Shown here in pieces: positions 1-64,000 of a stretch of 64,000 nt of DNA. The stretch's first letter is position 1, and the number at the start of each line of letters is the position of its first letter. The notes under the pieces are model-generated. The model was not told the DNA's origin and did no database searches. It saw nothing but the letters and a program-made list of their open reading frames with translations. The position numbers were made by a program, and so were the translations under genes. This stretch comes from Nocardioides dongkuii (lineage in GTDB: Bacteria > Actinomycetota > Actinomycetes > Propionibacteriales > Nocardioidaceae), in the NCBI RefSeq assembly GCF_014127485.1, contig NZ_CP059903.1, positions 3,470,001 through 3,534,000 of the forward strand. The letters run 5' to 3'.

Positions 1-1268
1 AGGTAGCGCTTGCGGGTGCCGGGGATCCTCCGCGTGTAGGTCGTCAGCGAGTTGTCCAGGCTCTGCATCACCAGCGCGATCACCGTGCGCTCGGACCAGT
101 GCTTGAGGTCGTAGAAGTCCTTGATGCTCGCCCGCTGGAGCCACATCTCGCGCAGCCAGGTGCGCCAGCGCGGCAACGGGCCGTCGCCGTCGGTGAGCAC
201 GGTCTGCAGCAGCGTCATGAAGTTGCTGCCCTTGCCGTAGCGGACCGGCTCGACGTGGGTGTCCTCGTCGGGGTGGAAGCTCGAGGTGATCGCGATCCCC
301 TGGCTGTAGTCGATCGAGATGTCCGGTGCGATCGCGCCGAGGATCGACTCGGAGTTGGTGCGGGAGAGGAAGCCGAGCCGCTCCGAGAGCCGGGGCAGGT
401 GGCCCTCGTCGCGCATCCGGTGCAGCAGCCGCTGGGTGCCGAGCGCGGACGCCGAGAACACGACCTGCTCGGCGGTGAGCGTGCGCCGCGAGCCCTTGCC
501 GGGCCGCTTCGCCTTCGTGTAGCGGACCTGGACGTCGTACCCGCCGCCGTCGCGCGGGCTGACCCGGGTCACCGTGGTGAGCGGCAGCACGACGGCGCCG
601 TTCTCCTCGGCGAGGTAGAGGTAGTTCTTCACCAGGGTGTTCTTGGCGTTGTGCCGGCAGCCGCTCATGCACGAGCCGCAGCCGATGCAGGTCTTGCGCT
701 CCGGCCCGGCGCCGCCGAAGTACGGGTCGGCGACGGTCTCGCCCTGGGGCTGCTCGGGCCCGCCGAAGAAGACGCCGACCGGGGTCGGGTGGAACGTGTC
801 GGCCGCGCCCATCTCGGAGGCGACCTTCTCCATCACGTCGTCGGCCGGGGTGCGGAGCGGGTTCTCGACCACGCCCAGCATCCGCTTCGCCTGGTCGTAG
901 TACGGCGCGAGCTCGTCGCGCCAGTCGGTGATGTGGCTCCACTGCGGGTCGGTGAAGAACGCCCGCAGCGGCTCGTACAGGGTGTTGGCGTAGACCAGGG
1001 AGCCGCCGCCGACGCCCGCGCCGGACATGATCAGGCAGTCGCGGAGCGGGTCGATGCGCTGGATGCCGTACATCCCGGCCGCGGGCTGGAACAGGTACCG
1101 CTTGAGGTCCCAGGAGGTCTCGGCGAAGTCCTTGTCGCCGAACCGGGCGCCGGCCTCGAGGACGCCGACGCGGTAGCCCTTCTCGGTCAGCCGCAGCGCG
1201 GTGACCGACCCGCCGAACCCGGACCCGACGACCAGGACGTCGAAGTCGAACGACTCGTGCGCGCCCAT
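1..1268 (-). CDS. GMC-family oxidoreductase, cholesterol-oxidase type (partial, runs off window start)
   Basis: This is an FAD-dependent oxidoreductase of the GMC/cholesterol oxidase type. It begins at ATG 1268-1266, sharing ATGA with the stop of the upstream aldehyde dehydrogenase, and is open to base 1, so about 422 N-terminal residues are present and the C-terminus is missing. The Rossmann motif VVGSGFGGS lies at residues 13-21. A cysteine-rich stretch (key residues C-x2-C-x3-C) in the middle is typical of actinobacterial members of this family. It is the last visible gene of a leftward operon with two aldehyde dehydrogenases and a phosphotransferase. A KstR-type operator upstream supports a lipid or steroid substrate, but the exact substrate cannot be read from the sequence. 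Confidence 0.85.
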   Translation of the reverse strand, partial: MGAHESFDFDVLVVGSGFGGSVTALRLTEKGYRVGVLEAGARFGDKDFAETSWDLKRYLFQPAAGMYGIQRIDPLRDCLIMSGAGVGGGSLVYANTLYEPLRAFFTDPQWSHITDWRDELAPYYDQAKRMLGVVENPLRTPADDVMEKVASEMGAADTFHPTPVGVFFGGPEQPQGETVADPYFGGAGPERKTCIGCGSCMSGCRHNAKNTLVKNYLYLAEENGAVVLPLTTVTRVSPRDGGGYDVQVRYTKAKRPGKGSRRTLTAEQVVFSASALGTQRLLHRMRDEGHLPRLSERLGFLSRTNSESILGAIAPDISIDYSQGIAITSSFHPDEDTHVEPVRYGKGSNFMTLLQTVLTDGDGPLPRWRTWLREMWLQRASIKDFYDLKHWSERTVIALVMQSLDNSLTTYTRRIPGTRKRY

Positions 1269-2890
1269 CAGGCGCGACCCAGCTTCTTCATCAGGCGGAG
1301 GTTGGCGGTCATCACCTTGGCGTACGCCGCGTCGGACATGCCGAGCATCGGCGCGAACCGGATCAGCCGCTGGGTGGCGACCGACTGCGACTCGGTGTAG
1401 CGGTGGATGCCCTCGCTGCCCTGGCGGCGGCCCAGGCCCGACTGGCGCATGCCGCCCATCGGCGCGTCCACGCTGGCGAACGTGGCGCCGAAGGCCTCGT
1501 TGATGTTGACCGTGCCGGCCTTGATGTGCCGGGCCATCGCCCGGGCGCGGGTGCCGTCCTGGCTGTAGATCGCGGCGTTCAGGCCGAACTCGCCCTCGTT
1601 GGCGCGGGCGACGGCGTCGCTCTCGTCGTGGAAGCGGTAGACCGAGATGACCGGGCCGAAGGTCTCGTCCTTGAAGCAGGCCATGTCGGGCGTGACGCCC
1701 TCGAGGATCGTGGGCTCGAAGAAGTACGGGCCGAGGTCGGGCCGGGCCCGGCCGCCGGTGAGCACCCGGGCGCCCTTGGCGACCGCCTCCTCGACGTGGT
1801 GGGTGACCACGTCGAGCTGCTCCTGGGAGATCAGCGAGCCCATGTCGTTGCCCCACTCCAGCGTCGCGCCGAGGGTCATCGCCTCGGTGCGCGCGACGAA
1901 GCGCTCCATGAACCGGTCGTAGACCTGGTCGGCCACGAAGAGCCGCTCCATCGAGACGCACAGCTGGCCGGCGTTCGAGAACGACGCCCGCACGGCGCCC
2001 TCGGCGGCCTTCTCCAGGTTGGCGTCGCGCAGCACCAGCATCGGGTTCTTGCCGCCGAGCTCGAGCGAGCAGCCGATCAGCCGCTCCGCGCAGCCCTGGG
2101 CGACCCGCTTGCCGGTGGCGGTCGAGCCGGTGAAGCAGATGTAGTCGGCGCGCCCGATGATCGCGGGGCCGACCGCGGAGCCCGGGCCGGCGACGACCTG
2201 CCACAGGTCGCGCGGGAAGCCGGCCTCCTCGAGCAGCTTCGCGGCGAGCAGCGCCGAGAGCATCGTCTGGGCGTCGGGCTTGGCGACCACCGCGTTGCCG
2301 GCGAGCAGCGCGGGCAGGCCGTCGCAGATCGCCATCGTGAACGGGTAGTTCCACGGCGAGATGATCCCGACGACGCCCTTGGGGACCCGGTTGACCTCGA
2401 CGCGCGTCAGGCCGGGGACGACGCCGAGCCGGCGCCGGGTGTCGAGGTGCTCGTGGGCGGTGCGGGCGTAGTACCGGGCCGTGAGCGCGACGTGCAGCGG
2501 CTCGTCGAAGGCGTGCTTGCGCGCCTTGCCGGACTCCCACACGATCAGGTCGATGATCTCGTCCTGGCGGTCCAGCACCAGGTCGTGCAGGCGCAGCATC
2601 GCGGCGGAGCGCTCCTCCAGGGAGGTGCGCGCCCACGACTCCTGCGCGCGCCGGGCCCGGACGAAGGCCTCCTCGACGTCCTCGTCGCTCGACTGCGGCA
2701 CGTGCGCCAGCGGCGCCCCGCTCAGCGGCGACCGCACCGGGACGGTGCGTCCCGACGTGGCCACCAGGCGGGCGGTGAGGGCCGCGACGTACTCCGGCTC
2801 GAGGGCGTACGCCGCGGTCGGGTCGTGCTCGGGGTCGTGCGGACCCTCGAGCAGCGGGCCGCCGGCGGAGGTGGGGTTCGAGGCACTCAT
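1268..2890 (-). CDS. gabD2: Succinate-semialdehyde dehydrogenase, GabD2-like
   Basis: This 540-residue NAD(P)+-dependent aldehyde dehydrogenase would oxidise succinic semialdehyde or a related aldehyde to the acid. Catalytic residues are visible: Asn181 in SPWNYP, Glu277 in LELGGK, and the nucleophile Cys311 in NAGQLC. The N-terminal extension of about 40 residues and overall sequence resemble mycobacterial GabD2 (Rv1731 type). The gene starts at ATG 2890. Its TGA overlaps the ATG of the GMC oxidoreductase, so the two are probably translationally coupled. It is fourth in the leftward operon that begins at 6674. Substrate specificity within the aldehyde dehydrogenase superfamily is inferred from overall similarity only. 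Confidence 0.85.
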   Translation of the reverse strand: MSASNPTSAGGPLLEGPHDPEHDPTAAYALEPEYVAALTARLVATSGRTVPVRSPLSGAPLAHVPQSSDEDVEEAFVRARRAQESWARTSLEERSAAMLRLHDLVLDRQDEIIDLIVWESGKARKHAFDEPLHVALTARYYARTAHEHLDTRRRLGVVPGLTRVEVNRVPKGVVGIISPWNYPFTMAICDGLPALLAGNAVVAKPDAQTMLSALLAAKLLEEAGFPRDLWQVVAGPGSAVGPAIIGRADYICFTGSTATGKRVAQGCAERLIGCSLELGGKNPMLVLRDANLEKAAEGAVRASFSNAGQLCVSMERLFVADQVYDRFMERFVARTEAMTLGATLEWGNDMGSLISQEQLDVVTHHVEEAVAKGARVLTGGRARPDLGPYFFEPTILEGVTPDMACFKDETFGPVISVYRFHDESDAVARANEGEFGLNAAIYSQDGTRARAMARHIKAGTVNINEAFGATFASVDAPMGGMRQSGLGRRQGSEGIHRYTESQSVATQRLIRFAPMLGMSDAAYAKVMTANLRLMKKLGRA

Positions 2891-2939
2891 GTACCGAGAG
2901 TATGTGACGGCTGTCTCCGCGACTACCCGGAGGTAACTC

Positions 2940-4394
2940 TCACATCGCCGGGGCGGTCGGGTAGATGGCCTTCAGCTCGGTGTACTGCGCGAGCCCCTCG
3001 GGGCCGAACTCGCGGCCGATGCCGGACGCCTTGAAGCCGCCGAACGGCGCCGCGAAGTCCATCGAGTAGGTGTTCACGCCGTACGTGCCGGCGCGGACCC
3101 GGCGGGCGACGTCCATGCCGGCGTCCTGGTCGGCGGTCCACACCGTCCCGGCCAGGCCGTAGTCGGAGTCGTTGGCGATCCGCACCGCGTCGTCCACGTC
3201 GTCGAACGGGATCACCGAGAGCACCGGCCCGAAGATCTCCTCCTGGGCGATCCGCATCCGGTTGTCGACGTCGGCGAAGACCGTCGGGCGGACGTACCAG
3301 CCGGAGGACAGGCCCTCGGGCATCCCGTTGCCGCCGACGACCAGGCGGGCGCCCTCCTCCTGCCCGAGCGCGATGTACTTCTCGACCCGCTCCTGCTGGC
3401 GCTGGGCGACCATCGGGCCGATCTCGGTCGCCGGGTCGGCGGGGTCGCCGACGCTCATGCCCGCGACGGTCTCGGCGAGCGCGTCGACCACGGCGGCGTA
3501 GTTGCGCCGCGAGGCCAGGATCCGGGTCTGGGCGACGCAGGCCTGCCCGGAGTTCATCAGGGCGACGAACTTCAGCCCCTCCATCGTCGCGGCCAGGTCG
3601 GCGTCGTCGAGCACGATCGCGGCCGACTTGCCACCCAGCTCCAGGGAGACCCGCTTGAGCTGCTCGCCGCAGACCGCGGCGATCTTGCGGCCCGCCGCGG
3701 TCGAGCCGGTGAACGCCACCTTGTCGATGCCGGGGTGGGCGACCAGGTGCTCCCCCACCTCGCGCCCGGCGGCGACGATGTTGACCACGCCCGCGGGCAC
3801 GCCGGCCTCGGCGAGCAGCTCGGCCATCAGGTAGGCGTCCAGCGGCGTCTCGGGGGCCGGCTTCACCACGACGGTGTTGCCGGCGAGCAGCGCCGGGACG
3901 ACCTTGGAGATGGTCGTGAACTGCGGGACGTTCCACGGCGGGATCGCCGCGACCACGCCGACCGGCTCCCGGCGTACGACGACGTCGGCACCGAGGGCGC
4001 CGGGCCGGGTCTCCTCCCAGGAGAACGCCCGGGCGATGCCGAGGAACGACTCGATCTGCATCCACGGGGCGGGCGACTGGGCGAGGTTCGAGAACGACGT
4101 CGGCGAGCCCATCTCCACGGTGATCAGCTCGGCCATCTCGGCGAGCTTGCCGGCGTAGAGGTGCGAGAACGCCTGGATGACGTCGATCCGCTCCTCCGGC
4201 GACATCCGCGGCCAGGGGCCCTCGTCGAAGGCGCGGCGCGCGGCGGCGACCGCCGCGTCCACGTCGGCGGCGCTGCCCTCCGGCACGGTCGCGACGACCT
4301 GCTCGGTGTGCGGCGAGACCACCTCGATGGTCGCCGAGGTCGCCGGCGCGGCCCAGCCGCCGTCGATGAAGAAGGAATCGCGGTCGAGGCTCAT
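2940..4394 (-). CDS. Aldehyde dehydrogenase
   Basis: This is a 484-residue classical NAD-dependent aldehyde dehydrogenase of normal family length. Asn155 (PPWNVP), Glu252 (LELGGK) and nucleophile Cys286 (NSGQAC) form the catalytic set, and FTGSTAAG at 228-235 belongs to the NAD site. It resembles the actinobacterial enzymes that oxidise terpenoid or aliphatic aldehydes. It lies 27 bp downstream of the CrtC-like gene and 49 bp upstream of the GabD2-like gene in one leftward operon. Two aldehyde dehydrogenases next to a GMC alcohol oxidase suggest successive alcohol to aldehyde to acid steps. The real substrate is unknown. Confidence 0.88.
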   Translation of the reverse strand: MSLDRDSFFIDGGWAAPATSATIEVVSPHTEQVVATVPEGSAADVDAAVAAARRAFDEGPWPRMSPEERIDVIQAFSHLYAGKLAEMAELITVEMGSPTSFSNLAQSPAPWMQIESFLGIARAFSWEETRPGALGADVVVRREPVGVVAAIPPWNVPQFTTISKVVPALLAGNTVVVKPAPETPLDAYLMAELLAEAGVPAGVVNIVAAGREVGEHLVAHPGIDKVAFTGSTAAGRKIAAVCGEQLKRVSLELGGKSAAIVLDDADLAATMEGLKFVALMNSGQACVAQTRILASRRNYAAVVDALAETVAGMSVGDPADPATEIGPMVAQRQQERVEKYIALGQEEGARLVVGGNGMPEGLSSGWYVRPTVFADVDNRMRIAQEEIFGPVLSVIPFDDVDDAVRIANDSDYGLAGTVWTADQDAGMDVARRVRAGTYGVNTYSMDFAAPFGGFKASGIGREFGPEGLAQYTELKAIYPTAPAM

Positions 4395-4421
4395 GTCAGG
4401 TCTCCGTGGATGGGTGGTAGC

Positions 4422-5537
4422 TCAGGGGGCGAGGGTGAAGTAGTCGGCGAAGCCGCTGGGGTCGTGGCGGCCGATGCAGAAGTGCTCGAAGAGCCCCCAC
4501 CCCTCGACCGTGCGGCCGCCCTCGGTGAGCAGCCCGCGACCGACGTGGTCCACGCAGCCGAACATGAAGCGGCCCCGCACCGCGTCGTCGGCCATGTCGT
4601 AGGTCAGCCGCTCGACGAACTTCTCGCCCTTCCACATGCCGTGGGTCCAGTCGGGGTCGCCGCCGTACCCGCCGCCGACGTGGAGCGGCGCGGCCAGCAG
4701 CGAGGAGACCTCGAGCTCGAGGGTCTCCCCCGTGGCGGAGGTGCAGCGGATCGTGGCGCCGCTCGGCGTACGGGTGCCGGAGGCGTAGTGCACCTTCACC
4801 TGCGGCCAGCCGAGCTGCTCGACGCGGCCGTCGGGCCAGACCCGGTGGCAGTCGTTGAGGGTGCGGTAGCCGTTCGGGTCCTCCTGGAGGATCAGCACGA
4901 TCGCGAAGTCGTCGAAGGCGAGCGGCACGTAGAGCCACCACATGCCCTCGAACGGCGGGTCGCTCGGCGCGCCGGCAGGCTCCGCCTCGCCGACCGGGCG
5001 GATCCCCCAGGACCGGTCGCGGCTGCCGAGCCAGCGGTCCGGGGTGACCTCGATCCGCTCGCCGTCGATGTCGAGGTGGCCGGTCCAGCTGCCGAGCTGG
5101 GCGAAGCGCTGCGCGTCGAGGGTGGTCCGGGCACCGGAGCGGAGGATGTGGTGCTCCTCCTGGATCACCGGGAAGAGTCCCTGCCAGGTCAGGTCGGCGG
5201 CGATGCCCTCGGTCTCGTCGACCTGGATCCGGATCCGCTGGAGCGGCTCCTCGACCTGCACGCGGTAGCCACCGACAGACTGGTTGAGCCGGTCGTTGTC
5301 GCAGAGGTCGGAGAAGTGCAGCGCGGTCTGCTTGCCGTCGCGGGCGACGAGCAGGTAGGCGTCCTTGGTGCCGAGGTTCGGGTAGTACCCGAGCCCGGTG
5401 ATCACGAAGATCTCGCCGCTGCGGTCGTGGCAGTTGAAGTAGTTGCGGTCGTAGAAGTTCCGGTCGCTGGACGCCGGCCAGGAGATCGGCAGCGGCGCCT
5501 GGTGGATCGGGTACTCGTCGAGCTCGGTGATCGCCAT
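4422..5537 (-). CDS. Conserved hypothetical protein, CrtC/AttH-like beta-barrel
   Basis: The product has 371 residues, no signal peptide and no membrane segment. It is rich in tryptophan, aspartate and tyrosine. Its two-half layout (residues about 20-180 and 190-365) recalls the lipocalin-like hydroxyneurosporene synthase/AttH fold, often found beside acyl-CoA and steroid catabolic genes in actinobacteria. That assignment is from memory of the family and is tentative. No catalytic motif is recognised. The ATG at 5537 lies 3 bp after the TAG of the phosphotransferase gene, so coupling is likely. Its position between a kinase-fold protein and aldehyde dehydrogenases suggests a role in handling a hydrophobic substrate. 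Confidence 0.7.
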   Translation of the reverse strand: MAITELDEYPIHQAPLPISWPASSDRNFYDRNYFNCHDRSGEIFVITGLGYYPNLGTKDAYLLVARDGKQTALHFSDLCDNDRLNQSVGGYRVQVEEPLQRIRIQVDETEGIAADLTWQGLFPVIQEEHHILRSGARTTLDAQRFAQLGSWTGHLDIDGERIEVTPDRWLGSRDRSWGIRPVGEAEPAGAPSDPPFEGMWWLYVPLAFDDFAIVLILQEDPNGYRTLNDCHRVWPDGRVEQLGWPQVKVHYASGTRTPSGATIRCTSATGETLELEVSSLLAAPLHVGGGYGGDPDWTHGMWKGEKFVERLTYDMADDAVRGRFMFGCVDHVGRGLLTEGGRTVEGWGLFEHFCIGRHDPSGFADYFTLAP

Positions 5538-5540
5538 GGT

Positions 5541-6674
5541 CTAGGCCCCTACCTGGTTCATGATCCGCTCCATCAGCGGCTTGTGGTGCATTGCGGTCTC
5601 GATGTCCTCGGGGCGCTCCATCTCCCCAAAGTGGATCGAGCGGGCGGTGGTGCGCATGAAGATCACGCACCACTGCAGGGCGTTGAAGACGTGGTACCAG
5701 CCGAGGTCGCCGAGGGGCACCCCTGACGCCTCCTCGTAGGCGGCGACGACGTCCTCCTCGAGCATGAAGCCCGGCATCCCGGGCATCTCGAGCATGTCGG
5801 TGATCGACTGGAAGACCCAGTGGGCGAAGAGCATCCAGGACACGTCGAGCTCGCGCGGGCCGATCGCCGCCATCTCCCAGTCCAGGACGGCCGCGGGCTC
5901 GAAGTCGGCGTACATGACGTTGCCGATCCGGGCGTCGCCCCAGCACAGCACGGTGTCGCCGCCCTCGGGGAGGTTCGCCTCGAGCCAGGCCAGCGCCCGC
6001 TCGGCGGTGCGCGAGCGGCCGATGTCGGGGACGGCGAACTCGTACCAGCCCCGGGCCCGGGCGAGGTGGCGCTCGAGCAGGCTCGCCCCGTCGTACGGCG
6101 GGTCGAGGAAGGCGAAGGTGCTCGCCGCGTCGGGGATCGCGTGCAGCGCGGCCAGCGTGGCGGTGGTGCTGTCCTGCACCCGCCGCTGCTGCTCGGCGCT
6201 CGCGTCGAAGAGCCAGTTGTCGCCGAAGGTGTAGGGCAGCACGTCCTGCGGCACCACGCCGTCGATGCGGTCCATCAGGAAGAACGGGCTGCCGAGGACG
6301 GTGCCGGTCGGCTCCATCCAGCGGACCCCGGGCACCGGGACGTCGGTGAGCTCGCCGACCAGGCGCATCGCGTCGTACTGGTGCTGGAGGTCGTAGCTGG
6401 CGAAGACCGGGAAGTCGGCCGCGGTCGGGGCGACCCGGGCCACGAAGCGGTGCAGCTCGCGCTCGCCGTCCTCGGTCCAGGTCGCGTCGAAGAGCAGCGT
6501 CTCCGAGGACATCCCGTTGGCGTCGACCCCGCTGTGCAGCACGACCTCGGGCGCGGCGTCCGCCGGGAGGAGGGTGGCCAGCCAGTCGGCCAGCAACCCG
6601 GGAACGGTGGACGCGTCGCGGCTGGAGACCTGGATCTTCATGTCGGGCGGCGGCGCTGCGGATGCCTGGGTCAC
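5541..6674 (-). CDS. Phosphotransferase (APH/choline-kinase-fold) family protein
   Basis: This 377-residue protein has the aminoglycoside-phosphotransferase fold. The catalytic loop is CWGDARIGN at 244-252, with Trp replacing the usual His of HGD, and the metal-binding DWE is at 265-267. Such proteins in actinobacteria usually sit in acyl-CoA or steroid clusters and match the kinase half of human ACAD10/11, not drug-resistance enzymes. It is the first gene of the leftward operon ending beyond base 1. The start at 6674 is preceded by an AGGAGGT-type ribosome site about 7 bp upstream. A promoter and a KstR-type palindrome lie just upstream. Its physiological phosphate acceptor is unknown. Confidence 0.85.
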   Translation of the reverse strand: MTQASAAPPPDMKIQVSSRDASTVPGLLADWLATLLPADAAPEVVLHSGVDANGMSSETLLFDATWTEDGERELHRFVARVAPTAADFPVFASYDLQHQYDAMRLVGELTDVPVPGVRWMEPTGTVLGSPFFLMDRIDGVVPQDVLPYTFGDNWLFDASAEQQRRVQDSTTATLAALHAIPDAASTFAFLDPPYDGASLLERHLARARGWYEFAVPDIGRSRTAERALAWLEANLPEGGDTVLCWGDARIGNVMYADFEPAAVLDWEMAAIGPRELDVSWMLFAHWVFQSITDMLEMPGMPGFMLEEDVVAAYEEASGVPLGDLGWYHVFNALQWCVIFMRTTARSIHFGEMERPEDIETAMHHKPLMERIMNQVGA

Positions 6675-6703
6675 GGGACCTCCTGTGTGACGTGGCTCTC
6701 AAC

Positions 6704-6745
6704 TTGACGCCTGTCAGCATGGGTGGAACGTGTTCTAGTTGTCAA
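6704..6745 (-). promoter_or_regulatory. Promoter with KstR-type operator for the leftward catabolic operon
   Basis: On the minus strand TTGACA (6745-6740) and CATGCT (6721-6716) are separated by 18 bp and form a sigma70-like promoter. Between them, TGGAACGTGTTCTA at 6724-6737 fits the published KstR consensus TNNAACNNGTTNNA exactly. Next to the -10, TGAC-N4-GTCA at 6705-6716 is a second short palindrome. A repressor bound at 6724-6737 would cover the promoter spacer. KstR itself is not in the window. Confidence 0.55.
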
Positions 6746-6783
6746 CGAGTTCGGCGGCGCGGTCTTGTCCGCCGGCCTGACCC

Positions 6784-6990
6784 CTGCGGTTTGGTCACAA
6801 ACCGCAGGAAAATGGCGCCGAGACCTGCGGTTTGTGACCAAACGGCAGCGTCATACGACGTGGCGGCCCGGCGGGACGAGCACGCCGCCGCGACCAAGAC
6901 GGCGGGCCTCGGCGCACCCGCCCTGCCGCCGTTTGGTCACACACCGCACGAAAACACCTCCGAGACCTGCGGTTTGTGACCAAACGGCAG
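6784..6990. repeat. Cluster of repeated hairpins in the 331-bp gap 6675-7005
   Basis: Four related 24-bp units occur. The unit at 6784-6807 has perfect 10-bp arms CTGCGGTTTG/CAAACCGCAG around a 4-base loop. The units at 6825-6848 and 6967-6990 are identical to each other, together with 7 identical bases upstream (31 bp in all, 142 bp apart). The unit at about 6928-6949 is degraded and inverted. The module CGTCATACGACGTGGCGGC at 6849-6867 also appears in related form at 29178-29250. The hairpins lie between the 3' end of the nitrilase gene and the promoter of the phosphotransferase operon. No gene was found in this gap. Confidence 0.8.
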
Positions 6991-7005
6991 GTGTACCGCG
7001 CAGGG

Positions 7006-7797
7006 TCAGGCGCGGACGCGGGTGCCGAGCGAGGGCCGGTGGTCGTGGTGCATGGGGTGCCGGGCGCGGGTGGCGGCGACCAGGCCGGCGTCCAGCTCGG
7101 CGAGCGCCAGCCCCTCCTCCTCGTCGAGCCGCGCGAGCGGCCGGCCCTCGGGGTCGTAGACGGCCGAGCCGCCGATGAACGACGACGCCCCGCAGCGGCC
7201 GGTGAGGCCGGCGACGACGACGTAGATGCCGTTCTCGAGCGCGCGGGCGGCGTAGTAGAGGTCGCGGCGGTGCGCGCCGCCCGGGAAGAACGCCACCGAG
7301 GCCAGGTAGCCGACCGCGCCGTCGTCGGACGCCGCCCGCGCGTGCTCGGGGAAGCAGCCGTCGTAGCAGATGCTGAGGCCGAGCTCGTGTCCCTCGACGG
7401 TGATCGAGGTTCCGTGGTCGCCGGGGGTGAAGTACGTGCGCTCGAGGCCGTCGAGGTGCTGCTTGTCGTACGGCGCGCCGGTGCGGCCGTCGGGGCCGAC
7501 GACCACCGAGCTCAGCGTGCGGTACGCCGGCCGCTGGAGCGCCGCGCTCGCCACGACGGTGGTGCCGCTCGCCGCCGCGGCCGCGCGGAGCGGGTCGAGG
7601 AGCGGGCCGGTCAGGTCGTCGGGCGTGGGGAGCGGCCCGGCGAAGACCGCCTCGTCGTACCCGGTCAGGAACGCCTCCGGGAGCACCAGCAGCGCCGCGT
7701 CCTGGCTGCCGGCGAGCCGGGTCAGCCGGGCCGCGGTCGCGACGTTGGCCGCGAGGTTGCCGGCGACGGCGACCGCCTGCCCGGCGGCGACGATCAC
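7006..7797 (-). CDS. Carbon-nitrogen hydrolase (nitrilase superfamily)
   Basis: This 263-residue amidohydrolase of the nitrilase/omega-amidase fold has all three catalytic residues visible: Glu in LPEAF (about residue 42), Lys in YDKQHLDG (about 111) and Cys in SICYDG (about 142). It is cytoplasmic, and the length is normal for the family. The start chosen is GTG 7797-7795, which overlaps the TGA of the GuaB3 gene as GTGA. The longer open frame upstream is only the GuaB3 gene read in another frame. It probably hydrolyses an amide or nitrile side product. The substrate is not evident, and the guaB3 link may be only operonic. Confidence 0.85.
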   Translation of the reverse strand: MIVAAGQAVAVAGNLAANVATAARLTRLAGSQDAALLVLPEAFLTGYDEAVFAGPLPTPDDLTGPLLDPLRAAAAASGTTVVASAALQRPAYRTLSSVVVGPDGRTGAPYDKQHLDGLERTYFTPGDHGTSITVEGHELGLSICYDGCFPEHARAASDDGAVGYLASVAFFPGGAHRRDLYYAARALENGIYVVVAGLTGRCGASSFIGGSAVYDPEGRPLARLDEEEGLALAELDAGLVAATRARHPMHHDHRPSLGTRVRA

Positions 7798-8900
7798 CCG
7801 ACGACGACCTCGACCCGCTGGAACTCCTTGAGGTCGGTGTAGCCGGTGGTGGCCATCGCCCGCTTGAGGGCGCCGATGAGGTTCATGGTGCCGTCGGCGA
7901 CCCGGGAGGGGCCGAAGAGGATCTCCTCCAGCGTCCCGACGGTGTCGAACTCGACCCGCTGGCCGCGGGGCAGGTCGGCGTGGTGGGCCTCGGTGCCCCA
8001 GTGGAAGCCGCGGCCGGGGGCGTCGGTCGCCCGGGCGAGCGGCGAGCCGACCATCACCGCGTCGGCGCCGCACGCGATCGCCTTGGCGAGGTCGCCGGAC
8101 TTGCCGATCGAGCCGTCGGCGATCACGTGGACGTAGCGCCCGCCGGACTCGTCGAGGTAGTCGCGCCGGGCCGCTGCGACGTCGGCGAGGGCGGAGGCCA
8201 TCGGCACGGCGACGCCGAGGACGGTGCGGGTGGTGTGCGCCGCCCCGCCGCCGAAGCCGACGAGCACCCCGGCGGCGCCGGTGCGCATCAGGTGCAGCGC
8301 GGCCTGGTGGGTCGCGCAGCCGCCGACCACGACCGGGACGTCGAGCTCGTAGATGAACTCCTTGAGGTTCAGCGGCTCCGCCTGCGAGGACACGTGCTCG
8401 GCGCTGACCGTCGTGCCGCGGATGACGAACATGTCGACCCCCGCGTCGACCACGGTCTTCGCGAACTCCTTGGTGCGCTGCGGGGAGAGCGACCCCGCGA
8501 CCGTCACGCCGGCCTCGCGGACCTCGCGCAGCCGCTCGGTGATCAGCTCGGCCTTGACCGGCTCGCGGTAGATCTCCTGCATCCGGCGGGTCGCCTCGGT
8601 GCCGCGCAGGCCGGCGACCTCCTCCAGCAGGTCGGTGGGGTCCTCGAAGCGGGTCCAGATGCCCTCGAGGTTGAGCACCCCGAGCCCGCCGTACCGCCCC
8701 AGGGCGATGGCGGTCGCCGGCGACATCACCGAGTCCATCGGGGCGGCCAGCACCGGCAGGTCGAAGCGGTAGGCATCGATCTGCCAGGCGATGCTGACCT
8801 CCTCGGGATCGCGGGTGCGCCGGGACGGCACGATCGCGATGTCGTCGAAGGCGTAGGCGCGGCGGGCTCGCTTGGCCCGCCCGATCTCGATCTCGGTCAC
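7794..8900 (-). CDS. GuaB3-family IMP dehydrogenase-related protein
   Basis: The 368-residue TIM-barrel protein belongs to the IMP dehydrogenase/GMP reductase superfamily but lacks CBS domains. The N-terminus (DDIAIVPSRRTRDP) and the C-terminal EFQRVEVVVG are hallmarks of GuaB3. The loop that carries the catalytic cysteine in IMPDH (GPGSICTT) reads GFGGGAAHTTR here, so His222 replaces the Cys. True IMPDH chemistry is therefore unlikely unless another cysteine serves. The start is GTG 8900. The gene is divergent from the ECF sigma gene at 9006 and coupled to the nitrilase gene. A canonical guaB lies at 10798-12300. GuaB3 function in actinobacteria is not settled. Confidence 0.88.
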   Translation of the reverse strand: MTEIEIGRAKRARRAYAFDDIAIVPSRRTRDPEEVSIAWQIDAYRFDLPVLAAPMDSVMSPATAIALGRYGGLGVLNLEGIWTRFEDPTDLLEEVAGLRGTEATRRMQEIYREPVKAELITERLREVREAGVTVAGSLSPQRTKEFAKTVVDAGVDMFVIRGTTVSAEHVSSQAEPLNLKEFIYELDVPVVVGGCATHQAALHLMRTGAAGVLVGFGGGAAHTTRTVLGVAVPMASALADVAAARRDYLDESGGRYVHVIADGSIGKSGDLAKAIACGADAVMVGSPLARATDAPGRGFHWGTEAHHADLPRGQRVEFDTVGTLEEILFGPSRVADGTMNLIGALKRAMATTGYTDLKEFQRVEVVVG

Positions 8901-8923
8901 CCACGAACTCTATCGAGAAGACG

Positions 8924-8951
8924 GGCAACCGAACCGGCGGCCCGATCGGTC
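8924..8951 (+). promoter_or_regulatory. Putative ECF promoter of sigma operon 1
   Basis: GGCAACC (8924-8930) is followed after 16 bp by CGGTC (8947-8951). Equivalent boxes with the same 16-bp spacer precede the two other sigma operons (19285-19312 and 27314-27341), suggesting autoregulation or cross-regulation. Transcription would begin near 8958-8961. Confidence 0.5.
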
Positions 8952-9005
8952 GGGCAGGGTATGGAAGCCCTGACCGGAGAGCGGTCGACGATCCCAGGAG
9001 CCCTG

Positions 9006-9529
9006 GTGGACGCACGCGCGGACTTCGACGAGTTCGTCGCCGGGCGCTCCAGCGGCCTGCTGCGCACGGCGTACCTGCTCACCCGGGACCACGCGCTAGC
9101 CGAGGACCTGCTGCAGACCGCGCTCGCCAAGGCCTGGTTCGCCTGGTCCCGGATCGAGGACCGGCCCGAGCCGTACGTCCGCAAGATCCTGGTCAACACC
9201 TACGCCTCCTGGTGGCGGCGCCGCTGGAACGGGGAGCACGCGTACGCCGACCCGCCGGAGCCGCCGCCCGCGAGCGGCGAGCACGACGCCGCCGACCAGC
9301 GCCACGACCTGTGGGCGGCGATGGGCCGGCTGCCGCGCCGTCAGCGCGCGGTCGTGGTGCTGCGCTTCGTCGAGGACCTCAGCGAGGCCGAGACCGCCCG
9401 CCTGCTCGGCGTCACCGCCGGCACCGTGAAGAGCCAGACCAGCAAGGCGCTCGCGAAGCTGCGGATCGACCCCGCGCTCGCCGCCGGCCCCGACCTCAGC
9501 CCCACCACCCGCACCAGCGAGGACCGCTC

Positions 9530-9533
<4 letters not shown>
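9006..9533 (+). CDS. ECF RNA polymerase sigma factor, SigE family (pair 1)
   Basis: This 175-residue ECF sigma factor has region 2 at about 5-70 ([20 protein letters not shown]) and region 4 at about 110-160, with the helix-turn-helix SEAETARLLGVTAGTVKSQ. The start is taken as GTG 9006 because AGGAG at 8996-9000 sits 5 bp upstream. ATG 8961 is in frame and would add 15 residues; it lies near the predicted transcription start, so a leaderless start there is possible. The stop overlaps the ATG of the partner gene as ATGA. There are two close relatives at 19344 and 27370. The signal and regulon are unknown. Confidence 0.9.
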
Positions 9534-13929
<4,396 letters not shown>

Positions 13930-13937
<8 letters not shown>

Positions 13938-15747
13938 CCCGGACGGCGACTTCCTGCCGATCGCCGACCACGGGCTGATCGGCGACCTGCGCACCTGCGC
14001 GCTGGTCGGCGCGGACGCGACCATCGACTGGTTCTGCGCCCCTCGCTTCGACTCGCCCAGCGTGCTGGGCGCGCTCCTCGACCCCGAGCAGGGCGGCGCC
14101 TGGCGGCTCGGCCCGGTCGGCGGCGCGACCACGACGACGCAGTTCTACTTCCCCGACTCCGCGATCCTCGTGACCCGTTTCCTCACCGAGGAGGGCGTCG
14201 CCGAGGTGCACGACTTCATGCCACTGATCCGCGCCCACGACCCCGACCACCGGCAGCGGCTCACCCGCCGGGTCGTCGCGGTGCGCGGACGCGTCCGGAT
14301 CCGGATGGAGCTCACCGCGCGGCCCGACTACGGCCGGTGCCACCCGACCACGGAGGTCGTCGACCAGGGGGTGCTGATCGCCGGCGACGGCGTACGCCTC
14401 GGCCTGACCTCGACCGCCGACCTCGACACCAGCGACGGCTCGGTCTCGGCCGAGGTCACGCTCGGCCCCGGCGACCAGGCGCTCTTCGTCCTGCACGTGC
14501 TCGGCGACGGGGAGGACCTGCGCCCCGACGACGGCGACGCCACCGAGCGACTCTTCGACCAGACCGCGGCGTACTGGCGCGGCTGGCTCTCCCAGTCGAC
14601 GTACACCGGCCGGTGGCGGGAGATGGTCAACCGCTCCGCGCTGACCCTCAAGCTGCTCACCCACGAGCCGAGCGGCGCGATCGTCGCCGCGCCCACCACG
14701 AGCCTCCCGGAGGAGCGGGGCGGCAGCCGCAACTGGGACTACCGCTACGTCTGGATCCGCGACGCGGCGTTCAGCCTGTACGCGCTGCTGCGCCTGGGGT
14801 TCACCGACGAGGCGGCGGCGTTCATGGAGTGGCTCTCCCAGCGGATGGGCGAGGACCGCGAGGAGAACCCCGAGCTCGGGCCGCTGCGGGTGCTCTACAC
14901 GATCGACGGCGACATCCCCCACGAGTCCGAGCTCGACCACCTGCGCGGGTACGCCGACTCCCGCCCGGTGCGGATCGGCAACGGTGCGGTCGACCAGCTC
15001 CAGCTCGACATCTACGGCGAGCTGATCGACTCGGTCTACCTGTTCAACAAGTACGGCCCCGGCCTCAGCCACGACGCGTGGGCGGACCTCACCCGGCTGC
15101 TGGAGTGGGTGCTGGCCAACTGGGAGCGCGAGGACGCCGGGATGTGGGAGATCCGCGACCAGCCGCGGGCGCACACGACGTCCCGGCTGATGTGCTGGGT
15201 CGCCATCGAGCGGATGATGCGGATCGCCCGGCAGCGCGGGCTGCCCGGTGACCTGGCCGGCTGGGCCGAGGTCCGCGACGCGGTCTACCACCGGATCATG
15301 GAGCACTGCTGGGACGAGGAGGTCGGGGCCTTCATGCAGCACGAGGGCGCCGACACCGTCGACGCCGGCGTGCTGCTGATGCCGATGGTGAAGTTCGTGG
15401 CGCCGAACGACCCGCGCTTCGTCTCCACGCTCCGGGTGATCGAGGAGCGGCTGGTCTCCGACACCCTGGTGTTCCGCTACGACCTCGGCCGCAGCCCGGA
15501 CGGCGTCGACGGCACCGAGGGCACCTTCTCGATCTGCTCGTTCTGGTACGTCGAGGCGCTGACCCGCATCGGCCGGCTCGACGACGCCCGGCTCGCGCTC
15601 GAGAAGATGTTCAGCTATGCCAACCACCTCGGCCTGTACGGCGAGCAGGTCGGCCTCACCGGCGACCAGCTCGGCAACTTCCCCCAGGCCTTCACCCACC
15701 TCAGCCTGATCAGCGCCGCCCTCAACCTGGACCGCGCCCTCGGCTGA
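13930..15747 (+). CDS. Glycoside hydrolase family 15 protein (glucoamylase/trehalase-like)
   Basis: This 605-residue protein has an N-terminal beta-sandwich (about 1-220) and a C-terminal (alpha/alpha)6 barrel (about 230-600). The barrel signature [16 protein letters not shown] and the late [15 protein letters not shown] and YGEQVG segments are characteristic of actinobacterial GH15 enzymes, of which the mycobacterial member is a trehalase. It probably releases glucose from trehalose or an alpha-glucan. No signal peptide is seen, so it is cytoplasmic. The start is GTG 13930, inside the end of zwf. A perfect 34-bp palindrome starts 24 bp after the stop codon. Confidence 0.9.
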
Positions 15748-15757
15748 CCCACCCCAG

Positions 15758-15817
15758 CTGTGGAGAACCTCGCCGAGTCGGCGCACATGTGCGCCGACTC
15801 GGCGGGGATTTCCACAG
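15758..15817. repeat. Perfect 34-bp palindrome with outer CTGTGGA/TCCACAG arms (copy 1)
   Basis: The core 15771-15804 is a perfect palindrome whose half-site is CGCCGAGTCGGCGCACA. CTGTGGA (15758-15764) and TCCACAG (15811-15817) form an outer inverted pair. The same core and outer arms recur at 48506-48570, and the CGCCGAGTCGGCG part recurs at 58039-58113. There is no T-run, and the next gene is in the same direction. Confidence 0.9.
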
Positions 15818-15858
15818 TCGGGCGGAACCGGGGGTGGGCGGGGGACGTCCTACCGGAC

Positions 15859-16737
15859 GTGCGTCATCCTCTGCTGGCCGCCGGCCTGCTGGTCCCGGTG
15901 CTGGTCCCGGTGCTGGTCGCGTGCGGCTCCAGCACCGACGTCGGGGACGGCACGGAGGGCGAGGTGGGCGAGGTGGGCGCCCCGCCCGCGGCCACGGCGT
16001 ACGACGGGCCGCTGCACGTCTCGCGGGCGGAGGCCCGGCACCCGCGGGCGGGGGCGGCGGGCGACGTGGTGCGGTGCGACACCTGGGGGGACGGCGGCTT
16101 CGAGGACGCCGAGGTGTACGCCGAGGGCGCGACGTCCGGGAGTCCGGCCGGCGCGCTGGAGACGGCGGCCAGCGAGCACGTGCCCGGCACCTTCCAGTTC
16201 CAGGACGGCCTCACGGTGGCGGCGCGCACCGACGACCGGGTGCTCTACGTGCTCGAGGTCGACGGCGTCGCGAAGCAGGCGCTGGTCGTGCACGACGGCG
16301 AGGGCACCGAGGGCGCGGGCGGCGACGGCTGGTACCTCGAGTCCTGGGCGCAGTGCGACCCCGCCGAGCTGCCGCGCGAGCACACCGACGCGATCGGCCT
16401 GGAGGTGTGGACCGACGGCGAGGGGCGACCGGTGCCGACCACCGAGCTCTCCGCCTGGCGCGGGCCGGAGCACTGCGACTGGCAGTCGATGACGTTCCTG
16501 CGGTTCGGCGAGCGCCGGCCGGGCCCGACGTACGTCCGCGACCCGCAGCGCTGGCTGCGCGACCAGCTCGTGGTGCCGTGGGAGCCGAGCACGACGCTGC
16601 CGGACGGCGCGACCGACACCGGCCTCGTCCGCGAGGGCCGGCGGCTGTGGCGCACCCCCGACGCGGTGTACGTCGGCCGCTCGCCCGCCGACGTGGAGCA
16701 GTGGCCGCGGCTCAGGGAGTCACCCGGCTGCGCGTGA
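15859..16737 (+). CDS. Putative lipoprotein of unknown function
   Basis: The 292-residue product begins at GTG 15859 with a short positive N-terminus, a hydrophobic core (LLAAGLLVPVLVPVLVACGSS) and the lipobox LVAC, so it should be lipid-anchored outside the membrane. The mature part holds several cysteine-containing repeats with CDTWGD, QCDP and HCDWQS segments, and no domain is recognised. An in-frame GTG at 15760 would read through the palindrome and destroy the lipoprotein signal, so it was rejected. The 3' end overlaps the convergent ACT-GNAT gene by 26 bp. Confidence 0.75.
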   Translation: MRHPLLAAGLLVPVLVPVLVACGSSTDVGDGTEGEVGEVGAPPAATAYDGPLHVSRAEARHPRAGAAGDVVRCDTWGDGGFEDAEVYAEGATSGSPAGALETAASEHVPGTFQFQDGLTVAARTDDRVLYVLEVDGVAKQALVVHDGEGTEGAGGDGWYLESWAQCDPAELPREHTDAIGLEVWTDGEGRPVPTTELSAWRGPEHCDWQSMTFLRFGERRPGPTYVRDPQRWLRDQLVVPWEPSTTLPDGATDTGLVREGRRLWRTPDAVYVGRSPADVEQWPRLRESPGCA

Positions 16738-17638
16738 GACCCGGCGCCAGCGGCACCCGCACCGTGAGCACGTCGGCCGCCATCCGGATCCGGCCGCGCA
16801 TGCCGGCGGCCAGCACCATCGGCAGCACCGCCCGGTTGTCCGCGCGGGTGGTCAGCACCACCTCGGAGGCCCCCAGCAGCTGCGCGAGCCGCGCGCCCTC
16901 GACCAGCAGCCGGGTCCCGATGCCGCGGCGCTGCCAGGCCGGGTCGACCCGCAGCACCAGCGAGCGCGCGCCGGCCTCGTCGGGGGAGGCCGCACCGACC
17001 GTCGCCAGCCCGACCACCGCGTCCCCGACGACCGCCGAGACCGAGCTGCCCTCCGCGACGTACTCGGGCACCTGGCCGCCGCCCAGCCGCCGGCCCGGCG
17101 CGGGGGCCGCGACGCCGTCCGGCTCGCGGTCGCGCTGGAGGACGTCGGTCACGAGGCCGGCGACCTCGGCGCCGCGGGCCCGCTCGGTGGCCGTGAACGG
17201 CGCGGTGCGCCGGACCTGCACCTCGACGTCGCCGACGGTCATCGTCAGCACGTCCTGGGGCCGGCCGGTGCCGTCCGGCGGGTCCGCCTCGGCGTCCAGC
17301 AGCAGCGCCACGAGCTCCGGGAACGCGGCCGGCTGGGCGAGGATCCGGCGGGCCGCCCGGACGTAGCGGACCGGCTGGTCGCCGAGCGCCGCCTCCGTGC
17401 ACGGCACCGAGACGACGTGGACGCCGCCCGAGGCCTCGACCAGCCGCGCGATCTCGCCGGGCCCCCAGTCCGAGGGCGTCCGCACCACGAGCTCGTCGGT
17501 GACCGTCCCGGGCCCGTCCTCGGCGCCGGGGAAGACCTGGAGACCCAGGATGTTCACCCCCGCCTCCCCGCAGTGCTGCGCGAGGGCGGCGAGCGCGCCG
17601 GGGCGGTCGGGCAGGGTCGTGCGCACTCTCCACAGCAT
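16712..17638 (-). CDS. ACT domain-GNAT acetyltransferase fusion protein
   Basis: The 308-residue protein has an N-terminal ACT domain (about 1-85; RTTLPDRPGALAALAQHCGEAGVNILGLQV) and a C-terminal GNAT acetyltransferase domain (about 150-295) with the acetyl-CoA motif VDPAWQRRGIGTRLL. ACT domains bind amino acids, so acetyltransferase activity regulated by an amino acid is plausible. The substrate is unknown. It starts at ATG 17638, divergent from the GT-C gene 96 bp away. The tail overlaps the lipoprotein gene on the other strand. Confidence 0.8.
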   Translation of the reverse strand: MLWRVRTTLPDRPGALAALAQHCGEAGVNILGLQVFPGAEDGPGTVTDELVVRTPSDWGPGEIARLVEASGGVHVVSVPCTEAALGDQPVRYVRAARRILAQPAAFPELVALLLDAEADPPDGTGRPQDVLTMTVGDVEVQVRRTAPFTATERARGAEVAGLVTDVLQRDREPDGVAAPAPGRRLGGGQVPEYVAEGSSVSAVVGDAVVGLATVGAASPDEAGARSLVLRVDPAWQRRGIGTRLLVEGARLAQLLGASEVVLTTRADNRAVLPMVLAAGMRGRIRMAADVLTVRVPLAPGLTRSRVTP

Positions 17639-17692
17639 CCGCCGAGCGTGCCCCGCCGACGTTGCGGGACCACGTCAGCGCTGTTGCGTGCG

Positions 17693-17720
17693 TGCAACGA
17701 ACGGGACCGGTGGGGTGTCT
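17693..17720 (+). promoter_or_regulatory. Possible ECF-type promoter of the GT-C gene
   Basis: TGCAACG (17693-17699) and TGTCT (17716-17720) are 16 bp apart. They differ by one base each from the boxes that precede the sigma operons. This would place transcription start near 17727, 8 bp before the ATG. The evidence is only pattern similarity. Confidence 0.3.
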
Positions 17721-17734
17721 GAGACAGTGTCGCC

Positions 17735-19258
17735 ATGCAGCGGCTCGGCGACCTCCTGCTCCGCATCGGTCGCGGGCTCACGGACCGGGTCGACTCCCGG
17801 TACACCGTCGTCCTCGCCGCCGCGGCGGCGTTCCTGCTCCGGATGCCCGGGCTGACCCGTCCGGTGCGCGCCGACGAGGCGGGGTTCCTGCTGGTCGGGC
17901 GCTCCTGGGACCCGATGCCGGACAGCGTCTTCGGCCACTACTTCGTCGACCGGCCGCCGCTGCTGATCGCGATCTTCGAGGCGTCCGACGCGATCGGCGG
18001 ACCGCACTTCATCCGGGTGCTGGGGGCGATCGCGTGCGCGGCGCTGGTGCTCGCCGCCGCGTGGGCCGCGCGGCTGGTCGCCGGCGTCCGCGCCGCCCGC
18101 TGGACGGCGGTCTGCGTCGCCGCGATCACCACCAACGCCGTGATCGACGCGGTCGCGGTGAAGGGCGAGCTGCTCGGGCTGCCGTTCGTGATGGCCGGCT
18201 GCGCGCTCGCCATCCTCGCGCTGCGGCGGCGCTCGGTGCCGCTCGCCCTGCTCGCCGGCCTGCTCGCCGGCACCGCGCCGCACATCAAGCAGAACCTCCT
18301 CGGCGGCCTGGTCTTCGCCGGCACCCTGCTGCTCGTCTCCGCGGCCACCCGCCAGCTGCCCGTTCGCGACCTGCTCCGGCTGTCCGCGGCCGGGCTGGCG
18401 GGCGCCGCGATCCCGCTGGCGGTGACGATCGGCTGGGCGCTCGCGGCCGGCGTACGCCTCGAGACGCTGTGGTACGCCGTCGCCGGCTTCCGCTCCGACG
18501 CGTCCGCGGTGATCGCGATGGCCAGCCCCAGCGCGCCCGTCTGGCGGCTCGGGGTGCTGCTGACCGCCGCCGTGGTCGCCGGGATGCTGGTGGTGCTCGG
18601 CGGGTTCGTCGTGCACATCCGCGACGAGTGGGCCCACGACCGCGCCATCACCGCCGCCACCGGCGCGCTCCTCGCCTTCGACGCGACCGCGCTGCTCATC
18701 GGCGGCAGCTTCTGGCGCGACTACCTCTTCCCGCTGCTGCCGGCGACCGCGCTCGCCGCCGCCCTGCTGGTCCGGCACGGCGACCGGCGCGGGCGCACGA
18801 TGCGCGGGGTGATCGTCGGCGCCGCCCTGTCCTCGGTCGCGTGCCTGGTCGGCTGGACGGCGTACAACGCCTTGGGGATGCAGGAGTTCCACGAGCACGA
18901 CACCGGCGCGGCGATCGCGGAGGTCGCCGAGCCCGACGACACGCTGGTCGTCTTCGGCGGCCGCGCCGACCTGGTGCTCGCGAGCGGCCTGCGGTCGCCG
19001 TACCAGCACCTGTGGAGCCTCCCGATGCGCACCCTCGACCCTGACCTCGAGGAGCTCACCGCGCTGGTCGAGGGCCCGGACGCGCCCACCTGGCTGGTCG
19101 AGTGGGTCGACTTCGACCTCTGGGACGAGGACGCCGGCCGCCGGTTCGCCGACGTCGTCGAGGAGCGGTACGTCGAGCACGGGACCGGCTGCGACGACCG
19201 GCCGGTGTACCTGCTCCGCGGGGTCGACCGGGCGCCGGTGCGCCCCGACTGCTCCTGA
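17735..19258 (+). CDS. GT-C type membrane glycosyltransferase (ArnT/PMT-like)
   Basis: The 507-residue protein has about nine to ten hydrophobic segments. Its first extracytoplasmic loop carries an acidic motif (RADEAGFL, about residue 45), the usual catalytic position of GT-C enzymes that use polyprenyl-phosphate sugars. A second loop motif FVDRPPLL is also typical of the ArnT/dolichyl-phosphate mannosyltransferase family. The C-terminal 120 residues are soluble and outside. It would glycosylate a lipid or protein at the outer face of the membrane; donor and acceptor are unknown. It starts at ATG 17735 and stands alone between two divergent or unrelated units. Confidence 0.78.
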   Translation: MQRLGDLLLRIGRGLTDRVDSRYTVVLAAAAAFLLRMPGLTRPVRADEAGFLLVGRSWDPMPDSVFGHYFVDRPPLLIAIFEASDAIGGPHFIRVLGAIACAALVLAAAWAARLVAGVRAARWTAVCVAAITTNAVIDAVAVKGELLGLPFVMAGCALAILALRRRSVPLALLAGLLAGTAPHIKQNLLGGLVFAGTLLLVSAATRQLPVRDLLRLSAAGLAGAAIPLAVTIGWALAAGVRLETLWYAVAGFRSDASAVIAMASPSAPVWRLGVLLTAAVVAGMLVVLGGFVVHIRDEWAHDRAITAATGALLAFDATALLIGGSFWRDYLFPLLPATALAAALLVRHGDRRGRTMRGVIVGAALSSVACLVGWTAYNALGMQEFHEHDTGAAIAEVAEPDDTLVVFGGRADLVLASGLRSPYQHLWSLPMRTLDPDLEELTALVEGPDAPTWLVEWVDFDLWDEDAGRRFADVVEERYVEHGTGCDDRPVYLLRGVDRAPVRPDCS

Positions 19259-19284
19259 CCGAGGCGGGAAATCCCGTGCCGGCG

Positions 19285-19312
19285 TGCAACCGATCGGCCG
19301 CCCACCCCGTTC
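19285..19312 (+). promoter_or_regulatory. Putative ECF promoter of sigma operon 2
   Basis: TGCAACC (19285-19291), 16 bp, then CGTTC (19308-19312). The predicted transcription start is near 19320, giving a leader of about 24 nt with GAGGGG before ATG 19344. It matches the boxes at 8924 and 27314. Confidence 0.5.
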
Positions 19313-19343
19313 CGAAGGGCATGGGACGACACGAGGGGCACGC

Positions 19344-19889
19344 ATGAGGCGCCGGGACGCCGCGGACGACGCGGCGTTCACCGAGTTCGCCGCCGGCGCC
19401 CGGCGACGGCTGCGCAGCACGGCGTACCTGCTGTGCGGGGACTGGGACCGGGCCTCCGACCACGTCCAGGAGGGGCTGGTCCGGGTGTACGTCGCCTGGC
19501 CGCGGCTGGTGAAGCAGGGCGGCGAGCTCGGCTACGCCCGCAAGGCGGTGGTCTCGGCGTTCCTCGACGCGAGCCGGCGCCGGTCGAGCCGGGAGGTGCC
19601 GGTCGAGCCGGACCCGTCCCGGGCCTCGACCGAGGACGTCGCGTCCGCGGTCGCCGACCGGGCCGCGCTGATGGCGGCGCTCGCCCGGCTGCCGGAGCGG
19701 CAGCGGGCCTGCGTCGTGCTGCGCTACTTCGAGGAGCTCGACGTCCGCGAGACCGCGCTGGCCCTCGGGTGCAGCGAGGGCACCGTCAAGAGCCAGACCT
19801 CCCGGGGCCTGGGCTCGCTGCGGTCCATGTTCGAGAGCGCGTCACGCGACGAGCTCACCGTCAACAGTGCAGGGAGCCCGTCATGGTGA
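19344..19889 (+). CDS. ECF RNA polymerase sigma factor, SigE family (pair 2)
   Basis: This 181-residue ECF sigma factor has region 2 at about 10-80 (LRSTAYLLCGDWDRASDHVQEGLVRVY) and region 4 at about 105-160 (VRETALALGCSEGTVKSQTSRGL). The start is ATG 19344, with GAGGGG at 19333-19338 as ribosome site; an upstream in-frame codon at 19284 falls on the promoter. The TGA lies inside the ATGGTGA start of the partner gene. It shares architecture and promoter type with the sigma genes at 9006 and 27370. Regulon unknown. Confidence 0.9.
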   Translation: MRRRDAADDAAFTEFAAGARRRLRSTAYLLCGDWDRASDHVQEGLVRVYVAWPRLVKQGGELGYARKAVVSAFLDASRRRSSREVPVEPDPSRASTEDVASAVADRAALMAALARLPERQRACVVLRYFEELDVRETALALGCSEGTVKSQTSRGLGSLRSMFESASRDELTVNSAGSPSW

Positions 19890-21133
19890 ACGACCTCGAG
19901 CAGCTGATGCGGGAGAACGTCGCGTCCCCGCCCCCCGACCACCTCGACCTCGACGCCGTGGTCCGCACCGGGCGGGGCCGGGTACGCCGCCGCCGCGTCG
20001 CCGTCGCCGGGGGCACCGCTGCGGTCGTCGCCGGCGTGCTGGTGACCGGCTCGCTGCTGACCGACGTCGGCGGCGGGTCCGGGCCGGACGCCGCCGACCG
20101 CGAGCTGGAACCCGTGGGCCGGGTCCTGACGCTGGCAGATGCCCGGGCCGGGGTGCCCGGCGAGGACTTCCGGGTGCTCACGTCGCTGACGAACGAGAAC
20201 CTCGACCGCGCCAACGGCCGCTACCTCTCGGGCGTCACCGACGACGGGCTGGTGCTGGTGACCGACGGCCCGCACACGGTCCGCAACCACACCCGGGTCG
20301 GGCTGCTCGACCCGGCCGAGGACGAGCCCCGCTGGCTCCCCGGTGGGCCGCAGCAGATCGACGGCCCGATCTCCCTCGGCACCGACCGGCTGGTCTTCCG
20401 CGGGCTGCGGCAGGGGGCCAAGGACGTCTCCGCGCGCGTCTTCGACCGGACGACCGAGACGTGGTCCACGATCGAGTGGCCCTCGCTCCCCCGCGCGGAG
20501 GTCCAGAGCGTCGAGGCCGGCGGCGACCGGCTCTACGTCTCCCTCGACACCGGGGGCGAGATCCGGAAGTTCGACCTGTGGTCGGTCTCGCTCACCGACC
20601 CCGGCGACGTCCGAGACGAGCAGACCGTCGTCGGCGACTTCGACGTCACCGGTGACCAGCTCACCTTCACCGCCACCCACAACGAGCCCAACGACCGCGT
20701 CCACGTGCGCGACCTCGCCACCGGCGAGGAGCGGGACTTCGACCCGCTGTCCGGGGACCGCTGCAACCAGCTCGGCCTGCAGCGCGTCGATGACCTCCTG
20801 GTCCTCAGCCAGTACTGCGGCACGCGCGACGGCGTCCGTGACGACCGCGTGCAGGTCGTCGGCACCGACGGCGAGCAGGTGGTCACCGTCCGCGGCGACG
20901 GCGTCGAGGCCGGCTGGGCGGGCGGCCCGGCGGTGCTCGTGACCGGCTTCAGCCGCGAGGACGGCGGCACCTACGCGTTCCGGCCCGAGACCGGCGACCT
21001 CGTCCAGCTCAGCGAGAGCTGGTCGAAGTTCGGCCTCGGCGGACCGGTCCCGCACGGCTCCGACCTGGCGATGTGGCACACCCCGGTCAACCGCGGCCAC
21101 GGCGCGACGCAGTGGCTGGCCGAGCTGGGCTGA
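19883..21133 (+). CDS. Membrane-anchored partner of the ECF sigma factor (pair 2), beta-propeller-like ectodomain
   Basis: The 416-residue protein starts at ATG 19883, with AGGGAG 6 bp upstream. It has a cytoplasmic part of about 38 residues with RVRRRR, a transmembrane segment at about 40-60 and an ectodomain of about 350 residues with repeated beta-strand motifs (RLVFRGL, RLYVSLD, LLVLSQYC) suggesting a propeller. No zinc-binding anti-sigma motif is present. Overlap with the sigma gene suggests a functional pair. The anti-sigma role is inferred from context only. A terminator hairpin starts 24 bp after the stop. Confidence 0.75.
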   Translation: MVNDLEQLMRENVASPPPDHLDLDAVVRTGRGRVRRRRVAVAGGTAAVVAGVLVTGSLLTDVGGGSGPDAADRELEPVGRVLTLADARAGVPGEDFRVLTSLTNENLDRANGRYLSGVTDDGLVLVTDGPHTVRNHTRVGLLDPAEDEPRWLPGGPQQIDGPISLGTDRLVFRGLRQGAKDVSARVFDRTTETWSTIEWPSLPRAEVQSVEAGGDRLYVSLDTGGEIRKFDLWSVSLTDPGDVRDEQTVVGDFDVTGDQLTFTATHNEPNDRVHVRDLATGEERDFDPLSGDRCNQLGLQRVDDLLVLSQYCGTRDGVRDDRVQVVGTDGEQVVTVRGDGVEAGWAGGPAVLVTGFSREDGGTYAFRPETGDLVQLSESWSKFGLGGPVPHGSDLAMWHTPVNRGHGATQWLAELG

Positions 21134-21156
21134 GCCCGGATCCCCCGCGAAACGCC

Positions 21157-21190
21157 GACGGCGCCGGCCCCCGAGGGGACCGGCGCCGTC
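21157..21190. terminator. Bidirectional terminator-like hairpin
   Basis: Perfect 11-bp arms GACGGCGCCGG (21157-21167) and CCGGCGCCGTC (21180-21190), extendable with C/G pairs. It lies between the convergent sigma-partner gene and groEL. There is no clear U-tract, as is common in high-GC actinobacteria. Confidence 0.75.
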
Positions 21191-21231
21191 GTACGTCGTG
21201 CGGGTGGTGCGTGAGGCTCAGAGCGTGGAGC

Positions 21232-22950
<1,719 letters not shown>

Positions 22951-22961
22951 GCTCAGAAGAA

Positions 22962-23255
22962 TCAGGAAACGACGGCGAGGACGTCGCGCGCCGAGAGGAT
23001 GAGGTACTCCTCGCCGGCGTACTTGACCTCGGTGCCGCCGTACTTGCTGTAGATGACCTTGTCGCCCACGGCGACGTCGAGCGGGACCCGGTTGCCGTTG
23101 TCGTCGATGCGGCCGGGGCCGATCGAGATGACCTCGCCCTCCTGGGGCTTCTCCTTGGCGGTGTCCGGGATGACCAGGCCGGAGGCCGTGGTCTGCTCTG
23201 CCTCGAGCGTCTTCACGACGATGCGGTCCTCGAGGGGCTTGATGTTGACCGACAC
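22962..23255 (-). CDS. groES: Co-chaperonin GroES
   Basis: The 97-residue 10-kDa lid of the GroEL chamber. The mobile-loop region ([21 protein letters not shown] trimmed here to [10 protein letters not shown]) and the C-terminal [14 protein letters not shown] are standard. The start is GTG 23255 because GGAGG at 23264-23268 sits 8 bp upstream; an earlier GTG at 23270 overlaps that ribosome site. It is the first gene of groES-groEL and is controlled by the CIRCE region at 23356-23417. Confidence 0.96.
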
Positions 23256-23355
23256 GATGTCGACCTCCACTTTCGAACTTCGGATGGCGGGTGTTTCACG
23301 TCTGGGTGCCTGCGTCCCGGGGCGCCGTCGCGGGGGTCGTACCGGGGTGCGGGCG

Positions 23356-23417
23356 TTGGCAGACTCACGAGGAGAGTGCCAGTACTGAAACTAGCACTCC
23401 CCTGCGCTGAGTGCCAG
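23356..23417 (-). promoter_or_regulatory. CIRCE (HrcA operator) and promoter of groES-groEL
   Basis: CTAGCACTC (23391-23399), 9 bp, then GAGTGCCAG (23409-23417) is a near-consensus CIRCE. Minus-strand TGGCAC (23416-23411) and TAGTTT (23393-23388), with a 17-bp spacer, form a promoter embedded in it. A second, degenerate CIRCE follows: TTGGCAGACTC (23356-23366) and GAGTGCCAG (23374-23382), with a 2-base insertion in one arm. HrcA repression of this operon is expected from known actinobacterial heat-shock control. Confidence 0.85.
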
Positions 23418-23454
23418 CGCCCCCCGCGCGCGAGCGACCTGCGAGGATCGGGCG

Positions 23455-24624
23455 GTGGACCTCGACGCCTTCCGGTGGCTGCTGACCGACGACGGGCAGC
23501 GGCTGCTCGCCCGCGCCGAGGAGGTGGCCGACGACGACCCGCTGCGCGCCCAGGCCGCACTGCGGCGCGACGCCTCCGCGGAGCAGGTGGCCGCCGCGCT
23601 CACCCAGGCCACCCTGCGGGTGCGGGCGGCCGCGAAGTTCGGCGACCTCGCCGCCCGGCTGTACTTCACGCCCGACGGCCTCGAACAGGCCACCCGGCTG
23701 TCGGTGGCGACCCACCGCGCGGCCCGGCTCGAGGCCTTCCGGACCGGCAGCCTGATCGACCTCGGCTGCGGCATCGGGGGCGACCTGATGGCGTCCGCCC
23801 GGGCCGGGATCACCTGCGCCGGCGTCGACCTCGACCCCGTGCGGGTCGAGGTGGCCCGCGCCAACCTGGCCGCGCTCGACCTGCCCGGTGCGGTGCAGGT
23901 CGCCGACGCCACCACGATCGACCCCTCCCCCTTCGACGTCGCGTACGCCGACCCCGCGCGGCGTACCGGCCGGGGACGGACCTTCGACGCCGCCGACTGG
24001 ACGCCGCCCTGGCCGTTCGTCGAGAAGCTCCTGCGGCACGACGCCTGCGTGAAGGTCGCGCCGGGGATCCCGCACTCGCTGGTGCCCCCGGGCGTCGAGG
24101 CGGAGTGGGTCAGCGACCACGGCGAGGTCAAGGAGGCCGCGCTCTGGTCCGGGAGCCTGGCCACCACCGCCCGGCGCGCCACGGTGATCGGCGACGGCGG
24201 GCTGGCGACGATGACCGACGAGGACGACCCGGGCGCGGACGCCGTCGGGGTGCTCCCGGTCGGCCGGTACCTCTACGAGCCGGACGGGGCGGTGATCCGC
24301 GCCGGGCTGGTGACCGCGGTCGCGGCCGGCGTGCGCGGCGGCCTGGTCGACGAGCACATCGCCTACGTGACCTCGGCCGAGGCGGTCACGACGCCGTTCG
24401 CCCGCGGCTACGAGGTGCTCGAGGAGCTCCCCTACCGCGACAAGCCGCTGCGCGCGGCGCTCCGCGAGCGCGGCATCGGCCGGCTGACGATCAAGAAGCG
24501 TGGGGTCGACGTGGTGCCCGAGCAGCTGCGCAAGCGGCTCGACCTGCACGGCGACGACGAGGCCACCCTCGTGATGACCCGCGTCGCCGGGAGCGGTACG
24601 GCGCTGCTCGTCCGCCCGCTCTGA
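23455..24624 (+). CDS. Class I SAM-dependent methyltransferase with THUMP-like C-terminal domain
   Basis: The 389-residue protein has an N-terminal helical part (about 1-90), a Rossmann methyltransferase core with the SAM motif DLGCGIGGD at about 102-110, and a YADPARR motif at about 164-170. The C-terminal THUMP-like region ends RLTIKKRGVDVVPEQLRKRL. Such proteins are probably RNA methyltransferases, but the target is unknown. It starts at GTG 23455, divergent from groES, so its promoter region shares the 199-bp gap with CIRCE. A strong hairpin follows the stop. Confidence 0.85.
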   Translation: MDLDAFRWLLTDDGQRLLARAEEVADDDPLRAQAALRRDASAEQVAAALTQATLRVRAAAKFGDLAARLYFTPDGLEQATRLSVATHRAARLEAFRTGSLIDLGCGIGGDLMASARAGITCAGVDLDPVRVEVARANLAALDLPGAVQVADATTIDPSPFDVAYADPARRTGRGRTFDAADWTPPWPFVEKLLRHDACVKVAPGIPHSLVPPGVEAEWVSDHGEVKEAALWSGSLATTARRATVIGDGGLATMTDEDDPGADAVGVLPVGRYLYEPDGAVIRAGLVTAVAAGVRGGLVDEHIAYVTSAEAVTTPFARGYEVLEELPYRDKPLRAALRERGIGRLTIKKRGVDVVPEQLRKRLDLHGDDEATLVMTRVAGSGTALLVRPL

Positions 24625-24664
24625 GCGACGCCCGCGCCGGCGCCCCCGTCCCGGGAACGCCGAA

Positions 24665-24695
24665 TCTCCCGGAACCCTGTGCGGGTTCCGGGAGA
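24665..24695. terminator. Bidirectional terminator hairpin
   Basis: Perfect 13-bp arms TCTCCCGGAACCC (24665-24677) and GGGTTCCGGGAGA (24683-24695) with a 5-base loop. It sits between the convergent methyltransferase gene and the membrane protein gene at 24715. Confidence 0.85.
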
Positions 24696-24714
24696 TGACG
24701 GGGCGGACGGTTGC

Positions 24715-25350
24715 TCAGACGGTCTGGGCGACCTTGCCGCCGGTGCCGACACCCTCGGACCGGGCGACGCGGCGAGCGTGCCGGATCCCGAGGCCGGCCA
24801 GGACGAGCAGGACGGCGGCACCGGCGAAGGAGCCGATGGCAGCGATGCCGGCGATGGTGCCCATGGTCGCGAAGGCGTAGCCGTAGAGGAGCAGGCCGCG
24901 CAGGGTGTTGCCCTGGAAGAGCGACTCGCGCAGATCCATCCAGGCCGCTGCCTCGTCGATCTGCTCCTGGGTGGCGTCCGGGTTCTCGGCCAGGGCCGCC
25001 GACAGCTCGCGGCCCTTGCCACTGGCCTCCTGGTAGGTGACCGGCTCACCGGCGAGCTCCTCGCCGCTGGCGTTCATGTGGGCGAGGATGAAGTGGTCGG
25101 CGTAGGCCTGAGCCTCGGGGCCGGTGTCCAGCGGGCTGCCGGCGAACTCCTCGATCGCCTCGCGGTCAGCCTCGGGAAGCGACTCGAGCGCCGGACCCTC
25201 GGGCATGATGATGTCCTGGTCCGAGAGCTGCTGGTCCACCTGGTCCGCGATGAAGGTGTTGGCCCACAACAGCAGTCCGCCGGCGATGAGCAGGACGACG
25301 GCCAGGGCAAGCCCTGTCCACGAGATCAACTTGTCGAGTGCTGCGCGCAT
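24715..25350 (-). CDS. Hypothetical membrane protein
   Basis: The 211-residue product has a transmembrane segment near the N-terminus (about 10-32, LISWTGLALAVVLLIAGGLLLWA) and one or two hydrophobic segments near the C-terminus (about 150-193, LLLYGYAFATMGTIAGIAAIGSF and following). Between them is an acidic extracytoplasmic loop of about 115 residues. The start is ATG 25350 and the length is exact to the TGA at 24715. No family is recognised. It stands alone between the methyltransferase terminator and the MBL hydrolase terminator. Confidence 0.75.
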   Translation of the reverse strand: MRAALDKLISWTGLALAVVLLIAGGLLLWANTFIADQVDQQLSDQDIIMPEGPALESLPEADREAIEEFAGSPLDTGPEAQAYADHFILAHMNASGEELAGEPVTYQEASGKGRELSAALAENPDATQEQIDEAAAWMDLRESLFQGNTLRGLLLYGYAFATMGTIAGIAAIGSFAGAAVLLVLAGLGIRHARRVARSEGVGTGGKVAQTV

Positions 25351-25475
25351 GACGTTCCTTCGGTGACCGGCGGGGACCTGGTGCCCGTTCCGCCTTGATG
25401 TCACCAACCTTCGCCCATCCGCCGGCGCTCGATCAGAGGCGAAGGTGCTCGACCCTCCGGGTCTGAAGTCCCGTC

Positions 25476-25511
25476 TCCGGGCGGGACCTCCCCGCCGACG
25501 TCCCGCCCGGA
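25476..25511 (-). terminator. Terminator-like hairpin after the mscR-MBL operon
   Basis: Perfect 12-bp arms TCCGGGCGGGAC (25476-25487) and GTCCCGCCCGGA (25500-25511), 9 bp downstream of the MBL stop. The rest of the 169-bp gap 25351-25519 shows no gene. Confidence 0.75.
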
Positions 25512-25519
25512 GGGATGCG

Positions 25520-26140
25520 CTATGCGAGTGCGGCCTTCTCGGCGCCGATCGTGGTGTCGTCGCCGTGACCGGTGTGCACCACGGTCTCGTCGGGCAGCGC
25601 GAAGAGCTTCTCGCGGATCGACGCCTCGATCGTGGGCCGATCGCTGAAGCTGCGACCGGTCGCGCCGGGCCCGCCCTGGAAGAGCGTGTCGCCGGTGAAG
25701 ACGCAGCCGAGCGACGGGGCGTAGAAGCAGACCGCGCCCGGGGCGTGCCCCGGGGTGTGCAGCGCCCGCAGCAGGGTGCCGCCGACGACGATCTCGAAGC
25801 CCTCGCCGAGGTCGACGTCCCAGAGGACCCCGTCCTCGTCCTGGGGGTGGGTGAGCTCCCACAGCGGCCGGTCGTCGGGGTGCAGCATGATCGGCGCGAC
25901 CACCCGCTCCCGCAGGGCCGGCGCCATCCGGCTGTGGTCGTCGTGGGCGTGGGTGAGCAGGATCGCGCGCACCGCACGGTCGCCGACGACCGCCATGATC
26001 GCGTCGACGTCGTGGGGCGCGTCGATGACCACGCACTCCGCGTCGTCGCCGACCACCCAGATGTTGTTGTCGACCTCGTGGGTCTCGCCGTCGAGCGAGA
26101 AGGTGCCGCTGACCACCGCGTGGTCGACGCGGGCGCTCAC
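25520..26140 (-). CDS. MBL-fold metallo-hydrolase, mycothiol-linked (S-formylmycothiol hydrolase candidate)
   Basis: The 206-residue metallo-beta-lactamase-fold enzyme has the zinc motif THAHDDH at about 79-85, a later HTPGHAPG at about 132-139, the Asp of FTGDTLF at about 153 and a final GHGDDT His at about 195. Its GTG start at 26140 overlaps the stop of the mycothiol-dependent formaldehyde dehydrogenase gene (GTGA), a pairing also known in mycobacteria (Rv2259-Rv2260). It probably hydrolyses the formylmycothiol product. That role follows from gene context, not from motifs alone. Confidence 0.85.
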
Positions 26141-27237
26141 AGGATCACGACCGAGCGGAGGACGTCGCCGTGGTGCATCTTGTCGAACGCCGCCTCGACG
26201 TCGTCGATGCCGATCTCCTCGGTGACGAACGCGTCGAGGTCGAGCCGGCCCTGCTGGTAGAGGTCGACCAGCATCGGGAAGTCGCGCGAGGGCAGGCAGT
26301 CGCCGTACCAGCTCGACTTGAGCGCACCGCCGCGGCCGAAGACGTCGATCAGCGGCAGGTCGGGCACCTTCATGTCGGGGGTGGGCACGCCGACCAGGAC
26401 GACGGTGCCGGCGAGGTCGCGGGCGTAGAACGCCTGCTTCCAGGTCTCCGGCCGGCCGACCGCCTCGATGACGACGTCGGCGCCGTCCGCGCCGTCGTAG
26501 GTCTCCGCGCAGATCCGCTTGATCTCCTCCACCGGGTCGACCTGCGAGGAGTCGACGGTGTGGGTGGCGCCCATCTCCTGGGCCTTGGCGAGCTTCTTGG
26601 GGTCGATGTCGACGGCGATGATCGGGCTCGCGCCGGCCAGCGCGGAGCCGGCGACCGCCGCCACGCCCACGCCGCCGCAGCCGATGACCGCGACCGAGCG
26701 GCCGCGGGTGACCGCGCCGGTGTTGATCGCCGCGCCGATGCCGGCCATCACGCCGCAGCCGAGCAGGCCGACCGCGGCCGCGCGGGCCGAGGGGTCGACC
26801 TTGGTGCACTGGCCGGCCGCGACGAGCGTCTTCTCGGCGAACGCGCCGATGCCGAGCGCCGGGGACAGCTCGGTGCCGTCCTCGAGGGTCATCCGCTGCG
26901 TCGCGTTGTGGGTGTTGAAGCAGTACTGGAGGTCGCCGCGCTTGCAGGCGCGGCACTCGCCGCACACCGCGCGCCAGTTGAGGACGACGAAGTCGCCCGG
27001 CGCCACGTCGGTCACGTCGGGCCCGACGGCCTCCACGACGCCCGCGGCCTCGTGGCCGAGCAGGAACGGGAACTCGTCGTTGATGCCGCCCTCGCGGTAG
27101 TGCAGGTCGGTGTGGCAGACGCCGCAGGCCTGGACCTGCACCACCGCCTCGCCCGGACCCGGGTCGGGGACGTTGATCGTCACCACCTCGACGGGAGCGC
27201 CCTTCGCCCGTGCGACCACGGCCTTCACCTGCTGCAT
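26137..27237 (-). CDS. mscR: S-(hydroxymethyl)mycothiol dehydrogenase (mycothiol-dependent formaldehyde dehydrogenase)
   Basis: This 366-residue zinc-dependent class III-type alcohol dehydrogenase has the catalytic zinc Cys in ACGVCHTD and His in GHEAAG, the structural zinc cysteines in [15 protein letters not shown], and the NAD motif GCGGVGVAA. Overall sequence matches the actinobacterial mycothiol-dependent formaldehyde dehydrogenase, which oxidises the formaldehyde-mycothiol adduct. The ATG at 27237 has GGAGGAGG about 6 bp upstream. It is divergent from the sigma operon at 27370 and coupled to the MBL hydrolase. Confidence 0.92.
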
Positions 27238-27313
27238 GTGCGTCCTCCTCCGACGTCGGACCGCCACCCGGTCCGACCAGGACCACCGTAGAGGGAGGCA
27301 CCCACCGCGCGGT

Positions 27314-27341
27314 TGCAACCCTTCTGCCCGCGTTCGCGTCT
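27314..27341 (+). promoter_or_regulatory. Putative ECF promoter of sigma operon 3
   Basis: TGCAACC (27314-27320), 16 bp, then CGTCT (27337-27341), which is closest to the classical ECF -10 CGTC. The transcription start near 27349 gives a leader of about 21 nt before ATG 27370. Confidence 0.55.
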
Positions 27342-27369
27342 TGCCCTCGACACGGACGGGAGTGAGCAG

Positions 27370-27930
27370 ATGCAGCTCATCGAGAGGACCGGCGCCGAGA
27401 CTGGGGCCATGGGCAGGTCCGCGGCACGCGACGCCGAGTTCACGGCGTACCTCGCCGCCCGACAGCCGGCGCTGCTGCGCACGGCGTACCTGCTCACCGG
27501 GGACCGGCACCAGGCCGAGGACGTCCTGCAGACGTCGCTGGCCAAGCTGTACCTGGCCTGGGACAAGGTGCGCGACCGCGGCGCCGTGGACGCCTACGTC
27601 CGCCGGATCATGGTCAACGAGAACAACTCGGTGTGGCGCCGCGGCTGGAAGCGCCGCGAGCACGCCACCGAGGTGCTGCCGGAGGGCAGCCCCCACCACG
27701 ACGCGTACGACGAGGGCCTCGGCGACGCGCTGTGGCAGGTCGTGCAGACGCTGCCCCGCAGGGCCCGGGCGGTGGTCGTGCTGCGCTACTACGAGCAGCT
27801 CACCGAGGCCGAGACCGCCGAGGTGCTCGGGATCAGCGTCGGCACCGTGAAGTCCCAGTCCAGCCGGGCGCTCGCGCTCCTGCGCGAGCGCACCCCGGCC
27901 GAGCTCGACCCGAGGGAGGAGCAGCGATGA
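27370..27930 (+). CDS. ECF RNA polymerase sigma factor, SigE family (pair 3)
   Basis: This 186-residue ECF sigma factor has region 2 ([30 protein letters not shown]) at about 33-62 and region 4 ([24 protein letters not shown]) near 140-165. ATG 27370 is preferred because GGGAG lies 7 bp upstream and the predicted promoter fits. ATG 27409 is an alternative that matches the shorter family N-terminus. The stop overlaps the partner gene as ATGA. It shares with pair 1 the strings RTAYLLT and GTVKSQ, so the pairs look like paralogues. Confidence 0.9.
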
Positions 27931-29138
27931 CCGACCACCGCACCCAGGAGCTCGAGTCGAGGCTGGCCCGCACGCTCGACGAGCGGGCCGAGGCCCTGCA
28001 GGACGCGCCGTTCACGGTGCACGACATCCGCGGGAGGGCGCGCTCCATCCGGCGCCGCCGGCGAGGCGTCGCCGCGTGCGCGGCCGCCGCGGTGGCCGCC
28101 GTCGCGCTGCCCGTCGCGCTGCTGGCCGGGCCGGGCGAGGACCGCTCCGACCGCGCCGTCGACCCCGCCGGTCCGCCTGTGTCCCCGTCGGCCGCCGTCC
28201 TCCACGACGGCGTCGTCACGCTGCCCGACGGGGGAACGGTCGCCCTGCCGCCGGACGTCGGGGAGGTCACCGAGCTGGCCACCCTGACCGACGGCCGGGT
28301 CGTGCTGATGCTCCCCCGCCGCGCCGTGGTGCTCGACCCGGCCGGCGCCGAGCCGACGTCGTACCCCGTCCTCGTCAACGACCTGACCACCGGCAACGAG
28401 GGCCGCACCGTGGCCTGGGTGGGGGCGGAGGGGCAGGTGCAGGTGCTGGAGTCGGACCAGTCCGCGCCGACCGACCTGGCCCGGGTGCCGGTCGACGACC
28501 TCACCCTGCCGACGATCGAGGCGGTGCTGGGGCACTCGTGCGCCGCCGGCGGCTGCCGGGTGCTGGTCGGCGACAGCAACGCGCTGACGTACGACGTCTC
28601 CCTCGACCGGGCCTCGGACGCCACGGAGGACCTGTGGCCGTTCGCGAGCATCAGCGACGTCTCCCCGGACGGGCAGCTCTGGGCCGTGGAGCTCCCCCCG
28701 GGGCCCGCCGAGCAGTTCGGCTGCGCGGCGCTCTACGAGGCCGTGGCCGGCGAGCTCGTCGCGCGCACCTGCGAGACGTCGGGGCTGCGGTTCTCCCCCG
28801 ACGGGCGGCACCTGCTCGGGATGCGCGGCGACAACAACATGTCCGGCGAGGTCGTCGTGCTGGACCTCGACCTGCGGCCGGTGCTGACCTTCCCGGACGG
28901 GACCGAGCCGGTCGCGTCCCCCTCTGCCGGAGCGACGTCGCCCCCCGAGTCGGAGGTGGTCGTCAGCCGGGCCGGCTGGGGCGACGCGGGGCACCTGCTG
29001 GTCAGCACCACCGACCTCTCCGGCCGGGCGTGGTCGCTGGTCCGGGTGCCGCTCGACGGCTCCGAGCCGGAGGTGGTCGACGGTCCGGCGCCCGGCGGCA
29101 ACCCCGAGATGGTCGAGGAGTACCTGCTCGCGGAGTGA
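27927..29138 (+). CDS. Membrane-anchored partner of the ECF sigma factor (pair 3), beta-propeller-like ectodomain
   Basis: The 403-residue protein has a basic cytoplasmic part of about 48 residues ([11 protein letters not shown]), a transmembrane segment at about 49-68, and an ectodomain with repeated beta-strand modules ([31 protein letters not shown]) typical of WD40/propeller-like folds. Four cysteines in the ectodomain may form disulfides. There is no zinc anti-sigma motif. It is coupled by ATGA to the sigma gene. A sensor or anti-sigma role is inferred from that arrangement. Confidence 0.75.
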
Positions 29139-29174
29139 CGCTGGGCCGTCCTGATAGGGCACCGGTCGCCGCGC

Positions 29175-29275
29175 GGGACGTCATACGCGTTGGCGGCTAT
29201 CGGCACCGACTCGTCTGACGTCCCGCGGGACGTCGTACGACGTGGCGGCTATCGCGACCAGGACGTATGACGTCC
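29175..29275. repeat. Repeated palindromic modules between convergent genes
   Basis: Two copies of a GGGACGTC(A/G)TACG...TGGCGGCTATCG unit start at 29175 and 29227, 52 bp apart. The junction holds a perfect 18-bp palindrome GACGTCCCGCGGGACGTC (29217-29234), and the end is GGACGT-ATG-ACGTCC (29261-29275). The module is shared with 6849-6867. It fills most of the 161-bp gap 29139-29299 between the sigma-partner gene and tsaD and may act as a terminator for both. Confidence 0.8.
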
Positions 29276-29299
29276 GGGGGCGGGGCGCCACGCAGCGGC

Positions 29300-30346
29300 T
29301 CAGACAAGGACCTCGGTCACCGGCAGGCTGGAGTCGGCGGGCAGGTCGAGGGAGGACGGCGTACGGCCGCGCCGGACCATCTCGGCGCCGAGGGCGGCGA
29401 CCATCGCGCCGTTGTCGGTGCAGAGGCCCGGCCGGGGGACGCGGACCCGGATGCCGAGGCCGGCGGCGCGCTCCTCGGCGAGCGCGCGGAGGCGGGAGTT
29501 CGCGGCGACGCCGCCGCCGATGAGCAGGTCGTCGATGCCCTCCGACGACGCGGCGTCGAGCGCCTTGCGCACCAGGATGTCGCAGACCGCCTCCTGGAAG
29601 GACGCCGCCACGTCGGCGACCGGCACCGGCTCGCCGGCCCGCTCGCGCGCCTCGACCCAGCGCGCGACGGCGGTCTTCAGCCCGGAGAAGGAGAAGTCGA
29701 ACCGGTGCCGCTCGAGGTCGCGGCGCGAGCTGAGCCCGCGCGGGAAGTCGACGTACACGCTGTTGCCGTCGCGGGCCACCCGGTCGATGTGCGGGCCGCC
29801 GGGGAACGGCAGGCCGAGCAGCCGGGCGACCTTGTCGAAGGCCTCCCCCGCGGCGTCGTCGATGGTGGACCCCAGCGGGTCGATGTCGCCGGTGACGTCC
29901 TCGACGCGCAGCAGGCTGGAGTGCCCGCCGCTGACCAGCATCGCCACGCACGGCTCGGGCAGCGGCCCGTGCTCGAGCTGGTCGACCGCGACGTGGGAGG
30001 CGAGGTGGTTGACGCCGTACAGCGGCTTCCCGAGGCCCAGCGCGAGCGCCTTGGCCGCCGCCACCCCGACCAGCAGCGCGCCGGCCAGGCCGGGGCCGCT
30101 GGTGACGGCGATCGCGTCGACCTCGTGGAGACGTACGCCGGCGGTCTCGCAGGCTCGGTCGATCGTCGGCACCATCGCCTCGAGGTGCGCCCGGCTCGCG
30201 ACCTCGGGCACCACGCCGCCGAAGCGGGCGTGCTCGTCGACGCTGCTCGCCACCGCGTCGGCCAGCAGGGTCCGGCCCCGCACGATGCCGACGCCGGTCT
30301 CGTCGCAGGAGGTCTCGATGCCGAGGACCAGGGGCTCGTCGCTCAC
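29300..30346 (-). CDS. tsaD: tRNA N6-threonylcarbamoyladenosine synthase subunit TsaD
   Basis: The 348-residue ASKHA-fold enzyme transfers threonylcarbamoyl from its AMP ester to A37 of ANN-decoding tRNAs. The motif [14 protein letters not shown] is at 9-22. The metal-binding HLEAMVP and NHLASH histidines and SGGHSSL are present. The GTG start at 30346 overlaps the rimI stop. The order tsaE fusion-tsaB-rimI-tsaD is a t6A operon with overlapping genes. The length is normal. Confidence 0.97.
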
Positions 30347-30816
30347 CGGTCCATCATGCCGTTCGCGCCGCAGCCGCTGACCAGCGCACGGCGCAGGACG
30401 ACAGCGGTGGTGCCGTCGCGGTAGTAGCGCGCCCGGCGGTCGACCTCGACGAACCCGAGCGCGGCGTAGAACCGGAGCGCGCCGAGGTTGTCCTCGCGCA
30501 CCTCGAGCAGCAGCCGGTCGGCGCCCTCCTGGCGCGCCAGCCGGCAGCCCTCGTCGAGCAGCGCGGTGGCCAGGCCGCTGCGCCGGTGGGCGGGGGTGAC
30601 CGCGATCCGCTGCAGCTCGGCGATGTCGGCGACCGCGCTCACCACCGCGTGCCCGACGACGACGCCGTCGACCTCGGCCACCAGGTAGTGCACGGTCGGG
30701 AGGTCGCCGGCGATCCCCGCCTCGACCAGGCCGGGCGACCAGGCGTCGACGCCGAGGTTCTCGGCCTCCAGGGCAGCGACGTCCTCGACGTCGGCCACGG
30801 TGGCCTCCCGGATCAC
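30343..30816 (-). CDS. rimI: Ribosomal protein S18-alanine N-acetyltransferase RimI
   Basis: This 157-residue single GNAT domain has the acetyl-CoA motif [15 protein letters not shown] (about 75-89) and the C-terminal [19 protein letters not shown] signature of RimI. It acetylates the N-terminus of S18, and in actinobacteria it commonly lies between tsaB and tsaD, as here. The start is GTG 30816, overlapping the tsaB stop (GTGA). The C-terminus overlaps the tsaD start. Confidence 0.93.
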
Positions 30817-31454
30817 GAGACCTTCTTCGGGGGTCGCGGCGTCTCCGCGTCGGGGCGCCGGAGGTAGAGCGGGTCGGGGTCCACGATCTCGGCGAGCTCC
30901 TCGGCGACCGCCCGCGCCAGCCAGCCGGCGCTCGGCCGGGTCGGGCCGGTGGCGTGCGGGAACGCGTCGGGGTAGAGCACGGCGCCCTCCCCCACGACGG
31001 GTACGCCGGTCGCGAGCGCCGCCGGCTTGTCGACGACCGGCCCCGCGAGCCGCTCCCCGGACGCGGCGTACGTCGCGAGGTAGACCTCCTTGCGGCGCGC
31101 GTCGGTGGCGACCGCGAAGTCGGTGTCGCCCAGCAGCCCCGACCCGGCCGCCTCGACCGCGAGCACGTCGAGCGAGCACACGCCGTACACCGGGACCTCG
31201 AGCACGTGGGCGAGGGTGCGGGCGGTGACCAGCCCGACCCGGAGGCCGGTGAACGGACCGGGCCCGACGCCGACCGCGATCGCGGTGAGGTCCTGCCGGA
31301 CGATCCCGGCGCGGTCGAGGGCCTCGGCGAGGAGCGGCGCGAGCTGCTCGCCGTGCTTCATCGGCCGGTCGGACGAGAGCTCGACGACCACGTCGGCGCC
31401 GTCGTGGACCGCGACGGAGACCAGCGGGGTGGCGGTGTCGAACGCGAGCAGCAC
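30813..31454 (-). CDS. tsaB: tRNA t6A biosynthesis protein TsaB
   Basis: The 213-residue ASKHA-fold partner of TsaD begins [16 protein letters not shown] and contains [13 protein letters not shown], the family signature. TsaB is catalytically silent and stabilises the TsaD-TsaE complex. It is 21 bp downstream of the GNAT-TsaE-Nudix fusion gene and overlaps rimI, so the whole t6A set is one transcription unit. Confidence 0.96.
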
Positions 31455-31475
31455 CCGGCGAGCCTACGAGACGGG

Positions 31476-32897
31476 TCAGGTCAGCCCGTGCGCGAGCCTG
31501 GCCAGGTGCGCGTCGATCGGCGAGAGCGCCGGGAGGTCGGACTCCAGGTCCCACCAGGTCATCTGCTTGACCTCGCCGCCGGGCGGCGTCTCGGGCGGGT
31601 GGACGAGCACCGTGTGGTAGATCGCGGCGTGCTCGATGCGGCGCTCGTGGCCCAGCTGCACGGTCGCGACGCCGACGAAGTCCAGGTCGGCGGGCTCGGA
31701 CCCGGTCTCGGTGCGGAACGCGCGGACGGCGGCCGCGCGGGGGGTCTCGCCCTCCTCGTCGTCGACCTCCTTGCCCGACAGCTCCCACTCGCGGCTCCAG
31801 TGGTTGCGGACCATGAGGGTGCGCCCCTCGTGCTCGGCCACGGTCAGCGAGAGGACCAGCGGGATCTCGGGGTCGAGGTGCCCGAGCTCCTCCTCGGGGC
31901 AGCGGCGGAAGTCGAGCAGCAGGTTCTCGTTGAGCTTCTCGGCGAGCGGGGGCCGGTGGCTGGAGGGGACGTCGAGCTCGTACCAGCGCGGCCCGACCGG
32001 GGTCATCAGGACCCGGCGCGGGTCGAGCTCGGCGTCGGCGTCGGGCTCGTCGTCGGCGAGCGCCCGGATGATCCGGATCTCCAGGCGCGACTCGGCCAGC
32101 CCCTCGGCGACCCCCTCGCCCCACTCCACGACGGTGACCGACTCCTCCAGCGAGGTGTCGAGGTCGAGGTCGTCGAGCTCGTCGATCCCGCCGAGGCGGT
32201 AGGCGTCGACGTGCACCAGCGGCGGCCCGTCGGCGAGCGAGGGGTGGACGCGGGCGATGACGAAGGTGGGCGAGGTGATGTCGCCGCGCACGCCCAGGCC
32301 CGCGCCGATGCCCTGGGTGAACGTGGTCTTGCCCGCGCCGAGCTCGCCGCTGAGCACCAGCAGGTCGCCCGGGACCAGCTGCCCGGCGAGCGCCTCGCCG
32401 ATCTCGCGCATCGCCTCGGCGTCCGGGGCGTCGAAGACGAAGGTGTTGAGCGGTCGGCGCAGCTCGACGTTCGGCGAGAAGCGGCGGACCTCCCGGAAGC
32501 CCTGCCGCTGCCAGAACCGGATCGTGCGCGGCAGCTCCTCGCGCGCGACGACGGTGAGGTCGTCGAAGCCGCCCGAGGCGTTGACCGCGGCGTCGATCAG
32601 CCGGGCGGCCACGCCGTGCCCCTGGGCCTGCGGCGCGACCCCGAACCGACGCAGGTACATCGACCCGCCCACCGGGTCCAGGACCAGAGCGCCCACCGTC
32701 TCGTCGCCCAGCCGGGCCACCAGCCCGCCGTGCTTGGCGAGCAGCGCCGCCATGCTCTCCTCGGTCTCGGTCAGCGCCTCGGCGGGCGGGTCCAGCGGCG
32801 GCCGGGCGGCGAAGGCCTCCCGCACCACGGCGAGCACCTCGGCCGCGGCCTCCGGCCCGACCCGGCGTACGACGGGCGCCGGTCGACGTCCGCTCAC
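31476..32897 (-). CDS. tsaE: GNAT-TsaE-Nudix triple-domain fusion (t6A ATPase TsaE)
   Basis: One uninterrupted 473-residue frame contains three domains. A GNAT domain (about 1-150) has FGVAPQAQGHGVAARLI. TsaE (about 155-300) has the P-loop GELGAGKTTF near 182-191, TSPTFV, and the late HVDAYRL and VEWGE motifs. A Nudix-like domain (about 318-470) follows. The Nudix box is degenerate: the RExxEExG core reads RAFRTETG, so two of the metal-binding glutamates are missing. The start is GTG 32897, overlapping the upstream hydrolase stop. TsaE drives turnover of the t6A complex. The roles of the attached domains are unknown. Confidence 0.9.
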   Translation of the reverse strand: MSGRRPAPVVRRVGPEAAAEVLAVVREAFAARPPLDPPAEALTETEESMAALLAKHGGLVARLGDETVGALVLDPVGGSMYLRRFGVAPQAQGHGVAARLIDAAVNASGGFDDLTVVAREELPRTIRFWQRQGFREVRRFSPNVELRRPLNTFVFDAPDAEAMREIGEALAGQLVPGDLLVLSGELGAGKTTFTQGIGAGLGVRGDITSPTFVIARVHPSLADGPPLVHVDAYRLGGIDELDDLDLDTSLEESVTVVEWGEGVAEGLAESRLEIRIIRALADDEPDADAELDPRRVLMTPVGPRWYELDVPSSHRPPLAEKLNENLLLDFRRCPEEELGHLDPEIPLVLSLTVAEHEGRTLMVRNHWSREWELSGKEVDDEEGETPRAAAVRAFRTETGSEPADLDFVGVATVQLGHERRIEHAAIYHTVLVHPPETPPGGEVKQMTWWDLESDLPALSPIDAHLARLAHGLT

Positions 32898-33946
32898 CGG
32901 ACGACCCCCGCCGCGGCGGCGGCGTAGAGGCGGGACAGCTCGGCGTCCACCTCGTGGTGCCGCTCCAGCAGCACCAGGTGGCCGGCGCCCTCGCACTCCA
33001 GCAGCCGCGAGCCGGCGATCCGGTCGTGCAGCTTGCGGCTGTGCCCGATGGACGTCAGCCGGTCGGAGGTGCCGCAGACGATCGAGGCCGGCACCCGGCC
33101 GAGCACCTCGACGGCGTCGAACTTGTCGAGCCCGCGGAAGCTCGGGAAGAACTCCGCGACCACCTCGAACGGCGTCGCGGAGAGCATGTCGTCGACGAAC
33201 CGGACGTACGACGCGGGCACGGCGTCGCCGAACGCGAACAGGTCGGTGACGACCGTCGCGAGCGAGCGCCCGGCGCGCCGCAGGCCGTCGACGGTGCGGT
33301 GGCGGCGCGCGAGGGTGCGGATCGCGCCGTCGGTGAGCTCGCCGCCGATCCGCGCGGGGATCAGCGGGAACAGGATCCGGCTCGGGTCGAGGCCGCCGGC
33401 GGTCGTGGCGATCAGCCCGACGCCGACGATCCGGTCGCCGACCAGCTCGGGGTGCGCCTCGACCAGGCCCACGACCGTCATCCCGCCCATCGAGTGGCCG
33501 ACGAGCACCACCGGCCCGTCGGGGACGATCTCGTCGAGGATCCGGACGAGGTCGAGGGCGAGGTGGTCGATCGTCGCGTTCTCGCGCGAGGACCGCCCGG
33601 ACCGGCCGTGCGAGCGCTGGTCGTAGAAGACCGCCCGGATGCCGGCCTCGCGGCAGGCGGCGCGCTGGAAGTGCCAGCAGTCGAGGTTCAGCGCGTAGCC
33701 GTGGCAGAAGACCACCGTGACCGGCGAGGTCGGCTCCGCCGGCTCGTCGACCTCGACGTGCAGGGGTACGCCGTCGTCGGCGACCACCGTGGTCGGGGGC
33801 GAGCGCAGGCTGCCGAGCACCGTGCTGTCCGGGTCGCGGCGCCCGATCGACCGGCGGCGCTGCGTGACGCCCACGGCCAGGCCGGCCGCGGCGAGACCGG
33901 CCACGCCCGCCACGCCCGCGGCGGCGAGCCTGCGCGCGAGCGTCAT
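32894..33946 (-). CDS. Alpha/beta hydrolase, membrane-anchored or secreted
   Basis: The 350-residue alpha/beta hydrolase has a hydrophobic N-terminal segment (about 7-27) followed by QRRRS. The oxyanion motif FCHGYALN is at about 79-86, nucleophile Ser in GHSMGG at about 148-153, and a late GAGHLV His near 326. The substrate is unknown. The ATG at 33946 overlaps the alr stop as ATGA, and its stop overlaps the TsaE fusion start. The position between alr and tsaE is a common arrangement in related actinobacteria. Confidence 0.88.
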   Translation of the reverse strand: MTLARRLAAAGVAGVAGLAAAGLAVGVTQRRRSIGRRDPDSTVLGSLRSPPTTVVADDGVPLHVEVDEPAEPTSPVTVVFCHGYALNLDCWHFQRAACREAGIRAVFYDQRSHGRSGRSSRENATIDHLALDLVRILDEIVPDGPVVLVGHSMGGMTVVGLVEAHPELVGDRIVGVGLIATTAGGLDPSRILFPLIPARIGGELTDGAIRTLARRHRTVDGLRRAGRSLATVVTDLFAFGDAVPASYVRFVDDMLSATPFEVVAEFFPSFRGLDKFDAVEVLGRVPASIVCGTSDRLTSIGHSRKLHDRIAGSRLLECEGAGHLVLLERHHEVDAELSRLYAAAAAGVVR

Positions 33947-35091
33947 CGGGCGCTCCCCCCGTCAGCCGCGCTGTCGACGTGCCGGCGCGGCACCCGGCTG
34001 CCGCCGATCCGGCTCACGACCTCGTAGCTGATCGTCCCGCAGGCCTCGGCCCAGTCCTGGGCGGTCGGGCCGCCGTCGCGGCCGGTGCCGAACAGCTCGA
34101 CCTCGGCGCCGACGGCCGGCTCGTCGCCGTCCAGGTCGACCACGACCTGGTCCATGCACACGCGTCCGCGCAGCGGGCGGCGCCGTCCTGCGACCAGGAC
34201 CTCGGCCCGACCACTCGCGGAGCGCAGCACGCCGTCGCCGTACCCCAACGGCACCAGGCCCACCGTCGTGGGCGCCGGCGCCGTCCAGGTGTGGCCGTAG
34301 GAGACCGCGTCGCCGGGCGCCAACTCCTTCACCATCGCCAGCCGGGCCCGGACGGTCATCACCGGCACCAGCCCGAGGTCGGGGGTGTGGCCCGGCGCCG
34401 GGTCCAGGCCGTACGACGCGATGCCGCAACGCACCAGGTCGAAGCGGGCGCTGGGGCGCAGCAGCGCGGCGGCGGAGTTGGCGAGGTGCCGCACCTCAGG
34501 GGCCAGGCCGGCCGACTCGGCCACGGCCAGCGCCTCGCGGAAGGCCGCCTCCTGCTGGTCGTTGGCCGGGTCGTCGGGCTCGTCGCTGGAGGAGAGGTGC
34601 GACCAGATCCCGGTGACCCGCCAGAGCCCGTCGCGCTCGCCGTCGCGCGCCGCCGCGACCAGCGCGGGCCAGTCGGCGCGGGTGGCGCCGCCGCGGGACA
34701 GCCCGGTGTCGATCTTGAGCTGGAGGCGGGCCGGGGTGCCGGTGGCGCGGACGGCGGCGGCGACCTCGTCCAGCTCGGCCAGCGAGTACGCCGTGAGGTC
34801 GACGTCGGCGGCCAGGCCCGCGGCGTACTCCTCGCCGGGGACGGTCAGCCAGCACAGCACCCGGCCGGTGTCGCCGGCGGCGCGCAGCGAGAGCGCCTCG
34901 TCGAGGGTGGCGACCCCGAGCCACGCGGCGCCGGCCTCGCGGGCGGCGCGCGCCGACTCGACCATCCCGTGGCCGTAGCCGTCGGCCTTGACCACCGTCA
35001 TCATCGCGACGCCGACGCGCTCGCGGAGGAGGGCGACGTTGTGCCGCAGCGCCGCGAGATCGACGACGATCTCGGCGCGCGCGGGGCTCAT
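33943..35091 (-). CDS. alr: Alanine racemase
   Basis: The 382-residue PLP enzyme interconverts L- and D-alanine for peptidoglycan. The PLP-lysine motif VVKADGYGHG is at about 33-42, and the second catalytic base Tyr is in VSYGHTW near 265. The C-terminal beta domain is complete (GRVCMDQVVVDL). It is 16 bp downstream of the NAD(P)H-hydrate repair gene and overlaps the hydrolase gene. Confidence 0.97.
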   Translation of the reverse strand: MSPARAEIVVDLAALRHNVALLRERVGVAMMTVVKADGYGHGMVESARAAREAGAAWLGVATLDEALSLRAAGDTGRVLCWLTVPGEEYAAGLAADVDLTAYSLAELDEVAAAVRATGTPARLQLKIDTGLSRGGATRADWPALVAAARDGERDGLWRVTGIWSHLSSSDEPDDPANDQQEAAFREALAVAESAGLAPEVRHLANSAAALLRPSARFDLVRCGIASYGLDPAPGHTPDLGLVPVMTVRARLAMVKELAPGDAVSYGHTWTAPAPTTVGLVPLGYGDGVLRSASGRAEVLVAGRRRPLRGRVCMDQVVVDLDGDEPAVGAEVELFGTGRDGGPTAQDWAEACGTISYEVVSRIGGSRVPRRHVDSAADGGSAR

Positions 35092-35107
35092 GGGCCCGAT
35101 TCTCCCA

Positions 35108-36487
35108 TCACGGGTCGGGGAGCCCGCGGACGGCGTCCGCGACCGCCGGCGCCACCTGGCCCGCGACGAGCGGTCCGCCGGCCGAGGCCAGGGTCGCCGC
35201 GGCGCCGTGCAGCCAGGACCCGACCGACGCGGCGTCGAACGCGTCGAGCCCGGCCGCGAGCAGCGCGCCGACCAGGCCGCCGAGGACGTCGCCCGCGCCC
35301 GCGGTCGCCAGCCACGGCACCCCCGTCGTCGTGACCCGGACCCGGCCCGCCGGGGTCGCGACCAGCGTGTGCCGGCCCTTGAGCAGCACCACGCAGCCGT
35401 ACGCCGCCGCCGCCCGCCGGGCGTGCGCCAGCGGCGCCGCCTCGACCGCAGCGCGCTCCGCGTCGAGCATGGCGGCCAGCTCGCCGGCGTGCGGGGTGAG
35501 CACGGTGGTCGCGGGCAGCGTCCCCGCCACGTGCGCGAGGGCGTCGGCGTCCACGACGGTCGGCACGCCGTCCTCGAGCGCGCGGGCCAGCTCGGCGCCG
35601 GCGTCCTCGCCGCCGCCCGACCCGACCACCCAGGCCTGCACGCGGCCCGCGCCGACGACCTCGGGGTGCGCCTGCCGCACCCGGTCCGCGACGGCCGCCG
35701 GGCCGACGTACCGGACCATCCCGCAGAGGCCGGTGGACGCGCCGGCGACGCTCAGCAGCGCGGCGCCGGGGTACTGCGCCGACCCGGCGCGGACGCCGAC
35801 GACGCCGCGGACGTACTTCTGCGCGTCCTGGCTCGGCCGCGGCAGCAGCCGGGCGACGTCCTCGGGCTGCAGCGCCTCGACCGGCGCCTCCGGCAGGTCG
35901 AGCCCGAGGTCGACGAGGTGGACCGTCCCGCTGGCGTGGGCCGCGGGGTCGACGAGGTGGGCGACCTTGAGGGTGCCGAAGGTGACGGTGAGGTCGGCGG
36001 CGACGTGCGGCCCGTCGAGCTCGCCGGTGTCGACGTCGACGCCCGAGGGCACGTCCACCGCGACCAGCGGGACGCCGGCCAGCGCGGCCAGCGCGGCCTG
36101 CGCGTCCGGTCGCAGGCCCGGTCGTCCGCCGATGCCGACGATGCCGTCGACCACCACGTCCGGGCGCGTGCGGACCCCGTCGACAGTGCGCCCACCGGCT
36201 CGGCGCAGCGCGGCGAGCCCCTCGGGGTGCACCCGGTCCGCGAGCGGCCAGGCGTCGACCGCGACCCCGCGACGCGCGAGCACCGCCCCGGCGTACAGCG
36301 CGTCGCCGCCGTTGTCCCCCGGCCCCACCAGCAGCAGGACGCGGCGCCCGTACGCCGTACCCAGCAGCTCGAGGACCGCGTGCGCCAGGCCGTGCGCCGC
36401 CCGCTGCATCAGCGCGCCCTCCGGCAGCCGCGCCAGCAGCGCGGCCTCGGCCTCGCGCACCTGCGCGACGGTGTGTGCGTGCCTCAC
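35108..36487 (-). CDS. nnr: Bifunctional NAD(P)H-hydrate epimerase / ADP-dependent NAD(P)H-hydrate dehydratase
   Basis: The 459-residue metabolite-repair enzyme restores hydrated NAD(P)H. The N-terminal epimerase (about 1-205) shows GPGDNGGDALYA and VDVPSGVDVDTG. The C-terminal dehydratase (about 215-455) shows TPHAGELA, LLKGRHT and the ATP/ADP-site motif TAGAGDVLGG. The start is GTG 36487. It heads the nnr-alr-hydrolase-tsaE-tsaB-rimI-tsaD run and follows the cohesin-like gene by 52 bp. Confidence 0.95.
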   Translation of the reverse strand: MRHAHTVAQVREAEAALLARLPEGALMQRAAHGLAHAVLELLGTAYGRRVLLLVGPGDNGGDALYAGAVLARRGVAVDAWPLADRVHPEGLAALRRAGGRTVDGVRTRPDVVVDGIVGIGGRPGLRPDAQAALAALAGVPLVAVDVPSGVDVDTGELDGPHVAADLTVTFGTLKVAHLVDPAAHASGTVHLVDLGLDLPEAPVEALQPEDVARLLPRPSQDAQKYVRGVVGVRAGSAQYPGAALLSVAGASTGLCGMVRYVGPAAVADRVRQAHPEVVGAGRVQAWVVGSGGGEDAGAELARALEDGVPTVVDADALAHVAGTLPATTVLTPHAGELAAMLDAERAAVEAAPLAHARRAAAAYGCVVLLKGRHTLVATPAGRVRVTTTGVPWLATAGAGDVLGGLVGALLAAGLDAFDAASVGSWLHGAAATLASAGGPLVAGQVAPAVADAVRGLPDP

Positions 36488-36539
36488 CCGGCCGACCCTA
36501 GTGCGGGGCCGGCCGGGTGGGACGGGTGCGACTCACCGG

Positions 36540-37649
36540 TCAGCGGACGACGCGGACGCCGATCGTGCTGCTGCTGGCGGTGAAGCCGTCGGCGGGCAGG
36601 TAGCGGACCTTCAGCAGGTAGCGCCCCGCCGCCCGCGCGGGGAGCACGACCTCGACCGCGCCGCCCTTGAGGCGCACCTTCCTGACGACCTTGCCGCCGT
36701 AGGTCACCTTCACGGCTCCGGTCGGCGTGATGCCGGCCGCGGCCACCCTCACCGTGGCCGTGGGACGGGCGCCCGGGCGGACCTGGGTGGGCACCCGGAT
36801 CCGCGTCTGCGTGACCGCCCTGGCCACCTTTCCGGCGGAGGCGGTGGCCGTGCCGGTCACGTGGTCCGGCTTCGCCGCCGAGACGACGACCGCGACGACC
36901 CGACGGGCGTCGGCCGGCCGCAGCCGGTACGTCGTGCCGGTGGCGCCGGAGATCGGCTTGCCGCCCCGGGTCCACTGGTGGGACACGGCGACGTCCTCGT
37001 GGCTCCACGCCCCGCCGGTGGCGGTGAGCTTCCTGCCCACCGTCGCCGTGCCGGTCACCCGCGGGGCCGTGGTGGCCACCGGGGCGGCCTTCGCGGCCAC
37101 CTCCACCGGCACCGTCCCCACGTCCGCCGTGGTCGTGGCGACCCGGTCGGTGGTGACGGTCTCGAGGCTGCTCGCCGACACCGAGACCGGGCCGACCTCG
37201 GTCGCCGTGAACGTCACCGAGGCGAGGGTGACGGCGCCGGTCGCGCTCGGCGAGGTGCCGAGCTTGGTGTGCACGACCTCGAGGGTCCCGTCCTCCTCGA
37301 GGCCGTACGTCGCGCCGGTGAGCTCGGTGGCCGCGCTGCCCTCGACGTACTCGAGGGCCTCGGGGTCGAACTCCAGCGTCAGGTCGTAGGCGTAGAGGTC
37401 GGTGACGTCCTCCGCGGAGACGGTGACGGTGAGCGTGTCCCCGAGCACCACCTCCTCGGCCGACACCGCGATGCCGTAGCCGTCCAGCGCCACCGGCTCG
37501 TCGAGCCGGGGCTCGGCCGGCCCGGCGACGGCGGTCGGGACCCACGCGAGGGCTCCCAGCCCCAGGGCGAGGGCGGCGAGCCCGCCGACCCGCCGGCGCC
37601 GCTCGGTCATCCTCGGCGTCCTCTCGACGGTCTTCTCGACGGTGCTCAC
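36540..37649 (-). CDS. Secreted cohesin-domain protein with two Ig-like domains
   Basis: The 369-residue protein has a signal peptide (n-region with RRRR at 17-20, hydrophobic core about 21-38, cleavage near AVAGPA), a cohesin-like beta-sandwich (about 59-185) with GDTLTVTVSAEDVTDLYAY, LTLEFDPEALEYVEGSA and VTLASVTFTATEVGPVSV, then an Ig-like module (191-275) and a second Ig-like module (283-369). No sortase, SLH or transmembrane anchor is visible. GTG 37649 is chosen because GGAGG lies 4 bp upstream and it overlaps the amidase stop as GTGA; ATG 37610 is an alternative. Its partner gene encodes a dockerin-like module, so the two products may bind each other. Confidence 0.78.
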   Translation of the reverse strand: MSTVEKTVERTPRMTERRRRVGGLAALALGLGALAWVPTAVAGPAEPRLDEPVALDGYGIAVSAEEVVLGDTLTVTVSAEDVTDLYAYDLTLEFDPEALEYVEGSAATELTGATYGLEEDGTLEVVHTKLGTSPSATGAVTLASVTFTATEVGPVSVSASSLETVTTDRVATTTADVGTVPVEVAAKAAPVATTAPRVTGTATVGRKLTATGGAWSHEDVAVSHQWTRGGKPISGATGTTYRLRPADARRVVAVVVSAAKPDHVTGTATASAGKVARAVTQTRIRVPTQVRPGARPTATVRVAAAGITPTGAVKVTYGGKVVRKVRLKGGAVEVVLPARAAGRYLLKVRYLPADGFTASSSTIGVRVVR

Positions 37650-39484
37650 TGGTCCTCCAGCGCGGGGTAGAGCACCGGCGCGGTGCGGTGGCGGGTGGCC
37701 TGCTCGTAGTCGTGCGCGAGCCCGATCAGCAGGCCTTCGGAGTAGCTCGGGCCGAGCAGCTCGAGGTTGACGCCCGCACCCGGGATCGCCTCGGACGCCG
37801 TGGCCTGGCCCATCGGGGCCGACACGGCCGGCATGCCCGTGTTGGGGCTCAGCCGCAGGTTCGTGCCGATGGTCCCGTAGGGGTTGCCGCTCGGGTACAT
37901 GAGCGCGTCGAGGTCGTGCTCGGCGAGCAGCGCCTCCACCGCGACCTCGCCGTTGGCGATCGCCGTGCCGTGGGTGCCCATCCAGGTCTGGTACTGCTGC
38001 GGGGTCACCGCGTTGCGGCTGGTGTAGGTGCTCGCTCGGCCCGGGACGACGTGGCCCGAGTCGATGATCGCCTGGAGGCTCCGCGTCGGGACGTCCGGGT
38101 CGAGGTGCTCGGCGATGTAGATGTCGAGGTCGTGCTTGAACTCGTTGGTGCTCCCGCTGCCCTCGTTGAGGGTCGCGGTGATCGCCGCCGGCGTGGTGGC
38201 GATCTCCACCACGGTCGCGCCCTGGGCGGTCAGGTCGGCCTTCGCCCGGTTGAACAGCCGCACCGTGGTGGCGTTGGTGCCCACCATGCTGGACAGGAAC
38301 CCGATCCGGGTGCCCTCGAGCGCCGTCGGGTCGAGATAGGAGGTGTACGACGTCGGCACCTTGCCCTGCTGCTCGGAGGTGAGCGGGTCGTTCGGGTCGA
38401 TCCCGGTGACGGCATCGAGGGCGATCGCGGCGTCGGAGACCGTCCGCGTCATCGGGCCCCCGGTGTCCTGGCTCAGGGCGAGCGGGACGATGCCGTCCCG
38501 GCTCGCCAGCCCGGTCGTGGGCCGGATGCCGACGAGCTGGTTGTACGACGACGGGACCCGGATCGAGCCCCCGGTGTCGCTGCCGAAGCCGATGCCGCCG
38601 AGGTTCGCAGCGATGGACGCGCCGGTGCCGCCGCTGGACCCCCCTGCGGTGCGGGCCAGGACGTACGGGCTGGCGACCAGCTTGGAGGACCCCGGCTCGC
38701 TCTCGGTCGTGTACTCCGAGGCGAACCCGAACGCCCACTCGTCGAGCGTGGCCTTCGCCAGGACGACCGCCCCGGCGTCCCGGAGGCCCTCGACCATGAA
38801 CGCGTCGTCCTCGGTCTGGTTGTTCTTCCAGCTGCCGTGACCGGCACTGGTGGGCATGTCGCGGGTGTCGTAGTTGTCCTTCACGACGACCGGGACGCCG
38901 TCGAGCATGGTGCGCGGCCCGCCGTTCGCGGTGCGGGCGGCGTCGCTCGCGGCCGCGGCGTCGAGCGCCGCCTGGCCGCCCGTGGTGATGATCGAGTTCA
39001 GCGCGCGGGGGTGCGCGGCGTCGGTCAGCTCGTCGTACGCCGCGATCCGCGCCAGGTAGTCCCGCGTCAGCTCCACCGAGGTCGTGACCCCGGCGTTCAT
39101 CGCCTTCTGCATGTCCAGGGCGGACGCCTCGACGAGCGAGAACGGCCCGTCGTCGTAGACGATCCGCTGGGACAGGTCGGCGACGTCGGTCAGCTCGATC
39201 TCGCCGTCGGCGTCCAGGTCGGCGGCCGCCACGGCGGCCCATCCCGCGTCCCCGGTCTCCGTGCCCAGGGCCTCGACCAGCAGGTCCAGGTCGTCCTGGG
39301 TCACCTGCTCGTCGTCGGTCAGGTCACCGGTCGTGTAGTACGGCGCGAGGTAGGGACCCCCGTCCCCCGGAGCCGCCGGCGCGGCCGCCTCCGAGCTCGC
39401 CGGCCCGGCGGTGCCGGCCGTGAGCACGGCCGCACCCAACGCCGCCACGGCGAGCGACGCGCGGGACCTCCTCGACTTCTTCAC
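37646..39484 (-). CDS. Secreted amidase (amidase-signature family) with N-terminal dockerin-like module
   Basis: The 612-residue protein starts MKKSRRSR and has a signal peptide to about residue 32. Residues 53-110 form a dockerin-like pair of calcium loops, DLTDDEQVTQDD (54-65) and the canonical DLDADGEIELTD (89-100), each followed by a helix. The amidase-signature domain (about 115-605) has Lys202 (VVVKDN), Ser283/284 (GGSSGG) and nucleophile Ser307 (DTGGSIR), a complete Ser-Ser-Lys triad. It hydrolyses an unknown amide outside the cell. It is coupled to the cohesin-like gene, and the pair is inserted between acpS and nnr. Confidence 0.85.
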   Translation of the reverse strand: MKKSRRSRASLAVAALGAAVLTAGTAGPASSEAAAPAAPGDGGPYLAPYYTTGDLTDDEQVTQDDLDLLVEALGTETGDAGWAAVAAADLDADGEIELTDVADLSQRIVYDDGPFSLVEASALDMQKAMNAGVTTSVELTRDYLARIAAYDELTDAAHPRALNSIITTGGQAALDAAAASDAARTANGGPRTMLDGVPVVVKDNYDTRDMPTSAGHGSWKNNQTEDDAFMVEGLRDAGAVVLAKATLDEWAFGFASEYTTESEPGSSKLVASPYVLARTAGGSSGGTGASIAANLGGIGFGSDTGGSIRVPSSYNQLVGIRPTTGLASRDGIVPLALSQDTGGPMTRTVSDAAIALDAVTGIDPNDPLTSEQQGKVPTSYTSYLDPTALEGTRIGFLSSMVGTNATTVRLFNRAKADLTAQGATVVEIATTPAAITATLNEGSGSTNEFKHDLDIYIAEHLDPDVPTRSLQAIIDSGHVVPGRASTYTSRNAVTPQQYQTWMGTHGTAIANGEVAVEALLAEHDLDALMYPSGNPYGTIGTNLRLSPNTGMPAVSAPMGQATASEAIPGAGVNLELLGPSYSEGLLIGLAHDYEQATRHRTAPVLYPALEDQ

Positions 39485-39552
39485 GCTGTTCCTCCCATCG
39501 ACGGACCCGAGAACGTCGTGACCGTAGGGAGGGTGCGTTGCCGTGAGGTTTC

Positions 39553-39585
39553 GGTCCCGTGCCGGACAGGGACCAGTCGTGTCCG
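39553..39585. other. Overlapping alternative hairpins between acpS and the amidase gene
   Basis: GGTCCC (39553-39558) can pair with GGGACC (39569-39574), while CGGACA (39563-39568) can pair with TGTCCG (39580-39585). The two stems interleave, so they exclude each other. They lie in the 129-bp gap 39485-39613, either as the acpS terminator or in the amidase leader. No clear promoter was identified here. Confidence 0.35.
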
Positions 39586-39613
39586 CCAGGTAACGAGTCC
39601 GACCGGTGCGGGG

Positions 39614-39964
39614 TCAGGACTCCAGGACCACCACGGCGGAGGCGATGCCGGCGTCGTGGGAGAGCGAGACGTGCACGGAGGTGACGCCGAGGGCGTGGGC
39701 GCGGGCGAGCACCGAGCCGCGCATCTCGAGCAGCGGCCGGCCGGAGGACTCGTTGACGACCTCGGCGTCGTGCCAGGACATGCCGACCGGCGCGCCGAGC
39801 GCCTTGGCGAGCGCCTCCTTGGCCGCGAAGCGGGCGGCCAGCGAGGCCAGCGGCCGGCCGGCCTCGGCGGGGGTGAAGAGCCGCTCGCGCAGCGCGGGCG
39901 TGCGCTCCAGGGACTCGGCGAAGCGCTCGATGTCGCAGACGTCGATGCCGACCCCGACGATCAC
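39614..39964 (-). CDS. acpS: Holo-[acyl-carrier-protein] synthase
   Basis: The 116-residue enzyme transfers 4-phosphopantetheine from CoA to acyl carrier protein. The signature [10 protein letters not shown] is at 6-15, with the magnesium Asp, and [12 protein letters not shown] is at 46-57 with the catalytic Glu. The C-terminal HVSLSHD is typical. The start is GTG 39964, 26 bp after the glmS stop. Confidence 0.96.
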
Positions 39965-39990
39965 CGGGACATCACTGGGACATCACCGGG

Positions 39991-41835
39991 TCACTCGACC
40001 GTGACGGACTTGGCGAGGTTGCGCGGCTGGTCGACGTCGTGGCCCATCGCGGAGGCGAGCTCGCAGGCGAACAGCTGCAGGGGTACGACGGCCACCAGCG
40101 GCTGGAGCAGCACCGGCACCTTCGGCAGCCGCACCACGTGGTCCGCGTACGGCGTGATCGCCTCGTCGCCCTCCTCGGCCAGGCAGATCGTGCGCGCGCC
40201 CCGTGCCCGCACCTCCTGGATGCCGCTGATCATCTTGTCGTGGAGCTGGTCGCGGCCGCGGGGCGGGACGACGCACAGCACCGGCAGCCCCTCCTCGACC
40301 AGCGCGATCGGGCCGTGCTTGAGCTCGCCGGCCGCGAACCCCTCGGCGTGCAGGTAGGCCAGCTCCTTGAGCTTGAGCGCACCCTCCAGCGCCACCGGGT
40401 AGCCGGCGTGCCGGCCCAGGAACAGCACCGAGCGGGCGCCGACGTGCTCGCGGGCGAGCGCGTAGACCTGCTCCGCGCCGTCGAGTACCGACTGGATCTG
40501 GTCGGGCACCTCCTCGAGCTGGCGCATGACCTCGTCGATCTCGTCGCCGTACCGGGTGCCCTTGACCTGCGCGAGGTAGAGGGCGAGCAGGTAGCAGCCC
40601 ACCAGCTGGGTCAGGAAGCCCTTGGTCGAGGCGACGCCGATCTCGGGGCCGGCGTGGGTGTAGATGACCGCGTCGGACTCGCGCGGGATGGTCGAGCCGT
40701 TGGTGTTGCAGATCGCCAGCACCTTGGACCGCTGCCCGCGCGCGTGCCGGATCGCCTGCAGGGTGTCGGCGGTCTCCCCGGACTGGCTGATCGCGACGAC
40801 CAGCGTGGAGTAGTCGAGGATCGGGTCGCGGTAGCGGAACTCCGAGGCCAGCTCGACCTCGACCGGCACGCGGCACCAGTGCTCGATGGCGTACTTGGCC
40901 ACCATGCCGGCGTAGAACGACGTGCCGCACGCGATGATGATGATCTTGTCGATGTCGCGCAGCTCCTGGTCGGAGAGGCGCATCTCGTCGAGCTGGAGCA
41001 GCCCGCCTCGGGAGTGCCGGCCGAGGAGCGAGTCGGCCACGGCGCGCGGCTGCTCGAAGATCTCCTTGCGCATGAACCAGTCGTGGCCGTCCTTCTCGGC
41101 GGCCGAGAGGTCCCAGTCGACGTGGAAGCGCTCGCCCTCCGCGGGCGTGCCGTCGAAGCCGGTCACCGCTACGCCGTCGCAGGTGATCGTGACGACCTGG
41201 TCCTGGCCGAGCTCGAGCGCCTCGCGGGTGTGCTCGATGAACGCCGCGACGTCGGAGCCGAGGAAGTTCTCGCCGTCGCCGAGGCCGACCACGAGCGGGC
41301 TGTTGCGGCGCGCCGCGACGACCCGCGAGGGGTCCTGGGCGTCGACCGCGACGAGCGTGAACGCGCCCTCGAGCTGCCGGCAGACCCGCTGCATCGCGGC
41401 GGTCAGGTCGTCGTCGACCTGGACCTCGAGCTCCAGCAGGTGCGCGGCGACCTCGGTGTCGGTCTCCGAGACCAGGTCGTGGCCGGCGTCCTCGAGCCGG
41501 GCGCGCAGCTCGGCGAAGTTCTCGATGATCCCGTTGTGCACCAGGCCGACCCGGCGGGTGCTGCCGAGGTGGGGGTGGGCGTTGACGTCGTTGGGCGCGC
41601 CGTGGGTGGCCCACCGGGTGTGCCCGATGCCCGTGGTCGAGCCCGGGAGGGGCGACTCGGCGATGGCCTTCTCGAGGTTGGCGAGCTTGCCCGCCCGCTT
41701 CTGGGCGACCAGCGACCCGCCGTCCACGAGCGCGATGCCCGCGGAGTCGTAGCCGCGGTACTCCAGCCGACGGAGACCCTCGACCACCACGCCCTGCGCC
41801 TGCTGATGACCGACGTATCCCACGATGCCGCACAT
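39991..41835 (-). CDS. glmS: Glutamine-fructose-6-phosphate aminotransferase (isomerising)
   Basis: The 614-residue enzyme makes glucosamine-6-phosphate for cell-wall precursors. The start must be ATG 41835, because Cys2 of MCGIVGYVG is the glutaminase nucleophile. The glutaminase domain covers about 1-240 ([15 protein letters not shown]), and two SIS domains follow ([28 protein letters not shown]), with the C-terminal NLAKSVTVE. No glmS riboswitch is present in the 67-bp leader. It is divergent from coaA. Confidence 0.98.
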
Positions 41836-41902
41836 GAGAGCCATGCTAACGACGGGTGGACCCTCCTCCGACCACCGCGGGGCGGCTGCAACAATCACCC
41901 GC

Positions 41903-42871
41903 ATGTCTTCCGGGGGTGGCCACGACGGCGCCCACGAGTCCTCCCCGTACATCGAGCTGGACCGCAAGGCCTGGGCCGCGCTCGCCGAGGAGACCGCCAA
42001 CCCGCTCAGCGTCGAGGAGGTACGCCGCCTCCGCGGCCTGGGCGACTCCCTCGACCTCGACGAGGTCCAGGAGGTCTACCTGCCGCTGAGCCGGCTGCTG
42101 AGCCTGTACGTCGAGTCGGCCGGCAACCTGCACCGCCAGCAGGAGGCGTTCCTCCACCAGCGCACCCCGCCGCGCACGCCGTTCGTCATCGGCCTGGCCG
42201 GCTCGGTCGCCGTCGGCAAGTCGACCACCGCCCGCGTGCTGCAGCAGATGCTCGCCCACTGGCCCGAGCACCCCAACGTCGCGCTGGTGACCACCGACGG
42301 CTTCCTCTACCCCAACGCCGAGCTCCAGCGGCGCGGGCTGCTGCAGCGCAAGGGGTTCCCGGAGTCCTACGACCGCCGTGCCCTGCTGCGCTTCGTCGTC
42401 GACATCAAGTCCGGCAAGGACGAGGTCGAGGCCCCGGTCTACTCCCACCTCGTCTACGACGTGGTGCCCGGCGAGAAGATCGTGGTCAAGCGGCCCGACA
42501 TCGTCATCATCGAGGGCCTCAACGTGCTGCAGCCGGCCCGGGTGCGCGAGGACGGCCGCACCAGCCTGGCGGTCAGCGACTTCTTCGACTTCAGCGTGTA
42601 CGTCGACGCCGGCCGCGACAAGATCCGCGACTGGTACGTCTCCCGCTTCCTGCGGCTGCGGGAGACGGCGTTCCGCGACCCGCACTCCTACTTCGCGCGG
42701 TACGGCGCGATGAGCCACGAGGACGCGGTCGCCGAGGCCGAGCGGATCTGGGACTCGATCAACGGCCCCAACCTGGTCCAGAACATCCTGCCGACCCGCT
42801 CGCGGGCCACGCTGGTGATGCGCAAGGACCGCGACCACTCGGTGCGCTACGTGCGGCTCAGGAAGGTCTGA
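41903..42871 (+). CDS. coaA: Type I pantothenate kinase
   Basis: The 322-residue enzyme phosphorylates pantothenate, the first and regulated step of CoA synthesis. The P-loop [14 protein letters not shown] is at about 97-110, and the family motifs [18 protein letters not shown] and [10 protein letters not shown] follow. The ATG at 41903 is preferred over in-frame upstream codons that overlap the glmS start region. The 3' end overlaps the convergent tandem GNAT gene by 14 bp. Confidence 0.96.
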
Positions 42872-43871
42872 CCCGCTTCTGCACGTCGAGCGCCTGCTCG
42901 ACGACCCGGTAGCCCAGCGCCTCGTTGACGGCGTTCATGGCGGCGTTGACGCCGGCGTTGCTGGTCACGACCGACGTCGCGTCCGGGAACAGCTCGAGCA
43001 CCCGCCGGTGGGTGGCGAGCTTCATCCCGAGCCCGATCCGGTGGCCGCGGTGGCCGGGCAGCACCAGGGTGCCGCCGACGGTCGCGACCCGCGGGTCGGC
43101 CGCGACCACGCCGAGCTCGTGGAAGCCGCACAGCCCGCCCCCCGGGGTCACCCCGACCGCGACCAGCCACCGCCGGCCGGTGGCGGCCGTCCGCTCCTCG
43201 ACCTCGTGCAGCCGCTCGGGCGTCCAGGACGCCGCCCCCACGTCGAGGTCGCCCCGCGGGACCATGGTCATGAACGCCGAGAGCAGGTCGCAGAAGTCCG
43301 GCACCCACTCCTCGGGCACCCGGTCCTCGAAGGCGACCACGCGGTACCCGCCCAGGTGGGCGGCGACCTCGGCCTCCAGCGGACCCCACGACGCCGGCGC
43401 GGTCCGCAGGTCCAGCAGCTTGGTCTCCTCGCGGCTGGCGACGGGGTACCCGCTCGCCTCCGCGAACGCCGTCGACGGGGAGCCCTCCCCCGGCGGCGCG
43501 TACGCCGACCCGACGTACGCCGTGCGGCCGTCGTCGGCGGCGAGCCGCTCCAGCTCGGCGAGCACCGCCCGGCCCACGCCGCGGCGACGGTGGTCCGGGT
43601 GCACCTGGACGTCGAGCTCGGCCAGGTGCCGGTTGTCGGCGAGGAAGAGGACGAGGAACCCCGAACCCACCACGACGCTGTCCTTGGTCGCCAGCAGGAG
43701 CCGGCGGGCCAGGTCCGTGCGCGGGAGGGAGTAGAGCGGCCGCGCGACGTCCCAGGACGGCCACCCGTCGTACGCCCGGTCGTGGGCGGAGGACGCCGCG
43801 CCGACCTCCCACCAGGACCGCAGGGCGGTCCCGTCGGTGGGGTCGATCTCCCGCACGCGGACGTCGGTCAC
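42858..43871 (-). CDS. Tandem GNAT acetyltransferase
   Basis: The 337-residue protein holds two GNAT domains. The first (about 5-165) has [15 protein letters not shown]. The second (about 180-330) has [22 protein letters not shown] and the [17 protein letters not shown] ending. This layout resembles the mycothiol synthase-like double-GNAT group. It is similar in plan to the protein at 51712-52737, and the two look like paralogues. Start GTG 43871, 10 bp after the glmM end on the same strand. Substrate unknown. Confidence 0.85.
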
Positions 43872-43881
43872 GCGCCCGACC

Positions 43882-45225
43882 CTAGGAGAGCGTGAGCCGC
43901 TCCCGCACCACCTTTGCGAGCCGCTCGGCGACCTGCTCGGCGCGGCCCTGGGTCTCGGCCTCGACCATCACCCGGACCAGCGGCTCGGTGCCCGAGGGAC
44001 GCAGGAGCACCCGGCCGGTGTCGCCGAGCGCCGCCTCCTCCTCGGCCACCGCGGCGGCGAGGACCTCGTCGTCGGTGCGGCTGCGGTCGACGCCGCCGAC
44101 GTTGACGAGCACCTGCGGGAACCGGGTCATCACCGAGGCCAGCGAGGCCAGGGACTCCCCGGTGACGACCATCCGCTCCAGCACGTGCAGGGCGGTGAGG
44201 ATGCCGTCGCCGGTGGTCGCGTGGTCGCGCTGGATGACGTGGCCGGACTGCTCGCCGCCGAGGGAGTAGCCGTCGGCGTTCATCGTCTCCAGGACGTAGC
44301 GGTCGCCGACGGCGGTCTGGCGCACGGCGACGCCGTGCTCGGCCATCGCGCGCAGCAGGCCCAGGTTGCTCATCACCGTGACCACGAGGGTGTCGTCGCG
44401 CAGCCGGCCGGCGTCGCGCAGGCCGAGCGCCAGGATGGCCATGATCTGGTCGCCGTCGACGACCCGGCCGCGGTGGTCCACGGCCAGGCAGCGGTCCGCG
44501 TCGCCGTCGAGGGCGAAGCCGGCGTCCGCGCCGTGCTCGAGGACGGCGGCCTGGAGCGGGCCGAGGTGCGTCGATCCGCAGCCCTCGTTGATGTTCAGGC
44601 CGTCGGGCGCCGCGTTGATCGGGATCACCGTCGCGCCGGCCGCGGCCAGGGCCATCGGGCCGGCCTGGTACGCCGCGCCGTGGGCGCAGTCGAGCACCAC
44701 GCGCAGGCCCGTGAGCGGCTTGACGGTGCTGACCAGGTGGGCGACGTACTCCTCCAGCGGCGTGGAGTACGGCGTCACCCGGCCGACGTCGGCGCCGGTG
44801 GGGGGCTGCCAGGGCTGCCCCATCCGCTCCTCGATGGCGCGCTCGATGGTGTCGTCGAGCTTGACCCCGCCGCGGGCGAGGAACTTGATGCCGTTGTCGG
44901 GCATCGGGTTGTGCGAGGCGCTGATGACCACCCCGACGTCGGCGCCGAGCGCGTCGGTCAGGAAGGCGACACCGGGCGTCGGCACCACCCGCACCCGGAC
45001 CACGTCGACGCCGGCCGAGGCGAGCCCGGCGACGACGGCGTGCTCGAGGAACTGGCCCGAGATCCGGGTGTCCCGGCCGACGACCGCACGCGGTCGCTGG
45101 CCGGCGTAGCCGCCCCGGTCGACGAGGACCCGGGCGGCGGCGACGGACAGGTCCAGGGCCAGCGAGGCGGTCAGCAGACCGTTCGCCTGGCCCCGGACCC
45201 CGTCCGTGCCGAACAGACGTCCCAC
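43882..45225 (-). CDS. glmM: Phosphoglucosamine mutase
   Basis: The 447-residue enzyme converts glucosamine-6-phosphate to the 1-phosphate for UDP-GlcNAc. The phosphoserine loop [13 protein letters not shown], the metal motif DGDADR and the sugar motif GGEQSGH and RPSGTEP are all intact. The start is GTG 45225, 11 bp after the rpsI stop. The operon rplM-rpsI-glmM links cell wall supply with ribosomal genes, a standard actinobacterial order. Confidence 0.97.
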
Positions 45226-45236
45226 AGGAGGGAGCG

Positions 45237-45737
45237 TCAGCGCTTGCTGAACTGCGGCGCCTTGCGGGCCTTCTTCAGACCAGCCTTCTTGCGCTCGATG
45301 ACGCGGGCGTCACGGGTGAGCAGGCCGGCCTTCTTCAGCGCCGGGCGGTTGGCCTCGGTGTCGATCCAGTTCAGGCAGCGGGCCACGCCGAGGCGCAGCG
45401 CGCCGGCCTGACCGGTGATGCCGCCGCCGTGGATCCGGGCGATCACGTCGAACCGGCCGTCGAGCTCGAGCTCGGCGAACGGCTCGTTGACGACCTGCTG
45501 GTGCAGCTTGTTCGGGAAGTACGACTCGAGCGTACGGCCGTTGACCGTCCACTGGCCGGTGCCCGGCACGATGCGGACGCGGGCCACGGCCTCCTTGCGG
45601 CGGCCGGTGGCCGCGGCGGGGGCGATGGTCGCCGGACGCAGCGGTGCGTCGGCGGACGGGGCGCTCTCCGAGCTGTAGGCAACGCCCTGCTCGTCGACCT
45701 CGTAGGTCGTCTCTTCGACCTCGGTGGTGTCAGCCAC
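45237..45737 (-). CDS. rpsI: 30S ribosomal protein S9
   Basis: The 166-residue protein carries the S9 core from about residue 40 ([18 protein letters not shown]) and the C-terminal tail ending [12 protein letters not shown] that reaches the ribosomal P site. The N-terminal 38 residues are acidic and extra compared with E. coli S9, as usual in actinobacteria. Start GTG 45737. Downstream of rplM by 36 bp. Confidence 0.98.
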
Positions 45738-45773
45738 GATGAATTCCTCTTCAGACTTTCTCGGCGGGCGCGA

Positions 45774-46217
45774 TTACTGGGAGATCTGGGTGATCTCGAA
45801 GGGGACGGCCTGCTGGGCCGCGTGCGGGTGCGTCGGGCCGGAGTAGACCTTCAGCTTCTTGAGCACCTGCCGACCGAGGCGGTTCTTGGGGAGCATGCCC
45901 CACACGGCCTTCTCGATCGCCTTGCGGGCGTCCTTCTCCAGCAGCTCACCGATGGGGGTGGCCGAGAGGCCGCCCGGGTAGCCGGAGTGGCGGTAGGACA
46001 TCTTGGTCGTCTTCTTGCTGCCCGACAGGGCGACCTTCTCCGCGTTGATGATGATGACGAAGTCACCGGTGTCGGCGTGCGGGGCGAAGATCGCCTTGTG
46101 CTTGCCGCGCAGGAGGGTCGCCGCGGTCACGGCGAGCTTGCCGAGGACGATGTCGGTGGCGTCGATGACGTGCCACTCGCGCTGGATGTCAGCGGGCTTG
46201 GGGCTGTACGTGCGCAC
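45774..46217 (-). CDS. rplM: 50S ribosomal protein L13
   Basis: The 147-residue protein has the typical L13 motifs [27 protein letters not shown] and [19 protein letters not shown]. The start is GTG 46217, giving the normal length. It is the first gene of rplM-rpsI-glmM. The leader of about 135 nt contains a stem-loop, and the promoter is at 46360-46389. Confidence 0.98.
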
Positions 46218-46242
46218 AGGACTGAGCCTTCTCGTTCGTAGG

Positions 46243-46267
46243 ACCCGGACGGACTGCCCGTCCGGGT
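46243..46267 (-). other. Stem-loop in the rplM leader
   Basis: Perfect 10-bp arms ACCCGGACGG (46243-46252) and CCGTCCGGGT (46258-46267) with a 5-base loop, 26 bp upstream of the rplM start. It could serve in L13 autoregulation, as known for rplM-rpsI operons elsewhere, but no specific binding motif was recognised. Confidence 0.5.
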
Positions 46268-46359
46268 GGTGCTGCTGCGCCCTCTGACGAACACTGCCCG
46301 GCTCGGAATCGTCCGGATCTGCACCCCACGAGGGAGTGCGGCAGGAGGCGCGACTCCCC

Positions 46360-46389
46360 AAGATACGGGCACCCGCTCCGGCGGGTCAA
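46360..46389 (-). promoter_or_regulatory. Sigma70-type promoter of rplM-rpsI-glmM
   Basis: Minus-strand TTGACC (46389-46384) and TATCTT (46365-46360) with an 18-bp spacer are close to the actinobacterial housekeeping consensus. Transcription would begin near 46353, giving a leader of about 135 nt. Confidence 0.65.
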
Positions 46390-46469
46390 AACGTGGCACC
46401 CGGCCGGGACCGGACCGGGAGGCGGACACCGGGTGTCGGTCTCTTCACCTCAGCGGTTAGGTTGCGAGG

Positions 46470-47745
<1,276 letters not shown>

Positions 47746-47759
<14 letters not shown>

Positions 47760-47852
47760 GCGCAGCGAAGCCCCAACGCTGCGACGAAGCCCGGGCCAGG
47801 TCGAGCAGCGGCGCGACTGAGGAACGAAGTCGCGACCCGCGTGTCGAGACCA
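47746..47852. repeat. Inverted repeats at the 3' end of citrate synthase
   Basis: AGCGTTGGG (47746-47754, inside the last codons of gltA) pairs with CCCAACGCT (47772-47780). Further on, a GAGCAGCG ... GTGTCGAGACC stretch (47802-47850) with an inner CGCGACT/AGTCGCG hairpin is a degraded relative of the repeat at 12338-12477. It fills the 100-bp gap before the HAD gene. Confidence 0.6.
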
Positions 47853-47859
47853 CACTGAG

Positions 47860-48507
47860 ATGACCGAACACACCACCCCGACCCCGGACGGCACGCCGTC
47901 CGGGGTCGCGGTCGTCTGGGACCTCGGCAACGTGCTCATCGACTGGCAGCCCCAGGACGCGGTGGCGGCCGGGGTGGGGCCCGAGGAGGCCGCGCGGTTC
48001 CTCGCCGCGGAGGACTTCGACTTCCTGGCCTGGAACCACGTCCAGGACGCCGGCGGCGGCTGGGACGACGCCGAGGCCGAGGTGGCGCGCACCCACCCGC
48101 ACTGGGCCGAGCACGCCCGGGCCTACCGGACCCACTTCGCGCGCTCGCTCGTCGGCGAGGTGCCCGGCACCGTCGACCTGCTCCGGGACCTGCACCGGGC
48201 CGGCGTCGTCCAGTGGGGGCTGACCAACTGGTCCGCCGAGCTCTACCCGCACGCGCCGGAGCGGTTCGACTTCCTCGCCCTCCTCGACGGCGTGGTCGTC
48301 TCCGGGGTCGAGGGGGTCGCCAAGCCCGACGCCCGTGCGTTCGAGCTGGTCGCCGAGCGCAGCGGCGTGCCCCTGGACCAGATGGTCTTCGTCGACGACC
48401 GCCCCGCCAACGTCGCGGCCGCCGTCGCGCTCGGGATGGACGGGATCGTCTTCACCGGCGCCGGCCCGCTCCGCGCGGACCTCCGCCGCCGCGGCCTCCC
48501 CGTCTGA
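47860..48507 (+). CDS. HAD-superfamily hydrolase
   Basis: The 215-residue haloacid-dehalogenase-fold protein has motif I WDLGNVL (about 20-26), motif II LTNWS (about 120-124), motif III Lys in GVAKPDARAF (about 149) and motif IV FVDDRPANVAAA (about 172-183). It resembles the YihX-type sugar phosphatase branch. Substrate unknown. Start ATG 47860. The stop codon overlaps the outer arm of the long palindrome at 48506. Confidence 0.88.
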   Translation: MTEHTTPTPDGTPSGVAVVWDLGNVLIDWQPQDAVAAGVGPEEAARFLAAEDFDFLAWNHVQDAGGGWDDAEAEVARTHPHWAEHARAYRTHFARSLVGEVPGTVDLLRDLHRAGVVQWGLTNWSAELYPHAPERFDFLALLDGVVVSGVEGVAKPDARAFELVAERSGVPLDQMVFVDDRPANVAAAVALGMDGIVFTGAGPLRADLRRRGLPV

Positions 48508-48570
48508 CCTGTGGAGAGAGTCGCCGAGTCGGCGCACATGTGCGCCGACTCGGCGTTCCTTCCACAGGTC
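48506..48570. repeat. Perfect 34-bp palindrome with 10-bp outer arms (copy 2), likely bidirectional terminator
   Basis: The core 48522-48555 is identical to 15771-15804. The outer arms GACCTGTGGA (48506-48515) and TCCACAGGTC (48561-48570) are perfect. It lies between the convergent HAD and acyl-CoA ligase genes, and the HAD stop codon TGA is partly inside it. Confidence 0.9.
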
Positions 48571-48574
48571 AGGG

Positions 48575-50200
48575 TCAGTTGACCCCGCGCTCGCGGTCGG
48601 CCCAGTACGGCGCGCGCAGCTCCCGCTTGAGGATCTTGCCGGTGGGGTTGCGCGGCAGCGCGCCGAGGACGTCGACCGACCCGGGGCACTTGTAGTGCGC
48701 GAGGTGCTCGCGGCAGTACGCCACCAGCTCGGCCTCGGTGGCCGTCGTGTCCGGCCGCAGCGCGACGACCGCCTTCACCGACTCGCCCCATCGGTCGTCC
48801 GGGACGCCGATGACCGCCACCTCGAGGACCGCGGGGTGCTCGGCCAGGACCCGCTCGACCTCGGGGCTGTAGATGTTCTCGCCGCCGCTGATGATCATGT
48901 CCTTGAGCCGGTCCTCGACGTAGACGTAGCCGCCGTCGTCGAGCCGGCCCAGGTCGCCGGTGCGGAACCAGCCGTCGTCGGTGAGCACCTGCGCGGTCGC
49001 CTCCGGCTTGCCGAGGAACCCCTTCATCACCTGCCGGGAGCGCAGCCAGATCTCGCCGGGCTCCCCCACCGGCCGGTCCTCCAGGGTGGCGGGGTCGACG
49101 ACCCGGACCTCCATGCCCGGGATCGGCCGTCCCGCCGAGAGCAGCCGCTCGGGGTGGTCGGGGTCGCGGTGGTCCTCCGGCATCAGGTGCGTGGCCACGC
49201 CGGCGACCTCGGTCAGGCCGTAGACCTGCACGAAGTCGGTGTCGGGCCAGGCCTCCATCGCGGCGCGCAGCAGCGGCGGCGGCATCGGGGAGGCGCCGTA
49301 GGTGTAGGTCTTCAGCGCCCCGAAGAGCCGCACCGCGTCGGGGCCCGCCTGCAGCACCTGGGCCAGCACCGCGGGGACCAGGAAGGTCCGGTTGGCGCCG
49401 GCGAGGATCGCGCCGGCCAGCGACGCCCCGTCGGGGTCCCGGGTCATCACGCTCGGCAGGCCGTCGTGCAGGCCGAGCAGGACGTACGACGAGCCGCCGA
49501 CGTGGAACAGCGGCATCGCCACCATCATCTTGTCGCCGGGCTCGAGCACCAGCCCCTCGTGGGAGCAGACGGTGTGCTCGACCATGTTGGTGTGGGTGAG
49601 CATCACGCCCTTGGGCCGGCCGGTGGTGCCGGAGGAGTACATCACCAGGCAGACGTCGTCGGGCGAGACGTCGTCGGGCCGGGAGGCCGGGGTGGCCGCC
49701 GCCAGCCAGGCCTCGTACTCGTCGCCCTCGGCGCCGTCCGGCGTCACCTCGATCACCGTGCGGACCGCGGTGAGCCGGTCGCGGATCCGGGCGACCTCCG
49801 GCGCCAGCTCGGTGCCGACGAACAGCACGGTCGCGCCGCTGTCGTTGACGGCGTAGTCGATCTCGTCGCCGGCGAGCCGCCAGTTGACGATCGCGTTGGC
49901 GGCGCCGAGCGACCCGGCGGCGAGGCTGATCTCGACGCAGGCCGGGTGGTTCTTGTCGAGGAACGCGACCACGTCGCCGCGGCCGACGCCGAGCTCCTGG
50001 AGCCCACCGGCCGCGCGGCGTACCCGGTCGTCCCACTGCGCCCAGGTCCAGGTGCGGCCGAGGTAGGTCATGCACTCCGCGTCGGGGTTCGTCGCCGCCC
50101 AGTGGGCGAGGCGGTCGTCGACGAACCTGGCACGGGGCGCGGGCCCATTCGGGGTCGAAGTGGCGGCGGCGAGGGCCTCGGGGGCGACGGTGGCATCCAT
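48575..50200 (-). CDS. Acyl-CoA synthetase (AMP-dependent ligase, class I adenylate-forming)
   Basis: The 541-residue enzyme activates a carboxylic acid via an acyl-AMP to its CoA thioester. The core motifs are YSSGTTGRPKG (P-loop, about 178-188), YGLTEVAG, GWFRTGDLG and the C-terminal catalytic Lys in NPTGKILKREL. It is of the FadD type without a membrane anchor. The ATG at 50200 gives a normal N-terminus. It is divergent from the HtrA protease. The 148-bp gap 50201-50348 shows no clear promoter motif. Substrate chain length is unknown. Confidence 0.92.
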   Translation of the reverse strand: MDATVAPEALAAATSTPNGPAPRARFVDDRLAHWAATNPDAECMTYLGRTWTWAQWDDRVRRAAGGLQELGVGRGDVVAFLDKNHPACVEISLAAGSLGAANAIVNWRLAGDEIDYAVNDSGATVLFVGTELAPEVARIRDRLTAVRTVIEVTPDGAEGDEYEAWLAAATPASRPDDVSPDDVCLVMYSSGTTGRPKGVMLTHTNMVEHTVCSHEGLVLEPGDKMMVAMPLFHVGGSSYVLLGLHDGLPSVMTRDPDGASLAGAILAGANRTFLVPAVLAQVLQAGPDAVRLFGALKTYTYGASPMPPPLLRAAMEAWPDTDFVQVYGLTEVAGVATHLMPEDHRDPDHPERLLSAGRPIPGMEVRVVDPATLEDRPVGEPGEIWLRSRQVMKGFLGKPEATAQVLTDDGWFRTGDLGRLDDGGYVYVEDRLKDMIISGGENIYSPEVERVLAEHPAVLEVAVIGVPDDRWGESVKAVVALRPDTTATEAELVAYCREHLAHYKCPGSVDVLGALPRNPTGKILKRELRAPYWADRERGVN

Positions 50201-50348
50201 GGCGCCGATCGTGACGCAGTTCACACGGGGGCACAAGGCGGCTTCTTCGCGGGCACCCAGCGCCGTCTCAGCCTGGTCACAGGCTGGAGGCCGATGATTG
50301 TCATCAACAACGAGACGGCAGCGAGACGCCGAACAGGAGGCACGCAGC

Positions 50349-51692
50349 ATGACCAACGAGTGGCACGACGACACCCAGCCCGTGCGCCCCACCGCGGGCG
50401 AGCAGCCCACCGCGGCCCCCGCCGCGGCGGCCCCCACCGCGCCTCCGACGGCGCCCCCCACGACGCCTCAGCCGGTGCCCGCTCCCCCGACCACCCCGCC
50501 GCCCGCCCCGCTCACGCAGCCCCGCGCTCCGCGCGGCCGGCGGTTCGCGGCGGGCGTGGTCGCCGCCTCCCTGGTGGCCGGCGGCGCCGCGGGCCTGGGC
50601 GGCGCCGCTGCCTGGGACGCCTGGGACGACGACCCGACCGGCAACCGCGCCGGTACGCCGTCCCGCTCCACCGCGCAGTTCGCCGACTCCGACTCCGACT
50701 CCGAGCCCGCCACCGACGGCACGGTGGAGTCGGTCGCGGCGTCGGTGCTCCCGTCGGTGGTGAAGATCGACGTCACCGGCGCGCAGGGCTCGGGGTCCGG
50801 ATCGGGCGTCGTGCTCAGCGAGGACGGCCAGGTGCTGACCAACGACCACGTGGTCGAGCTCGCGGGCGACGGGGGCGAGATCACGGTGTCGTTCAACGAC
50901 GGGACCGAGGCCGAGGCCGAGATCGTCGGCACCGACCCGCTCACCGACGTCGCGGTGATCCAGGCCGAGGACGTCGAGGGGCTCACCCCCATCACGCTCG
51001 GCTCGTCCGACGACCTCGAGGTCGGTGAGGGCGTCGTCGCGATCGGCTCGCCGTTCGGTCTCGACGCGACCGTCACCAGCGGCATCGTCAGCGCGCTGAA
51101 CCGCCCGGTCGGGGTCGGCCAGAGCGCGGACGGCACCACGGCGTACCCCGCCATCCAGACCGACGCGGCGATCAACCCCGGCAACAGCGGCGGCCCGCTG
51201 GTCGACATGGAGGGCCGCCTGGTCGGCATCAACTCCTCGATCCGGAGCACCGCCTCGTCCTCGCCGTTCGGCACGAGCGAGGCCGGCTCCATCGGCCTCG
51301 GCTTCGCGATCCCCATCGACGACGCCATGCCGATCGTCGAGGAGATCGTCGCGGGCGAGACGCCCAGCCACGCCCTGCTCGGCATCAGCGTCTCGGACGT
51401 CGGGGCGGAGCCCGGCACGGTGCCGGGCATGCCGGGCGCCGAGGAGGGCGCCACCCCGAGCGAGGGCGCGCTGGTCCGCGAGGTCGGCGGCGACTCCGCC
51501 GCGGCGGACGCCGGGCTGAAGCAGGGCGACGTGATCACGAAGATCGACGAGCAGCACGTCGCGGGGTCCGACGACCTGATCGCCACGATCCGCTCCTACC
51601 GGCCCGGCGACACGGTCACCGTGACCTACGAGCGCGACGGCGTGGAGAGCACCACCGAGCTCGAGCTGGACTCGGACGCCTCCGAGTCCTGA
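50349..51692 (+). CDS. Membrane-anchored HtrA-type serine protease with PDZ domain
   Basis: The 447-residue protein has a Pro/Ala-rich cytoplasmic N-terminus (about 1-70), one transmembrane segment (about 77-97), an acidic linker, a trypsin-like domain with His167 (TNDHVV), Asp200 (LTDVAVIQ) and Ser280 (GNSGGP), and a C-terminal PDZ domain (about 345-440). It degrades or repairs misfolded extracytoplasmic proteins. The ATG at 50349 has AGGAGG 8 bp upstream. Actinobacterial paralogues are PepD/HtrA. It stands alone. Confidence 0.93.
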   Translation: MTNEWHDDTQPVRPTAGEQPTAAPAAAAPTAPPTAPPTTPQPVPAPPTTPPPAPLTQPRAPRGRRFAAGVVAASLVAGGAAGLGGAAAWDAWDDDPTGNRAGTPSRSTAQFADSDSDSEPATDGTVESVAASVLPSVVKIDVTGAQGSGSGSGVVLSEDGQVLTNDHVVELAGDGGEITVSFNDGTEAEAEIVGTDPLTDVAVIQAEDVEGLTPITLGSSDDLEVGEGVVAIGSPFGLDATVTSGIVSALNRPVGVGQSADGTTAYPAIQTDAAINPGNSGGPLVDMEGRLVGINSSIRSTASSSPFGTSEAGSIGLGFAIPIDDAMPIVEEIVAGETPSHALLGISVSDVGAEPGTVPGMPGAEEGATPSEGALVREVGGDSAAADAGLKQGDVITKIDEQHVAGSDDLIATIRSYRPGDTVTVTYERDGVESTTELELDSDASES

Positions 51693-51711
51693 TCCCCCCG
51701 CACGGCGCGGC

Positions 51712-52737
51712 TCAGGCGAGTGTCTTCTGGAACTCGCCGAGCCGCGCCGTCGGCGTGTAGCCGAGCCGGTCGTTCACGCCGACCATGTGCTCGTTGACCT
51801 CGGCGTTGTAGGTGACCAGCGTCCGCACCGACGGGCGCAGCTGCTGCAGCTGCCGCAGGTTGGCGACCTTCACCGCGAGCCCCAACCGGTGGCCGCGGTG
51901 GTCGCGTCGGACCAGGGTGCCCCACTGGTAGCCCCGGTCCGACCCGTGGTCGGTGCAGGCCAGGTCGGTGTACGCCGCGACCGTGCCGTCCGCGGCCAGG
52001 GCCACGGTGTGCAGCTTGGTGCGGCCCTTCTTCGCGGTCTCCGCCTCGTCCTCGCGGACCGCGGCGGTGCTCGCCGACTCCGGCTCGAGCGTGAGGTCGC
52101 CGGTCGGCGCCTCGGTCATCAGCGTCGAAGCCAGGTCGGCCCAGCCCTGCAGGAGCTCCTCGGGCACCGGGCCGACCCACGACCGCAGCGTGTACGCCGC
52201 GTGGTGCGGCGCCGCCTCGGCGGCGAGCGCGTCGAGCAGGGCGTCGTCGACGGGAAGACGCAGCTCGCGCTGGACGTCGCCGAGCCCGAGCACGTACCCG
52301 CAGGCCCGGGCGAACTCCGGCCCGCTCTCGCCGATCCCCTCCGCCCCCGCCCCGTAGGCGTAGCGGGTCTCGCCGCCGAGGATGGTGCGGCCGCGCCCGC
52401 GGGCGACCTCCTCGAGCCGGGCGAGCATCGCCCGCCCGTACCCGCGGCGCCGGTGGTCGGGGTGCACGTGGACGGCGAGCTCGGCGCGGTCGCGGTTGTC
52501 GAGCAGCGGCAGCCGCACCCGTCCGGTCGCCACCAGCTCGCCGCCGAGCAGGCCGGCGTACGCCGTCGACCAGGAGCGGGTGCCGCCGTCGCGGATCATC
52601 ACCCGCAGCTCCTCGGCCTGCCAGGGCGTCGCGCTGGCCCCGCGCCCGTGCCGCTCGGCGGCCTCGTAGACCCGGTGCCACGCGGCGTACGCCACGTCGT
52701 CGTCGACGTCGAGCGGCACGACCTGGTAGCCGCTCAC
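51712..52737 (-). CDS. Tandem GNAT acetyltransferase
   Basis: The 341-residue protein has two GNAT domains. The first (about 1-170) has [17 protein letters not shown]. The second (about 190-340) has VRRDHRGHRLGLAVKVANLRQL and the EVNEHMVGVNDRLGY ending. It resembles the tandem GNAT at 42858-43871 in plan and motifs. The GTG start at 52737 overlaps the stop of the ABC-F gene, so it is coupled to it. Substrate unknown. Confidence 0.85.
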   Translation of the reverse strand: MSGYQVVPLDVDDDVAYAAWHRVYEAAERHGRGASATPWQAEELRVMIRDGGTRSWSTAYAGLLGGELVATGRVRLPLLDNRDRAELAVHVHPDHRRRGYGRAMLARLEEVARGRGRTILGGETRYAYGAGAEGIGESGPEFARACGYVLGLGDVQRELRLPVDDALLDALAAEAAPHHAAYTLRSWVGPVPEELLQGWADLASTLMTEAPTGDLTLEPESASTAAVREDEAETAKKGRTKLHTVALAADGTVAAYTDLACTDHGSDRGYQWGTLVRRDHRGHRLGLAVKVANLRQLQQLRPSVRTLVTYNAEVNEHMVGVNDRLGYTPTARLGEFQKTLA

Positions 52738-54419
52738 CGCGCCCGCTCCACCCGGCCCTCGTCCCAGACCGGCCCGTCGGACTCGTAGACCTCGCCGTCG
52801 GCGCCGTAGACCAGGAACCGGTCGAAGCCGCGCGCGAACCAGCGGTCGTGGGTGACCGCGAGCACCGTGCCCTCGAACGCCGCGAGGCCCTCCTCGAGCG
52901 CCTCGGCCGACTGCACGTCGAGGTTGTCGGTGGGCTCGTCGAGCAGCAGCAGGGTGGCCCCCGACAGCTCGAGCAGCAGGATCTGGAAGCGGGCCTGCTG
53001 GCCGCCGCTGAGTGACTCGAAGGTCTGCTCGCCGGCGTGCGCGAGCTCGTAGCGGTCCAGCACCCGGGCCGCCTGCTCGCGGCCCATCCCGCGCCGGCCG
53101 TCGGGGTGCCCGTCGCCGCGGTGCAGCACCTCCAGCAGCGTCCGCCCGACCAGCTCGGGGTGCTCGTGGGTCTGCACGAACCAGCCCGGCCGGACCCGGG
53201 CGCCGAGGCGCGCCTGGCCGCGGTGCCGCACCGGCTCGATCCGCACCTCGCCCACTGGCCGGTGCTCGACGTCGGGGTCGCTGCCGCCGGCCGCGAGCAG
53301 CCGGAGGAAGTGCGACTTGCCCGAGCCGTTGGACCCGAGGACGGCGACCCGCTCGCCGTACCAGACCTCGAGGTCGAAGGGGCGCATCAGCCCCTCGAGC
53401 TCGAGCTGCTCGCAGACCACCGCGCGCTTGCCCGTGCGACCCCCGGTGAGCCGCATCGTGACCTGCTGCTCGCGCGGCTGCTCGGTCGGCGGCCCGGCCT
53501 CCTCGAACTTCCGCAGCCGGGTCTGCGCGGCGCGGTACTGGCTCGACATCCCGTCGTTGTACTCCGACTTGACCTTCAGGCGGAGCACCAGCGCCTTGAG
53601 CTTCGCGTGCTCCTCGTCCCAGCGACGGCGCTGCTCCTCGAGGCGCGCGAACCGGTCGGTGCGGGCCTGGTGGTAGGAGGTGAAGCCGCCCGGGTGGGTC
53701 CAGACCGTGTTGCCCGCGGCGCCCAGCTCGACGGTCACGACCCGGGTGGCGGTGTTGTTCAACAGCTCGCGGTCGTGGCTGATCATCAGCACGGTCTTGT
53801 CGGACTCGCGGATCCGGCCCTCGAGCCAGATCTTGCCCGGGACGTCGAGGTAGTTGTCGGGCTCGTCGAGCAGCAGCACCTGGTCGGGACCGCGGAGCAG
53901 GTACTCCAGCACCAGCCGCTTCTGCTCGCCGCCGGAGAGCGTGGTGAGCTCGCGGTACTTCACCCGGTCGTACGGCACCCCCAGCGCGGCGATCGTGCAC
54001 ACGTCCCAGACGACCTCGACGTCGTACCCGCCGGCGTCGGCGTACTCGCCCAGGGCGGTGGCGTAGGCCATCTGGGTCTTCTCGTCGTCGTGCTCCATCA
54101 GCGCCAGCTCGAGGCGGTCCACCGCGGCCGCGGCCTCGCGGACGCGCGGCGGGGAGACGCTCAGCAGCAGGTCGGCGACGCTCGTGCTGCCCACGGCGAC
54201 CTGCTGGCGCATCACGCCGAGCCCGCCGCTGCGCGTCACCGCGCCGGCGTGCGGCGCGAGCTCGCCGGTGATGATCCGGAGCAGCGTCGTCTTGCCGGCG
54301 CCGTTCGCCCCGACCAGCGCGACCTTCGCCCCCTCGCCCACCCGGAACGACACGTCCTCGAGCAGCACCCGCCCGTCCGGCAGCTCGTAGCGCACCCCGG
54401 CGACATCCACATGACCCAC
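52734..54419 (-). CDS. ABC-F family ATP-binding protein
   Basis: The 561-residue soluble protein holds two ABC ATPase domains (Walker A GANGAGKTT at about 37-45 and GSNGSGKSH near 365; signatures LSGGEQKR and LSGGQQARF; Walker B LLLDEP twice) joined by a charged linker of about 80 residues, with no transmembrane part. ABC-F proteins act on the ribosome, some giving antibiotic resistance and others controlling translation; the subgroup is not clear. The start is GTG 54419; ATG 54413 is also in frame. Confidence 0.9.
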   Translation of the reverse strand: MGHVDVAGVRYELPDGRVLLEDVSFRVGEGAKVALVGANGAGKTTLLRIITGELAPHAGAVTRSGGLGVMRQQVAVGSTSVADLLLSVSPPRVREAAAAVDRLELALMEHDDEKTQMAYATALGEYADAGGYDVEVVWDVCTIAALGVPYDRVKYRELTTLSGGEQKRLVLEYLLRGPDQVLLLDEPDNYLDVPGKIWLEGRIRESDKTVLMISHDRELLNNTATRVVTVELGAAGNTVWTHPGGFTSYHQARTDRFARLEEQRRRWDEEHAKLKALVLRLKVKSEYNDGMSSQYRAAQTRLRKFEEAGPPTEQPREQQVTMRLTGGRTGKRAVVCEQLELEGLMRPFDLEVWYGERVAVLGSNGSGKSHFLRLLAAGGSDPDVEHRPVGEVRIEPVRHRGQARLGARVRPGWFVQTHEHPELVGRTLLEVLHRGDGHPDGRRGMGREQAARVLDRYELAHAGEQTFESLSGGQQARFQILLLELSGATLLLLDEPTDNLDVQSAEALEEGLAAFEGTVLAVTHDRWFARGFDRFLVYGADGEVYESDGPVWDEGRVERAR

Positions 54420-54478
54420 GTCGGAGGATTGTCCGCCTCGGTGGCGTGTTCGGCGAACTGATAACGGGGACGGCGGCC

Positions 54479-54544
54479 GGTTTCCCCGGTGAACCGGGGA
54501 AACCTGATGTTCTCGGCCGTCGCGATGGCCGAGAACATCAGGTT
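54479..54544. repeat. Two overlapping perfect palindromes in a divergent promoter region
   Basis: GGTTTCCCCGGT (54479-54490) pairs with ACCGGGGAAACC (54493-54504). The second palindrome has 18-bp arms, 54501-54518 (AACCTGATGTTCTCGGCC) and 54527-54544. They share four bases (54501-54504), so only one hairpin can form fully at a time. They sit in the 295-bp gap between the ABC-F gene and an acyl-CoA dehydrogenase gene that point away from each other, so simple termination is an unlikely role. Confidence 0.9.
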
Positions 54545-54714
54545 CTCCCTGAGAAGTACGGCGGCCGGGGCAAGGTCGGCGGGCTGCCGCGCCGCCACGG
54601 CGTCCGCCGTCACCCCGGCCATGCTCGGGTAGGGACCAGCGTTGGGCGGGGCGCCCATGTCCTGGTCACCGGGCCCGCGCCATGATGGGCGCTCACACCC
54701 CAGGGAGGGCACCG

Positions 54715-55860
54715 ATGCAGCTGGAGCTGTCAGCCGAGGACCAGGCGTTCCGCGAGGAGATGCGCGAGTTCTTCACGATGAAGTTCCCCCAGGAGATCCG
54801 CGACGCGGTCACCGCGGGGCGCGAGCTCACCAAGGAGCAGATCGTCGAGAGCCAGCAGACGCTGAACGCCGCCGGGCTCGCCGTACCGCACTGGCCCGAG
54901 GAGTGGGGCGGCCGCGGCTGGTCGGACCTGCGCCGTCACCTGTGGAACGAGGAGATGCAGGCGGCCGCCGTGCCGCTGCCGCTGGCGTTCAACGCCAACA
55001 TGATCGGCCCGGTGCTGGCGCACTTCGGCTCCCAGGAGCTCAAGGAGCGGTTCCTGCCGCCGACGGCCAACCTCGACATCTGGTGGAGCCAGGGCTTCTC
55101 CGAGCCCGACGCCGGCTCCGACCTCGCGAGCCTGCGCACGACCGCGGTGCGCGACGGCGACCACTTCGTGGTCAACGGGCAGAAGACCTGGACCACGCTG
55201 GGCCAGTACGGCGACTGGATCTTCACGCTGGTGCGCACCGACCCCGAGGTCAAGAAGCAGGCCGGCATCTCGATGCTGCTCATCGACATGACCTCCCCGG
55301 GCGTGGAGGTGCGCCCGATCGAGCTGATCGACGGCGGCCACGAGGTCAACGAGGTCTGGTTCACCGACGTGCGGGTGCCTGCGGACCTGCTGGTCGGCGA
55401 GCTCAACGGCGGCTGGACGATCGCGAAGTTCCTGCTCGGCAACGAGCGCGTCGGCGTCGCCCCGGTCGGGACGACCAAGCGCGTCCTCGCCCAGGCCAAG
55501 GAGCTCGCCGGCGCCCAGCTGGAGGACCCGTTCACGCGCGCCCGGTTCGCCGAGCTCGAGAACGAGCTGCTCTCGCTGGAGCTGACCGCGCTGCGCGTGG
55601 TCGCCCACTCCGAGGGCGGCGAGCCGCACCCCGCGAGCTCGGTGCTCAAGCTCAAGGGCACCGAGATCCAGCAGGCGGTCACCGAGCTGGTGCTCGACCT
55701 CGCCGGACCGGCGGGGCTGGCGACCGGCGAGGGCGCCGGCGTGCCCGAGTGGGCCCACCTCGCGGCGCCGACGTACCTCAACATGCGCAAGGCGTCGATC
55801 TACGGCGGGTCCAACGAGATCCAGCGCCAGATCATCGCCCGCACGATCCTGGGACTCTGA
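54715..55860 (+). CDS. Acyl-CoA dehydrogenase (FadE-type), subunit of a likely pair
   Basis: The 381-residue flavoprotein has the FAD-site segments GFSEPDAGSDLASL and VNGQKTWTT, and the C-terminal IYGGSNEIQRQIIARTILG. The usual catalytic Glu position (YEG) is Gly here (YGGS), as in many actinobacterial FadE proteins that use a Glu elsewhere. The ATG at 54715 follows AGGGAGGG. It lies 10 bp before another acyl-CoA dehydrogenase gene. Adjacent pairs in actinobacteria often form alpha2beta2 enzymes acting on steroid side chains. Confidence 0.92.
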   Translation: MQLELSAEDQAFREEMREFFTMKFPQEIRDAVTAGRELTKEQIVESQQTLNAAGLAVPHWPEEWGGRGWSDLRRHLWNEEMQAAAVPLPLAFNANMIGPVLAHFGSQELKERFLPPTANLDIWWSQGFSEPDAGSDLASLRTTAVRDGDHFVVNGQKTWTTLGQYGDWIFTLVRTDPEVKKQAGISMLLIDMTSPGVEVRPIELIDGGHEVNEVWFTDVRVPADLLVGELNGGWTIAKFLLGNERVGVAPVGTTKRVLAQAKELAGAQLEDPFTRARFAELENELLSLELTALRVVAHSEGGEPHPASSVLKLKGTEIQQAVTELVLDLAGPAGLATGEGAGVPEWAHLAAPTYLNMRKASIYGGSNEIQRQIIARTILGL

Positions 55861-55870
55861 GGGGACTGAC

Positions 55871-57028
55871 ATGGACTTCACCTACGACGACGAGCAGGAC
55901 GCCCTCCGCGACGCGGTGCGCGGCCTGGTCGGCAAGGCGTACGCCGACTTCGAGCAGCGCCGCCGCACCGCCGCCGAGGAGCCCGGCTTCAGCGAGAAGA
56001 TGTGGACGCAGCTGGCCGAGATGGGCCTGCTCGGGCTGCCGTTCGCCGAGGAGGACGGCGGCGTCGGGGCCGGTCCGGTCGAGATCGGCATCGTCGCCCG
56101 CGAGCTGGGCCGGGTGCTCGCGCCCGAGCCGTACCTCACCTCCGTCGTGCTCGCCGGCGGCCTGGTCTCCGCGGCCGGCACCCGCGGGCAGCGCGCCGAG
56201 GTGCTCGGCGCGCTCTCCGCAGGCGAGAGCGTCCTGGCCTTCGCCCACGACGAGGAGGGCAGCCGGTGGGCGCCGTCCGCGAGCGCCGTGCGGGCCACCC
56301 GGGACGGCGACGCGTGGACCCTCACCGGCGTCAAGGAGCCGGTCCCCCACGGCGCCCGCGCCGACCTGCTGGTCGTCAGCGCCGCGCTGCCCGACGGCGG
56401 CACCGGCGTGTTCCTCGTCGACCCCGACGGGGTGCAGCGCGACGGCTACACGACGTACGACGGGGGCCGCGCCGCGCGGGTCACCTTCGACGGCACCGCC
56501 GCCACCCCGCTCGGCACGCCCGGCCAGGACCTCGAGCCGACGATCGCCACCATCCTCGACATCGGCCGGATCATGGCCGGCCAGGAGGCGCTCGGCGCGA
56601 TGGAGGTCGCGCTCGCCGCGACCACGTCGTACCTCACCAGCCGCAAGCAGTTCGGCGTCACGCTGAACACCTTCCAGGCGCTGAACTTCCGCGCCGCCGA
56701 CATGTACGTCTCCCTCGAGCTGGCCTCCAGCCTCGTGCAGTGGGCGACGATGGTGCTCGCGACCGGCGACGCCACGCGGGCCGCCGACGCGGCCGCGCGG
56801 GCGGCGTACCAGGTCAGCCGGGCGTCGCGGCACGTCGGCCAGGAGGCGATCCAGCTGCACGGCGGCATCGCGATGACCGCGGAGTACTCCGTCGGCATGT
56901 ACGCCGCGCGGCTCTCCGCGCTCGACCACCTGCTCGGCGACGGCCAGCACCACCTGGCCCGGCTGGCGGCCGGCATCGAGGGGTACGGCGCGATCGACCC
57001 GCTGGCGCCGACCGCCGGGCGGGGATGA
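55871..57028 (+). CDS. Acyl-CoA dehydrogenase-like protein, second subunit of the pair
   Basis: The 385-residue protein has the acyl-CoA dehydrogenase fold but lacks the standard FAD-loop signature (it reads FAHDEEGSRW) and the C-terminal catalytic motif (LLGDGQHHLARL). QLHGGIAMTAEYSVG is recognisable. This degenerate type is known as the partner chain of heterotetrameric FadE enzymes. The ATG at 55871 is 10 bp downstream of the first subunit gene. It is probably cofactor-poor alone. Confidence 0.87.
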   Translation: MDFTYDDEQDALRDAVRGLVGKAYADFEQRRRTAAEEPGFSEKMWTQLAEMGLLGLPFAEEDGGVGAGPVEIGIVARELGRVLAPEPYLTSVVLAGGLVSAAGTRGQRAEVLGALSAGESVLAFAHDEEGSRWAPSASAVRATRDGDAWTLTGVKEPVPHGARADLLVVSAALPDGGTGVFLVDPDGVQRDGYTTYDGGRAARVTFDGTAATPLGTPGQDLEPTIATILDIGRIMAGQEALGAMEVALAATTSYLTSRKQFGVTLNTFQALNFRAADMYVSLELASSLVQWATMVLATGDATRAADAAARAAYQVSRASRHVGQEAIQLHGGIAMTAEYSVGMYAARLSALDHLLGDGQHHLARLAAGIEGYGAIDPLAPTAGRG

Positions 57029-57052
57029 TCGACACTCCTTAGACTGCTGCCC

Positions 57053-58054
57053 ATGGTGCAGCAGGCCGAGGAGCCGATCGACGAGGACGTGCGCCTGGCT
57101 GCGCCACGGCGTACCCGGCGCGGGGCGCGCGTCGCCGCGATGGCGGCGTACGCGGTCCTGCTCGGCGTGTGGATCGAGCTGCTCGGCATCCCCAACGACA
57201 CCGTGCAGGTCTTCCTGTGGCTCTGGGTCGGCACGATCGCGTGGAACGTCGAGGCGCCGCCGCGCTCGCACCTGGCGTTCCTGCGCGACTGGTGGCTGCC
57301 GGTGGTCGGCCTGGTCATCTACTTCTACAGCCGCGGGCTGACCGACGAGCTCGGGCTGCCGGTGCACGTGCAGATGCCGATCACCGTCGACGAGTGGCTC
57401 GGCGGCGGGGTCACCCCGACCGAGCGGCTGCAGGACGCCTGGTGCGGCGACCCGTGCACCAAGGACAGCGAGCCGCGGTTCTACGACCTGTTCCTCACGA
57501 CCGTCTACGCCACCCATTTCCTCGCCGGCCTGACCATCGCGGCCGTGCTGTGGGTGCGCAACCGCGGTGAGTGGATGAAGTGGATGCGGCGCTACGTCGG
57601 CATCAACTTCGGCGCGCTGGTCGTCTACATCCTCTACCCGATGGCCCCGCCGTGGATGGCCTCCGAGCAGGGGCAGATGGGCGAGGTCACCCGGATCACC
57701 AGCCGCGGGTGGTCCGACATCGGCCTGGACCGGATCGACCTGGTGCTCCAGGGCGTCGGCAACCCGGTGGCGGCGATGCCGTCGCTGCACGCCGGCATCT
57801 CCTTCCTGATCGCGATGTACGCCGTCCAGCGGCTGCGCACGCCGTGGCGCTGGCTGCTGCTGCTCTACCCGCTGGCGATGTCGACGGCGCTGGTCTACTT
57901 CGCCGAGCACTACGTCATCGACATCGTCGCCGGCGCCGCGCTCGCGCTGCTGGTGCTGGTGCTCGCCTCCGCCTGGGAGCGCCGCCGGGCCGACCGCCTC
58001 GACGCCGCTGCCCCCACCCCCACCCCCGCGCAGGAGCCCGCCGAGTCGGCGTGA
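57053..58054 (+). CDS. PAP2-family membrane phosphatase/phosphotransferase
   Basis: The 333-residue protein has about six transmembrane segments. The PAP2 phosphatase motifs AAMPSLHAGIS (about 242-252) and AEHYVIDIVAG (about 284-294) supply the catalytic histidines. It resembles the inositol-phosphoceramide-synthase-like PAP2_3 group, so it may act on lipid phosphates at the outer membrane face. Start ATG 57053, 24 bp after the dehydrogenase gene. Its stop codon TGA lies inside the left arm of the inverted repeat at 58039-58091. Confidence 0.85.
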   Translation: MVQQAEEPIDEDVRLAAPRRTRRGARVAAMAAYAVLLGVWIELLGIPNDTVQVFLWLWVGTIAWNVEAPPRSHLAFLRDWWLPVVGLVIYFYSRGLTDELGLPVHVQMPITVDEWLGGGVTPTERLQDAWCGDPCTKDSEPRFYDLFLTTVYATHFLAGLTIAAVLWVRNRGEWMKWMRRYVGINFGALVVYILYPMAPPWMASEQGQMGEVTRITSRGWSDIGLDRIDLVLQGVGNPVAAMPSLHAGISFLIAMYAVQRLRTPWRWLLLLYPLAMSTALVYFAEHYVIDIVAGAALALLVLVLASAWERRRADRLDAAAPTPTPAQEPAESA

Positions 58055-58113
58055 GTTGCGCCGCCGGGTGACAACTCACGCCGACTCGGCGCTCAACTCA
58101 CGCCGAGTCGGCG
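58039..58113. repeat. Perfect 20-bp inverted repeat plus third unit (GCCGAGTCGGC family)
   Basis: CGCCGAGTCGGCGTGAGTTG (58039-58058) pairs with 58072-58091 over 20 bp with a 13-base loop. A third unit at 58094-58113 matches the right arm with one mismatch. The CGCCGAGTCGGCG core is shared with 15771 and 48522. It lies between the convergent PAP2 and TetR genes, where it may terminate both. Confidence 0.88.
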
Positions 58114-58120
58114 CTTGTGT

Positions 58121-58699
58121 TCAGGCCGCGCCGACCATCCGCAGGGCCAGCCCGCGGTAGTGCTCGGCGACCAGGTCGGGGCTCCAGCCGCGGTCCTCGC
58201 GGTACCAGCGCGCCACGTCGATGCCGAGCGAGAGCAGCGCGGTGGCGGTGATCGCCGGGTCGGTGGTCGTGAAGTGCCCCGAGGCCGCGCCGCGCTCGAG
58301 CAGGTCGCGCATCACCCGGTCGATGCGGCGGCGCAGCTCCTCGACCTCCGCGCGGTGCTCCTCGGTGAGCGCGGCCATCTCGTAGGTCACCACGCGGGCG
58401 CTGACGTGGTGGACGGCGTGGTGGCGGACGAACTCCTCGACCAGCCGCGCGAGGTGGTCGACCGGGGTGCCGGGGCCCGCGACGGCGTCCTCGCACAGGG
58501 CCAGCACCCGCTGGTGGCCGACGAGGCAGATCAGGTGCAGCAGCTCCTCCTTGGAGCGGTGGTGCACGTAGAGCGCGGCCGGGCTCATGCCCGCGGCCGC
58601 CGCGATGTCGCGGGTGGTGGTGCCGTGGAAGCCGCGCGCCGAGAACGCCTCCACCGCCGCGGCGAGGAGCCGGTCGCGGGCGTTGACCTCGGGGGGCAT
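58121..58699 (-). CDS. TetR-family transcriptional regulator, KstR2-like
   Basis: The 192-residue regulator has an N-terminal helix-turn-helix (about 10-55, GTTTRDIAAAAGMSPAALYVHHRSKEEL) and a ligand-binding C-terminal domain ending WYREDRGWSPDLVAEHYRGLAL, which resembles KstR2, the CoA-ligand-controlled repressor of steroid ring degradation. The ATG at 58699 is chosen over upstream codons that overlap the operator. It is divergent from the SDR operon, with the operator at 58709-58726 between them, so it probably represses that operon and itself. Confidence 0.85.
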   Translation of the reverse strand: MPPEVNARDRLLAAAVEAFSARGFHGTTTRDIAAAAGMSPAALYVHHRSKEELLHLICLVGHQRVLALCEDAVAGPGTPVDHLARLVEEFVRHHAVHHVSARVVTYEMAALTEEHRAEVEELRRRIDRVMRDLLERGAASGHFTTTDPAITATALLSLGIDVARWYREDRGWSPDLVAEHYRGLALRMVGAA

Positions 58700-58708
58700 G
58701 GCAGCGAT

Positions 58709-58726
58709 AGTAAGCAAGCGCTTAGT
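58709..58726. promoter_or_regulatory. Putative operator of the TetR regulator
   Basis: AGTAAGCAAGCGCTTAGT is a near-perfect inverted repeat (6 of 7 arm positions). AGCAAGCGCTTAGT (58713-58726) fits the KstR2 consensus ANCAAGNNCTTGNT at all but one position. It lies 10 bp from the TetR start and 33 bp from the SDR start. Confidence 0.65.
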
Positions 58727-58758
58727 CAGAGGGCAACGATGTGAGGGGCGGGGACGGC

Positions 58759-59511
58759 ATGCGGGGTCTGCAGGGCAAGGTGGCGCTGGTGACCGGCGCG
58801 AGCCGGGGCATCGGCCTCGGGATCGCCGAGCGGCTGGTGGCCGAGGGCGCGCGGGTCTGCCTGACCGCCCGCAAGCCCGAGGCGCTCGAGGAGGCCGTCG
58901 CCTCGCTCGGCGGGCCCGAGCACGCGATCGCCGTCGCCGGCAAGGCCGACGACCCCGCCCACCGCGACGACGCGGTCGCCCGCACGATCGAGACGTTCGG
59001 CAGCCTCGACCTGCTGGTCAACAACGCCGGCATCAACCCCGTGTACGGGCCGCTCGTCGACCTCGACCTCGCCGCCGCACGCAAGATCGTCGAGGTCAAC
59101 GCGCTCGGCGCGCTCGCCTGGGTGCAGACGGCGTACCACGCCTGGATGCGCGAGCACGGCGGCGCGGTCGTCAACGTCTCCTCGGTCTCCGGCGTCAAGC
59201 CCGCCCCCGGCATCTCCATGTACGGCGCCAGCAAGGCGATGCTGATCAGCCTCACCGAGTCGCTCGCCGTCGAGCTCGGCCCGGGCGTCCGGGTGAACGC
59301 CGTCGCGCCGGCCGTGGTGAAGACCCGGTTCGCCAGCGCGCTCTACGAGGGCCGCGAGGAGGAGGTCGCGTCGGCGTACCCGCTGAAGCGGCTCGGCGTC
59401 CCCGAGGACGTCGGCAGCGTCGTGGCGTTCCTGCTCTCCGAGGACGCCGCCTGGCTGACCGGCCAGACCGTGGTCCTCGACGGGGGCGTCACCCTGACCG
59501 GCGGCGTCTGA
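58759..59511 (+). CDS. SDR-family oxidoreductase
   Basis: The 250-residue classical short-chain dehydrogenase has the NAD(P) motif GASRGIG (about 13-19), NNAGIN, catalytic Ser in NVSSVSG and YxxxK in MYGASK (about 154-159). The start is ATG 58759, after GAGGGGCGGGG. It resembles the 3-oxoacyl reductase/hydroxyacyl-CoA dehydrogenase type. It heads the operon SDR-SDR-phosphotransferase-ACAD-ACAD-hydrolase under the TetR operator. Confidence 0.9.
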   Translation: MRGLQGKVALVTGASRGIGLGIAERLVAEGARVCLTARKPEALEEAVASLGGPEHAIAVAGKADDPAHRDDAVARTIETFGSLDLLVNNAGINPVYGPLVDLDLAAARKIVEVNALGALAWVQTAYHAWMREHGGAVVNVSSVSGVKPAPGISMYGASKAMLISLTESLAVELGPGVRVNAVAPAVVKTRFASALYEGREEEVASAYPLKRLGVPEDVGSVVAFLLSEDAAWLTGQTVVLDGGVTLTGGV

Positions 59512-60305
59512 TGACCGGCCCGCTCGCCGGCGCCGGCGCGGTCGTGACCGGCGCGGGCCGCGGGATCGGCCGGGCGCTCGCCGTCCGGCTCGCGCAGGAG
59601 GGCGCCCGCGTCGTCGTCAACGACCTCGACGCCGACGCGGCGTACGCCGTCGCCGCCGAGGTCGGGGGTACGGCGGTCCCCGGCGACTGCGCCTCCGACG
59701 AGGGCGTCCGCGCGCTGGTCGACCGCGCCACCGAGGCGCTCGGCCGCGTCGACGTCTACCTCGCCAACGCCGGCATCGACGGCGCCGCCGGGCCGGACAG
59801 CCTGCAGACCCCCGACGCCGCCTGGGAGCAGGTGCTCGACGTCAACGTGATGGCCCACGTCCGAGCCGCGCGCACGCTCGTCCCGCGCTGGCTCGAGGAC
59901 GGCGGCGGCGGCCGGTTCGTCGTCACCGCCTCCGCCGCCGGGCTGCTCACGATGGTCGGCAGCGCGCCGTACTCGGTCACCAAGCACGCCGCGGTCGGCT
60001 TCGCCGAGTGGCTCTCGGTGACGTACGGCGACCGCGGGGTCACCGTCCAGGCGATCTGCCCGCAGGGCGTGCGCACCCGGATGCTCGAGGAGGCCGGCCC
60101 GCTGCAGGGGCTGCTCTCCCGCGACACCGCGCTCGAGCCCGAGCAGGTCGCCGACGCCTGGGTGCGCTCGCTGGCCGACGACCGGTTCCTGGTGCTCCCC
60201 CACCCTGAGGTGGCCGACTACTACGCCGCCCGCGCCGCCGACACCGACCGCTGGCTCGCCGGCATGCGCCGCCTCCAGGCCAAGGTCGACGGGCTCGGCT
60301 CGTGA
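59511..60305 (+). CDS. SDR-family oxidoreductase
   Basis: The 264-residue short-chain dehydrogenase has GAGRGIG (about 14-20), NAGIDG, the catalytic Ser in TASAAGL and YSVTK (about 150-154). The ATG at 59511 shares a base with the TGA of the preceding SDR gene (TGATG). The substrate is probably a hydroxyacyl intermediate of the cluster, but this is inferred from context only. Confidence 0.9.
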   Translation: MTGPLAGAGAVVTGAGRGIGRALAVRLAQEGARVVVNDLDADAAYAVAAEVGGTAVPGDCASDEGVRALVDRATEALGRVDVYLANAGIDGAAGPDSLQTPDAAWEQVLDVNVMAHVRAARTLVPRWLEDGGGGRFVVTASAAGLLTMVGSAPYSVTKHAAVGFAEWLSVTYGDRGVTVQAICPQGVRTRMLEEAGPLQGLLSRDTALEPEQVADAWVRSLADDRFLVLPHPEVADYYAARAADTDRWLAGMRRLQAKVDGLGS

Positions 60306-61360
60306 CCGCCCCCGACGACCTCCCGGGCCTCGACCTCACCGCGTTCCGGGACTGGTACGACGCGCAGCGGCCCGGCGAGCTCGCCGGCGACCTGCGCGGC
60401 CGGCTGCTCGCCGGCGGCAAGTCGAACCTCACCTACGAGGTCACCGACGGCTCCGCCTGGTGGGTGGTACGCCGGCCGCCGCTCGGCCACGTGCAGGCCA
60501 CCGCGCACGACATGGGCCGCGAGTTCACGGTGATGAGCGCGCTCGCCGGCACCGACGTGCCCGTGCCGGCGACGTACGCGCACTGCGACGACCCGGCCGT
60601 GCTCGGCGCGCCGTTCTACGTGATGGAGCGGGTCGCCGGCACGGCGTACCGCACCGCCGACCAGCTCGCCGACCTCGGACCGGAGCGCACGGCGGCGCTC
60701 GCCGGCGCCATGGTCGACGTGCTGGCGCGGCTGCACGCCGTCGACCCGGGCGCCGTCGGCCTCCAGGACCTCGGCCGGCCGGTCGGCTTCCTCGAGCGCC
60801 AGGTACGCCGCTGGGGCCGGCAGCTCGACGGGTCCCGCACCCGCGACCTCCCGGACGCCGACGCGCTGCTGGCCCGGCTCGCCGCGAGCGTGCCCGCCGG
60901 CGACGACGGCAGCGCCGCCGGCATCGTGCACGGCGACTACCGCCTCGACAACCTCCTCGTGGACGCGACCGACGAGCACCGCGAGCACCCCGTGCGCGCC
61001 GTCGTCGACTGGGAGATGGCCACGATCGGCGACCCGCTCACCGACGTCGCGCTGCTGCTCGTCTACGACCGGCTCGGCACCATCGCCGGCGGCGGCGCGG
61101 TCGCCGACGCGAGCGCCGCCCCCGGCTACCCCGACGCCGACGCCCAGCTGGCGCGGTACGCCGCGGCCGGCGGCCGCCCGCTCGGCGACCTCGGCTTCCA
61201 CCTCGGGCTGGCCCACCTCAAGCTCGCGGTGATCCTCGAGGGGATCCACTTCCGCCACCTGCACGGCCAGACCGTCGGCGAGGGCTTCGACACCGTCGGC
61301 GCCGCGGTCGAGCCACTGCTCGCCGCCGGCCTCGCCGCGCTCACCGCCACCGACCACTGA
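60302..61360 (+). CDS. Phosphotransferase (APH-fold) family protein, ACAD10/11 kinase-half type
   Basis: The 352-residue kinase-fold protein has LLAGGKSNLTYEV (about 37-49, ATP loop), the catalytic loop HGDYRLDN (about 211-218) and metal-binding DWEMATIGDPLTD (about 236-248), all intact. It closely resembles the kinase domain fused to acyl-CoA dehydrogenase in animal ACAD10/11. Here the dehydrogenase follows as a separate gene 27 bp downstream. GTG 60302 overlaps the SDR stop as GTGA. It probably phosphorylates a hydroxyacyl-CoA. Confidence 0.9.
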   Translation: MTAPDDLPGLDLTAFRDWYDAQRPGELAGDLRGRLLAGGKSNLTYEVTDGSAWWVVRRPPLGHVQATAHDMGREFTVMSALAGTDVPVPATYAHCDDPAVLGAPFYVMERVAGTAYRTADQLADLGPERTAALAGAMVDVLARLHAVDPGAVGLQDLGRPVGFLERQVRRWGRQLDGSRTRDLPDADALLARLAASVPAGDDGSAAGIVHGDYRLDNLLVDATDEHREHPVRAVVDWEMATIGDPLTDVALLLVYDRLGTIAGGGAVADASAAPGYPDADAQLARYAAAGGRPLGDLGFHLGLAHLKLAVILEGIHFRHLHGQTVGEGFDTVGAAVEPLLAAGLAALTATDH

Positions 61361-61386
61361 CAGACCCACCGATCCCGGGAGACCCC

Positions 61387-62619
61387 ATGGACTTCGCCTA
61401 CGACGCCCGCACCGAGGAGCTCCGCCGCGAGCTGCTCGACTTCATGGACGGCCACGTCCACCCGGCCGAGCAGGTCTTCCACGACCAGCTCGCGGCGCTC
61501 GACGACCCGTTCGCGTGGACCAGCGCGCCGGTGCTCGCCGAGCTCACCACCGAGGCGCGCCGCCGCGGGCTGTGGAACCTCTTCCTCCCCGGCGACAGCG
61601 GCGGCCGCGGCGCCGGCCTCACCAACCTGCAGTACGCCCCGCTCGCCGAGATCAGCGGGCGCAGCGGCCACCTCGCCCCGGCCGCCATGAACTGCGCGGC
61701 GCCGGACACCGGCAACATGGAGGTGCTGCACATGTTCGGCACCCCCGAGCAGCAGGAGCGGTGGCTCGACCCGCTGCTCGACGGCCGCATCCGGTCGGCG
61801 TTCGCGATGACCGAGCCCGACGTCGCGTCCTCCGACGCCACCAACATCGAGACCGCGATCGTCCGCGACGGCGACCACTACGTGCTCAACGGGCGCAAGT
61901 GGTGGATCACCGGCGCGATGAACCCCGACTGCGAGATCTTCATCGTGATGGGCAAGACCGACCCCGACGCCTCGCGGCACCGCCAGCAGTCGATGGTGCT
62001 GGTGCCCCGGGACACGCCGGGCCTGACCGTCGTACGCCCGATGACGGTGCTGGGGTACGACGATCACGAGCACGGCGGGCACGCCGAGCTGCTCTTCGAG
62101 GACGTCCGGGTGCCGGTGGCCAACCTGATCGGCGAGGAGGGCCACGGCTTCGGCGTCGCCCAGGCCCGCCTGGGTCCCGGCCGAATCCACCACTGCATGC
62201 GCGCCATCGGGGTCGCCGAGCTGGCGATCGAGCTGATGTGCCGCCGGGTCGAGGGTCGGGTCGCGTTCGGCCGGCCGCTCTCGCGGCAGGGCGTGGTCCG
62301 CGAGTGGATCGCGGAGTCGCGGGTCGCCGTCGAGCAGCTGCGGCTTCTGGTGCTCAAGACCGCCTGGCTGATGGACACCGTCGGCAACCGCGGCGCGCAC
62401 ACCGAGATCCAGGCGATCAAGATCGCGACGCCGAAGGTGGTCCAGGAGATCGTCGACCGAGCCATCCAGGCGCACGGAGCGGGCGGGCTCTCCCAGGACT
62501 TCCCGCTGGCCGCGGCGTTCGCCGGGATCCGCACGCTGCGCTTCGCCGACGGCCCCGACGAGGTGCACAAGAACTCGCTGGCCAAGGCGGAGATCGCGCG
62601 GCACACGGGCGACCGGTGA
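61387..62619 (+). CDS. Acyl-CoA dehydrogenase, ACAD10/11-type
   Basis: The 410-residue enzyme has FAMTEPDVASSDATNIET and the C-terminal RFADGPDEVHKNSLAKAEI, which carries Asp where most acyl-CoA dehydrogenases have Glu and is characteristic of the ACAD10/11 group. The ATG at 61387 follows the kinase gene. The pairing suggests phosphorylation of a hydroxyl followed by elimination to an enoyl-CoA, as reported for the fused animal enzyme. This is an inference. Confidence 0.92.
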   Translation: MDFAYDARTEELRRELLDFMDGHVHPAEQVFHDQLAALDDPFAWTSAPVLAELTTEARRRGLWNLFLPGDSGGRGAGLTNLQYAPLAEISGRSGHLAPAAMNCAAPDTGNMEVLHMFGTPEQQERWLDPLLDGRIRSAFAMTEPDVASSDATNIETAIVRDGDHYVLNGRKWWITGAMNPDCEIFIVMGKTDPDASRHRQQSMVLVPRDTPGLTVVRPMTVLGYDDHEHGGHAELLFEDVRVPVANLIGEEGHGFGVAQARLGPGRIHHCMRAIGVAELAIELMCRRVEGRVAFGRPLSRQGVVREWIAESRVAVEQLRLLVLKTAWLMDTVGNRGAHTEIQAIKIATPKVVQEIVDRAIQAHGAGGLSQDFPLAAAFAGIRTLRFADGPDEVHKNSLAKAEIARHTGDR

Positions 62620-62623
62620 CCTC

Positions 62624-63775
62624 GTGGACCTGACCCTGAGCCCCGAGCAGCTGGCGTTCCGCGACCTCGCCCGCGAGTTCCTCGACCGCGAGGCGGTGCC
62701 GCACCGCGCGCAGTGGGACCGAGAGGAGTCCGTCGACCTCGCGATCATCCCGAGGCTGGCCGAGCTCGGCTTCTTCGGGCTCACCCTCCCCGAGGAGTAC
62801 GGCGGCCTCGGTGGCGACTACCTCACCTACGTGCTCGGCATGGAGGAGCTCGGCCGGGCCGACTCCGCCCTGCGGGGCATCGTGTCGGTCTCCAACGGCC
62901 TGGTCGGCAAGTCCATCCTGGGCTTCGGCACCGAGGAGCAGAAGCAGCGCTGGCTGCCCGGCATCGCCGACGCGACCATCCTGGGCTGCTTCGGCCTCAC
63001 CGAGCCCGACACCGGCTCCGACGCCGGCAACCTGACCGCGCGGGCCCGCCGCGACGGCTCCGACTGGCTGATCACCGGGCAGAAGCTGTTCATCACCAAC
63101 GGCACCTGGGCCCACGTCGCACTGGTCTTCGCGCGCACCGGCGGCCCCGGCCCGAAGGGCGTCAGCGCGTTCCTGGTGCCGACCGACTCCCCCGGCTTCG
63201 AGGCGCGCGAGATCACCGGCAAGCTCGGCCTGCGCGGCCAGGCCACCGCCGAGCTGTTCCTGACCGACGTCCGGGTGCCCGCCGACGCGCTGCTCGGCGA
63301 GGAGGGCCAGGGCTTCCGGATCGCGATGACCACGCTCGACAAGGGCCGGGTCTCGGTCGCGGCCGGCTGCGTCGGCATCGTCCAGGGCTGCCTGGAGACC
63401 TCGGTCGAGTACGCCACCTCGCGCACCCAGTTCGGCCGGCCGATCGCCGGCTTCCAGCTGGTGCAGGACATGATCGCCGACATCTCCGTGGACGCGGACG
63501 CCGCGCGGCTGCTGGTCTGGCGGTGCGCCGACCTCATCGACCGCGGCGAGCCGTTCGGCGTCCAGGCCTCCAAGGCGAAGCTGTACGCCTCGGAGGCCGC
63601 CGTCCGCGCGGCGAACAACGCGATCCAGGTGCACGGCGGGGCCGGGTACGTCGATGAGTACCCCGCGCAGAAGTACCTCCGCGACGCCCGGGTGATGACC
63701 CTCTACGAGGGCACCAGCCAGATCCAGAAGCTGCTCATCGGGCGCGCCGAGACCGGCATCAGCGCCTTCGTCTGA
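62624..63775 (+). CDS. Acyl-CoA dehydrogenase
   Basis: The 383-residue flavoenzyme is canonical. It has GCFGLTEPDTGSDAGN, ITGQKLFITNG, QVHGGAGYVDEYP and the catalytic Glu in LYEGTSQIQKLLIGR. It introduces a 2,3 double bond in an acyl-CoA, passing electrons to ETF. The start is GTG 62624, 4 bp after the previous stop. It is likely part of the same operon. Chain specificity is unknown. Confidence 0.93.
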   Translation: MDLTLSPEQLAFRDLAREFLDREAVPHRAQWDREESVDLAIIPRLAELGFFGLTLPEEYGGLGGDYLTYVLGMEELGRADSALRGIVSVSNGLVGKSILGFGTEEQKQRWLPGIADATILGCFGLTEPDTGSDAGNLTARARRDGSDWLITGQKLFITNGTWAHVALVFARTGGPGPKGVSAFLVPTDSPGFEAREITGKLGLRGQATAELFLTDVRVPADALLGEEGQGFRIAMTTLDKGRVSVAAGCVGIVQGCLETSVEYATSRTQFGRPIAGFQLVQDMIADISVDADAARLLVWRCADLIDRGEPFGVQASKAKLYASEAAVRAANNAIQVHGGAGYVDEYPAQKYLRDARVMTLYEGTSQIQKLLIGRAETGISAFV

Positions 63776-63801
63776 ACCACCGACCAGCAGAGAGGTCCCG
63801 C

Positions 63802-64000
63802 ATGACCCAGCTCGATCCCCGCCTCGACCCCGAGATCGCCGTCCTGCTGCAGTTCCTGGACTCCTCGGGAGCCCCGCCGATGCACGCGGGGACGCCCGAG
63901 CAGGCACGCGCCGGCTTCCGCACCCTGAGCGTCGACCTGCGCGACCCGGCGACCGTCCCCGACGTCGCGTCCGTGGTGGACAGGACGGTGCCGGGCGGGG
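63802..64000 (+). CDS. Alpha/beta hydrolase, esterase-lipase type (partial, runs off window end)
   Basis: About 66 N-terminal residues are visible from ATG 63802, after AGAGG. The start MTQLDPRLDPEIAVLLQFLD and the later PEQARAGFRTLS and ASVVDRTVPG resemble the cap-forming N-terminus of hormone-sensitive-lipase-type esterases (NlhH-like). The catalytic part lies beyond the window. It follows the acyl-CoA dehydrogenase gene by 26 bp on the same strand. Confidence 0.65.
   Translation, partial: MTQLDPRLDPEIAVLLQFLDSSGAPPMHAGTPEQARAGFRTLSVDLRDPATVPDVASVVDRTVPGG

Follow-up and report, generated by a model that had tools for sequence, protein, structure and literature searches.

A dockerin-bearing amidase and its neighbouring cohesin protein in Nocardioides: a probable pair of one enzyme and one receptor

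We found two adjacent genes in the window (the whole stretch of 64,000 nucleotides analysed here) that probably encode a dedicated enzyme-receptor pair, in which the cohesin protein would be a surface receptor that holds one amidase at the cell envelope. The first gene encodes an amidase with an N-terminal dockerin, and the cohesin gene lies directly downstream of it on the minus strand, with the tetranucleotide GTGA common to both. The pair looks less like a chance resemblance than like a device for displaying one enzyme at the surface. The original prediction, made from the DNA sequence, had described a signal-like amidase N-terminus, calcium loops at residues 54-65 and 89-100 (the second canonical), a complete amidase triad and the GTGA overlap; all of these were borne out by the sequence, by Pfam and by alignment with the peptide amidase PAM. 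The features of the two genes are:

37646..39484, minus strand: dockerin-amidase gene (612 aa, GTG start; open reading frame with Pfam Amidase and Dockerin_1)
39392..39484, minus strand: signal-peptide-like N-terminus of the amidase, approximately residues 1-31 (KKSRRSR, a hydrophobic stretch and small residues, read by eye)
39146..39358, minus strand: dockerin domain, residues 43-113 (Pfam Dockerin_1; calcium-ligand positions near-invariant in relatives)
39290..39325, minus strand: calcium loop 1, residues 54-65, DLTDDEQVTQDD (D54, T56, D58 and D65 conserved)
39185..39220, minus strand: calcium loop 2, residues 89-100, DLDADGEIELTD, canonical (D89, D91, D93 and D100 conserved)
37667..39145, minus strand: amidase-signature domain, residues 114-606 (Pfam PF01425; closest solved structure peptide amidase PAM)
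38879..38881, minus strand: codon of the putative catalytic Lys202 (by alignment with PAM, 5ac3; invariant)
38636..38638, minus strand: codon of the putative cis-Ser283 (by alignment with PAM, 5ac3; invariant)
38564..38566, minus strand: codon of the putative nucleophile Ser307 (by alignment with PAM, 5ac3; invariant)
37646..37649, minus strand: GTGA stop/start overlap of the amidase gene and the cohesin gene (sequence)
36540..37649, minus strand: gene of the cohesin-Ig protein (369 aa, GTG start; open reading frame with Pfam Cohesin)
37521..37649, minus strand: signal-peptide-like N-terminus of the cohesin protein, approximately residues 1-43 (RRRR, a hydrophobic stretch and AVA/GPA, read by eye; model confidence low there)
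37086..37484, minus strand: cohesin domain, residues 56-188 (Pfam, AlphaFold model, Foldseek matches to cohesins)
37248..37271, minus strand: conserved cohesin motif HTKLGTSP, residues 127-134 (candidate dockerin-binding strand or loop; peak of conservation over 29 cohesins)
36804..37082, minus strand: Ig-like domain 1, residues 190-282 (basic, pI approximately 11.6; model, composition, similar tails elsewhere in the genome)
36543..36803, minus strand: Ig-like domain 2, Big_3_5-like, residues 283-369 (basic, pI 12.0; Pfam, model, composition)

Searches with the cohesin and dockerin profiles of Pfam had been proposed with the original prediction, and both gave matches. Dockerin_1 (PF00404) matched residues 53-108 of the amidase with 22.2 bits (E 1.6e-4) in the whole-protein search, just under its cut-off of 22.9 bits, and the same dockerin reached 26.8 bits, above the cut-off, in a six-frame search of the whole genome. 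The profile matched 30 out of 32 orthologues at E<=0.01. The two calcium loops carry acidic or polar ligands at positions 1, 3, 5 and 12; in the actinobacterial proteins position 3 of loop 1 is T, the usual residue being D or N. These ligand positions were conserved in all groups and, where dockerin, amidase and cohesin are fused in one chain, in 13 out of 14 proteins for each loop. We rejected a chance EF-hand as the explanation of the loops: calmodulins in the PDB were also matched by the dockerin profile of the family, as calcium loops are, but the cellulosomal dockerin 2y3n was among the top two matches, Pfam chose Dockerin_1 in those 30 orthologues, and the neighbouring cohesin is independent support.

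The amidase-signature domain was recovered in full (PF01425, E 1e-71), and residues K202, S283 and S307 aligned with the Lys-cisSer-Ser triad of PAM and were invariant in 18 orthologues. PAM was the nearest solved amidase both by sequence and by fold, the latter computed on a fused orthologue, while the NCBIfam amidase equivalog PRK08137 scored 336.9 bits on the window amidase, below its cut-off of 534. Signal-like N-termini were also present in the amidase orthologues. The window genome encodes a second PAM-like secreted amidase (G000:C1:944049-945914, minus strand; locus L074), to which a basic Big_3_5-like tail is attached directly, without a dockerin.

For the downstream protein, a cohesin at residues 59-185 followed by two Ig-like domains had been predicted, in agreement with what Pfam and the structural model gave. 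Pfam Cohesin (PF00963) matched residues 68-169 with 47.9 bits (E 2e-12; cut-off 24.1), and the isolated domain scored 50.8 bits. The AlphaFold model (mean pLDDT 89.6) placed the strands of the cohesin beta-sandwich at 58-185 and two further beta-sandwich domains C-terminal to it (190-282 and 283-369), the last of which scored 31.9 bits against Big_3_5, under the Pfam cut-off of 35.5. The top PDB match of the cohesin model in Foldseek was the Clostridium perfringens cohesin-FnIII construct 2w1n, and the cohesin modules 2jh2 and 2vo8 (C. perfringens GH84C/NagJ and GH33) also ranked high. In the alignment of 29 cohesins, HTxLGTSP was the most conserved stretch; its position is one that we take, from CipA cohesin structures, to be the dockerin-binding strand or face of type I cohesins. 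The two Ig-like domains have a pI of 11.6-12, against approximately 4 for the cohesin and the amidase, and similar Ig tails were found on several other secreted-type open reading frames of the same genome.

Profile searches of the 4.2 Mb window genome recovered one cohesin and one above-cut-off dockerin, and the two are adjacent, which is more than expected by chance. On the features examined, the two proteins belong to the dockerin, cohesin and amidase-signature families. A cellulosome, which requires several cohesins and many dockerin enzymes, is ruled out in this strain by the same counts, and the prediction of a dedicated, secreted and non-cellulosomal cohesin-dockerin pair was supported. 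A close orthologue of the dockerin-amidase was carried by 20 out of 299 genomes of the family. A cohesin accompanied it in 20/20 of these Nocardioidaceae cases, fused at the C-terminus in 13 and encoded by the adjacent downstream gene in 7 (window included). In 22 Nocardioidaceae genomes, every above-cut-off dockerin sat on this amidase. Among 18 actinobacterial genomes reached via other loci, a second cohesin was found in none (0/18) and a second dockerin in one (1/18). A Herbiconiux genome held a second dockerin-like match, in a 1259-aa secreted-type protein that ends with LAATG and a hydrophobic helix (L176:2333-6109).

The association extends beyond the family. We drew 80 loci from GTDB genomes by patterns from the amidase part, with the dockerin excluded from the patterns; together with the family search they gave 64 distinct dockerin-amidases, of which 2 at contig ends were left out. 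A cohesin was adjacent or fused in all the readable cases (62/62, although the relatedness of the genomes makes this fewer independent events than it looks), whereas none of 44 dockerin-less amidases (0/44), some of the same family, had a cohesin within up to 1.5 kb or 5 kb on each side. The corresponding Fisher figure of 7e-31 ignores kinship and is not readable as a probability. We also drew 300 Microbacteriaceae genomes, some of them shared with the 62/62 count, and found 20 dockerin-amidases; 18 were readable, and all 18 had a cohesin.

The distribution of the system is patchy, with 20/299 genomes in the family, 20/300 in Microbacteriaceae and hardly any when the phylum was sampled evenly. 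That sample comprised 397 Actinomycetota searched with the cohesin profile, and matches came from the window and from four genomes of a single genus only; with at most 10 candidates scored per genome, this result reads as patchiness and not as absence. The four genomes (G527, G557, G638 and G691; L184-L188) have giant open frames (>2000 aa) with weak cohesin-like domains. The cohesin matches of genome G053 were discarded as false, since they fell below the cut-off and inside a long repeat protein. A plasmid search gave no match to the pair.

The part of the partner protein that follows the cohesin differs among lineages. In nearly all Micrococcales partners, the cohesin is followed by a Pro/Thr-rich linker, an LAxTG/LPxTG motif, a hydrophobic helix and an Arg-rich tail; LAxTG is the signal recognised by class E sortases of actinobacteria (PMC5148588). 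Paenibacillus and Cohnella partners have three SLH domains after the cohesin, and Nocardioidaceae partners have Ig-like domains. The sortase signals and SLH domains of the orthologous partners point to a surface receptor, and it is from these lineage-specific tails that we infer this role for the cohesin protein. The original prediction had noted no cell-surface anchor: this stands for the window cohesin protein, in which SLH, LPxTG-type and transmembrane motifs, and with them the signature of a surface-anchoring scaffoldin, are absent, and it does not stand for the orthologous partners. Five sortases are encoded in the window genome, so a missing enzyme does not account for the lost anchor. 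In place of an anchor, the Ig tail may give a weaker, non-covalent hold, which is the least certain step of our proposal.

Under this proposal, both proteins would be secreted, and the N-terminal dockerin of the amidase would bind the cohesin of its neighbour with calcium in a 1:1 complex. The cohesin protein would keep the amidase at the cell envelope, by sortase anchoring (LAxTG type) in Micrococcales and by SLH domains in Paenibacillaceae; in Nocardioidaceae, the anchor would be replaced by the basic Ig-like domains, perhaps binding anionic wall polymers, or amidase and cohesin would form one fused chain. Amides would be cleaved near the cell, with peptide amides, the substrates of PAM, as the most likely targets, and ammonia and the acid product would be freed close to uptake systems.

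Cohesin-SLH proteins of approximately 350 aa were also seen beside large secreted enzymes other than the amidase (GH85, GH30-like and others) in Paenibacillus daejeonensis (genome G317; L168-L170, L173) and P. oryzisoli (L174, L175); these enzymes have a C-terminal cohesin and, where present, FIVAR and a dockerin. The arrangement looks like a set of surface-display pairs, each with one enzyme, within a single genome. The layout of one enzyme and one cohesin-SLH protein thus recurs with glycoside hydrolases in Paenibacillus, and the principle may be wider.

The order of the two genes is not fixed. Downstream cohesin genes were found in Paenibacillaceae, Oerskovia and some Nocardioidaceae including the window, and upstream ones in most Microbacteriaceae and in Cellulosimicrobium, Georgenia and Demequina, while most Nocardioides encode dockerin, amidase and cohesin as one polypeptide. 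The amidase tree, in which the dockerin-less amidases used formed one group (support 99/98), requires several switches among the downstream, upstream and fused states. The partners thus stay together through changes of order and fusion, which makes linkage by inheritance alone unlikely. Cohesin and amidase distances were correlated (r 0.70, Mantel p 0.001), and dockerin and cohesin distances had a partial correlation of 0.40 given the amidase; shared ancestry contributes to both values. Alignment A3 was left out, because its cohesin-only rows were misplaced by MAFFT. The location between acpS and nnr given in the original prediction was confirmed, and it is common to a Nocardioides clade.

The window and two relatives formed a split-gene trio (98/97) inside the fused group, with weaker support for this placing (87-89). 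The tree therefore suggests, with a moderately supported placing, that the split pair of the window arose by gene fission. The description of the locus as a self-contained two-protein system is too simple, since 13 of the 20 Nocardioidaceae cases are single polypeptides and the split form of the window lies inside their group. These same two observations favour a different reading, namely that the fused protein is the working form, with the dockerin binding the cohesin of the same or the next chain (as a latch or as a head-to-tail amidase chain), and that the split in the window is a recent fission which left the assembly unchanged. Nearly every fused protein has kept an intact dockerin, so joining the modules covalently has not rendered it useless. 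Nevertheless, we consider this reading unlikely: in all cases seen outside Nocardioidaceae the genes are separate, mostly with anchors, and one fused protein (L061:5528-8425) has lost half its dockerin through deletion of the second calcium loop, possibly as decay after fusion. It is likewise a doubtful, if conceivable, idea that the intact flanking dockerin and cohesin of the fused Nocardioides proteins would form a calcium-dependent latch or head-to-tail amidase chains, and that in the window pair, as a natural fission, docking would replace the lost peptide bond. At locus L063, which with L061 is the exception to the conservation of the calcium ligands, the frame is broken within the dockerin. 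The single-chain model of the fused protein at L091, with only three fused rows behind it, was poor in its cohesin part (mean pLDDT 66).

The reading as one enzyme with its own receptor also has to be weighed against the cohesin protein being a receptor or adaptor of general use, with several secreted proteins as clients and the amidase as only one of them. The original prediction had expected profile matches in both proteins and neither gene regularly alone. This held on the amidase side, with the 62/62 against 0/44 given above; on the other side, two related genomes (G021 and G049) keep the cohesin-Ig protein beside an M28/PA-domain peptidase (L070:7374-8525 and L071:7502-8617) without this amidase. 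A dockerin was not detected in the genomes of G021 or G049, so the partner can be present where the amidase is missing; in these cases the cohesin may be an orphan, or its partner module may have escaped recognition. The cohesin protein that adjoins an M28 peptidase (genus g21) and the many cohesin-SLH genes beside other dockerin enzymes in Paenibacillus are what such an adaptor would give, but the window genome has no further dockerin above the cut-off, nearly all of the actinobacterial genomes tested have no more than one, and we regard this explanation as improbable. Very improbable indeed is that the domains are vestigial or otherwise used (a calcium-stabilised linker, an adhesive beta-sandwich), with an adjacency that is inherited and not functional: the dockerin scores lie close to the Pfam cut-off and position 3 of loop 1 is not acidic, but the contrast with the dockerin-less relatives is complete, gene orders are rearranged, and the calcium ligands and the HTxLGTSP motif of the cohesin are conserved.

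Cohesin-dockerin display is a known principle, and its pairs have been studied mainly in multi-enzyme cellulosomes; Peer et al. reportedly surveyed non-cellulosomal modules in 2009. We did not find this actinobacterial pair, with its single enzyme and partly fused forms, described in the open-access literature searched, and its novelty is provisional. The pair would represent a minimal actinobacterial system of one enzyme and one receptor, with three receptor tails, a natural fusion and a probable fission. In such a system the purpose of docking (surface retention) becomes testable by deletion of a single gene, and protein engineering would gain small cohesin-dockerin pairs and sortase-anchored parts for display. 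A 2015 study of Cellulosimicrobium cellulans F16 reported that both cohesin and dockerin were lacking (PMC4562250); other strains of C. cellulans carry the system (a dockerin-amidase at a contig end in L100, both genes in L107).

Among known systems, PAM of Stenotrophomonas maltophilia (1m21, 1m22 and 5ac3) is the closest solved amidase and has the same triad positions, but it matches the amidase part only, is about one third identical and has neither dockerin nor cohesin. The non-cellulosomal cohesins of C. perfringens (NagJ/GH84C, 2w1n and 2jh2; GH33, 2vo8) are the best matches to the window cohesin by sequence and fold, and they too belong to secreted enzymes that carry docking modules in the absence of a cellulosome; there, however, the cohesin is on the enzyme, whereas the present cohesin belongs to a separate non-catalytic protein or forms the last module of a fused amidase. 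A class with a dockerin and one cohesin on one chain has been named (PMC11557425). The fused Nocardioides proteins share this combination and differ in having a catalytic amidase between the modules and no other dockerin or cohesin in the genome to bridge. Finally, single-cohesin anchoring scaffoldins of the SLH and LPxTG/nonSLH types are known as classes in cellulosome bacteria (PMC11557425, PMC5817068). They likewise carry one cohesin on a surface-held protein that receives dockerin proteins, and the Paenibacillus and Micrococcales relatives match them closely. The differences are that here each receptor serves one enzyme and is co-encoded with it, in actinobacteria, without a multi-cohesin scaffoldin or a glycoside hydrolase, and that the window cohesin protein has no anchor motif. 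By analogy, the mechanism should be like that of the single-cohesin anchoring proteins, reduced to one enzyme and one receptor.
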